From Nesterenkonia massiliensis (lineage in GTDB: Bacteria; Actinomycetota; Actinomycetes; Actinomycetales; Micrococcaceae), in contig NZ_HG005167.1 of NCBI RefSeq assembly GCF_000455245.1, forward strand, positions 82,815-127,209: 44,395 nucleotides of DNA. The letters run 5' to 3'. Below, one piece after another: positions 1 through 44,395 of this stretch; positions within the stretch are counted from its first letter, which is position 1; each line of letters begins with the position of its first letter. The notes beneath the pieces were generated by a model. That model searched no databases and had not been told where the DNA came from. It worked only from the letters and a program-made list of their open reading frames with translations. Position numbers and translations under genes: made by a program.

Positions 1-1
1 C

Positions 2-118
2 GTATTCGCTTTTATGCAGTCCATGGGCCTGCTCAACGATCACGCCTGGGACTGCTTCACCAGGCCCCAGGTCGATCAGGCCCGCGCCCAGTTCATCCGC
101 CCAAGCGCCAGCAGCTGA
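2..118 (+). CDS. tag: DNA-3-methyladenine glycosylase I, C-terminal fragment
   Basis: Only the last 38 codons lie in the window; the reading frame is open from the left edge to a TGA. The peptide begins VFAFMQSMGLLNDHAWDC, which matches the end of the Tag family, where the FMQ-x-G-L-x-NDH segment is highly conserved. Tag excises 3-methyladenine from alkylated DNA in base excision repair. The His of NDH and the Cys four residues later (H-x3-C) correspond to the C-terminal half of the zinc-binding 'snap' described for E. coli Tag. The stop codon ends one base before the complementary stop of uvrB, so the two repair genes are convergent with no spacer and no terminator hairpin. The identification rests on a short but distinctive motif. 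Confidence 0.8.
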   Translation, partial: VFAFMQSMGLLNDHAWDCFTRPQVDQARAQFIRPSASS

Positions 119-2260
<2,142 letters not shown>

Positions 2261-2272
2261 AACACCAGGCTA
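2261..2272 (-). promoter_or_regulatory. Possible leaderless promoter of uvrB
   Basis: On the minus strand TAGCCT (fits TANNNT) overlaps the coaE stop codon and is followed by 6 nt and the uvrB ATG. No Shine-Dalgarno sequence is present. The arrangement resembles the better examples at uvrA and plsC. It may be fortuitous, because coaE and uvrB could equally be one operon. Confidence 0.35.
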
Positions 2273-2884
2273 CTGTGTGGCCCTGACACGTTCGCTGAGG
2301 TTCACCATCAGCTCATCAACCTTCTGCTGCAGCTGCGCCAGGCTGCCGTCGTTGATGAGCACCACATCGGCTGCTGCGGCGCGCTCAGCATCGGTGGCTT
2401 GCGCGCGGATCCTCGCTTCGGCATCATCCTGGCTCATCCCGCGGTTGTGCACCATCCGTCGTACACGCTCTGAGTGCGGGGCCTGAACCACCACGACGAC
2501 GTCGAACCGATCCTGCTGCCCGGTCTCCACCAGCAGCGGGATGTCCTCCACCACGATGCTGCCGGCAGGGGCTGCTTCGCGCAGCGCCGCGGCAGCAGCA
2601 CGCACACGCGGATGGACGATGGCATTGAGGCGGGCGCGGGCATCGTCATCGGCAAAGACCACTCGGCCCAGTGCGGCCCGGTCCAGTCCACCCTCAGTAG
2701 TCAGAACCTGCTCACCGAAGGCGGCCACCACCTCATCAAGACCCTCGGTGCCAGGTTCCAGTACCTGCCGGGCCAGCAGATCCGCGTCAATGATGAGGGC
2801 ACCATGTTCTGCCATTCGCGCCGACACAGCAGACTTTCCCGAGGCAATGCCGCCGGTCAGGCCAACCGAGAGTATTCCGGCCAC
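2270..2884 (-). CDS. coaE: Dephospho-CoA kinase
   Basis: CoaE phosphorylates the 3'-hydroxyl of dephospho-CoA with ATP, the last step of coenzyme A synthesis, in the cytoplasm. The 204-aa protein opens with the P-loop GLTGGIASGKS (residues 8-18), followed by the family's DADLLARQVLEPGT segment and a VHPRVR motif in the lid region. The length fits the stand-alone enzyme without the GrpB-like extension seen in mycobacteria. The start is a GTG, 3 nt after the stop of the upstream peptidase gene, and the stop is 9 nt before uvrB, so it sits in a tightly packed leftward operon. Pairing of coaE with uvrB is common in actinobacterial genomes. Confidence 0.96.
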   Translation of the reverse strand: MAGILSVGLTGGIASGKSAVSARMAEHGALIIDADLLARQVLEPGTEGLDEVVAAFGEQVLTTEGGLDRAALGRVVFADDDARARLNAIVHPRVRAAAAALREAAPAGSIVVEDIPLLVETGQQDRFDVVVVVQAPHSERVRRMVHNRGMSQDDAEARIRAQATDAERAAAADVVLINDGSLAQLQQKVDELMVNLSERVRATQ

Positions 2885-2887
2885 AGG

Positions 2888-4222
2888 TCAGTGCTCCGTG
2901 CGGTGGAGCAGCTCGCGCAGGATCATCGGGCCGTCGTCGTTGAGCCCGTCATGGTGGAACTCATCGGTCTCCCATACGGAGAGATTGGCCACCCGCGCTG
3001 CGGTTTCCAGCGAGAGCTCCCGAGCGACATACACATCGTCGGTGTACACCGCCGCTGCGGCCGGCACCTGATTCCGGCCCAGCTGTTCCAGATCGTAGAG
3101 CGGATCCCAATCGCTGATCTGCGCCAGCGCGTTGGCGGTCTCATACAGCGGCGCCAGGACTGGGTCCTGCTGCACGTGCTCACGGAAGATCATCTCCCCG
3201 GTCAGCAGCGGAGACTCAGCGTCGGCGGCGAAGGCCGGGAACTGCTCAAGGACCCGTTCGGCAGACCAATTGGTGGGGGTTTCTCCAGGAAGACCGTAGA
3301 TCGATTCGTGCAGCACCGCATACATGGGGGATGCGGCGAAGGAGGCCTGCTGCCCGACGGAGGCAAGGAAGGTGTCGGACAGCGTCGGCTGGGCGCCGTC
3401 GGCCCCAGTGGTGAAGGCTTCTTCGAGGACATAGTGCAGAGAGTCCACACGGGTATTGCCGCCGAGGAGCATGCCCAGCATCTGGAGTCTGGGGATGGTC
3501 AACTCCGAGCCATCGAGCAGCCGCACCGGAGCACCGGCGCTCTTCTGCTTACGCACATAGCTGATGATCTCATCAAGGCGCTGCCGGTCCTCCGGGAAGC
3601 GCGCAAAATACTCGGCATTCCTAGCGGCCATCAGCCGGTAGGTGTGCTGGTAGACCCGATCAGCGTGCCCGGTCACTGGTGCTAGACCGCCGGTGATCAT
3701 CACCCGGTCCAGATGCTCAGGCGCAAAGGACAGATAGCTCAGCGCGCAGAACCCGCCGTAACTCTGCCCCAGCACGCTCCAGGAGTTCACCCCGAGGTGC
3801 TCGCGTAATGCCTCGGCGTCTTTGACGATGCTGTCTGCCCTGAAATGGCGGAGATAAGCTACCTGCTCTGCCACAGCGCCTCGAGCAGTGAGACTGTGAC
3901 GGTTCAGCGCGGAGGACAGCCCAGTGCCGCGCTGGTCCAGCATGATGATGCGGAAGTCCTTGGCCGCCTCAGCCATCCAGCCGGAAAGCCGGGCCGGCCG
4001 ATTGCCCTTACCACCTGGGCCACCCTGCAGGAAGAGCAGTACGGGCAGCGCAGAGACGTGCAGCTCGCCCTTGGCTTGAGCCTCGGCGCCGATGAACTCC
4101 CGGGCGTAGACGGTGATGCGTTCACTGCCGTTGCGCTCAGCGGGGGCGCTACCGTCCAGTGGCACCTCGAGACGGTGGTCGATGATCCGGGTACCGTCGA
4201 GCAGCAGGCGAGTCTCGTTCAT
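2888..4222 (-). CDS. Alpha/beta-hydrolase, proline iminopeptidase-like (family S33)
   Basis: The 444-aa protein has the S33 alpha/beta-hydrolase signature: the oxyanion strand LQGGPGG at residues 65-71, LDQRGTGLSS near 95-104, and the nucleophile elbow GQSYGG with Ser154. A C-terminal FHHDGL supplies the candidate catalytic His (423 or 424). Prolyl aminopeptidases of this family release N-terminal proline from peptides; the exact substrate is not visible from sequence. No signal peptide is seen, so it is probably cytoplasmic. I chose the ATG at 4222 because it follows the helicase stop by 10 nt and has GGAG just upstream; an in-frame ATG at 4258 would overlap the helicase and has a weaker site. 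It is co-transcribed with the helicase upstream and coaE downstream by spacing. Confidence 0.85.
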   Translation of the reverse strand: MNETRLLLDGTRIIDHRLEVPLDGSAPAERNGSERITVYAREFIGAEAQAKGELHVSALPVLLFLQGGPGGKGNRPARLSGWMAEAAKDFRIIMLDQRGTGLSSALNRHSLTARGAVAEQVAYLRHFRADSIVKDAEALREHLGVNSWSVLGQSYGGFCALSYLSFAPEHLDRVMITGGLAPVTGHADRVYQHTYRLMAARNAEYFARFPEDRQRLDEIISYVRKQKSAGAPVRLLDGSELTIPRLQMLGMLLGGNTRVDSLHYVLEEAFTTGADGAQPTLSDTFLASVGQQASFAASPMYAVLHESIYGLPGETPTNWSAERVLEQFPAFAADAESPLLTGEMIFREHVQQDPVLAPLYETANALAQISDWDPLYDLEQLGRNQVPAAAAVYTDDVYVARELSLETAARVANLSVWETDEFHHDGLNDDGPMILRELLHRTEH

Positions 4223-4232
4223 GGGCTCCAGC

Positions 4233-6875
4233 TTAAGCAGTTCTGAGCTCGCCGACATGGTAGACCCGTACGACAGCTGCCTCGGCCTCATCGGAGGCAG
4301 CCAAGTCCACCCAGGCATGAATGCCCTGATCGTGGTTGCCCTGGTCATCATCAAGGACCTGCACGGCATGCCAGAACCCGGGGCGCCCGGCGGGCTGGCG
4401 GTCTAGCCTGAAAAGTGCCGCGCTTCGGGACTTGGCGTCGGTGTACACATCCTCGTATTCGTCGAAGAACGCATCAAGCGCCTGCCCCCAGCGATCCGGC
4501 TCCGCCCATTCGGTCTGCGGCGCTCGTGCACCCTCCCGAGGCAGGAACTCTGCGTGTTCTCGCTCCAGTGCCGCCAACGCCTCGTCCTTCTCCTGGGCAA
4601 AGAGCTCAGCTCGGCGGAACATCGCATTGCGCACCAGCACAGTGAAAGCCCTGACATTGGCGGAGAACCCGGCGGGCTCGGAAGCCTGCTCCAGCTGACG
4701 GCGTTCTACCTCGGCCAGCTTCTCAGGATCATCACTGGCAGCCAAGCGCTCCCACTCTTCAAGCAACGAAGAGTCGGTCTGGGCGATCACTTCACCCAAC
4801 CAAGCGATCAGGTCCTCCAGCTCCTCAGTCACCTTCGAGGTGGGCACCGTCTGACGCAAGGTGCGGTAGGCGTCGGAGAGATAGCGCAGCAGCACTCCCT
4901 CGCTGCGCGCCAGACCATAGAAGTTCACGGCATCCACGAAGGTGAAGGCCCGTTCGATCATATCGCGGACCACCGACTTGGGCTCCAGCACATGATCGGC
5001 CACCCAGGGCGCGGAGGAGCGGTACACCTCGAACTGCTGCTCGAGCAGCTCCGCCAGCGGTCGCGGGTGAGTCAGCTCATCCAAGATCCGCATCCGTTCG
5101 GTGTAGTCCACACCCTCGGCCTTGAGCTCAGCAATCTTCTCGCCCTTGAGCTTCTTCACCTGTGCGCCGGTCACCTGATAGGGGGTGTCCAGAATGGACT
5201 CGATGACGCTGATGACATCCAGCGCATAAGTTTCTGATTCGGGATCCAGCAGCTCTAAGGCGGCCACCGCAAAAGGAGCCAGCGGCTGATTCAGCGCAAA
5301 GTCATCTTGTAAGTCCAGGGTCAGATCAACGGTGCGCCCGTCCTCATCCGGTTCCTCCAGCCGTTCCAGCACCCCGGCGGCCAGCAGCTCACGCAAAATC
5401 TGCAGAGCGCGCCGTTGCAGCTGCGCCTGCCGGGCCCGGGACTCGTCCGAGGCCGTGATCAGTCGACGCATCGCCATAATCGGGTTCTCCGGCCGGTTCA
5501 GCAGATGCAGCACCATCGCATAGCTGACCTTCATCCGGGAGACCATCGGTTCCGGCTCAGCCTCGATGAGCCGCTGATAGGTCTTCTCGCTCCAGGAGAC
5601 GAAACCCTCCGGCGGCTTCTTCTTCGGCTTAGACTTCATCGCCTGAGCAACCTTGGCCGCGTCGTCGCCGTGTTTGGCCTGTGCCTTCTTCAGCGCAAGC
5701 TCATTCTCGATCACATGCTCCGGGGCCTGTACCACCACTGTGCCGGAGGTATCGAAGCCGGCCCGACCGGCCCGTCCGGCGATCTGGTGGAACTCCCGAG
5801 CGTTGAGCTGACGGACCCGCTCGCCGTCGTATTTGCTCAAGCCCGTCAGCAGCACTGTGCGGATCGGCACATTGATGCCCACCCCGAGAGTGTCAGTTCC
5901 AGAGATGACCTTCAGCAGCCCCTCCTGAGCCAGCTGCTCCACCAACCGTCGGTATTTGGGCAGCATGCCGGCATGGTGGACACCCACCCCCGACTTCAGC
6001 AGTCGGCTCAGTGTTTTGCCGTAGCCCTTGGCGAAGCGGAAGCGTTCCAGGCGTTGGTTCAGAGTCTCGCGCTCAGCCTTGGAGAGCAGGTTCAGACTCA
6101 TCAGTCCGGCAGCACTTTCGGCAGCCTCTCGCTGGGAGAAATGCACTACGTACACCGGGGCCTGGTGCGTTGCGGCAAGTTCCTCCAGCTTCTCGGTCAG
6201 CGGTGCGGTGGAGTACTCATAGCTCAGCGGCACCGGACGCACCGCGGAGGAGACCACGACGACGTCGCTTCCGGTCCGCTGGGCAATCCGCTGCTCAAAG
6301 CGGGTGGTGTCACCCAGGGTGGCCGACATCAGCAGGAACTGAGCCTGCGGCAGTTCGATCAGCGGCACCTGCCAGGCCCAACCGCGGTGCGGGTCAGCAT
6401 AGAAGTGGAACTCGTCCATGACGACCGGACCCACGTTGGCCTCTTCGCCATCGCGCAGGGCCTCATTGGCCAGGATCTCGGCAGTGCAGCAGATGATCGG
6501 AGCGGAGGCGTTGACTGCGGAGTCCCCGGTGACCATGCCGACGTTCTCGGCGCCGAAGACTTCTACCAGGGAGAAGAACTTCTCCGAGACCAGTGCTTTG
6601 ATGGGCGCGGTGTAGACGCTGCGTTGCCCCCGGGAAAGCGCGAAGAAATGGGCGGCCAGCGCCACCATGGATTTGCCGGAGCCGGTGGGCGTGGCCATGA
6701 TGACATGCTCGCCATCAGCCAGCTCCAGGATGGCATCCTCCTGGGCGGGGTAGAGCGTCAGGCCGCGGTCGGTGACCCAGGAGTTGAAGGCTTCGAAGAG
6801 TTCCTCCGGGCTCGGGGGCTGCCCGGGGTTTTCAGGGGATGAGGTCAGTTTCTGCAGAAGCGGGCGGGGGCTCAC
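4233..6875 (-). CDS. Superfamily 2 DEAD/DEAH-box helicase with DUF3516 C-terminus
   Basis: The 880-aa protein is a Ski2-like superfamily 2 helicase of the type annotated in actinobacteria as 'DUF3516 domain-containing'. Motif I ATPTGSGKS is at residues 61-69, motif II DEFH at 154-157, motif III SAT at 184-186, and motif VI contains QIAGRAGRAG. The C-terminal half has no catalytic motif and corresponds to DUF3516. The substrate (RNA or DNA) is not established from sequence. The frame stays open upstream to 6986, but that would overlap the MBL hydrolase gene; I chose GTG at 6875 because AAGGA, overlapping the upstream stop codon, lies 10 nt before it. A GTG at 6899 is the alternative. The coupled layout suggests joint transcription with the MBL hydrolase and the S33 peptidase. 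Confidence 0.9.
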   Translation of the reverse strand: MSPRPLLQKLTSSPENPGQPPSPEELFEAFNSWVTDRGLTLYPAQEDAILELADGEHVIMATPTGSGKSMVALAAHFFALSRGQRSVYTAPIKALVSEKFFSLVEVFGAENVGMVTGDSAVNASAPIICCTAEILANEALRDGEEANVGPVVMDEFHFYADPHRGWAWQVPLIELPQAQFLLMSATLGDTTRFEQRIAQRTGSDVVVVSSAVRPVPLSYEYSTAPLTEKLEELAATHQAPVYVVHFSQREAAESAAGLMSLNLLSKAERETLNQRLERFRFAKGYGKTLSRLLKSGVGVHHAGMLPKYRRLVEQLAQEGLLKVISGTDTLGVGINVPIRTVLLTGLSKYDGERVRQLNAREFHQIAGRAGRAGFDTSGTVVVQAPEHVIENELALKKAQAKHGDDAAKVAQAMKSKPKKKPPEGFVSWSEKTYQRLIEAEPEPMVSRMKVSYAMVLHLLNRPENPIMAMRRLITASDESRARQAQLQRRALQILRELLAAGVLERLEEPDEDGRTVDLTLDLQDDFALNQPLAPFAVAALELLDPESETYALDVISVIESILDTPYQVTGAQVKKLKGEKIAELKAEGVDYTERMRILDELTHPRPLAELLEQQFEVYRSSAPWVADHVLEPKSVVRDMIERAFTFVDAVNFYGLARSEGVLLRYLSDAYRTLRQTVPTSKVTEELEDLIAWLGEVIAQTDSSLLEEWERLAASDDPEKLAEVERRQLEQASEPAGFSANVRAFTVLVRNAMFRRAELFAQEKDEALAALEREHAEFLPREGARAPQTEWAEPDRWGQALDAFFDEYEDVYTDAKSRSAALFRLDRQPAGRPGFWHAVQVLDDDQGNHDQGIHAWVDLAASDEAEAAVVRVYHVGELRTA

Positions 6876-6888
6876 TGTAGGGGAGTCC

Positions 6889-7557
6889 TTACCAGCCACG
6901 TTCCCGCCATTCGGCCAGTTTCGGCCTTTCCTCGCCCAGCGTGGTGGGTTCCCCGTGGCCCGGGTGGATGATGGTGTCGTCGTCATATTCGGCGAAGAGA
7001 CGCGTCTCGACGTCGTCCAGCAGGGTAGTGAAGTCCTCGGAGCTCCAGGTCTTGCCTACGCCTCCGGGAAAGAGGGAGTCGCCGGTGAAGATATGGGTGG
7101 GCCCATCCTCCACCGGATAGACAAACGCCACTGAGCCGGGGGTGTGTCCGCGCAGGTGGATGACATCGAGACTGATTCCGTCGTACTGGACAGTGTCTGC
7201 GTGCTGCAGGCGATGGCTGATGCTGACACTCTTCTGCTCTTCAATGGCTGCGGCGTCATCGGCTCCAGCGGCAAGTTCAACCCCAGGGTTCTCGGCCAGC
7301 TCCGGCAGGGCCCGAATATGATCCCAGTGCTGATGGGTGGTCAGCACAGCACGAAGGTTTAGAGCGCAGGGGGTGTCGGCGGCAGCGGCGCAGAGCAGCT
7401 CGCTGATGGCCGCGGCGTCGTCGGCTGCGTCGATCAGCACCTGTACCCCTGACTTCTTGGAGGTGAGCAGATAAACGTTATTGCTCATTTCTGACACCGC
7501 GATACGACGAACAGTGATGGCGGGCAGATCGTAGATCAGGGAACTAACCGAGGGCAT
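6889..7557 (-). CDS. MBL-fold metallo-hydrolase (glyoxalase II-like)
   Basis: The 222-aa protein has the metallo-beta-lactamase motifs THQHWDH at residues 74-80 (a variant of THxHxDH with two likely zinc ligands and the water-binding Asp), LRGHTPGS at 135-142, TGDSLFPGG at 158-166 and a C-terminal HPGHGEPT. This set and the length match hydroxyacylglutathione hydrolase-like proteins that hydrolyse thioesters or related substrates; the real substrate in a mycothiol-using actinobacterium is unknown. A GTG upstream at 7608 would lengthen it by 17 residues. I prefer the ATG at 7557 because the homologous part begins just after it and a TAGACT -10 element ends exactly 7 nt before it. Its stop codon overlaps the probable ribosome binding site of the helicase. 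Confidence 0.87.
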   Translation of the reverse strand: MPSVSSLIYDLPAITVRRIAVSEMSNNVYLLTSKKSGVQVLIDAADDAAAISELLCAAAADTPCALNLRAVLTTHQHWDHIRALPELAENPGVELAAGADDAAAIEEQKSVSISHRLQHADTVQYDGISLDVIHLRGHTPGSVAFVYPVEDGPTHIFTGDSLFPGGVGKTWSSEDFTTLLDDVETRLFAEYDDDTIIHPGHGEPTTLGEERPKLAEWRERGW

Positions 7558-7570
7558 GCGCCACAGTCTA
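7558..7570 (-). promoter_or_regulatory. Leaderless promoter of the MBL hydrolase gene
   Basis: Read on the minus strand, TAGACT (complement of 7565-7570) is followed by GTGGCGC and then the ATG. A -10 hexamer 7 nt from the start codon puts the transcription start at or next to the A of ATG. No Shine-Dalgarno sequence is present. The same TAGACT-N7-start layout precedes uvrA. Confidence 0.6.
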
Positions 7571-7628
7571 TGGCGTGCCCGGAAGTCAGCGCCATGCGTG
7601 AGCTGCACCAGTATCTTCTGCTGGCCGG

Positions 7629-8375
7629 TCAGGCCAGGGCAGAACGCAACGACGACGACAGTCCCAACAGCTGCTGCAGCAGATCCGCTAACTGGGCAGC
7701 ATCGGCGGCAAGGTGGTCAGCCCCGGCCGCTTCGAGTTCACCCTCGGGCGCGTAGCCCCAGGTCACCCCGATGCAGCGCAGCCCGTGAGCATGGGCACCG
7801 GCGACGTCGAAGATCCGGTCGCCCACCATCACGACTCGGTCCCGGCGCTGGTGCTCATCGACACCATCTGCACCTACTGCACTCAGTGCAGCGGCCACGA
7901 TCTCCGTCTTACCGGAGTGCGGGACTGTTTCATCGGGATGCGAACCGTGGACCGAATCGATCAGCCCCGCCAACCCTTGGACCTCCAAGAGCCGGTGCGC
8001 CAGGGGCTCCGGCTTGGACGTGGCCACTGCTCGGGCTACGCCGAACTCGCCAAGAGTCTGCAGCAGTTCTCTGATTCCGGGGTAGACCTTGCTCGCAGCC
8101 ATACCAGAGTTCAGGTAGCTGCTGCGGTAATGGTCCATGATGCTTGCCACGTTTTCCTGAGTGACTCCCGGCAGCGCCTTCAGCGACGTGAGCAGCGGAG
8201 GGCCCACCATCGAGTCGAGCACCTGTTGGCTGGGCACGGGTACACGGTGGGCCGCCAGCGCGGCCGCAATGCCTCCGGTGATGGCTCCAGCCGGGTCCAC
8301 CAGGGTGCCATCGAGGTCAAAGATCACGCTGCTGGCGAAGCCGGTGGATACGGAGGGGGCGCTGGAGAGGGGCAT
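7629..8375 (-). CDS. HAD-superfamily phosphatase, phosphoglycolate phosphatase-like
   Basis: The 248-aa protein carries all four haloacid dehalogenase motifs: FDLDGTLVD near the N-terminus (first Asp is the nucleophile), ATSKPEP as motif II, the Lys of SGKTEI as motif III, and [11 protein letters not shown] as motif IV. A helical cap between motifs I and II places it in subfamily IA, like Gph and PpaX/PgmB enzymes. The exact substrate (phosphoglycolate, pyrophosphate or a sugar phosphate) cannot be read from sequence. The first possible start is GTG at 8381, but GGGAG lies 9 nt before the ATG at 8375, which I prefer. It is divergent from uvrA, and 71 nt separates it from the downstream MBL gene. 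Confidence 0.88.
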
Positions 8376-8461
8376 GGGCACATTCTCCCACCGCCAGCTG
8401 CGGCGTCATGACGCGGACCCGGCCGCTTCGCGGGCGACTTGGCAGCGAAGCACTGAGCGAA

Positions 8462-8477
8462 TCGAACACTTGTTCGA
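8462..8477 (+). promoter_or_regulatory. LexA operator (SOS box) of uvrA
   Basis: TCGAACACTTGTTCGA is a perfect inverted repeat (TCGAAC-N4-GTTCGA) that matches the Gram-positive/actinobacterial LexA box CGAAC-N4-GTTCG. It lies 15 nt upstream of the uvrA -10 hexamer, so it covers the expected -35 position; TTGTTC at 8471-8476 could itself serve as a weak -35. LexA bound here would block RNA polymerase, and DNA damage would derepress uvrA. It is the only good match to this consensus I noticed in the window. Confidence 0.9.
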
Positions 8478-8492
8478 ATCGGGTTGCGGCCT

Positions 8493-8505
8493 TAGACTTG
8501 TGCGC
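8493..8505 (+). promoter_or_regulatory. -10 element and leaderless start region of uvrA
   Basis: TAGACT at 8493-8498 is followed by 7 nt and the GTG at 8506. The position relative to the LexA box and the lack of a ribosome binding site both support a SOS-controlled promoter that gives a leaderless mRNA. Confidence 0.65.
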
Positions 8506-11500
8506 GTGTCTGACACCACTACCGCAGTGATCGAGTCCGTTGATGACTACTACCGCGCCCTGTCCTCGCCTGCCCCAGAGCACGGGGCCAACGGCACTGC
8601 GGCTTCTGCAAGTGCTGCGTCCCAAGGGGCAGTGGGCCGAGCCGAAGCCGACCGGATCGTGGTCCAGGGGGCTCGGGAGCACAATCTGAAGAACGTGGCG
8701 CTGGAGCTGCCTCGCAATGCGTTCATCGTCTTTACCGGCCTCTCCGGCTCGGGTAAGTCCTCACTGGCTTTCGACACGATCTTTGCGGAGGGCCAGCGCC
8801 GCTATGTTGAGTCGCTCTCGGCCTATGCCCGCCAGTTCCTGGGCCGCGTGGACAAGCCGGATATCGACTTCATCGAAGGTCTCTCACCGGCGGTGTCCAT
8901 TGACCAGAAGTCAACGTCCCGGAACCCGCGCTCCACTGTAGGTACTGTCACCGAGATTCAGGATTACCTGCGCCTGCTGTGGGCCCGCATCGGTGTGCCG
9001 CACTGTCCAGAGTGCGGTGAGCGGATTGAGCGCCAGACTCCACAGCAGATCGTGGACCAGATCCTGGCATTACCGGAGAAGACCCGCTTTCAGGTGCTGG
9101 CTCCTGTGGTGCGCGGGCGCAAGGGCGAGTTCAAGGACCTCTTCCGCGAACTGGCCAGTCAGGGCTTCGCGCGTGCGGTGGTCGATGGTGAGCTGATTCA
9201 GCTCAATGAGCCCCCGACACTGGAGAAGCAGTACAAGCACACCATCGATGTGGTGATTGACCGTCTGGTGATCCGTGAAGGCATGCGCCAGCGCCTGACC
9301 GACTCCATCGAGACCGCCCTGAAGCAGGCCGAAGGCCGAGTGGTCATCGATATGGTGGATCTGGATGAGGATGGCAGCCCCACCGACCCCAGCCGTGTCC
9401 CTGAGGAGCTGAGCGGGCCCAAGTACCGCAGCTTCAGCGAAAATCTCGCCTGCCCCAATGAGCACCCGCTGCCGATCGATGAGATCGAGCCACGTACTTT
9501 CTCCTTCAACTCTCCCTTCGGCGCCTGCGACGTCTGCTCCGGAATCGGTTCCCGGCTGGAAGTTGATGAGTCCCTGGTGGTTCCCGATGACTACCTGTCC
9601 CTAGAGGACGGCGCCATCGCCCCCTGGGCTGCAGGAAAGGGGACCAAAGAATACTGGCTGCGCGTGATGGAAGGCCTGGCCGATGAGCTGGACTTCTCGC
9701 TGCGCACCCCCTGGAAAGACCTTCCCAAGAAGGTGCAGAAAGCTCTGCTGCACGGACGCAACTACAAGGTCAAAGTGCAGTTCCGCAACCGGTGGGGCCG
9801 TGAACGGCGCTACACCACCGGCTTCGAAGGCGTGCTGACATACATCGAGCGTAAGCACGAAGAAGTGGAATCGGATAACGCCCGGGACCGCTACGAGCAG
9901 TACATGCGCCAGGTGCCTTGCCCGGCCTGTGATGGTCAGCGGCTGAACCCGGCAAGCCTGTCAGTGCTCGTCCAGGACAAGTCCATCGCTGATGTGGCCC
10001 GCTTGCCGCTGAATGAGTGCGCTGCGTTCTTCAACGGCCTCACCCTCTCAGCCCGCGATGCAAAAATCGCCGAGCAGGTCCTGAAGGAGATCCTTGCGCG
10101 GCTGAATTTCCTTCTCGACGTCGGGCTCAATTATCTGACCCTTGAACGCGCCGCCGGCACGCTCTCCGGCGGGGAGGCCCAGCGCATCCGTCTGGCCACT
10201 CAGATCGGTTCCGGACTGGTAGGGGTGCTCTATGTTCTCGATGAGCCCTCCATCGGACTGCACCAGCGCGACAACACCCGGCTGATCCAGACGCTGACCC
10301 GGCTGCGGGACCTGGGGAATACGCTCATCGTGGTCGAACACGATGAGGACACCATCGCAGAGGCTGACTGGATCGTGGACATCGGTCCCGGTGCCGGAGA
10401 ACGTGGTGGTCAGATCGTTCATTCGGGGTCGGTCGAGGGGCTGCGCGCCAATGAGCGCTCAGTCACCGGCGACTACCTCTCGGGCCGGCGCAGTATCGCC
10501 GTGCCAGCCCAGCGCCGCCCGGTAGACCCGCAGCGGTCACTGCGAATCGTCGATGCCAGCGAGAACAACCTGCAGAACCTCACTGTGGACATCCCGCTTG
10601 GCATCTTCCTGGCGGTCACCGGAGTCTCCGGATCGGGTAAGTCAACCCTGATCAATGAGATCCTCTATAAGGCGCTGGCCAATAAGCTCAACAATGCTCG
10701 CCAGGTGCCCGGACGGCATCGGCGCATCGATGGCATCGAGGACCACCTGGACAAGATCATCCACGTGGACCAGAGCCCCATCGGACGCACTCCGCGATCG
10801 AATCCTGCCACCTATACCGGGGTCTTCGATCACATCCGTAAACTCTTTGCTGAGACTCAGGAAGCCAAGACACGCGGCTACCAGCCCGGGCGCTTCAGCT
10901 TCAATATCAAGGGCGGACGCTGCGAAGCCTGCTCAGGCGATGGCACGCTGAAGATTGAGATGAACTTCCTGCCGGATGTCTATGTGCCCTGCGAGGTATG
11001 CCACGGCGCTCGGTACAACCGGGAGACCCTGGAAGTCCACTACAAGGGAAAGAACATCGCCGAAGTTCTGGATATGCCTATTGAGGAGGCAGCGGAGTTC
11101 TTCTCCGCCTTCACGCCGATCGCACGTCACCTCAATACCCTGGTCGATGTCGGGCTGGGCTATGTACGTCTGGGCCAGTCGGCGACAACGCTCTCGGGCG
11201 GTGAGGCTCAGCGCGTGAAACTCGCATCTGAGCTGCAGCGGCGGTCCAATGGCCGTAGTATCTACGTCCTGGACGAGCCCACTACTGGTCTGCACTTCGA
11301 GGACATCCGGAAGCTGCTGCAGGTATTGCAGGGACTAGTGGACAAAGGCAATACGGTGCTGACCATCGAGCACAATCTTGATGTCATCAAGTCTGCGGAC
11401 TGGCTGATCGATTTGGGCCCCGAAGGCGGCACTGGTGGCGGGCGCATCATCGCTGAGGGGACCCCTGAGGAGGTTGCTGCCCGTGCGGCGGAGACCGGTT

Positions 11501-11541
11501 CGCATACCGGAGCATTCCTCAAGCCGCTCCTGAAGGAGTGA
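8506..11541 (+). CDS. uvrA: Excinuclease ABC subunit A (UvrA)
   Basis: UvrA is the damage-sensing ATPase of nucleotide excision repair and loads UvrB onto DNA. The 1011-aa protein has two ABC modules: Walker [10 protein letters not shown] at residues 78-86 and GVSGSGKST in the second half, with signatures [12 protein letters not shown] and [12 protein letters not shown]. The second zinc finger is canonical (CEACSGDG...CEVCHGA). The first is CPNEH...CDVC, so its second ligand is His rather than Cys (C-x3-H), which is usual in actinobacteria. The frame is open from 8161, but the GTG at 8506 fits the promoter: TAGACT lies 7 nt upstream. This start gives an Ala-rich N-terminal extension of about 45 residues. 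A GTG at 8626-8632, preceded by AAGGGG, would remove most of it and is the alternative. Confidence 0.97.
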
Positions 11542-11566
11542 ATCGCGCTGACCAGGTCGAAGCAAC

Positions 11567-11579
11567 TAGGATCTGCTCA
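11567..11579 (+). promoter_or_regulatory. Leaderless promoter of plsC
   Basis: TAGGAT at 11567-11572 is followed by CTGCTCA and the GTG at 11580, the same 7-nt spacing as at uvrA. It lies just after the uvrA stop codon, so plsC may be transcribed independently of SOS-regulated uvrA. Confidence 0.55.
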
Positions 11580-12293
11580 GTGAGCCGAGAGATTGCAGAC
11601 CACCCGGAAAAGCGGGTGGTCACCCATGATGCCATCCGCAAGAGCTTCGCTGGTGTGGTGAAGTTGACCTGCCGACCGACCATCACCGGGCTGGAGAAAG
11701 TGCCCAGTGAGGGCGGGTTCATCGTCGCAAGCAACCATCTCTCCTTTCTCGATTCGGTGTTGATTCAGGCGACTTTCCCTCGTCCGGTGAGCTTTTTCGC
11801 CAAAGCTGAATACTTCACACAGCCGGGGCTGCGTGGGAAAGCTATGAAGATCTTCTTCGAGTCGGTCGGCTCGGTACCTGTGGAGCGGCAGAAGCAATCA
11901 GCCTCGGTGGAGGCGCTCTACGAACTGGGCGACATCGCGCGCTCCGGCCACGGAGTCGGGATCTACCCAGAAGGAACTCGTAGCCGCGATGGACGTCTCT
12001 ACCGCGGTAAGAACGGTGTCGGCTGGCTGGCATTGGCTACTGGTGTTCCGGTTGTTCCGGTCGGCCTCAAAGGGACCCAGCACCTTCAGGCTCCGGATAA
12101 GAACATGATCAAACCCCATCACTTCGAGATGCACGTGGGCCAGCCGCTGCATTTCGACAAGCTGGGGGAGAAGCACCCACTGCCGGTACGACGCGAGGCC
12201 ACCAGCAGAATTATGGACGCCATCGCTGAGCTTTCCGGTCAGGAGCGGGCGGCCGGTTACAACGCCCCGCCTGCGGGGGCGGAAGCAGGCTGA
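11580..12293 (+). CDS. plsC: 1-acyl-sn-glycerol-3-phosphate acyltransferase (PlsC-like)
   Basis: The 237-aa protein belongs to the PlsC/LPLAT acyltransferases that transfer an acyl chain to lysophosphatidate to make phosphatidate at the inner face of the membrane. Motif I is NHLSFLD (residues 52-58, the NHx4D catalytic pair) and motif III is PEGTRSR (130-136), followed by the motif IV region VPVVPVGLKGT. A GTG at 11538 overlapping the uvrA stop is possible, but AAGGAG abuts it with no spacing; GTG at 11580 has a -10 hexamer 7 nt upstream, so I use it. Its place between uvrA and uvrC has no clear functional link to repair. The acyl acceptor could differ from lysophosphatidate. Confidence 0.88.
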   Translation: MSREIADHPEKRVVTHDAIRKSFAGVVKLTCRPTITGLEKVPSEGGFIVASNHLSFLDSVLIQATFPRPVSFFAKAEYFTQPGLRGKAMKIFFESVGSVPVERQKQSASVEALYELGDIARSGHGVGIYPEGTRSRDGRLYRGKNGVGWLALATGVPVVPVGLKGTQHLQAPDKNMIKPHHFEMHVGQPLHFDKLGEKHPLPVRREATSRIMDAIAELSGQERAAGYNAPPAGAEAG

Positions 12294-12298
12294 GGCTC

Positions 12299-14266
12299 AT
12301 GGCCGATCCCGCCTCATACCGACCGAAACCCGGTGAGATCCCCACCAACCCGGGCGTCTATCGTTTTATCGACCCGCATGGGCGAGTCGTCTATGTGGGC
12401 AAGGCGAAGAATCTCCGCGCCCGGCTGAACTCCTACTTCACGTCGGTCCACCAACTGCACCCGAAGACCTTCGCCATGGTGCACGCGGCCAGCAGCGTGG
12501 AATGGACGGTGGTGGGCTCAGAGCTGGAGGCCATTCAGCTCGAATACACCTGGATCAAGCAGCACACACCGCGCTTCAACATCATGTACCGGGACGATAA
12601 GTCCTACCCGTACCTGGCGGTGACCATGAATGAGAAATACCCCAGGGTGCAGGTCATGCGCGGAGACAAGAAACCCGGAGTGAAGTACTTCGGTCCCTTC
12701 CATCCGGCCAAAGCGATCCGCGAAACTGTGGACACCATGCTGCGGGTCTTCCCAGTCCGATCCTGCTCACCGGGTGTTTTCAGGCGCGCTGAAGCCTCAG
12801 GCCGACCCTGCCTGTTGGGATACATCGACAAATGCGCGGCCCCGTGCGTAGGCAATATCTCCGCCGAAGACCACCGGGAGCTGGCCCAAGAGTTTGTCGA
12901 CGTCATGGCCGGTCGCCCCGGACCGCATATGCGCCGCATTGAGGCCAGGATGAAGGAGGCAGTTGCGGAGCTGCGCTTTGAGGACGCGGCCCGTCACCGG
13001 GATGATTTGGAAGCCCTGCGGCGGGTCTTCGAACGAAATGCCGTGGTGCTCTCGGAGGACACGGAGTCCGATATCTTCGCGTTCGCACAGGATGAGCTGG
13101 AGGCTTCCGCCCAGGTCTTCCATATCCGCCAAGGCCGCATCCGCGGCCAACGCGGCTGGATCTCCGAGAAGGTGGAAGAGATCGACGACGCCGGTCTGGT
13201 GGAGCAGCTGCTCCTTCAGGTGTACGGTTCCATCCCAGATACCGAACGCATCCCTCAGGAAATCCTGGTGCCAGCACTGCCGGAGAACTACCAGGAGCTC
13301 ACCACCTGGCTCAGCCAGTTGCGCGGAGCCCGGGTGCGGATCCGGGTGCCGCAACGTGGAGACAAAGCAGCATTGCTGGGCACTGTTCAGGAGAACGCAG
13401 AGCAGGCGCTGACTCTTCACAAGGCCCGGCGCTCCAGTGACATCACTACTCGCTCCGCTGCGCTGCGTGAGCTGCAGGAGGCCTTGGATCTGGCTGAGCC
13501 GCTGATGCGGATCGAGTGCTTCGACATCTCTCACACCTCCGGGACCAATGTGGTGGCATCGATGGTGGTGCTCGAGGACGGTCTGCCCAAGAAGAAAGAT
13601 TATCGACGGTTCTCCATCCGCGGCGAGGCCGCCCGTGATGACACCTCCGCGATGCGGGATGTCATTACACGGCGTTTCTCCCGCTATCTCAAGGAGCTCG
13701 AGCAGGCCACGGATCCCGTCCCCGAGGCCTCAGCTGAAGGCGGCACTGATACCGTCATTGAGAGCACCGTAGTGGACCGCGAATCGGCGAAGTTCGCCTA
13801 CCCACCCAGCCTTGTCGTCGTCGACGGCGGCCAACCGCAGGTCAACGCAGCCCGCTCGGCTTTGGACGCCATCGGGCTGCCGGATATGCCCGTTGTCGGG
13901 CTAGCCAAGCGACTTGAGGAGGTGTGGCTGCCGGAGGACGATTTCCCCCTGGTGCTGCCCCGCAGCTCCGAGGCGCTGTATATGTTGCAGCGCATTCGTG
14001 ATGAAGCCCACCGCTTCGCGATTGCCTACCACCGAAGCTCACGGTCCAAGCAGATGACGGCTTCTGCACTTGATGATGTACCAGGGCTGGGACCCAAGCG
14101 TCGCGCCGCCGTCGTCGCTCATTTCGGTTCCGTAGCGAATCTGCGGGCAGCTACCCCGGAGCAGGTAGCCGAAGTACCAGGAATCGGCCTGGACACTGCA
14201 CGCAGCATTCTCGAGCACCTGACGAAGACCACAGACGAGGCCGGCGCAGGACCGGTAGAGTCGTAG
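12299..14266 (+). CDS. uvrC: Excinuclease ABC subunit C (UvrC)
   Basis: UvrC makes both incisions around a lesion held by UvrB. The 655-aa protein has an N-terminal GIY-YIG nuclease domain (PGVYRF near residue 18 and VVYVGKAKNLRARL near 30-43) for the 3' cut and a UVR motif (FEDAARHRDDLEAL). The RNase H-like 5' nuclease domain contains CFDISHTSGTNVVASMVV and VVVDGGQPQ, and two helix-hairpin-helix motifs lie at the end (DVPGLGPKRR and EVPGIG). The ATG lies 5 nt after the plsC stop, so translation is probably coupled to plsC. A small GC-rich hairpin (GGCCGG, loop CAC, CCGGCC at 14274-14288) follows its stop. Length is within the usual actinobacterial range. Confidence 0.97.
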   Translation: MADPASYRPKPGEIPTNPGVYRFIDPHGRVVYVGKAKNLRARLNSYFTSVHQLHPKTFAMVHAASSVEWTVVGSELEAIQLEYTWIKQHTPRFNIMYRDDKSYPYLAVTMNEKYPRVQVMRGDKKPGVKYFGPFHPAKAIRETVDTMLRVFPVRSCSPGVFRRAEASGRPCLLGYIDKCAAPCVGNISAEDHRELAQEFVDVMAGRPGPHMRRIEARMKEAVAELRFEDAARHRDDLEALRRVFERNAVVLSEDTESDIFAFAQDELEASAQVFHIRQGRIRGQRGWISEKVEEIDDAGLVEQLLLQVYGSIPDTERIPQEILVPALPENYQELTTWLSQLRGARVRIRVPQRGDKAALLGTVQENAEQALTLHKARRSSDITTRSAALRELQEALDLAEPLMRIECFDISHTSGTNVVASMVVLEDGLPKKKDYRRFSIRGEAARDDTSAMRDVITRRFSRYLKELEQATDPVPEASAEGGTDTVIESTVVDRESAKFAYPPSLVVVDGGQPQVNAARSALDAIGLPDMPVVGLAKRLEEVWLPEDDFPLVLPRSSEALYMLQRIRDEAHRFAIAYHRSSRSKQMTASALDDVPGLGPKRRAAVVAHFGSVANLRAATPEQVAEVPGIGLDTARSILEHLTKTTDEAGAGPVES

Positions 14267-14321
14267 TCAGACCGGCCGGCACCCGGCCACGATGATGCAT
14301 GACGCCGAAACGGAGCACATG

Positions 14322-15215
14322 ATGAGCGAGGACCTGACGCCGGTAAAGCCGCCCGAAAGCGAGCTGCTGATCATTACGGGCATGTCCGGAGCAGGCCGCA
14401 CCACTGCAGCCCACGCGCTGGAGGATATGGGCTGGTATGTGGTCGAGGGACTCCCGCCCGGGCTTATTGCCACCATGATGGACCTGATCGCGCGGCACCC
14501 CGGATCCGTAGAGAAGCTAGCGGTGGTACTGGATGTCCGCAGCCGCGGACTCTACAGCACTATGCAGGAAGGTCTGGCGCAGATCGAGGCTTCCGGTATT
14601 CACTATCGGATGCTGTTCCTGGACGCCTCCGATGACCTGCTGGTCCGCCGCTTCGAGCAAGGACGCCGCCCGCACCCGCTCCAGGGGCAGGGACGCATCG
14701 TGGATGGCATCACCGCCGAGCGAAAGCTGCTGAAAGACGTCAAAGCCGAAGCGCAGATCGTACTGGACACCACCGACTTGAACGTCCATGGCCTGGCCAG
14801 CGCCATTAACGAACTCTTCAACGACAACGGGCCCATCACCCTGCGGCTGAACGTGATGAGTTTCGGCTTCAAATACGGAGTGCCGGCTGATGCCAATTTC
14901 CTCGCTGATGTGCGCTTTATCCCGAACCCGCACTGGGTGCCTGAACTGCGGCCGCTCACCGGTCAGGACGAGAAGGTGCGGGAATATGTGCTGGTCAATG
15001 AGGGCGCCGGTGAGTTCGTGGACCGCTACGTTGAAGCTCTGATGCCGGCGCTCGACGGCTACCGCCGAGAGAATAAGCACTATGCGACCCTGGCCGTTGG
15101 TTGCACCGGTGGCAAGCACCGTTCAGTGGCCATTAGCGAAGAGCTGGCCCGCCGCCTGGATCAGCTGCCCAATGTCACCGTGAACGTCGTTCACCGCGAT
15201 CTGGGACGTGAATAG
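14322..15215 (+). CDS. rapZ: RapZ-family nucleotide-binding RNase adapter protein
   Basis: RapZ proteins (YvcJ family) bind nucleotides and, in E. coli, guide RNase E to a small RNA controlling glucosamine-6-phosphate synthase; the actinobacterial role is less clear. The 297-aa protein has the P-loop GMSGAGRTT (residues 20-28), where Arg replaces the usual Lys, as is common in actinobacterial members. The C-terminal domain contains VGCTGGKHRSVA, the conserved signature of the RNA-binding part. Several starts are possible: ATG at 14292 and 14295 lack a binding site, while the ATG at 14322 has GGAG 6 nt upstream, so I chose it. The stop TAG overlaps the GTG of yvcK by one base, which implies translational coupling. 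Confidence 0.92.
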   Translation: MSEDLTPVKPPESELLIITGMSGAGRTTAAHALEDMGWYVVEGLPPGLIATMMDLIARHPGSVEKLAVVLDVRSRGLYSTMQEGLAQIEASGIHYRMLFLDASDDLLVRRFEQGRRPHPLQGQGRIVDGITAERKLLKDVKAEAQIVLDTTDLNVHGLASAINELFNDNGPITLRLNVMSFGFKYGVPADANFLADVRFIPNPHWVPELRPLTGQDEKVREYVLVNEGAGEFVDRYVEALMPALDGYRRENKHYATLAVGCTGGKHRSVAISEELARRLDQLPNVTVNVVHRDLGRE

Positions 15216-16237
15216 TGAGCCAGCCGTTCACCGGACCGCTGCCTACTATTGCTGCCCCGGTGGTCAGTCCGGGTCGCAGCTCACTACGTGTCCCAGCGCT
15301 CGGCGTAGGGCACGGGCTTAAAGCCACGCTCTCAGCCCTGCGGATCATCGCTGCTGAGCACTTGACCGCCATCTGCACGGTGGCCGACGACGGCGGCTCC
15401 TCTGGCAGGCTGCGCCAAGATATGGATGTGCTGCCTCCAGGAGACCTGCGCATGGCCCTGACTGCGCTGTGCGATGACACCGAATGGGGCCGCACGTGGG
15501 CCGAAGTGATGCAGCACCGCTTCAGCTCGCGGGACGGTGTCAGCGGGAGTCTGGACAACCACGCAATGGGCAATCTGCTCATCGTGGCACTGTGGGAGCT
15601 CCTTGGGGACCCGGTGGATGGTCTGCGTTGGGCGGGGGCGCTGCTGGGCGCCCGTGGTCAGGTGTTGCCTATGTCCCGGACCCCGCTGACCATGTCCGGC
15701 ATCGTTGAACCCGTGCACTCCGACGGGGAACCAGTGCGGATCTACTCACAGGCTGAGCTGGCTCGGGCCGGACAGCTGGGCCGGCTTACCGATGTTCAGA
15801 TCCACCCGGCGGAGGCCGAAGCCTGCACGGAGGCGGTGACCGCCATCGAGCTTTCGGACTGGGTCGTGTTCGGTCCAGGCTCGTGGTACACGTCGGTGCT
15901 GCCGCATCTGCTGCTGCATGACTTGCGCTCAGCCCTCTACGACACTGAAGCGCGACGCTGCGTGGTGATGAACCTCAAAGCTGACACCGATGAGACTTCC
16001 GGAATGACAGCAGCGGAACATCTGCAGGTACTTCACCACTACGCCCCTGAGCTGCATATCGACGCGATCATCGCGGACCCGCGCTCGATCAGCGACGCTG
16101 AGCGCGGAGCTTTTGAAGCAGCAGCTCAACAGCTTGGCGCAGAGATCACCTATGCCAAAGTGAAGCACTCTGAGCGCAGCGATGTCCACGACCCGCTGCG
16201 CCTGGCGATTGCCTTCAACGAGGTCTTCCACCAGTGA
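15215..16237 (+). CDS. yvcK: YvcK/GlmR-family gluconeogenesis and envelope factor (CofD-like fold)
   Basis: YvcK-family proteins (340 aa here) bind UDP-sugars and adjust carbon flow into cell-wall precursors; mycobacterial CuvA and Bacillus GlmR are examples. The family motif VADDGGSSGRLR and the downstream LPPGDLRMAL and GSLDNHAMGNLL segments are clear, as is FGPGSWYTS in the C-terminal half. The N-terminal nucleotide loop reads ALGVGHGLKATLSALR, with Val in place of the second Gly of the usual ALGGGHGL. The GTG start overlaps the rapZ stop by one base (TAGTG). The rapZ-yvcK-whiA trio is conserved across Gram-positive bacteria. Confidence 0.93.
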   Translation: MSQPFTGPLPTIAAPVVSPGRSSLRVPALGVGHGLKATLSALRIIAAEHLTAICTVADDGGSSGRLRQDMDVLPPGDLRMALTALCDDTEWGRTWAEVMQHRFSSRDGVSGSLDNHAMGNLLIVALWELLGDPVDGLRWAGALLGARGQVLPMSRTPLTMSGIVEPVHSDGEPVRIYSQAELARAGQLGRLTDVQIHPAEAEACTEAVTAIELSDWVVFGPGSWYTSVLPHLLLHDLRSALYDTEARRCVVMNLKADTDETSGMTAAEHLQVLHHYAPELHIDAIIADPRSISDAERGAFEAAAQQLGAEITYAKVKHSERSDVHDPLRLAIAFNEVFHQ

Positions 16238-16318
16238 TTTTCTCTCAGCTGCAGCAACGTCCAGTAGCATGGCCTTCCGCTGACAGCCCCGACCAGACCA
16301 CGAGGAACTGAAAAAGAT

Positions 16319-17296
16319 ATGGCGCTGACCGAATCGGTCAAGGACGAACTCTCACGAGCCGAGGTCACCACCACCTCAGAGCGCAAGGCCGAGGTCTCCG
16401 CCATGCTCCGCTTCGCCGGAGGCCTGCACGTGATCTCCCGGCGCATCGTCATTGAGGCAGAGCTTGATCACGCCGCTACCGCTCGCAGGCTGCGCGCAGC
16501 CCTGCAGGAGGTCTACGGACATGGTTGCGAGATCATCGTTGTCTCCGGCAATGGCCTCAAGCGCGGTTCCCGCTATGTGGTGCGCGTCGTGCGCGAAGGC
16601 GAAGCTCTGGCCCGTCAGACCGGCTTGCTGGACGGGCGCGGACGACCGGTGCGGGGACTGCCCGCGGTGATCGTCAACGGCTCTGTGGCAGATGCCGTGG
16701 CAGCCTGGCGCGGGGCGTTCCTGGCTCACGGCTCACTGACCGAACCCGGGCGCTCCTGCTCCCTGGAGGTCACCTGCCCGGGTCCAGAGGCCGCTCTGGC
16801 GCTCGTCGGTGCCGCCCGTCGATTGGGTCTGACCGCCAAAGCCCGTGAAGTTCGTAATACGGACCGCGTAGTCATCCGTGACGCAGATGCGATCGCCCAG
16901 CTGCTGACCCGCATGGGCGCCCACCAGACGCTTCTGGTCTGGGAGGAGCGGCGCATGCGCAAGGAAGTGCGTGCCACGGCCAATCGACTGGCCAACTTCG
17001 ACGACGCAAACTTGCGGCGTTCGGCGCAGGCTGCCGTGGCGGCCGGTGCGAGGGTTGAGCGTGCACTGGAGATTCTGGGCGAAGAGGTGCCTGAGCACCT
17101 CGAATATGCCGGCCGACTGCGCCTGCAGCATAAGCAAGCTTCCCTTGATGAGCTGGGCCGACTGGCCGAACCTCCCATGACCAAGGATGCGATAGCCGGT
17201 CGTATCAGGAGACTCCTCGCTATGGCGGATAAGCGCGCCGAAGAGCTGGGCATCCCAGATACCGAGGCCAGCGTCACCGAGGACATGGAGTACTGA
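16319..17296 (+). CDS. whiA: DNA-binding protein WhiA
   Basis: The 325-aa WhiA protein combines an N-terminal LAGLIDADG homing-endonuclease-like domain without nuclease activity with a C-terminal helix-turn-helix. In Streptomyces it acts with WhiB in sporulation septation; in non-sporulating actinobacteria it is kept as a regulator of division. The N-terminus [13 protein letters not shown] and the C-terminal [16 protein letters not shown] and [12 protein letters not shown] segments fit the family. The ATG has GAGGAA about 12 nt upstream, a rather long spacing. The 81-nt gap after yvcK holds TAGCAT at 16265-16270 as a weak promoter candidate. The gene is followed by sodA rather than directly by gap. 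Confidence 0.95.
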
Positions 17297-17425
17297 TTTC
17301 GTCCCTTGGTGAACATCCCATGTCATAGTCGGTAATCCCTTATGCCCAGCTGGTGTGCGCAATAGGATTGATGGCGAACGAGGCCACACGACCTCGAGGA
17401 AAATCCCCGTCACAAGGAGGAACAC

Positions 17426-18055
17426 ATGGCTGAGTACACCCTTCCTGAGCTTGACTACGACTACGGCGCCCTGGAGCCGCACATCTCCGGCCGCATCATG
17501 GAGCTTCATCACTCCAAGCACCACAACACCTATGTCGGCGGGGCAAATACCGCCCTGGAGAAGCTGGCCGAGGCCCGCGAGAAGGGCGACTACGCCACCA
17601 CACCAAAGCTGCTGAAGGACCTGCAGTTCAATCTCGGTGGTCATACCAACCACTCCATCTTCTGGAAGAACCTGACCCCCAACGGCCAGGAACGTCCCGA
17701 AGGTGAGATCGCCGCGGCGATTGACGAGTACTTCGGCTCCTTCGACGCATTCCAGGCACAGTTCACCCAGGCCGCTCTGACCATCCAGGGCTCCGGCTGG
17801 GCCATCCTGGCCTACGAGCCGCTCGGTGGCAACCTGGTGATTGAGCAGTTCTACGATCAGCAGAACGGCATTCCGGTGGCAACTGTGCCGCTGCTGATGC
17901 TGGATATGTGGGAGCACGCCTTCTACCTGGATTACCAGAACGTCAAGCCTGACTACGTGAAGGCCTTCTGGAACATCGTGAACTGGGACGACGTTGCTGC
18001 TCGCTTCCAGGCGGCACGCGAGGGCGCTGCCAAGCTCATCACCCCCGGAGCCTGA
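17426..18055 (+). CDS. sodA: Superoxide dismutase, Mn/Fe family
   Basis: The 209-aa enzyme converts superoxide to hydrogen peroxide and oxygen in the cytoplasm; no signal peptide is present. Metal ligands are visible: His28 in MELHHSKHH, the His of [10 protein letters not shown], and the Asp and His of [11 protein letters not shown]. Mn versus Fe use cannot be decided by eye, though actinobacterial relatives are mostly Mn enzymes. A very strong ribosome binding site (AAGGAGGAA) precedes the ATG, which suggests high expression. The 129-nt upstream gap contains TAGGAT at 17363-17368 as a possible -10. The gene interrupts the usual whiA-gap adjacency. Confidence 0.97.
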
Positions 18056-18073
18056 TTCCACCGGGATGAGCAG

Positions 18074-18090
18074 GCACCATCTGATGGTGC
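18074..18090 (+). terminator. Short hairpin after sodA
   Basis: GCACCAT and ATGGTGC form a 7-bp stem with a CTG loop, 19 nt after the sodA stop. No T-tract follows, so it is a weak or partial terminator at best. It could also stabilise the sodA mRNA end. Confidence 0.45.
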
Positions 18091-18146
18091 ACGCCAGGTA
18101 TCGTGCCCTGCCACAGGGGTATGAGATACTGGCACAAGAAAATTGA

Positions 18147-19274
<1,128 letters not shown>

Positions 19275-19289
19275 GCGGCATTGCTCAAC

Positions 19290-19329
19290 AGACTGGGGCC
19301 CCGGGAACACCTCCCCGGGGCTCCAGTCT
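19290..19329 (+). terminator. Intrinsic terminator-like hairpin after gap
   Basis: AGACTGGGGCCCCGGG (19290-19305) pairs with CCCGGGGCTCCAGTCT (19314-19329) over 16 bp with one G-U pair and an 8-nt loop. There is no long T-tract, which is common for actinobacterial terminators. It separates gap from pgk, which then needs its own promoter; TAGTCT at 19346-19351 is a candidate -10. Confidence 0.8.
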
Positions 19330-19413
19330 GTCCTGAGCGGATTGATAGTCTGTAAAGCAGCAGGGGCCGGGAGACGGCCCTCGCGAAGCGATGAGAAGGG
19401 AAGCTCGCCTACG

Positions 19414-20646
19414 ATGACAGCCACACTGGAGAACCTGCTCGCCGAGGGCGTCGAAGGACGTAAGATCTTGGTCCGCAGCGATCTGAATGTTCCGCTCAAG
19501 GACGGCAAAGTCACCGACGACGGTCGCATTCGTGCGTCGCTGCCGGTGCTGGAGAAGCTGGCTGCCGCAGGCGCACGCGTCATCGTCACCGCTCACCTGG
19601 GTCGTCCTAAAGGACAGCCCGATCCGCAGTACTCCCTTGCCCCTGTAGCAGCCCGAATGGCGGAGCTGACTAACGTGGCAGTGGCGCAGGCAGCCGACCT
19701 CACCGGTGATAGCGCCAAGGCCTCAGCCGCCGAACTTCAGAACGGCCAGATCCTGCTGCTGGAGAACGTTCGGTTTGATCCCCGGGAAACCTCCAAAGAC
19801 GACGCCGATCGTGCAGAGCTGGCTGGCGAACTCGCCGCCCTCACCGCCGGCAACGGCGCCTTCGTCAATGATGCCTTCGGCGCAGTCCACCGCCGGCACG
19901 CCTCTGTTGCTGATATTGCAGAGAAGCTCCCCGCCTATCAGGGTGACCTCGTGGCTGCGGAGCTTGAAGTGCTGAAGACCCTCACCGAGAACCCCGCCCG
20001 CCCCTACACAGTGGTGCTTGGCGGCTCCAAGGTCTCCGACAAGATCGCAGTGATCGAGAACCTCATCCCCAAAGCCGACACAGTGATCATCGGCGGCGGC
20101 ATGGTGTTCACCCTTGCCAAGGCCATTATGAAATATCCCATCGGCAAGTCCCTGGTGGAGAACGACCTGCTCGAGGATCCTTCTGTGACCGGGCTGATGG
20201 AGCTGGCTCAGAAGCACGGCACCACACTGATGTTCCCCACTGACATCGTGATGGCCTCAGAGTTCGCAGCCGATGCGGATCACGAAGTGCGTCCCGTGGA
20301 GGACCTCGAGAACGGCAGTTACGGCGCCGAAGCGATGGGCTTGGATATCGGACCCGCCTCAGCTGAAGCCTTCGCGGAGGAGATCCGCCGCTCCAAGACT
20401 GTCTTCTGGAATGGTCCGATGGGTGTCTTCGAGATGGAAGCCTTCTCCGGGGGCACTCGCGTGGTAGCCCAGGCACTGGCCGAGAGCGAAGCCTTCACCG
20501 TCGTCGGCGGTGGCGATTCAGCAGCTGCAGTACGGGCCCTGGGCTTCGACGAGAGCTCCTTCGGTCACATCTCCACCGGCGGCGGTGCGAGTCTCGAGTA
20601 CTTGGAAGGCAAATCACTACCAGGAATCGAAGCACTGGGCGCCTGA
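19414..20646 (+). CDS. pgk: Phosphoglycerate kinase
   Basis: The 410-aa enzyme transfers the acyl phosphate of 1,3-bisphosphoglycerate to ADP in glycolysis. Recognisable segments are [12 protein letters not shown] near residue 23, TAHLGRPKG (substrate-binding His and Arg), [11 protein letters not shown] in the hinge region, and [14 protein letters not shown] in the nucleotide-binding domain. The reading frame begins earlier, but the ATG at 19414 matches family N-termini and has AAGGGAAG 11 nt upstream. The 5' leader holds a 6-bp hairpin (GGGCCG/CGGCCC, 19364-19380). tpiA follows after 62 nt and is likely co-transcribed. Confidence 0.98.
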
Positions 20647-20708
20647 CCAGAGCGCCTGTCCATTCTGTGCCAGCGGCGCAGCCCAGACCATCAACGAAGA
20701 GGAACATC

Positions 20709-21521
20709 ATGACTCTGCAGAAGAATGGCCAGTTTGTGCGCCGGCCGCTGATCGCCGGCAACTGGAAGATGAATATGGACCATATGCAGGCCATCGCCCT
20801 GGTCCAGAAGCTCGCCTGGACTCTGACCGACGCTGAGCACGACTACGAGCGCGTCCAGGTCTCAGTCTTCCCGCCCTATACCGATCTGCGCGGAGTGCAG
20901 ACCCTGGTCGTCGGTGACAAGCTGTCGCTCGACTATGGGGCACAAGACCTCTCCGATCAGGATTCCGGGGCCTACACCGGAGATATCTCGGGAGCCTTCC
21001 TGCAGAAGCTGGGCTGCTCGCAGGTACTGATCGGACACTCTGAGCGTCGTGAGATCCACGGTGAAACTGATGAGCTGCTGAACCGCAAGCTGGCCGCTGC
21101 CCTGCGCTATGACCTTGCGCCGGTACTGTGCGTGGGCGAGGGTCTCCAGGTGCGCGAGGCTGGCCAGCACGTGGAGCACACCCTGGCCCAGCTGGAGGCA
21201 GCGCTGCAGGGTTTCAGCGCTGAGCAGCTGAGCGACCTTGTCGTCGCCTACGAACCGGTCTGGGCGATCGGCACCGGAAAGGTCGCCGGCCCGGAGGACG
21301 CTCAGGAGATGGCCCAGGCCATCCGAGCCAAGCTCGCAGGGCTCTTCAGCCAGGACTTTGCAGACACCATCCGCATCCTCTACGGGGGATCGGTCAAATC
21401 CGGGAACGTCGCCTCGATTCTTCAAGGGGCCGACGTCGACGGCGCCCTCGTCGGCGGAGCGTCTTTGGACGCTGAGGAGTTCGCTAAGATCGCCCAGTTC
21501 GAAAAGCACGTAGTGGGCTGA
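20709..21521 (+). CDS. tpiA: Triosephosphate isomerase
   Basis: The 270-aa TIM barrel interconverts dihydroxyacetone phosphate and glyceraldehyde-3-phosphate. Key residues are visible: Lys of AGNWKMN, catalytic His in IGHSERR, catalytic Glu in [11 protein letters not shown], and the phosphate-binding loop YGGSVKSGN. The ATG at 20709 has GAGGAA at the right distance; an upstream GTG at 20667 in the same frame is not supported by homology. The gene follows pgk and precedes secG in the conserved actinobacterial order. Confidence 0.98.
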
Positions 21522-21526
21522 ACCCA

Positions 21527-21615
21527 GTGTCCGCTCTGACGCGTTATCCTGGAGTCCGCGAATTATCGCGATGACTCTCTGACAGTCCACGAAAGGCCGC
21601 TGTGTCCGCTCTGAC
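21527..21615 (+). repeat. 14-bp direct repeat flanking the tpiA-secG gap
   Basis: GTGTCCGCTCTGAC occurs at 21527-21540, just after the tpiA stop, and again at 21602-21615, where it is the first 14 bases of secG. The upstream copy opens a 15-codon reading frame (GTG to TGA at 21572-21574) that encodes the same first five residues as SecG and then diverges. A CGCGA/TCGCG mini-hairpin overlaps the end of that frame. The span given covers both copies and the sequence between them. Confidence 0.7.
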
Positions 21616-21853
21616 CGTTGCACTTCAGGTGCTTCTCGCCCTCATCAGCCTGCTGCTGATCTTGCTGATCCTGCTGCACAAGGGTCGCGGTGGCGGCATG
21701 TCTGACATGTTCGGCGGTGGTGTCACCAGCTCCCTGGGCTCCTCCGGCGTGGCAGAACGTAACCTGAACCGACTGACTGTGACCCTGGGTATTGTCTGGG
21801 GACTGATCATTGTGGCGCTGGGACTGCTGATTCAGTTCAATCTGGACTGGTAA
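21602..21853 (+). CDS. secG: Preprotein translocase subunit SecG
   Basis: SecG is the small third subunit of the SecYEG protein-export channel in the cytoplasmic membrane. The 83-aa protein has two hydrophobic helices (about residues 5-26 and 59-79) joined by a Gly-rich cytoplasmic loop containing LLHKGRGGGMSDMFGGG, the most conserved SecG segment. The GTG start has AAAGG 7 nt upstream. TATCCT at 21545-21550 is a possible promoter element of its own. The position directly after tpiA is conserved in actinobacteria and ends the rightward glycolytic block. Confidence 0.96.
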   Translation: MSALTVALQVLLALISLLLILLILLHKGRGGGMSDMFGGGVTSSLGSSGVAERNLNRLTVTLGIVWGLIIVALGLLIQFNLDW

Positions 21854-21863
21854 CTCAGCTGCT

Positions 21864-21914
21864 GCATAGCGAAGGAGGAGGCCTCCCTTGGGGAAGCCTC
21901 CTCCTTCGCTATGC
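21864..21914. terminator. Bidirectional terminator between secG and pgl
   Basis: A perfect 19-bp inverted repeat (GCATAGCGAAGGAGGAGGC and its complement at 21896-21914) encloses a 13-nt loop in which TCCC and GGGA can pair further. It sits 10 nt after the secG stop and 11 nt before the pgl stop on the other strand, so it serves both converging operons. Confidence 0.92.
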
Positions 21915-21925
21915 TGTTGGTGCTT

Positions 21926-22747
21926 CTATGCGAGCCCGGCGGCTGCTGGCTGATCGATATGCCAGATCGTCTCGCTCGCCCCGCGCGCGTTCTTGGCCGG
22001 GATATCAGCAGTAGGTGTGCCGGGTTCGAACGCCAGGCGCACCGCTTCTGCTTTGTCCTCACCGGCCACCACCGTCCACACCCGCTGGGCGGTGTGAATG
22101 GCATCGAAGGTCATCGAGACGCGTTGCGGTGGCGGCTTGGGGGAGTCCTCTTCGCCCACAGTAGTCACCTCGGATACAGCCAGGCTGGATTTACCCGGGA
22201 ACAGACTGTTGATATGACCATCTGGTCCCACGCCCAGCAGCATCACCGCGAAGACTGGCAGGCGGAGGACTTTCTGGCTGCCCGGGACAACTACGCCCTC
22301 CTCTGCCGAGAACGCTTGTAACTGCTGAGCGTAGATCTGCGCGGCTGCAGTGGGATTCGCAGCGTCCTCGGATGTGGGGGCAGCGTGAATATTCTCATCA
22401 GGGAGATCATGCTCGGCAACCAGAAAATCCAAGAGAGCACTGCGGGCCTGCTGATCGTTTCGTTCCGGATCATGGGCCGGCAGCAGCCGCTCATCTCCCC
22501 ACCAGAAGTGCACAGCGGACCAGTCCAGCTGAGTTTCGGCATTCTCACGCAGCATCTCGGCCACAGCGCTGAGCGTACCGATACCAGCACCACCGCCGGT
22601 AAGGCTGACATGGGCACTGCTATCAGCTTCGATGGTCCTGCGCAGGACCTGAAGCAGCTTGCTGGCTACAGTTCCGGTCAGGGTGTCTTTATCGGCGAAC
22701 ACCTCACGCTGCGGCGCTGCGGTGTGCTCGTTGACTTCGATGTTCAT
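21926..22747 (-). CDS. pgl: 6-phosphogluconolactonase
   Basis: The 273-aa enzyme (DevB/SOL type) hydrolyses 6-phosphogluconolactone, the second step of the oxidative pentose phosphate pathway. The family motifs HFWWGDERLLP and LLGVGPDGHINSLFPG are clear, together with SLTGGG near residue 49. The zwf stop codon TAA forms part of the region upstream of its ATG, with AAAGG 7 nt before the start and only 12 nt between the two genes. In most actinobacteria opcA lies in this position; here there is no room for it. Transcription ends at the shared terminator that follows. Confidence 0.96.
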   Translation of the reverse strand: MNIEVNEHTAAPQREVFADKDTLTGTVASKLLQVLRRTIEADSSAHVSLTGGGAGIGTLSAVAEMLRENAETQLDWSAVHFWWGDERLLPAHDPERNDQQARSALLDFLVAEHDLPDENIHAAPTSEDAANPTAAAQIYAQQLQAFSAEEGVVVPGSQKVLRLPVFAVMLLGVGPDGHINSLFPGKSSLAVSEVTTVGEEDSPKPPPQRVSMTFDAIHTAQRVWTVVAGEDKAEAVRLAFEPGTPTADIPAKNARGASETIWHIDQPAAAGLA

Positions 22748-22759
22748 CGGGTGCCTTTC

Positions 22760-24298
22760 TTAGGGGGTCCGCCAGCTGCGGCCATCACGGGCCATGAGCC
22801 GGTGTGCTGATTCCGGTCCCCAGGAACCTGGAGCGTAAGGCTCCGGCTGTTCTTCCAGTGCCTCCCAGCGCTCGATGAACGGATCCAGGATCTGCCAGGA
22901 GAGCTCCACCTCACGATGACGAGGAAACAGCGGCGGTTCGCCCAGCAGCACATCGAGGATGAGCCGTTCGTAGGCCTCCGGGCTCTCCTCCGTGAATGAG
23001 CGGCCATAGCTGAAGTCCATATCGACATCACGGACGTCCATCTGGGTCCCAGGAACCTTGGACGTCAGCCGTAGCGTGGCCCCTTCATCCGGCTGAATCC
23101 GGATGATCAGGGAGTTCTGACCGAAATGTTCTTCATCGGTGTCCGTAAACAGCAGATTAGGGGCACGTTTAAAGACCACTGCGATCTCTGTGACTCGTCG
23201 TCCCAGTCGTTTGCCGCTGCGCAGATAGAACGGTACCCCGTCCCAACGTCGGGTCTTGATCCCCAGCCGGAAAGCGGCGTAGGTCTCTGTTGTTGACCCT
23301 GGATCAAAGCCTTCCTCCTGCAGGAAGCCCACGACGTCTTCGCCGTTCTGCTGGCCCGCGGTGTACTGGCCCCGGGCGCTGGTCGCCTCGAGATCCTCTG
23401 GTACGACGACGGCCTCGAGGACTTTCTCCTTCTCACGCCGTAAGTGATCTGCGTCGAAGCTGATGGGTTCTTCCATGGCGGTGAGTGCCAGCAGCTGGAG
23501 CAGGTGGTTCTGAATGACGTCGCGCGCGGCGCCGACGCCATCGTAATAGCTGGCCCGCCCGCCGATGCCGATGTCCTCAGCCATGGTGATCTGCACATGA
23601 TCCACGTGCTGGTTGTTCCAGAGTGGCTCGAAGAAGCGGTTGGCAAAACGCAGTGCCAGCAGGTTCTGGACCGTCTCCTTGCCCAGGTAGTGGTCGATGC
23701 GGAAGACCTCGTCCTGGGCAAAGACGGACTCTACTTCGCGGTTAAGCTCCTGAGCCGACTCCAGGTCATGACCGAAGGGCTTTTCGATAATGACCCGGGA
23801 CCAGGGGTCCTCCGGAAGTTCAGAACGTCTGGCCAGCCCATGGGACGCCAGCTTCTGGCACACCATCTCGAAGGAGTTGGGCGGGATGGAGAGGTAGAAG
23901 GCGTGGTTCGACCCTGTGCCGCGCTCATCGGCCAGCTCTGCCAGCACAGCACCCAGCCGGGCATACGCCGTCTCGTCGTCGAATCCGGAGGCTGAGACAA
24001 AGCGCAGACCACCGGCGAGCCGGTCCCAGGTGTCCTGGTTGAACCCGGTTCGATTGCCGGCCTGGACGTGTTTCAGCATATCCGCGCAGAACTCTGCGTC
24101 GCTCCAGTCGCGGCGTCCGAATCCCACTAGGGAGAAACCCTCTGGCAGCCGACCGCGGTTGGCGAGGTCGTAGATCGCCGGCAGCAGCTTCTTACGGGCC
24201 AAATCGCCAGTCACGCCGAACATGACCATGGCGCAGGGCCCGGCCTGTCGTCCGTTCCGACGGCTCTCCGCTGTCGGCTCCTGTGCACTGTCTGTCAC
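22760..24298 (-). CDS. zwf: Glucose-6-phosphate 1-dehydrogenase
   Basis: The 512-aa enzyme oxidises glucose-6-phosphate to 6-phosphogluconolactone and makes NADPH. The coenzyme motif GVTGDLARKKL is near residue 28, and RIDHYLGKE carries the catalytic His-Lys signature of the family. NNQHVDHVQIT and the ISFDADHLRREK region also match. The start is a GTG 10 nt after the pgi stop, with a G-rich segment (AGGCGG) upstream. In actinobacteria and cyanobacteria this enzyme is often assisted by OpcA; that gene is not in the window, so the protein may work without it or opcA may lie elsewhere. Confidence 0.97.
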   Translation of the reverse strand: MTDSAQEPTAESRRNGRQAGPCAMVMFGVTGDLARKKLLPAIYDLANRGRLPEGFSLVGFGRRDWSDAEFCADMLKHVQAGNRTGFNQDTWDRLAGGLRFVSASGFDDETAYARLGAVLAELADERGTGSNHAFYLSIPPNSFEMVCQKLASHGLARRSELPEDPWSRVIIEKPFGHDLESAQELNREVESVFAQDEVFRIDHYLGKETVQNLLALRFANRFFEPLWNNQHVDHVQITMAEDIGIGGRASYYDGVGAARDVIQNHLLQLLALTAMEEPISFDADHLRREKEKVLEAVVVPEDLEATSARGQYTAGQQNGEDVVGFLQEEGFDPGSTTETYAAFRLGIKTRRWDGVPFYLRSGKRLGRRVTEIAVVFKRAPNLLFTDTDEEHFGQNSLIIRIQPDEGATLRLTSKVPGTQMDVRDVDMDFSYGRSFTEESPEAYERLILDVLLGEPPLFPRHREVELSWQILDPFIERWEALEEQPEPYAPGSWGPESAHRLMARDGRSWRTP

Positions 24299-24308
24299 TG
24301 TGATCCGC

Positions 24309-25955
24309 CTAGAGGGAGTTGATGGCGTCGATGACCTGCTGCAGACCAGCAGCGCGGTCCTTCAGGTGAAGGCGCAATACTGGCATGCCATGCTCGGCCA
24401 GCACCTGGGCATCACCGGCAGCCTGGGCGGAGATCAGCTCGCTCAGGGTAAAGGGCCGCTCGGGAACATCGATATCAGTATCTGAGTCGGCTGTGATCTG
24501 CAGGAAGGCCCCCACATGCGGGCCACCCTTGTGGAACTGGCCGGTGGAGTGCAGGAACCGCGGACCCCAGCCGAACGTCACCGGCCGGCCAGCGACCTGG
24601 GACAGATGCGGCCGGATCTCCTCCAGCTCCGCTTCGCCCAGTCGGTCCAGATACGCCATCACCGCGAGATAGCCGTGGGCCGGGATTCGCGTCAGCAACG
24701 CCTGGACAGCCTCGGCAACGCTGGTCTGACCTGAGGACAGCAGTGACTCATCACCGGAGACGCTGATGGCAACGGCGCCGTCCTGGACTGATTCCTGCTC
24801 TGCGGGAGCAGGTGAGTCCAGAAGGCCGCGGGCAGCCTCCTTGGCTGATTCCACATCCGGCTGGTCAAAAGGATTGATGTTCAGCAGAGACCCGGCCACA
24901 GCGATGGCCACCTCCCACAGCAGAAACTGGGCGCCGAGGCTTCCGCCGGTGCGCACCACATGGGGGCTGACGACAGTGTCAGCAGTATCACCGTCCACGG
25001 AGGAACCTTCGTCTGACTCGGCATCGATGAGCTCGACAACAAGGACGTCGTCAGCGTCCCGAGTGAGTTCAGGCTCCCCGTCTCCCACAATGACCGGCAG
25101 CACCCCGGTGCCTTCCTTGCCGGTGGACTCGGCCACCAGCTGTTCGATCCATGCGCCCAGGCCAACCAGCGGCGATCCAGAATTGACGATCACCAGCTTG
25201 TTACGCAGCGGCGATGTCCCACCGATAGCGGCGCCGAGCTGCAGCGCGGGGTTGGAGTCATCATCTTCAGTCAGCACTTCAAGAGCATCTTCAGCATCAT
25301 CCAGCAGTGCTTCCAGGTCAGCGCCGGCCAGTCCAGACGGGACCAGCCCGAAAGCGGTCAGAGCCGAGTAACGGCCTCCCACGGAGGGGTCGGCCTCGAA
25401 GATCGCCCGGACACCTGCCTGCTGAGACTGCTCCTGCATGGGGGAGCCAGGGTCAGTGACCACCACCGTGCGGGAGGCTGCGTCGATTCCGGCCTCGGTA
25501 AAGGCCCGCTGCACAATTCGGCGCTGGGAGTCGGTCTCGACGGTGGAGCCTGACTTTGACGACACCACCAGAACAGTGCGCTCGAGATCCTTCAGCGCCT
25601 TGCCCACCTGCTGCGGATCGGTGGAGTCCAGGACAATCAGCTCCAAACCCTCGGTGCCGCAGATGACTTCCGGAGCCAGTGAAGACCCGCCCATACCGGC
25701 CAGCACCACCCGGTTCACGCCTTCGGCGGCGAGTTCCTCACGCAGCTGCGCGATTCTCGGCAGCAGCGCCCGAGAGTCCTCGAAGAGCGCGACCCAGCCT
25801 AGCCGCTTGGAGGCCTCATCTTCAGCGGCCTGACCCCAGAGGGTGTGGTCCTTGGCACCGAGACGGGAGGCGAACTCGTGGTCCACCAGGCCGGGGACCT
25901 GTGCGTCGGCGGCCTCGCGGGCCGCACCCAATAATGACAGAGACAGCGAGCTCAT
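24309..25955 (-). CDS. pgi: Glucose-6-phosphate isomerase
   Basis: The 548-aa protein is the actinobacterial form of phosphoglucose isomerase, which links glycolysis and the pentose phosphate pathway through fructose-6-phosphate. Sugar-isomerase motifs are VLAGMGGSSLAPEV and VVSSKSGSTVET in the first SIS domain, and the C-terminal part contains FGWGPRFLHSTGQFHKGGP. Acidic stretches in the middle look like surface loops. The frame opens at 25976, but the ATG at 25955 has AGGAG 4 nt upstream and starts the homologous region. It lies between tal and zwf, 69 nt after tal. Confidence 0.94.
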   Translation of the reverse strand: MSSLSLSLLGAAREAADAQVPGLVDHEFASRLGAKDHTLWGQAAEDEASKRLGWVALFEDSRALLPRIAQLREELAAEGVNRVVLAGMGGSSLAPEVICGTEGLELIVLDSTDPQQVGKALKDLERTVLVVSSKSGSTVETDSQRRIVQRAFTEAGIDAASRTVVVTDPGSPMQEQSQQAGVRAIFEADPSVGGRYSALTAFGLVPSGLAGADLEALLDDAEDALEVLTEDDDSNPALQLGAAIGGTSPLRNKLVIVNSGSPLVGLGAWIEQLVAESTGKEGTGVLPVIVGDGEPELTRDADDVLVVELIDAESDEGSSVDGDTADTVVSPHVVRTGGSLGAQFLLWEVAIAVAGSLLNINPFDQPDVESAKEAARGLLDSPAPAEQESVQDGAVAISVSGDESLLSSGQTSVAEAVQALLTRIPAHGYLAVMAYLDRLGEAELEEIRPHLSQVAGRPVTFGWGPRFLHSTGQFHKGGPHVGAFLQITADSDTDIDVPERPFTLSELISAQAAGDAQVLAEHGMPVLRLHLKDRAAGLQQVIDAINSL

Positions 25956-26024
25956 GATTCTCCTGTGGTTCTTCAAGCGTCAGACATGGACATTCTCGGA
26001 TAGTGCAGGCCGGCAGGGGCGCTG

Positions 26025-27149
26025 TTAGGCCTTGTTGCGGGAGAGGCCTTCGGTAATGGTGCCCAGCAGGCCCTCCCAGGACTTCTCGAATTTGCTGAGT
26101 CCATCGGCTTCGAGATGATCAACGACGGAGCGGTAGCTGATTCCTGCCGCGGATATGCCATCCAGCACCCGGTTGGACTCCACATAGGTGTCAGTCATGG
26201 TGTCGCCGTCGAACTCTCCGTGATCAGCAACTGCCATCAGAGTCTTCTCCGGCATGGTGTTGACCACGCCGGCGGCCGTGAGCTCGGTGACGTACAGGGT
26301 GTCCGACAAGCTGGGATCCTTGGTGCCTGTTGAGGCCAGCAGCAGGCGCTGGGGACGTCCACCCCGCTCAGCTAGCAGCAGCCAGCGCTCGGAGCTGAAA
26401 GACTCCGAGGCGATCTGGTGGGCCAGCCGTGCATTGGCGATGGCGGCTTTGCCGCGCAGCTTCTCGGTGCCGGTTTTGCCTTCCTCGGCGGCCAGCTCAA
26501 GGCGCTTATCCACTTCGGAGTCCACTCGGGAGACAAAGAAGCTGGCGACAGAGTGGATCTTGGAGATGTCCAGTCCATCGGCATGCGCCTTCTCCAGACC
26601 GAGCATAAAAGCGTTGATGACCGCGCGGTAGCGCTCCAGGGAGAAGATCAGTGTGACATTGACGCTGATGCCCTCGGAAAGCACCGCGGCGATCGCCTCG
26701 ATACCCTCCACAGTGGCCGGAATCTTGATCATTACATTCTCGCGATCAACGGCCTTGTAGAGCGCGCGGGCGGCGGCGATGGTGCTTTCGGTATCACGAG
26801 CCAGACGGGGATCCACTTCGATGCTGACCCGACCGTCTACGCCGTCGGTGGCGGCATAGACGCCGGAGAACAGGTCACATGCCTCACGGACGTCTGAGGT
26901 AGTGATCTCAAAAACAGCCTGCTCCGCGTCTGCCCCGGAGTTGGCCAGTTCGCTCAGCTGCTGTTCGTAGGCCTCGCCGTGCTTCAACGCCGTCTCAAAA
27001 ATGGTCGGATTGGTGGTGACTCCGACGACGTTGTGAGTCTCGATGAGCTTGGCGAGTGAACCGGAGTTCAGCCGTTCGCGGGAGAGGTCATCGAGCCAGA
27101 TGGAAACCCCGGCGTCGCTGAGAGCCTGGGTATTGGGATTTGCAGTCAT
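26025..27149 (-). CDS. tal: Transaldolase
   Basis: The 374-aa enzyme moves a dihydroxyacetone unit between sugar phosphates in the non-oxidative pentose phosphate pathway. The Schiff-base lysine is Lys142 in [20 protein letters not shown] near residue 42 and [12 protein letters not shown] also match the TalB/TAL-PHOS family of this length. A longer frame runs upstream into the tkt end, but ATG at 27149 follows AAGGAGCACATC and fits the family N-terminus. It is 43 nt after tkt and surely co-transcribed. Confidence 0.97.
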
Positions 27150-27192
27150 GATGTGCTCCTTAGCGGGAGGGTGTTCGAGGTCGGTAGGCGGA

Positions 27193-29322
27193 TTAGGCAG
27201 CGGCGGCGTGGATTGATTCCTCGGCCGCTGCGGCAACGGCTTCCGCGGTGATGCCGAACTCGCGGTAGAGGACCTTGTAGTCCGCGGAGGCACCGAAATG
27301 GTCGAGACCGATGATCCGTCCGGCGTCACCGACGATCTCGCGCCAGCCCACCGGGGAACCGGCCTCTACCGACACCCGGGCCTTGACTGCCGCTGGGAGG
27401 ACCTGCTCACGGTATTCGGCGTCCTGGGCAGCGAACCACTCCAGGCAGGGAGCTGAGACTACGCGAGCCGCAATTCCCTTCTGCGCCAGCGCTTCGCGAG
27501 CTTCCACAGCCAGGGAGACCTCAGAACCGGTGCCGATGAGGATGACATCAGGAGTCACCACAGCGCCGTCCTTCACAGCCTCAGCCAGAACATAGGCGCC
27601 CTTGGCAGCGCCCTCCACAGAACCGAACTCCTGCGCAGTGGCCTCAGCCGCACCGCGGGCGAACGTCGGCACACCCTGGCGGGTCAGGGCGATGCCAGCG
27701 GGGCGGTCGTTATTCTTGATCATCTCGCGCCAAGCGATTGCTACCTCGTTGGCATCGGCAGGGCGAATGACGTCCAGATTGGGGATGGCGCGCAGTGAGG
27801 CCAGCTGCTCCACCGGCTGGTGGGTGGGGCCATCTTCGCCCAGACCGATGGAGTCATGGGTCCATACAAAGATGGAGCCGATTCCCATGAGAGCGGCAAG
27901 CCGCACAGCCGGTCGCTGGTAGTCGGAGAAGATCAAGAAAGTGCCGTTGTAGGTACGCAGCGGCGTGGAGAGTGAAATGCCGTTGGTGATGGCGGCCGCG
28001 GCATGCTCACGGATGCCGAAATGCAGGTTCCGGCCGTAGGGATTGCCCTCGAATTTGTCGGTGGAGCGGTTCTCCGGGACGAAGCTGGGCTCACCGGCGA
28101 TCAAGGTGTTGTTCGAGCCGGCCAGGTCAGCAGATCCGCCCCAGAGCTCTGGCAGAACCGGGGCAAGGGCGTTGATCACCTTTCCTGAGGCGGCACGCGT
28201 GGCGACATCCTCACCGGCCGGGAACTCGGGCAGCGCATCTGCCCAGCCCTCCGGCAGCTCACCGGAAGTGAGGCGATCCAGCAGGGCGGCCTGCTGCGGA
28301 TTCGCCTCGCGCCAGGCGTCAAAGCTCTTCTGCCACTCTTCGTGGGCCTGAGCGCCGCGTGCAGCGACCTGACGGGCGTGGGCGAGGACATCGTCCTCCA
28401 CCTGGAAGTGCTGTTCTGGATTGAAGCCCAGCACCTCCTTCAGTGCAGCAAGCTCTTCTCCACCGAGCTTCGCACCATGAATGCCACCGGTGTTCTGCTT
28501 CTTGGGGGAGGGCCAGCCGATGATGGTGCGCAGTGCAATCAGGGATGGCTTGGAGGTTTCGGCCTTGGCTTCGGCCAGCGCCCGGTGCAACTCAGCGATG
28601 TCCTCGTGGTAGTCACCGGTCTTCAGCCAGTCAACTCGCTGGACATGCCACCCATAGGCTTCGTAACGCTTAGTCACATCTTCGGTGAAGGCGATGTTGG
28701 TATCGTCTTCGATGGAGATTTTGTTGTCATCCCAGATCACCACAAGGTTGCCCAACTGCTGATGACCTGCCAGCGAGGAGGCCTCAGAGGTCACACCCTC
28801 CTGCAGGTCGCCGTCGGAGGCGATCACCCAGACCGTGTGATCAAAGGGGGACGTGCCGGGGGCGGCGTCGGGGTCCAACAGGCCACGCATGCGCCGCTGA
28901 CCATAGGCGAATCCCACGGAGGAGGCCAGTCCCTGACCCAGCGGTCCGGTGGTGATCTCCACGCCGTCGGTATGTCCGTACTCCGGGTGTCCGGGGGTCT
29001 TCGAATCCCAGGTGCGCAGCGCCTCGATATCTTCGAGCTCCAGGCCGTAGCCGGAGAAGAACAGCTGCAGGTAAAGGGTCAAAGAGGTGTGTCCGGGGGA
29101 GAGGATAAAGCGGTCTCGGCCAATCCACTGCGGGTCGCTGGGATCATGGCGCATGACCTTCTGGAAGAGCAGATACGCAGCAGGAGCCAGGGACATGGCG
29201 GTGCCCGGGTGGCCGGAACCGACCTTCTCTACGGCATCTGCGGCCAGAACGCGCAGAGTGTCCACGGCACGCTTATCCACCTCGGTGAATGCGGCTGACT
29301 CATTGACGGCAGTTTCGTTCAC
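27193..29322 (-). CDS. tkt: Transketolase
   Basis: The 709-aa thiamine diphosphate enzyme transfers two-carbon units between sugar phosphates. SGHPG near residues 36-40 and the thiamine-binding [10 protein letters not shown] segment are seen in the N-terminal domain. [19 protein letters not shown] lies in the pyrimidine domain, and [15 protein letters not shown]-type sequence in the C-terminal domain. A TTG at 29337 is in frame, but it overlaps the ribosome binding site GGAGGA that stands 7 nt before the GTG at 29322, which I take as the start. An exact 18-bp tandem duplication lies immediately upstream of that site. tkt heads the leftward pentose phosphate operon. Confidence 0.97.
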
Positions 29323-29334
29323 GTGAACGTCCTC

Positions 29335-29370
29335 CAAGCAGTGGTTCTATTACAAGCAGTGGTTCTATTA
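29335..29370 (-). repeat. Exact 18-bp tandem repeat in the tkt leader/promoter
   Basis: Two identical head-to-tail copies (29335-29352 and 29353-29370) read TAATAGAACCACTGCTTG on the tkt strand. The second copy ends directly before the ribosome binding site GGAGGA. Each unit contains TAATAG, close to a -10 hexamer, so the duplication may have doubled a promoter element or lengthened the leader. The remaining 46 bases up to serB hold no other feature I can name. Confidence 0.85.
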
Positions 29371-29416
29371 AAGGGATCATGTGGAAGCACGCCTTTGTGC
29401 CGCATCTCACTCCAGC

Positions 29417-30415
29417 CTACCGGTGAGCGGGCACTTCGAGCGGGGTTAGGCCCAGGGCATAGCTGATCAATTGCATATTGCGGTGCGAGATGACCAGATC
29501 AGCCTGCTCCGCCAGTGCGGGTTTGGCGCAGAAGGCCACACCCACACCGGCAGCCCCCAGCATGTCCAGGTCATTGGCGCCGTCGCCGACTGCTACCACG
29601 TTCGAGACCGGGACTCCGGAGTCTAGGGCCCAGTGCTTCAACTGTTCGCGCTTCACCGCCCGGTCCACCACCTGGCCGGTGACCTTGCCGGTGAGTTTGC
29701 GGTCTCTCAGTTCAAGGATGTTGGCCCGGTAGCCGGTGAGGCCCAGTTGCTCGGCCAGGGGCTGCAGAATCTGTTCGAAGCCACCGGATACCGCAAAGGC
29801 GGGGTATCCACGACGACGGAAAGTCTCCAGCAGTTGCGGGGCACCCTCGGTGGGGGTCACTTTCAGCAGGGTCTGTTGAAGAACCTGTTCGGGAAGGTCC
29901 TGCAGTACCGCAACCCTGGCATGAAGAGATTCGCTGAAATCGAGTTCGCCGCGCATGGCACGCTCGGTCACCTCAGCAACCTCCGCCTCTTTGCCGGCGT
30001 GTGCAGCCAAGAGATCAATGACTTCTTGGTCAATGAGGGTGGAGTCGACATCCATGACCAGCATCATCTGCCCGGTGGGGCGATGGTGGACTGACAGCAC
30101 TGTGGTGGTCACCTCGGGATTGTCGCTGGGCTGTCGGCCGCGCAGCTGCTCAGCTGCGTCTTCCAGCAGGGACACGAGGAACTGCGAGCCGAAATCGTCG
30201 TCGGAGTCATCGAGTGTCACAGACCAGCGGACCGCCTGGATGCCGCTGCTAGGGGTGGCGAAAGATTCCGCCTGGGCGGCATGGACGGTACCGCGCCGAG
30301 CGAACTCGGCCGTGAGCGAGCGCATCAGGGCGGGATCGAGCTCAGCTGCGGCGATCATCGCTACAGTCCCGGTCGGCAGGTCTTGGGCGGTCTCAGCGGC
30401 AGTGGCAGCACTCAT
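29417..30415 (-). CDS. serB: Phosphoserine phosphatase
   Basis: The 332-aa protein performs the last step of serine synthesis, dephosphorylating O-phosphoserine. The HAD motif I DVDSTLIDQE is at residues 122-131 (Asp122 the nucleophile). AVSGGFEQI supplies motif II, and VGDGANDLDML is motif IV. The first 110 residues correspond to an ACT-like regulatory region seen in actinobacterial SerB proteins, though no motif proves it. The ATG lacks a clear ribosome binding site; TAGAGT lies 9 nt upstream on the same strand. The gene is divergent from the ABC ATPase gene and is followed after 94 nt by tkt in the same direction. Confidence 0.94.
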   Translation of the reverse strand: MSAATAAETAQDLPTGTVAMIAAAELDPALMRSLTAEFARRGTVHAAQAESFATPSSGIQAVRWSVTLDDSDDDFGSQFLVSLLEDAAEQLRGRQPSDNPEVTTTVLSVHHRPTGQMMLVMDVDSTLIDQEVIDLLAAHAGKEAEVAEVTERAMRGELDFSESLHARVAVLQDLPEQVLQQTLLKVTPTEGAPQLLETFRRRGYPAFAVSGGFEQILQPLAEQLGLTGYRANILELRDRKLTGKVTGQVVDRAVKREQLKHWALDSGVPVSNVVAVGDGANDLDMLGAAGVGVAFCAKPALAEQADLVISHRNMQLISYALGLTPLEVPAHR

Positions 30416-30424
30416 AGCGAGATC

Positions 30425-30475
30425 ACTCTAACTGGTTGCGCAGACATCAGGTCGCTGTTCGATAGTGTTGAGGTC
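30425..30475. promoter_or_regulatory. Divergent serB / ABC ATPase promoter region
   Basis: For the rightward gene, TAGTGT at 30463-30468 is followed by 7 nt and the ATG. For serB, TAGAGT (complement of 30425-30430) is followed by 9 nt and its ATG. Both genes may start with leaderless or nearly leaderless transcripts from this 60-nt gap. No operator is evident. Confidence 0.5.
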
Positions 30476-31261
30476 ATGAGTCCAGTCCTTTCTCTCAGCG
30501 GCGTCACGGTGCGTCGCGGACGCAAGCTGCTGCTGAACAACATCTCCTGGCAAGTCAACGACGACGAGCGCTGGGTCATCCTCGGGCCCAATGGTGCCGG
30601 TAAAACAACTCTGCTGCAGATTGCCGCCGCGCGACTTTTCCCCACCGCTGGCCAGGTGCAGATCCTTGACGAGCAGCTGGGCGCCGTCGATGTCTTTGAG
30701 CTGCGGCCACGCATTGGGCTGAGCTCGAACGCCATCGCTAATTCGCTTCCCGGGCATGAGACTGCCTTGAACGCCGTGGTCACTGCGGCCTACGGAGTGA
30801 CCGGCCGGTGGCGCGAAGAGTATGAGCGCTTCGACGAGAAGCGGGCCTTCAGCCTGCTCAACGCGTGGGGTGTCGGCACCGTTTTCGACCGTCCCTTCAG
30901 CACCTTGAGTGAGGGCGAACGGAAAAGGGTGCAGATCGCTCGAGCGTTGATGACTGATCCGGAGCTGCTGCTGCTGGATGAGCCCGGTGCGGGTCTGGAC
31001 CTGGCAGGCCGAGAGGCCCTGGTAGCACGGACGTCTGAGCTGATGGCCGATGAGGCTGCACCGGCTACGGTTCTGGTGACGCATCACCTGGAAGAGATCC
31101 CGCCGGGCTTCACACATGTGCTGTTGCTGCGCGACGGGGAAGTAGTCGACGCCGGTCCCATCTCATCCACACTGACCTCGCAGAGCCTGAGCAGGACTTT
31201 TGATATGCCGTTGGAGCTGACTGAGCGCAATGGACGCTACAGCGCCTTTATGAAGCAGTAG
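30476..31261 (+). CDS. ABC transporter-type ATPase (single domain)
   Basis: The 261-aa protein is a lone ATP-binding cassette. Walker A GPNGAGKTT is at residues 37-45, the signature is LSEGE at 144-148 (Glu in place of the second Gly of LSGGQ), and Walker B with catalytic Glu is LLLLDEP at 164-170. The switch His is in THHLEEIP. No permease gene of the matching kind is adjacent. Such stand-alone cassettes with a ModF/YlmA-like pattern are widespread in Micrococcales, and their partner and substrate are unknown. The start ATG is chosen over longer frames because a TAGTGT element lies 7 nt before it. The permease gene downstream is a secondary transporter and starts 5 nt after this stop. Confidence 0.85.
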   Translation: MSPVLSLSGVTVRRGRKLLLNNISWQVNDDERWVILGPNGAGKTTLLQIAAARLFPTAGQVQILDEQLGAVDVFELRPRIGLSSNAIANSLPGHETALNAVVTAAYGVTGRWREEYERFDEKRAFSLLNAWGVGTVFDRPFSTLSEGERKRVQIARALMTDPELLLLDEPGAGLDLAGREALVARTSELMADEAAPATVLVTHHLEEIPPGFTHVLLLRDGEVVDAGPISSTLTSQSLSRTFDMPLELTERNGRYSAFMKQ

Positions 31262-31266
31262 CCGCT

Positions 31267-32169
31267 GTGGAGGCCGCTATCGACGCTGTTCTCGGGTTCG
31301 AGCTGCATGGCCTGGGGATTGGGCTGGTGCTGCTCATCCTGGTGGCCGCTGTGTGGGCCGGTGCTATTAATACTGTGGTGGGCTCCGGAACTCTGGTGAC
31401 CTTTCCAGTTCTAGTGGCGATGGGCGTGCCTCCGGTCTCCGCCACGGTGTCCAACGCGATGGGGTTGATTGCGGGGAACTTCACCGGCGCTTGGGGATAC
31501 CGCCGTGAGATCCTGCAAGTGCGTTCTGTGCTTGCGAAGTTGGTGCCGGCGTCCTTTGTGGGAGGTGTGATCGGTGCAGCGCTGCTGATCATGCTGCCGG
31601 AAGAGGTTTTCGGCAAAGTCGCACCGGTGCTGATTCTGGTCTCGCTGTTGATGGTCATCGCCCAGCCGCGACTGGCGGCGTGGATTAAACGACGGAAAAC
31701 AGAAGAAGCAGCTGATCCAGAGACCCCCTCGCCAGGAGATCCTGCCGAGACGGCAGCGCAAAAGGCAGCCGACTCAGTGGGCTGGCCGTTGATAGTCCTG
31801 GTATTCCTTGCCGGCATCTACGGCGGGTACTTCGTGGCGGCCCAGGGCATTCTGCTGATGGGGATCATGGGTATTTTCCTGGCCGCCACCATGCAGCAGG
31901 CCAACGGGGTCAAGAACCTCCTAGTGGCTTTTGTGAACCTCACCGCGGCGATCAGTTACGTAGTGGTGGACTATGTGCTGCGTGATCCGGATGACCGGGT
32001 GATCCTGTGGGGGATTGTGCTGGTGATTGCCGTGGGATCCACTCTGGGTGGTCTCATCGGCGCCTGGGTGGGACGGCGCCTGAGTCCGGTGGTGCTGCGC
32101 AGCATTATCATCGTGCTGGGTCTGGTGGCGCTGGCTGTGATGCTCAATAATCTCTTCGGCATCGTTTGA
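31267..32169 (+). CDS. TauE/SafE (TSUP) family permease
   Basis: The 300-aa integral membrane protein has about eight hydrophobic helices in two halves separated by a charged cytoplasmic loop (about residues 138-172, rich in Glu, Pro and Ala). The N-terminal WAGAINTVVGSGTLVTFPVL and NAMGLIAGN segments are the DUF81/TauE-SafE hallmark, with related motifs in the second half (GGYFVAAQGILLMG). Family members carry sulfite, sulfoacetate or other anions out of the cell; the substrate here is not known. The GTG start follows the ABC ATPase stop by 5 nt without a clear ribosome binding site, which points to translational coupling. Confidence 0.88.
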   Translation: MEAAIDAVLGFELHGLGIGLVLLILVAAVWAGAINTVVGSGTLVTFPVLVAMGVPPVSATVSNAMGLIAGNFTGAWGYRREILQVRSVLAKLVPASFVGGVIGAALLIMLPEEVFGKVAPVLILVSLLMVIAQPRLAAWIKRRKTEEAADPETPSPGDPAETAAQKAADSVGWPLIVLVFLAGIYGGYFVAAQGILLMGIMGIFLAATMQQANGVKNLLVAFVNLTAAISYVVVDYVLRDPDDRVILWGIVLVIAVGSTLGGLIGAWVGRRLSPVVLRSIIIVLGLVALAVMLNNLFGIV

Positions 32170-32171
32170 CC

Positions 32172-32180
32172 TGATATAGT
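32172..32180 (+). promoter_or_regulatory. Extended -10 promoter upstream of rpmE2
   Basis: TGATATAGT contains TATAGT preceded by TGN, an extended -10 element. It lies 85 nt before the L31 gene, immediately after the permease stop. No AT-rich Zur-type palindrome is seen between it and the start. Confidence 0.5.
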
Positions 32181-32265
32181 TGATCGCTGGCACATCTGTG
32201 CCCACGTACTTATTTTCTCCAGCTTCTGGCAAAATCCAGCGGCATACGAAAAGGACACCGAACCC

Positions 32266-32523
32266 ATGAAGTCTGATATCCACCCGACCTACCAGCCGGT
32301 CATCTTCAACGACCTGGCTTCCGGCGAGAAGATCCTCACCCGCACCACTGCCACCTCTGATAAGACGATGGAGTGGGAAGACGGCAACACCTACCCGGTG
32401 ATCGACGTCGAGATCTCGGCTGCTTCACACCCGTTCTACACCGGTAAGCAGCGCATTATGGACTCCGCAGGCCGCGTGGAGCGCTTCAACCAGCGCTTCA
32501 AGGGCTTCGGCGGCAAGGGCTGA
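32266..32523 (+). CDS. rpmE2: 50S ribosomal protein L31, type B (zinc-free)
   Basis: The 85-aa protein starts [16 protein letters not shown] and ends with [24 protein letters not shown], both diagnostic of type B L31. It has no cysteine at all, so it lacks the CxxC zinc ribbon of type A L31. L31 sits at the bridge between ribosomal subunits. Type B paralogues are often induced by zinc shortage through Zur, but I find no Zur box here, so this copy may be the main, constitutive one. AAAGGA stands 10 nt before the ATG. Confidence 0.96.
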
Positions 32524-32568
32524 CCAGCCCTTCCTGGTTCCGATTAGGGACTCAGGCCGCTGGCGTGC

Positions 32569-32574
32569 TAAGCT
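32569..32574 (+). promoter_or_regulatory. -10 element of tRNA-Leu
   Basis: TAAGCT is a good match to an actinobacterial -10 hexamer and lies about 68 nt before the mature tRNA 5' end. No convincing -35 hexamer is visible at the usual distance. Confidence 0.45.
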
Positions 32575-32641
32575 CTCTTGGCCCCACGTTGAGGAATCAA
32601 TGAGGGAATCCCAAGAAAAGCTGCTGATCAGGCGGCCGCTC

Positions 32642-32728
32642 GCGCGGGTGGCGGAATAGGTAGACGCGCTAGCTTGAGGTGCTAGTCCTCACATATCGAG
32701 GGTAGGGGTTCAAGTCCCCTTCCGCGCA
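32642..32728 (+). tRNA. tRNA-Leu (anticodon GAG)
   Basis: The 87-nt gene folds as a class II tRNA. The acceptor arm GCGCGGG pairs with TCCGCGC plus discriminator A at 32728. The D-arm contains TGGCGGAATAGGTAGACGC, and the anticodon stem CTAGC/GCTAG presents GAG at 32676-32678. The long variable arm is CCTC...GAGG, and the T-arm is AGGGG-TTCAAGT-CCCCT. CCA is not encoded. GAG reads CUC and CUU leucine codons. Confidence 0.97.
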
Positions 32729-32735
32729 CGCGAGT

Positions 32736-32786
32736 AAGAAGACCCCGGCTGGGGAGGAGAGATCCTCACCCGACCGGGGTCTTCTT
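32736..32786. terminator. Strong hairpin terminator after tRNA-Leu
   Basis: AAGAAGACCCCGG (32736-32748) pairs perfectly with CCGGGGTCTTCTT (32774-32786). GGG/CCC and GAGGA/TCCTC pair inside, giving a long hairpin. The A-rich left edge and T-rich right edge allow termination in both directions, serving the tRNA and the converging lipoprotein gene. Confidence 0.9.
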
Positions 32787-32811
32787 GTGTCTGGGGGTGC
32801 CCCACCATCAG

Positions 32812-33510
32812 CTACGGAGTCCACGCCGCTCGAGCCTGGGACTGCTGCCACAGGAACTGATTGATCTCGTCCTGGGGCTGACCCGCTTCGGCAAGGGTTG
32901 ACGTCTCAATGCCTTCCCAAACGGAGGCGAACGCCTCCAAGTGCTCCCACTCACCAATCTCGAGGTAGTCGGGATGGCAGTAGGGATCGGGCATCACGCC
33001 CTGTCCATTCCATTCTTGGGGCCAGCCAACAGGCTGGCCACCGGCGTTGTGGGCAGCCTTATGCGCAAGGGAATCGGCGTCATCGCAACGAAGGTGATGG
33101 ACCTCGACGCCAGCGCCTGCTTCGCCGTCGAGGTGCACTATGTTGATTTTCTGGCCGTCCCCGAAAATCTGCTGGCTGGGTCGGAATACTCGATCCTCAG
33201 CGGGCTCGGCTGGGCAAAGGTGAAGAAGATCATCTTCGGTGAACACTGAATCGGCATCGACGAAGACGTCTATCTTGTCTTCCACACACTCGGGAAGTGT
33301 CATCCCCTCGGCCAATTGTGCTTCCACCACCGGAACGGCGGAGGATTCGTTGTCAGGGCTGTGCTCACCGCCGCTGACCTGTGCTGTTGCAGACTCGCTC
33401 GGGGTTGACGTCTGTTCACTATCAGCAGTCGATGCGAAGGCCGAGCAGGAGGTGGCCAGAACGATTACGCCGATGGCACCGACGACGGGCAGCAGGGGAG
33501 TAGAGCGCAT
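32812..33510 (-). CDS. Putative secreted lipoprotein of unknown function
   Basis: I do not recognise the 232-aa protein as a named family. It begins with a short positively charged end and a hydrophobic stretch (residues 5-19), followed by VLATSC with Cys22 as the probable lipidated residue; Ala at -3 makes the lipobox imperfect. A Ser/Thr/Glu-rich linker follows to about residue 60. The mature part is acidic and has four further cysteines (in LPEC, LHLC, LRC and PYC), which suggests two disulfide bonds outside the membrane. It ends with a Trp- and Gln-rich helix. TATAGG lies 8 nt before the ATG on its strand, with no ribosome binding site. It converges on the tRNA terminator. Confidence 0.75.
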   Translation of the reverse strand: MRSTPLLPVVGAIGVIVLATSCSAFASTADSEQTSTPSESATAQVSGGEHSPDNESSAVPVVEAQLAEGMTLPECVEDKIDVFVDADSVFTEDDLLHLCPAEPAEDRVFRPSQQIFGDGQKINIVHLDGEAGAGVEVHHLRCDDADSLAHKAAHNAGGQPVGWPQEWNGQGVMPDPYCHPDYLEIGEWEHLEAFASVWEGIETSTLAEAGQPQDEINQFLWQQSQARAAWTP

Positions 33511-33693
33511 GCCGTGACCCTATACAGCGGCAGAAGGAGTTGACCAGACCCTGCGCCCTGGCTGCTCAGAGGCAAGATCTCAGTGCCGAGCTCATTTTCG
33601 CCAGAGATAGTCGTGCCGCGGTGAGCGGATACTGCGGCTGGGCGATAGAGTAGACGCGGCGCTGACAAAGCACTTTCCAGGAGGCATTTGAGC

Positions 33694-35034
33694 ATGGATC
33701 GACAGCAGGAATTCGTACTGCGCACCATTGAGGAGCGCGATGTCCGCTTCGTGCGCCTCTGGTTCACCGACGTCGTCGGCTCGCTGAAGTCTGTGGCGCT
33801 GGCCCCGGCTGAGGTGGAAGGAGCTTTCAGCGAAGGACTCGGCTTCGACGGCTCCTCCATTGAGGGACTCTCGCGTATCTCGGAGTCTGACATGCTGCTG
33901 AAGCCGGACCCCTCTACTTTCCAGATTCTGCCCTGGCGTGGCGAGGACGAGCCCACATCCCGCATGTTCTGCGATGTGCTCACTCCTGACCAGGAACCTG
34001 CTGCCGGTGACCCCAGGCATGTACTGCGTCGCCAGCTGGACCAGGCTGCGGAAATGGGCTTCACCGTCTACACCCACCCCGAGGTGGAGTTCTACCTGCT
34101 GGACTCAGAACAGCCAGATGCGCATGGACAGCTGCACCCGGCTGACCGGGCCGGCTACTTCGACCACCTGACCGGATCGGTCTCTCAGGATCTGCGACGT
34201 CACACGGTGAATATGCTCGAAGCCGTGGGCATCTCCGTAGAGTTCAGCCACAATGAGGTGGGCCCGGGGCAGAACGAGATCGACCTGCGATACGCAGATG
34301 CCCTCACCATGGCGGATAACATCATGACCTTCCGCACCATCGTCAAAGAAGTGGCCCTGCAGCACGGCAAATTCGCGACGTTCATGCCGAAACCCTTCTC
34401 TGAGCATCCTGGTTCGGCGATGCACACCCATTTCAGCCTCTTCGAAGGCGACTCCAACGCGTTCTACGCCCCCAATGCGGAGTTCAACCTCTCCACTACG
34501 GCCCGCCAGTTCATTGCCGGCGTTCTGCTTCACGCACCAGAGATCACCGCTGTCACCAACCAGTTCGTGAACTCCTATAAGCGGCTCTGGGGCGGGGGAG
34601 AGGCCCCCAGCCATGTCTCCTGGGGTCATAACAATCGTTCAGCGCTGATGCGCGTACCGCTGTACAAGCCGACTAAGGGCGGCTCCGCACGTATTGAGTT
34701 CCGCGGTATCGACTCTGCAGCCAACCCCTATCTGGCCTATGCGGCGGTCATCGGCGCTGGTCTTAAGGGCATCCGGGAAGGCTATGAACTCGGTGAGGCA
34801 GTGACCGAGGACGTCTGGGCGCTGACCACCGCCGAGCGCAAAGCCCTGGGCATCAATCCGCTCCCGGGCACCCTGCACGAGGCCCTCCGTCAGATGGAGG
34901 AGTCCGAGCTGGTGGCAGAGATCCTCGGGGAGCAGCTCTTCGAGATCTTCCTGCGCAATAAGCGGCAGGAATGGGACGCCTACCGGGTCAATGTCTCTCC
35001 CTTTGAGGTCAGCCAGTACCTCGGGGCTGTCTAA
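33694..35034 (+). CDS. glnA2: Glutamine synthetase type I, GlnA2-like
   Basis: The 446-aa protein has the length and sequence type of actinobacterial GlnA2. Glutamine synthetase motifs are FDGSSIEG near residue 53, PEVEFYL for metal-binding Glu residues, KPFSEHPGSAMHTHFSL for the ATP region, and NNRSALMRVP. The adenylylation loop reads EDVWALTTAERK, with no tyrosine at the site present in GlnA1, so GlnE should not modify it. In-frame TTG at 33688 is too close to AGGAGG; the ATG at 33694 has it 9 nt upstream. TAGAGT at 33646-33651 is a possible -10. glnE follows after 52 nt in the same direction. Some GlnA2-like enzymes may have other roles, such as polyamine use. Confidence 0.93.
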   Translation: MDRQQEFVLRTIEERDVRFVRLWFTDVVGSLKSVALAPAEVEGAFSEGLGFDGSSIEGLSRISESDMLLKPDPSTFQILPWRGEDEPTSRMFCDVLTPDQEPAAGDPRHVLRRQLDQAAEMGFTVYTHPEVEFYLLDSEQPDAHGQLHPADRAGYFDHLTGSVSQDLRRHTVNMLEAVGISVEFSHNEVGPGQNEIDLRYADALTMADNIMTFRTIVKEVALQHGKFATFMPKPFSEHPGSAMHTHFSLFEGDSNAFYAPNAEFNLSTTARQFIAGVLLHAPEITAVTNQFVNSYKRLWGGGEAPSHVSWGHNNRSALMRVPLYKPTKGGSARIEFRGIDSAANPYLAYAAVIGAGLKGIREGYELGEAVTEDVWALTTAERKALGINPLPGTLHEALRQMEESELVAEILGEQLFEIFLRNKRQEWDAYRVNVSPFEVSQYLGAV

Positions 35035-35086
35035 CCACGGCGGGTCAGCAAGTGGCAGCACATAGGCTGCGGCAGAAAAGGACTCC

Positions 35087-38000
35087 TTGAGCACCAGCAC
35101 TGTTTCAGCACGTGACCTGATCGCGGCAGGCTTTCAGGAGCTTGAACGCGCTAAGACCTTCCTGTGCGACAAACAGCTTCAGGATTTCAACACCGATGCC
35201 CTGATCACCACGCTGCGCCATGCCCCGCAGCCGGATCAAGCGCTTCTGCTCCTGATCCGGCTCCTCGAGCGGGCACCGCAGATCCGCCGCCTCTTCGCGG
35301 ACGACGACGGCGAGGTCTATCCTGAAGCGCTCCCGCTGGCCCGTCTGCTTGGGGCTTCGGAAGCGCTCACGGAGTTTCTCATCCGGCATCCGGAGAACAC
35401 CGACGTCCTCTTCGAGGACTATTCCGCAGAGCCGGCGGAGGTCTCGTCGTCCACATTGCGCACCACGATGCTGACCGCGGCTGGAGCCGACCCGCAAGCC
35501 CCTGGGAATCCGCTCGCCAGACTCAGCGAAGATTTCACCGCCACCGAGGCAGCCTGCCAGGTACGGGTGGCCTACCGCCGTGAGATCACCCGGCTGGCGC
35601 TGCGTGACTTGTGCGCCGCGGATCCATTGGCCTATCAGCCGGCAGTCTCACGTCAGCTCGCCGACGCCGCCTCAGCCGCCATTGAGGCAGGTCTGGCGAT
35701 TTCACGCGCGCACCTGCAGCAGCGTCGACCCTCAGCTGAACGGGTCGATCTGGCCGTGATCGGCATGGGCAAATGCGGTGCCCGGGAACTGAATTACATC
35801 TCCGATGTGGATGTGGTTTTTGTGCACCGGGCACCCGAGGAGATGGACGACACTGAAGGGCTGAACTGCGCCGCCGCACTGGCCAGCGGTATCTCCCAGG
35901 CCCTGGGGGCATCCCACGGGGAGCCCGCACTCTGGGAGATTGATGCGAATCTGCGGCCCGAGGGGAAGGACGGGCCGCTCTCACGCACGCTAGCCTCCCA
36001 CCAGGAGTACTATCGCCGCTGGGCCCACGGTTGGGAGTTCCAAGCGCTGCTGAAAGCACGCCCTATTGCTGGCAGCCCTGAGCTGGGACAGCAGTATATG
36101 GACAGCATCTGGCCGCTGGTCTGGCAGTCCTCCGCTCGGGAGGGTTTTGTGGAGGACGCTCAGGGCATGCGGCGGCGAGTGTTCGAGAATATACCCGCAG
36201 GACAGGCGCATCGGGAGATCAAACTGGGCCGCGGTGGACTGCGTGACATCGAGTTCACCGTTCAGCTGCTGCAGCTGGTGCACGGCCGGGTAGATGAGAA
36301 CCTGCACGTGCGAGACACCCTCAGCGCTATCACGGCCCTGGCCGAGGGCGAATACATGTCCAGTAAGGACGCGGAGGCCATGTCGCGGTGCTACCGGCAG
36401 CTGCGCCTCTACGAGCACCGCATTCAGATGACGCATATGCGCCGCACCCACCTCATGCCGGAAAAAGAGGACCAACTGCGCGCCCTTGCGCAAGCCAGCC
36501 GTCCACCAGGCGAGCTTCGACGTCCAGCGCCAGATGAAGTCCTCGACGCCTGGCGGAAAGTGGTTCGTGAGGTCTCCACCTTCCATGAAAAGATCTTCTA
36601 CCGCCCACTGCTGTCCACCACAGCCGTGCTTTCCGACGACGATGTGCGGCTCTCCGCTGAGGCCGCACAAGCGCGCCTGATGGCACTGGGGTACCGCGAC
36701 GCGGCAGGGGCGATGCGGCACATCAATGCCCTGACCCAGGGTGTGGCCCGGCGCGCTACGCTGCAGAAGCGGATCTTGCCGGCCATGCTGGGCTGGTTCG
36801 CCGAAGGAGTCGATCCCGATGCCGGACTTTTGGCCTTCCGGCGGCTGAGCGAATCCCTGGGCACGAGCCCGTGGTATCTGACGATGCTTCGGGACTCGTC
36901 CATGGCGGCAGAGCGGCTGTGCCACATTCTCTCCAGTTCGAAGCTGATCTCTCAGATGCTGGAGCACTCTCCAGAGTCCACTAGATGGTTGGGCGACGAC
37001 GACGCCCTGAAGCCCCGCAGTTTTGAGACGCTCTGGGCGGAGGTCCAGAACGCGATCGCGCGCCATGACGGCGAAACTGCCACAGCGGTGCGGCTGGCCC
37101 GGTTGGTCCGTCAGCGCGAGATGCTGAGAACGGCAGTGGCAGATGCCTCAGGGCTGTTGCAGCTGGAGGAGGTCGGGGAGGCTCTCTCCTTGGCTGATCG
37201 AGTCGCCACCCTGGGAGCGCTGAGGGTCGCCGAGAACGAGATTTTCGAAGCCGAAGGTCAGAAGATTGATTTTCTGGTGGTCGCCATGGGGCGCCAAGGT
37301 GGTCGAGAAATCACCTACGGCTCGGACTTGGATGCGCTGTACGTACACCGTGCCCGGCCGGATGTCTCAACGGCAGAAGCCGACCAACAGGCGCAGAAGC
37401 TCGCCCAGCGCCTCTCAGCGTTACTGTCGAAACCGATCCGACCAGCGGTGAAGGGAGAGTTCCCGCTGCAGATTGACGCTGATCTGCGTCCCGAGGGGAG
37501 AAAGGGGCTGCTGACGCGGTCTCTGGAGTCCTACCGGGAGTATTACCGGCGCTGGATGGCAGTCTGGGAGCGGCAAGCACTGCTCAGGGCCCGGCCGCTT
37601 GCCGGTAGTGACGCCCTGTCCGCTGACTTTATGGAACTGGTGGACTCCATCCGTTACGGTGAGCCACCCGACTCCGCGCAGATCCGGGAGATTCGGCGCA
37701 TCAAAGCCCGTGTGGAATCCGAGCGGCTGCCGCGCGGGGCTGATCCGGCGCGCCACGTGAAACTCGGACGCGGAGGCTTAAGCGACGTCGAGTGGCTGGT
37801 TCAGCTGATGCAGCTTCAGCACGGACATGAGGAGAAGCTCTTGCGCACCACCTCCACACTTACGGCATTGAACGGACTGGTAGACCGGCAGCTGATGAGC
37901 CCGGTTGACGCTGCCGTACTGGCTGATGCTTGGACACTGTGCAGCCGGGTTCGTGCTGCCATCATGGTGTGGAGCGGCAAGACCTCTGATGTCCTGCCCG

Positions 38001-38137
38001 CGGCCCGGCGTGACCTTGAAGCGATTTCCCGCTGGTGCGGATACGACGCCGGGCACGCGTCAGCATTCGAAGAGGACTATCTGCGAACCACCCGGCGCAG
38101 CCGGCAGGTCTTCGAGCGGCTGTTCTACGAGACCTGA
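35087..38137 (+). CDS. glnE: Glutamine synthetase adenylyltransferase/deadenylase
   Basis: GlnE attaches and removes AMP on a tyrosine of GlnA1 to switch glutamine synthetase off and on. The 1016-aa protein has two nucleotidyltransferase domains. The N-terminal one carries [20 protein letters not shown] (about residues 225-244) and the C-terminal one [20 protein letters not shown] (about 731-750), both with the G-S/D-x-D-x-D metal site. Linker helical regions and repeated [11 protein letters not shown] motifs also match. The start is a TTG with AAAGGA 5 nt upstream; no other start is near. Its 3' end overlaps the convergent LLM gene by 13 bp. TAGGCT at 35063-35068 may be a promoter element. 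Confidence 0.96.
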
Positions 38138-39150
38138 GCTGCAGGTGCCGTGACTCCTTCAGGGGCCAGCAGCTGCAGCGTCCGGTGCTGGACCTCCTCA
38201 TCAGGAGCGAGATTCACCAGCATCAACTCATCGGCTGCCACCGAGTCAGCGAACTCGTTGAGCCAGGTGGTGACTTCTTCTCGTGTTCCAGCAGCGGTCT
38301 TGGAGAGCATAGTGAGTACCTGCTGACCGGCAGGATGATCGCGCAGCATCGCGACGTCGTCGTCGGTCAATGGTTTGTTCCGGCCCAGCATGGATTTGAT
38401 CCAGCCATCCTCGGCTCGACGCCGCTGTGTGCGAGCCAGCTCGCCGTCGTCATGGGCGATGACATTGGCAGCCGCAATGAAATGCGGTGTGGCATCCGGA
38501 CCCGCCAATGACTGGGTGGCATCGAAGTGCTCACGGTAGGTGTGAGCCGCGTGCTCAAGCATCTGCGGGGCGAAATGAGAGGCGAAAGCGTAGGGGAGAC
38601 CCAGCTTGGCTGCCAGCTGCGCGCCGAAGAGCGATGATCCCAGGATGAACATGGGCACGTCAGTGCGCCAGCCCGGATAGGCGTTGACCCCCGGGATACG
38701 AGAGTAGCCGGTGAGATAGCCATTGAGCTCCATGACATCGGACTGGAACCGATCCGCCTCGGTGCCGTCGCGGCGCAGGGCTCGCATGGTCGCCCCATCA
38801 GTGCCCGGGGCACGGCCCAGACCCAGATCAATGCGTCCCGGATAAAGAGTCTCCAGTGTGCCGAACTGCTCGGCGATCACCAGCGGGGCATGGTTGGGGA
38901 GCATAATGCCGCCGGCACCTACACGGATGCGTGAGGTCTGGGAGGCGATGTGCTGGATCAGCAGCGAGGTCGCCGAGGACGCCACATGGGGCATGTTGTG
39001 GTGTTCAGCGAACCACAGCCGGGTATAACCCAACTGATCGGCAGATTGTGCGAGCCGGACGCTTCGAGCGATGCCATCGGCGATGCTGCTGCCTTCGCTG
39101 ACGCGCGCGAGATCCAGCACAGAGAGGGGGCGGGAGACTGAGTCGGTCAT
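38125..39150 (-). CDS. LLM-class flavin-dependent oxidoreductase
   Basis: The 341-aa protein belongs to the luciferase-like monooxygenase group with a (beta/alpha)8 barrel, close to the MsnO8/'alkanal monooxygenase-like' family. Diagnostic segments are [43 protein letters not shown] and [14 protein letters not shown]. Such enzymes use FMN or F420; the substrate is unknown. A TTG at 39162 adds four residues, but the ATG at 39150 fits homologues. No ribosome binding site is obvious. The last 13 bases overlap the glnE end on the other strand, without a terminator between them. Confidence 0.9.
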
Positions 39151-39303
39151 ATTCAGTGGCAACGCCAGGCGGCGTCGTTCTCATCCCACATATCAGCGTG
39201 AGTAATTCCACGTCTGCGGGCTAGTCGCATTCCGCGGGCACAGGTCGACAGGGCACTCCAGCGGTTGGGGGAGACGAACAATGGCCGTGTGCCGGTGGTA
39301 ATA

Positions 39304-39338
39304 GTTGAGCCCGCACCTGAATCAGGTACGGGCTCAAC
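39304..39338 (-). terminator. Terminator after glnA1
   Basis: GTTGAGCCCG (39304-39313) pairs with CGGGCTCAAC (39329-39338), and ACCT/AGGT pairs inside, giving a near-continuous stem with a 5-nt loop. It lies 34 nt after the glnA1 stop. The rest of the 222-nt gap to the LLM gene shows nothing else I can identify. Confidence 0.85.
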
Positions 39339-39372
39339 CACATGGTCGGTCTCGATCAGACTGCGCAGTCGA

Positions 39373-40803
39373 TCAGACCGAGAAGTACAGCTCGAACTCG
39401 TAGGGGTTCGGGCGCAGGTTCAGCGGGGCGATCTCTTCCTCGCGCTTGTACTCGATCCACGCCTGGATCAGTTCCTCGGTGAATACACCGCCTTCGAGCA
39501 GGAACTCGTGATCAGCCTCGAGTGCTTCCAGCGCCTCGTCCAGAGAACCGGGAGCCTGCGGGATGTCCTTGAGCTCCTCGGCGGGCAGCTCGTAGAGGTC
39601 CTTATCCACTGGTTCGTGGGGCTCGATGCGGTTCTTGATGCCGTCCAGGCCGGCCATCAGCATGGCGGCGAAGGCCAGGTACGGGTTGCCGGAGGCGTCA
39701 GGCGCACGGAATTCGATGCGCTTGGCCTTCGGGTTGGAACCGGTGATGGGGATGCGGATCGCGGCAGAGCGGTTGCCCTGCGAGTAGACCAGGGAGACCG
39801 GGGCCTCGTAGCCCTTGACCAGGCGCTTGTAGGAGTTCACCGTGGGGTTGGTGAACGCCAGCAGAGCATGGGCGTGCTTGAGGATGCCGCCGATGTACCA
39901 GCGTGCGGTATCAGAGAGGTTGGCGTAGCCAGTCTCGGAGTAGAACAGCGGATCTCCGTCTGACCACAGGGACTGGTGGACGTGCATGCCCGAGCCGTTC
40001 TCTTCGAAGACGGGCTTAGGCATGAAGGTGGCAACCAGACCGAACTGGTCAGCAGTGTTCTTCACCACGTACTTGAACTTCTGGATGTCATCGGCAGCCA
40101 GGGTCAGAGTGTTGAACTTGTAGTTGATCTCCTGCTGGCCGGGACCAGCCACCTCGTGGTGGGACCGCTCTACGGAGAGACCTGCGCGCTCCAGCGCCAG
40201 GACGATCTCGTCACGGACTTCAGCGGTCTTGTCCTGTGGGGAGACGGGGTAGTAGCCGCCCTTATGGGCCAGCTTGTGAGCGTCAGATACGCCGTCGAAC
40301 TCACGGGAGTTCTCATTGCCCCAGGTGGCCTCGCGTGCCGTCAGGGAGTAGAAGGACTCCTGGGGGCTGGACTTGAAGGACACGGAGTCAAACAGGAAGA
40401 ACTCGGCTTCTGGGCCGAAGAAAGCAGTATCAGCGATACCCGAGGATGCCAGGTACTGCTCGGCCTTCTGAGCCACGCCGCGCGGGTCGCGGCCATAGGG
40501 CTCACCGGTGCGGGGGTTGATGATGGAGAACGTCATGACCAGGGTCTTGGCCACGCGGTACTCGTCAATAAACGCGGTGGAGGGATCCGGGATCAGCTGC
40601 ATATCGGAATCCTGGATGCCCTGGAATCCGCGGATGGAGGAGCCGTCGAAGAGCTGGCCGTTCTCGAAGAAGTCGAGGTCCACGGTGTGGGCGGGAACGT
40701 TGAAGTGGTGCTGGAGACCGGGAAGATCCGTGAACCGGATGTCAACGAACTTGACGTCCTCTTCCTCGATGAACTTCAGAACTTCTTCAGGGCTGGAAAA
40801 CAT
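39373..40803 (-). CDS. glnA: Glutamine synthetase type I, adenylylation-regulated (GlnA1)
   Basis: The 476-aa enzyme makes glutamine from glutamate, ammonia and ATP and has the usual GSI-beta length. It contains FDGSSIRGF near residue 46, [26 protein letters not shown] and [10 protein letters not shown]. The adenylylation site is visible as DLYELPAEE with Tyr404 (codon at 39592-39594), so the neighbouring GlnE can regulate it. The frame opens at 40893, but the ATG at 40803 has GAGGAG 10 nt upstream and begins the conserved [12 protein letters not shown]. Upstream lies a tandem GlnR-type operator, so transcription is probably nitrogen-controlled as well. A hairpin terminator follows. Confidence 0.97.
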
Positions 40804-40898
40804 TGCGTCCGTGCTCCTCATCTGAGTGACTTTTACTGTGAGCCGCAGCGATTCCCTAGGCGGGGACGTGCCGGGTAAAGCGGCGGCGCTCACCCCTC

Positions 40899-40904
40899 AC
40901 CCTA
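40899..40904 (-). promoter_or_regulatory. -10 element of glnA1
   Basis: On the minus strand TAGGGT lies 11 nt downstream of the GlnR-type operator and 95 nt before the ATG. The operator then covers the -35 region, the usual place for an activator such as GlnR. Confidence 0.5.
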
Positions 40905-40915
40905 CCGACACTGCG

Positions 40916-40953
40916 ATTTCCCCGCGGTCACGCATTTGTTTCGGGCATGTTAC
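40916..40953 (-). promoter_or_regulatory. Tandem GlnR-type operator upstream of glnA1
   Basis: On the minus strand the site reads GTAAC-N6-GAAAC-N6-GTGAC-N6-GAAAT. This is two copies of the actinobacterial GlnR consensus gTnAC-N6-GaAAc in phase, with only the last base off consensus. GlnR is the global nitrogen regulator in Streptomyces and mycobacteria. Four half-sites at 11-bp steps place the recognition elements on one face of the helix. The element lies between divergent glnA1 and the RDD gene, but its promoter geometry fits glnA1. Confidence 0.85.
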
Positions 40954-41025
40954 AAAGTCTGCACGCGCGCCGACCGCGCTGCGCAGCAGCGGCCTTCGGC
41001 TCGGGCGGACGGTGTGGAAGAAAAG

Positions 41026-41039
41026 TAGACTGGCACCTC
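41026..41039 (+). promoter_or_regulatory. Leaderless promoter of the RDD gene
   Basis: TAGACT at 41026-41031 is followed by 8 nt and the GTG at 41040, without a ribosome binding site. It is the third exact TAGACT in this position in the window, after uvrA and the MBL hydrolase. Confidence 0.55.
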
Positions 41040-41450
41040 GTGAGCACAACCAACGACGACGCCTGGCCCGGACAGCAGCTGGGCCTGCCCGCTGAGGGCC
41101 CTGGTTCCCTGGCGCCTTGGAGCAGACGGATTCTTGCGCTGTTTATCGACTGGGGTATTGCAAGTCTCATCTCAGCGACCTGGTTCGACCTCAACGTCTG
41201 GGTGACCCTGGGCATCTTCCTGCTGATGCATGTTGTACTGCTTGGGCTGCTAGGAGTCACGATCGGCAAGCGACTTGTGCGCTTACAGGTGGTGCGATTG
41301 GTGCCCGGTGAGCCTGCGCGGACGCCAGGGCCGGTCTGGGCGTTGGTTCGCTCCGGGTTGCTGCTTCTGGTCCTGCCAACCGTGGTGATTTCCCCCGATG
41401 GGCGCGGGGCACATGACAAAATCGCAGGAACGGTTCAGGTGCGCATGTAG
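41040..41450 (+). CDS. RDD-family membrane protein
   Basis: The 136-aa protein shows the RDD pattern: PWSRRILALFIDWGIA carries the conserved Arg and first Asp in helix 1, TIGKRLVRLQVVR follows helix 2, and a third helix ends before PDGRGAHDKIAGT with the final Asp. Three hydrophobic helices are apparent (about residues 31-46, 51-72 and 99-114). RDD proteins are small integral membrane proteins of mixed or unknown function; some act as ion antiporters. The frame continues upstream into the GlnR operator, but GTG at 41040 fits both the promoter and the family. In actinobacteria an RDD gene is often found next to glnA. Confidence 0.85.
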   Translation: MSTTNDDAWPGQQLGLPAEGPGSLAPWSRRILALFIDWGIASLISATWFDLNVWVTLGIFLLMHVVLLGLLGVTIGKRLVRLQVVRLVPGEPARTPGPVWALVRSGLLLLVLPTVVISPDGRGAHDKIAGTVQVRM

Positions 41451-41521
41451 CGCAACTGATCCCTCCCACGCCTACGTTTGCGATGCTTCCTGCAACGCAC
41501 CTGAGACTGACTGAGGACCCC

Positions 41522-42823
41522 ATGACTTCCAGCCCTTTGCCGCACTACCTGACCGCCGGGGCGCTTGGCCTGGCCCTGGTGCTGTCCTCCTGTGGTTCCC
41601 AGGACACGACAGATCAGGACGCAGCGCAGGATGAATCCACTATCCCCGGCCCCACTGTGCAGGCCAGCGAGGACGACGCGGACACTGCTGATGAAGAGTC
41701 ACCGCAGCCTGCCGAGGACCAGCAGGACGCAGACCAGCAGGACGCAGACCAGCAGGGCGAAGAAGCCGCAGAAGATGACGAGGAGGCTGCGGCAACTCAA
41801 TGGCCAGCATCGAACACCACCACGATGGCTGCTGAGTCCACGATTTCGGAGCCGGTGATCTCACCTAAGTCGATAGTCTCCAATGATCATGGCCTGGCGA
41901 TCGCCAACAACATGATGTACCAGAACACGGTGACCCTCTATGACACTGAGGCACAGGAACTGGTCCAGGAACTGTCGGACCGTGTGAGCCCAGGGGCCTT
42001 AGGAGCCTCGGGATACCCGGAGTCGGTGGTTGGCGCCCCGGTGGAGGCGGTGTGGACCGAGGACGGACAGTATGCGTATGTCTCTCAGTATCGGCTTGAG
42101 GACATGGGCGCCGGTGCGTATGACGATTGCCGTAACGGCGATGCTGTAGCCCCGTCGGCGGTCTATCGGTACAGCGTGGCAGATCAGGATTGGGATCAGT
42201 TCATTGAAGTCGGACGGGTACCAAAATTTGTGGAGCTGACCCCGGATGGCTCACGGCTGCTGGTCTCGAACTGGTGTGATCATGACCTATCAGTGGTGGA
42301 CACTGAAACAGGGGAGGAGATCAATCGGGTACCGGTGAACTCTCAGCCTCGCGGTATCGCGGCGTTGCCAGATAACAGGACGGTTTTTGTGGCGGCTATG
42401 TACGCCAACGAGCTGTATCGCTTGGATCTGGAAACAGGTGAGCAGGAAGTCATCTATAACCAGGCAGAGTTTCCTCGCCATCTTTCACTCTCACCTGATG
42501 CGAAAACTCTCTACGTGACGTTTGCGCACTCGGATCTGCTGGTCGCATTCGACACTGAGACCAATGAGGTCATTCGTACAGCCAGTACGGGCCGGGAGCC
42601 GCGCAGTATGGATATTTCAGCTGATGGCACGGCGCTCTACGTAGTGAACTACTTTGAGGACACCGTCTCGAAATTCGACGCGGAGACTTTTGAGGAGATC
42701 GAACGCCTGCCCACGGGGCATCTGCCGATTGGAGTGACGTACGATCCGGTCACTGCCAGTGTGTGGGTGGCGAACTACTCGGGCACGATCAGTATCTACG
42801 ATGATCACTCCAACGCGCGTTAA
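41522..42823 (+). CDS. Beta-propeller lipoprotein (YVTN/lactonase-like repeats)
   Basis: The 433-aa protein has a signal peptide with a perfect lipobox LSSC (residues 21-24, Cys24 lipidated). A very acidic Asp/Glu/Gln linker reaches to about residue 100, and a domain of repeated beta-propeller blades extends from about 115 to the end. Blade repeats read like LTPDGSRLLVSN, LSPDAKTLYVTF and ISADGTALYVVN, the YVTN pattern. Two cysteines (in DDCRNG and NWCDHD) may form a disulfide. Such propellers bind ligands or proteins at the cell surface, or act as lactonases; no catalytic set is evident. The ATG at 41522 has GAGGAC about 5 nt upstream. No partner gene is adjacent. Confidence 0.85.
   Translation: MTSSPLPHYLTAGALGLALVLSSCGSQDTTDQDAAQDESTIPGPTVQASEDDADTADEESPQPAEDQQDADQQDADQQGEEAAEDDEEAAATQWPASNTTTMAAESTISEPVISPKSIVSNDHGLAIANNMMYQNTVTLYDTEAQELVQELSDRVSPGALGASGYPESVVGAPVEAVWTEDGQYAYVSQYRLEDMGAGAYDDCRNGDAVAPSAVYRYSVADQDWDQFIEVGRVPKFVELTPDGSRLLVSNWCDHDLSVVDTETGEEINRVPVNSQPRGIAALPDNRTVFVAAMYANELYRLDLETGEQEVIYNQAEFPRHLSLSPDAKTLYVTFAHSDLLVAFDTETNEVIRTASTGREPRSMDISADGTALYVVNYFEDTVSKFDAETFEEIERLPTGHLPIGVTYDPVTASVWVANYSGTISIYDDHSNAR
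41717..41756 (+). repeat. 15-bp in-frame tandem repeat in the lipoprotein linker
   Basis: GACCAGCAGGACGCA occurs twice exactly (41717-41731, 41732-41746) and a third time for 10 bases. It encodes Asp-Gln-Gln-Asp-Ala repeats in the acidic linker. Repeat number could vary between strains and change the length of the tether. Confidence 0.85.
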
Positions 42824-42871
42824 CGCATTCGGTTCAGGCTGAGTCGTTGGCCCCCTGTGCTGGCAGGGATC

Positions 42872-44395
42872 TTAGGCCGCGAGGCCGTGTGTCACTGCCA
42901 GGCTATGCCAGAGCAGATCGGGCGAACGCCTGCCCTCGCCCTGCTGATTGGACGGGGCCTGGGCGCAGCTTACATACGTCTGCTGTTCGGCAGGCGGAAC
43001 AGAATCGCTGTAGTTCTCCTCCAGGAGTGCTTCCCAGGGGCTGTGAGTTCGCTGCCTGTGAGTTCGCTGTCCCGGCTGGCTGAGGTACTCGCCCGGACTA
43101 CAGCCTGACCTTGGTGCGTTGTAGGGATCGCGGTTTCTTCCCGCGCCATCCCACTGTCGGGTATGACTGACTGTGTCTGCCCCGCCGCCAGCGCCAGTTC
43201 CACTGCCAGTTCCGCCGCCGGTTTCTGCGCCGCTGTTTGAGCTTTTGGTTTGTGGTGGTGGGTGGAGGAAGCCGTGGGATTTCATGCGGTGATGTCGTCG
43301 GCACAGTGCCCAGAGGTTGCTGGCAGTGGTTTCCCCACCCTGTTCCCAGGGGGTCTGGTGGTCGATGTCGCAGCGTTCGGCGCTGATGGTGCATCCGTCT
43401 GCTTGGCAGGTCCCGTCTCGGAAGATCAGTGCGTCGCGTAGGTGTGCTGGTGGGTAGCGTCCGATATAGCGGGCACTGAGCAGGTCATACTCTGCGTTCT
43501 TGGGATCCTTGCGGGTATGGCCTTGGTACCAGTGGTGATTGGCTTCGGGATCTGCGGCAAGGTGGCGTGCCTGCTCGGCGGGGATCATCCATGACCGATC
43601 TGCTGCCATCGCCGGTTCATCTGTTTCTCCGGTGAGGCTGGCCTCGGGGATCATGATCATGATCTTGGCATCAACCGCGGCGTCATAGACGCGTCCATCG
43701 CGAAGCCATGCGGTGAGGAGGTCTGCTTCCCGCTGCGCCAGGGTGCGAGGGGCACCGGTGCGGGGATCCGCTGCTTGGGGATCACTGGTGTGCGGGTCAC
43801 TGGTCTGGTCGAGTCCGCGGGCCGCGGCTTTGAGTCGTTTCTCGATAGCGGCAGCTTCCAAGGTCGGGATATACGCCTGCAGATAACTCATTCCGTGGGA
43901 CTGGTGCTGAAACCGTACGAACCGGGACTGGGACGCCTTCTCACAAGCCCTGGCGTAGGCCTCTGGGTCTAGTGAGGCGATGTAGCGGGTGAGCCAGTGA
44001 TGAAACTCTGAGAGACTACGGCGTTGGGCTTGCTCTGCTGCGGCCTGGTCCAGTTGTCGCAGCAGGTCGTCGGGGAGGTCACTAGTGGCGGCGTCGACGG
44101 TTTTCCGCACCCGGGGCAGGTCAATAAGACCCTCACAGAATGCTCCCCACGTGCGGGGGAGAAGGCACTTAGCCTCCTGTGTGGTGTTCAGGACAGTGGT
44201 AGCAGTACGGTCACTGACCCCGAGGATCCGGGCGGCATCACGAACAGCGGCACGGTCTGCCTCAGACCGGGTGACCAGGGGTTCCCGGGCATAATGCGCG
44301 GCAGTCCGTTGCCGGTAGTCAAGAAGTGCGGTGATGGTGGCTGCTTCAGCACGCCTGGCGGTGACTTGCTGTTCCCAGGCGGCAGACAGTTCGGG
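42872..44395 (-). CDS. DUF222 / HNH endonuclease-domain protein, N-terminus outside the window
   Basis: The frame is open from the right edge to a TAA, giving 507 residues; the true start lies outside. The N-terminal two thirds is a DUF222 (13E12-repeat) region. The HNH domain has CQADGC, then CDIDHQTPWEQGG and SNLWALCRRHHRMKSH, with the catalytic His, Asn and His pattern and Cys pairs for zinc. These proteins are multi-copy in actinobacteria and their role is unresolved. The C-terminal 120 residues are low-complexity (Gly-Thr-Ser-rich, then QRTHRQRTH from a 15-bp repeat at 43051-43080). A run of SDP/ADP repeats lies mid-protein. It converges on the beta-propeller gene, 48 nt away. Confidence 0.88.
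   Translation of the reverse strand, partial: PELSAAWEQQVTARRAEAATITALLDYRQRTAAHYAREPLVTRSEADRAAVRDAARILGVSDRTATTVLNTTQEAKCLLPRTWGAFCEGLIDLPRVRKTVDAATSDLPDDLLRQLDQAAAEQAQRRSLSEFHHWLTRYIASLDPEAYARACEKASQSRFVRFQHQSHGMSYLQAYIPTLEAAAIEKRLKAAARGLDQTSDPHTSDPQAADPRTGAPRTLAQREADLLTAWLRDGRVYDAAVDAKIMIMIPEASLTGETDEPAMAADRSWMIPAEQARHLAADPEANHHWYQGHTRKDPKNAEYDLLSARYIGRYPPAHLRDALIFRDGTCQADGCTISAERCDIDHQTPWEQGGETTASNLWALCRRHHRMKSHGFLHPPPQTKSSNSGAETGGGTGSGTGAGGGADTVSHTRQWDGAGRNRDPYNAPRSGCSPGEYLSQPGQRTHRQRTHSPWEALLEENYSDSVPPAEQQTYVSCAQAPSNQQGEGRRSPDLLWHSLAVTHGLAA

Follow-up and report, generated by a model that had tools for sequence, protein, structure and literature searches.

The question raised by this locus is whether the short repeats found between the glutamine synthetase gene glnA1 and a divergent gene for an RDD-family membrane protein are a site for the nitrogen regulator GlnR, and which of the two genes they serve. 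The whole stretch of DNA analysed, 44,395 bases long, is denominated here the window. The 38-bp element is very probably a canonical two-box (a-b-a-b) GlnR operator activating glnA1. The features of interest are as follows.

33688..35034, plus strand: glnA2, glutamine synthetase-like; upstream region devoid of a GlnR box, Tyr missing from the adenylylation position
35087..38137, plus strand: glnE, glutamine synthetase adenylyltransferase/deadenylylase, complete (NF010707, 1259.6 bits)
39373..40803, minus strand: glnA1, type I glutamine synthetase (TIGR00653, 649.4 bits), Tyr loop DKDLYELP
40899..40904, minus strand: TAGGGT, candidate glnA1 -10 element, separated from the last half-site by 11 nt
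40916..40953, minus strand: predicted GlnR operator, a-b-a-b, four 5-bp half-sites in 11-bp register
40953-40949, 40942-40938, 40931-40927 and 40920-40916, minus strand: operator half-sites GTAAC, GAAAC, GTGAC and GAAAT, respectively
41026..41031, plus strand: TAGACT, candidate RDD -10 element of leaderless type, with GTG 41040 following at 8 nt
41040..41450, plus strand: RDD-family membrane protein gene (PF06271, 34.2 bits, cut-off 24.1), start chosen by eye

Read directly, the minus strand from 40953 to 40916 is GTAACATGCCCGAAACAAATGCGTGACCGCGGGGAAAT, four half-sites spaced as GTAAC-N6-GAAAC-N6-GTGAC-N6-GAAAT in an 11-bp register. They lie exactly where a sequence-only reading had set two in-phase GlnR boxes, in the intergenic region delimited by the glnA1 ATG (40803, minus strand) and the RDD GTG (41040, plus strand). 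The consensus gTnAc-n6-GaAAc-n6-GtnAC-n6-GAAAc of Tiffert et al. 2008 is quoted in the accessible part of a review (PMC10704036). Compared to GTNAC/GAAAC, 17 of the 18 fixed letters match, and no other sequence in the window scores 14/18 or more; in 60 dinucleotide-preserving shuffles of the window the highest score was 15, and matches scoring at least 14 averaged 0.07. The host genome (2.67 Mb, 99.96% complete) was scanned allowing up to three mismatches, either GAAAC or GAAAT being accepted as last half-site. The operator was found with no mismatches, along with one other match with three (C3:284630); a reversed control pattern gave none in the same 2.67 Mb at the same threshold. The C3:284630 match has no TANNNT within the following 28 nt and no convincing gene, and was set aside as fortuitous. 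A 54-nt model built on the glnA1 sites of other genomes (35 in all) recognizes the operator at 32.2 bits (E 7.4e-9). The element is oriented toward glnA1; it lies on the coding strand of this nitrogen-assimilation gene and adjoins the -10, the TAGGGT predicted downstream of the box being present at 40904-40899. The hexamer found 17 bp upstream of TAGGGT is CCGCGG (40927-40922), which falls inside the box and is not TTGACA-like.

The sequence-only reading had made its proposal depend on a GlnR homologue in the genome. One is encoded away from the glnA1 locus (at L006), at G000:C2:104396-105088. The protein matches PF21695 (GlnR_1st) with 124.2 bits (cut-off 27, 3e-36) and the PDB chains 8hih (2.8e-74) and 8hig (3.9e-70), both labelled regulatory proteins and which we take to be GlnR; the similarity to chain 4o1h, named GlnR, is lower (1.5e-20). 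A Corynebacterium origin with control by AmtR was set aside given this gene and the 88% identity of the glnA1 product to that of Nesterenkonia haasae, although an additional AmtR may occur. In the glnA1 tree N. haasae falls inside the same genus group, and is identical to the G007 fragment. As a separate observation, a tandem array (L140:1363-1746) is found on contig C2 about 2 kb from glnR; it consists of 5.4 copies of a 65-bp unit, and GGCGGGGAAACCCCGC recurs in it every 65 bp.

The start of glnA1 was taken at ATG 40803, which follows GAGGAG and was chosen from the sequence; the mechanical ORF start is at 40893. The Tyr loop DKDLYELP is common to PDB chains 4xyc and 1hto, which we take to be M. 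tuberculosis proteins, and its Tyr is presumably the adenylylated residue. Both marks of GlnE-regulated GSI-beta enzymes, a Tyr in the adenylylation loop and a glnE gene, are therefore present. With a complete glnE and the Tyr loop kept, the sequence supports the earlier suggestion that adenylylation by GlnE is a second level of control on the glnA1 product. GlnA2 reads DVWAL at the Tyr-loop position. The best GlnR-like score before glnA2, on either strand of the interval 33301-33760, is 9/18, which agrees with the earlier statement that no similar site occurs there. That the two synthetases are under different control is only suggestive, because the glnA2 promoter of S. coelicolor is shifted by GlnR, more efficiently when the protein is acetylated, and a gTnAc motif was reported there (PMC8998196, text available in part).

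The operator is conserved in the genus. Within two mismatches it is found in 29 of 30 genomes, the only exception being a genome 65% complete, and the reversed control gave one match in 30; GlnR is encoded in all 30 (E 1.5e-97 or better). The genus loci examined were 31, i.e. L095 and L096 of the host genome, the best match in each of 28 other genomes (L099-L126), and a second match in G002 (L127). TANNNT is found 10 or 11 nt past the last half-site in 29 of them, being absent at L096 and L127, and thus in 29/29 when the best site per genome is considered. A glnA1 start was seen downstream in 28 of these 29 (L125 is the exception). In the 29 loci (L095, L099-L126; segment 40899-40915 in the window), the gap between box and -10 is 11 nt in 17, the window included, and 10 nt in 12.

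The same set of loci bears on the divergent gene. The box might also control RDD, functioning as a shared two-way operator, since it lies in the intergenic region common to both genes, and the sequence-only reading had included RDD among the genes whose expression was to be compared at low and high nitrogen. In L101, L104, L112 and L113 the box is only 16 nt away from a TANNNT that is followed, 8 nt on, by a start codon, and bound GlnR could block this element there. Such shared control is unlikely in the window, where the candidate -10 of RDD is 72 nt from the box, which is itself oriented toward glnA1. On the RDD side, 14 of the 29 genus loci have a TANNNT with a start codon 7 or 8 nt beyond it (any start codon on that side being counted, whichever gene it opened), at 16 to 72 nt from the box, whereas the distance on the glnA1 side is 10-11 nt. 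A distance so variable denotes no fixed link between RDD and box. All the 14 loci have the 11-nt gap; none of the 12 loci with the 10-nt gap has an RDD-side candidate promoter, one case in L120, 1 nt from the box, having been left uncounted. Nothing thus ties RDD to the box, and control of this gene by GlnR is not supported; judging from its sequence, this gene may have a promoter of its own that yields a leaderless message.

Across the phylum, the 350 nt upstream of glnA1 were scanned in 80 relatives, and 45 of them have a site scoring at least 14/18. These counts come from the scan of all the 80 relatives; a smaller scan took 38 of the 80, picked by hand. All the 45 sites carry TANNNT, either at 10 nt (44) or at 11 nt (one, Nesterenkonia haasae). 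At the same threshold no match was found in in-gene stretches (0/80) or on the reverse strand (0/80); lowering it to 13, the corresponding figures are 0/80 and 6/80. Among the 35 relatives scoring below 14 are Brevibacterium, freshwater actinobacteria and six Corynebacterium loci; four further Corynebacterium loci belong to the 45.

The association of operator and regulator was monitored across the family, which was sampled evenly to give 100 genomes. The same 85 of these encode GlnR whether judged by protein search (E 1e-30 or better) or by the Pfam cut-off. GlnR was counted only above the PF21695 cut-off; matches below it occur in three of 14 control genomes and in six of the 15 family genomes taken to lack GlnR. 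The box followed by the -10 at a 10-nt gap, with up to three mismatches, was found in 80 of the 85 genomes hosting GlnR and in one of the 15 lacking it, and the reversed control pattern in 2/100. The 81 matches were counted by pattern alone, position before glnA1 not being a criterion, and the intact 11-nt sites of G000 and G025 are among them as matches with three mismatches. A Fisher test gives 4e-12, a value to be taken only as a guide because the genomes are related and not independent.

Operator pattern and regulator are absent together across one family. In genus g14, two genomes have both GlnR and site, and two have neither. G073 lacks GlnR and keeps a site before glnA1 (L178). This site has two mismatches, a number equalled or exceeded in many genomes that encode GlnR. 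Both fall on the A at the fourth position of a half-site (GAAGC, GAATC), a base that is invariant in the 35 glnA1 sites compared and is called irreplaceable in the portion of the review consulted (PMC10704036). Of its genus-mates, G045 has GlnR and a site with no mismatches, and G096 has neither. Five GlnR-bearing genomes (G030, G041, G043, G057, G070) have no match within three mismatches. Taken with the 35 relatives scoring below 14, they denote that glnA1 can do without a consensus box.

The element might be bound by another OmpR-type regulator, of the PhoP/PhoB type, in which case it would respond to phosphate and not to nitrogen, or PhoP might compete for part of it. The OmpR-type DNA-binding domain (PF00486) is found 11 times in the host genome, ten times besides GlnR, and the PhoP sites of S. 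coelicolor overlap those of GlnR at glnA, glnII and amtB, according to the available sections of the review (PMC10704036). Such an overlap would be an added layer and not a replacement. All four repeats fit the GlnR half-site pattern, and this pattern goes with GlnR across the family, which makes a different regulator quite improbable. A chance resemblance, to which only the shortness of the half-sites lends weight, has a negligible probability and is refuted already by the conservation in genus, phylum and family with their controls; the shuffles and the genome-wide control also speak against it. The reading of the element as a GlnR operator for glnA1 is therefore borne out by the GlnR gene, by conservation in genus and phylum at a near-fixed distance from the -10, and by the family-wide co-occurrence. 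Counting against it are the 35/80 relatives below 14 and the five GlnR-bearing family genomes with no match, the lack of a box at amtB and the weakness of the nirB/nirD sites (see below), and a gap of 11 nt instead of the usual 10.

The 11-nt gap is one small new detail, 10 nt being the rule in almost all the other actinobacteria examined; in the GlnR literature searched, as far as the texts are available, no discussion of the box-to--10 spacing was found. In the family sample the 11-nt arrangement is found with no mismatches only in G000 and G025, which are of the same genus. The remaining 18 of the 20 matches listed have two or three mismatches, and most of these are 10-nt sites read one base out. 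Matches in G080, G082 and G114 look like chance; in G080, which lacks GlnR, the hexamer is intact and the box has three mismatches. In the glnA1 tree, the 11-nt loci fall into three groups. The tree holds 31 of 37 loci (L024, L026, L027, L029, L112 and L125 were dropped for lack of a usable frame, and L034 has a long branch) and leaves the base of the genus unplaced. As a rather doubtful suggestion drawn from this gap, the GlnR-RNA polymerase complex in part of Nesterenkonia may tolerate the 1-bp shift or have adapted to it. If true, the 11-nt glnA1 promoters would be a natural test of how rigid the complex is. The occurrence of both 10- and 11-nt gaps offers, on a small scale, a natural experiment in how GlnR-activated promoters are laid out.

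Other candidate sites were sought in the host genome with the 54-nt model (R1). The search scored 150 of 412 candidates, and weaker sites may be missed. Besides the operator, it found two weaker matches (19.7 bits, E 0.002, and 16.2 bits, E 0.03; E values are rough) between nirB and nirD, 67 nt apart and pointing outwards.

L184:9739-9885 (G000:C2:73738-73884), outward-facing: putative GlnR-like promoter pair, nirB/nirD

Each of the two sites has TAGCGT 10 nt after the last half-site. Judging from these sequences, nirB/nirD is a probable, weaker GlnR target pair; it is not a certain one because the sites match positions 15-54 of the model only, and score 12-13 of 18. A regulon made of one gene was a notion dropped once this pair was found. 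amtB is a classical GlnR target. No box scoring 13 or more was found before either amtB of the host genome or near glnR. A 14/18 GlnR-like site is located upstream of a third glutamine synthetase (L138:12191, minus strand), with no TANNNT at 10-11 nt. The region L138:7662-12106 (contig C5) features, by eye, the third glutamine synthetase-like gene along with class-II glutaminase-like, GXGXG-domain-like and FAD oxidoreductase-like genes, and presumably resembles an N-methylglutamate (methylamine) cluster. The six extra sites examined in relatives precede genes, identified by eye, for nitrite reductase and an NCS1-type permease (both in G090), a carbon-nitrogen hydrolase (G028) and, in G002, G003 and G006, three ABC transporter ATPases. 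TANNNT is found at 10 or 11 nt in three of the six, i.e. both G090 sites and G006.

By analogy with relatives and with the literature, the operator is expected to function as follows. Under nitrogen limitation a GlnR tetramer would occupy the four half-sites in head-to-tail order, and would recruit RNA polymerase to a promoter that has the TAGGGT -10 and no match to a -35, the box taking the place of the latter. The glutamine synthetase, once made, would be trimmed after synthesis through adenylylation by GlnE. In a GlnR-polymerase structure described in the part of the review at hand (PMC10704036), four DNA-binding domains sit head to tail on four sites and the receiver domains form a tetramer.

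Similar promoters are widespread. The glnA1 promoters of mycobacteria, Rhodococcus, Nocardia, Cellulomonas, Curtobacterium and others likewise feature an a-b-a-b box followed by TANNNT. They differ from the window in the gap, which is 10 nt in 44 of the 45 promoters scoring at least 14, and mycobacterial boxes, unlike that of the window, have GCAAC b half-sites. No paper joining GlnR and Nesterenkonia was found in the literature search. Arthrobacter sp. M7-15 presumably belongs to the same bacterial family. GlnR has been proposed there, from transcriptome data, to control glnA and perhaps nitrite reduction, and no description of the operator was seen in the accessible text of that report (PMC12010642).

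A different regulator, AmtR, is known in Corynebacterium; the likeness lies in the nitrogen control of glnA in an actinobacterium, and the AmtR site differs from the GlnR site. Corynebacterium glutamicum, one of the 14 control genomes, has no GlnR_1st match. Four Corynebacterium glnA1 loci (L063, L088, L089, L093) carry a GlnR-type box scoring 15/18 with TANNNT at 10 nt. AmtR of C. glutamicum is of the TetR family, as given in the available part of one paper (PMC8864220), and C. glutamicum is listed as devoid of a GlnR site in the accessible pages of the review (PMC10704036).

A close parallel is the glnA operator of Streptomyces coelicolor, which has the same gene, four half-sites and the 11-bp register; compared to its consensus, the last half-site of the window ends in T (GAAAT). 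In the comparison made by Tiffert 2008, cited in the part of the review available (PMC10704036), 10 of the 11 actinomycetes have the consensus site before glnA. The element is a standard, already known actinobacterial nitrogen-control switch before the main glutamine synthetase gene, and assigns a Nesterenkonia-like genome to GlnR-type nitrogen control, in an otherwise textbook arrangement.
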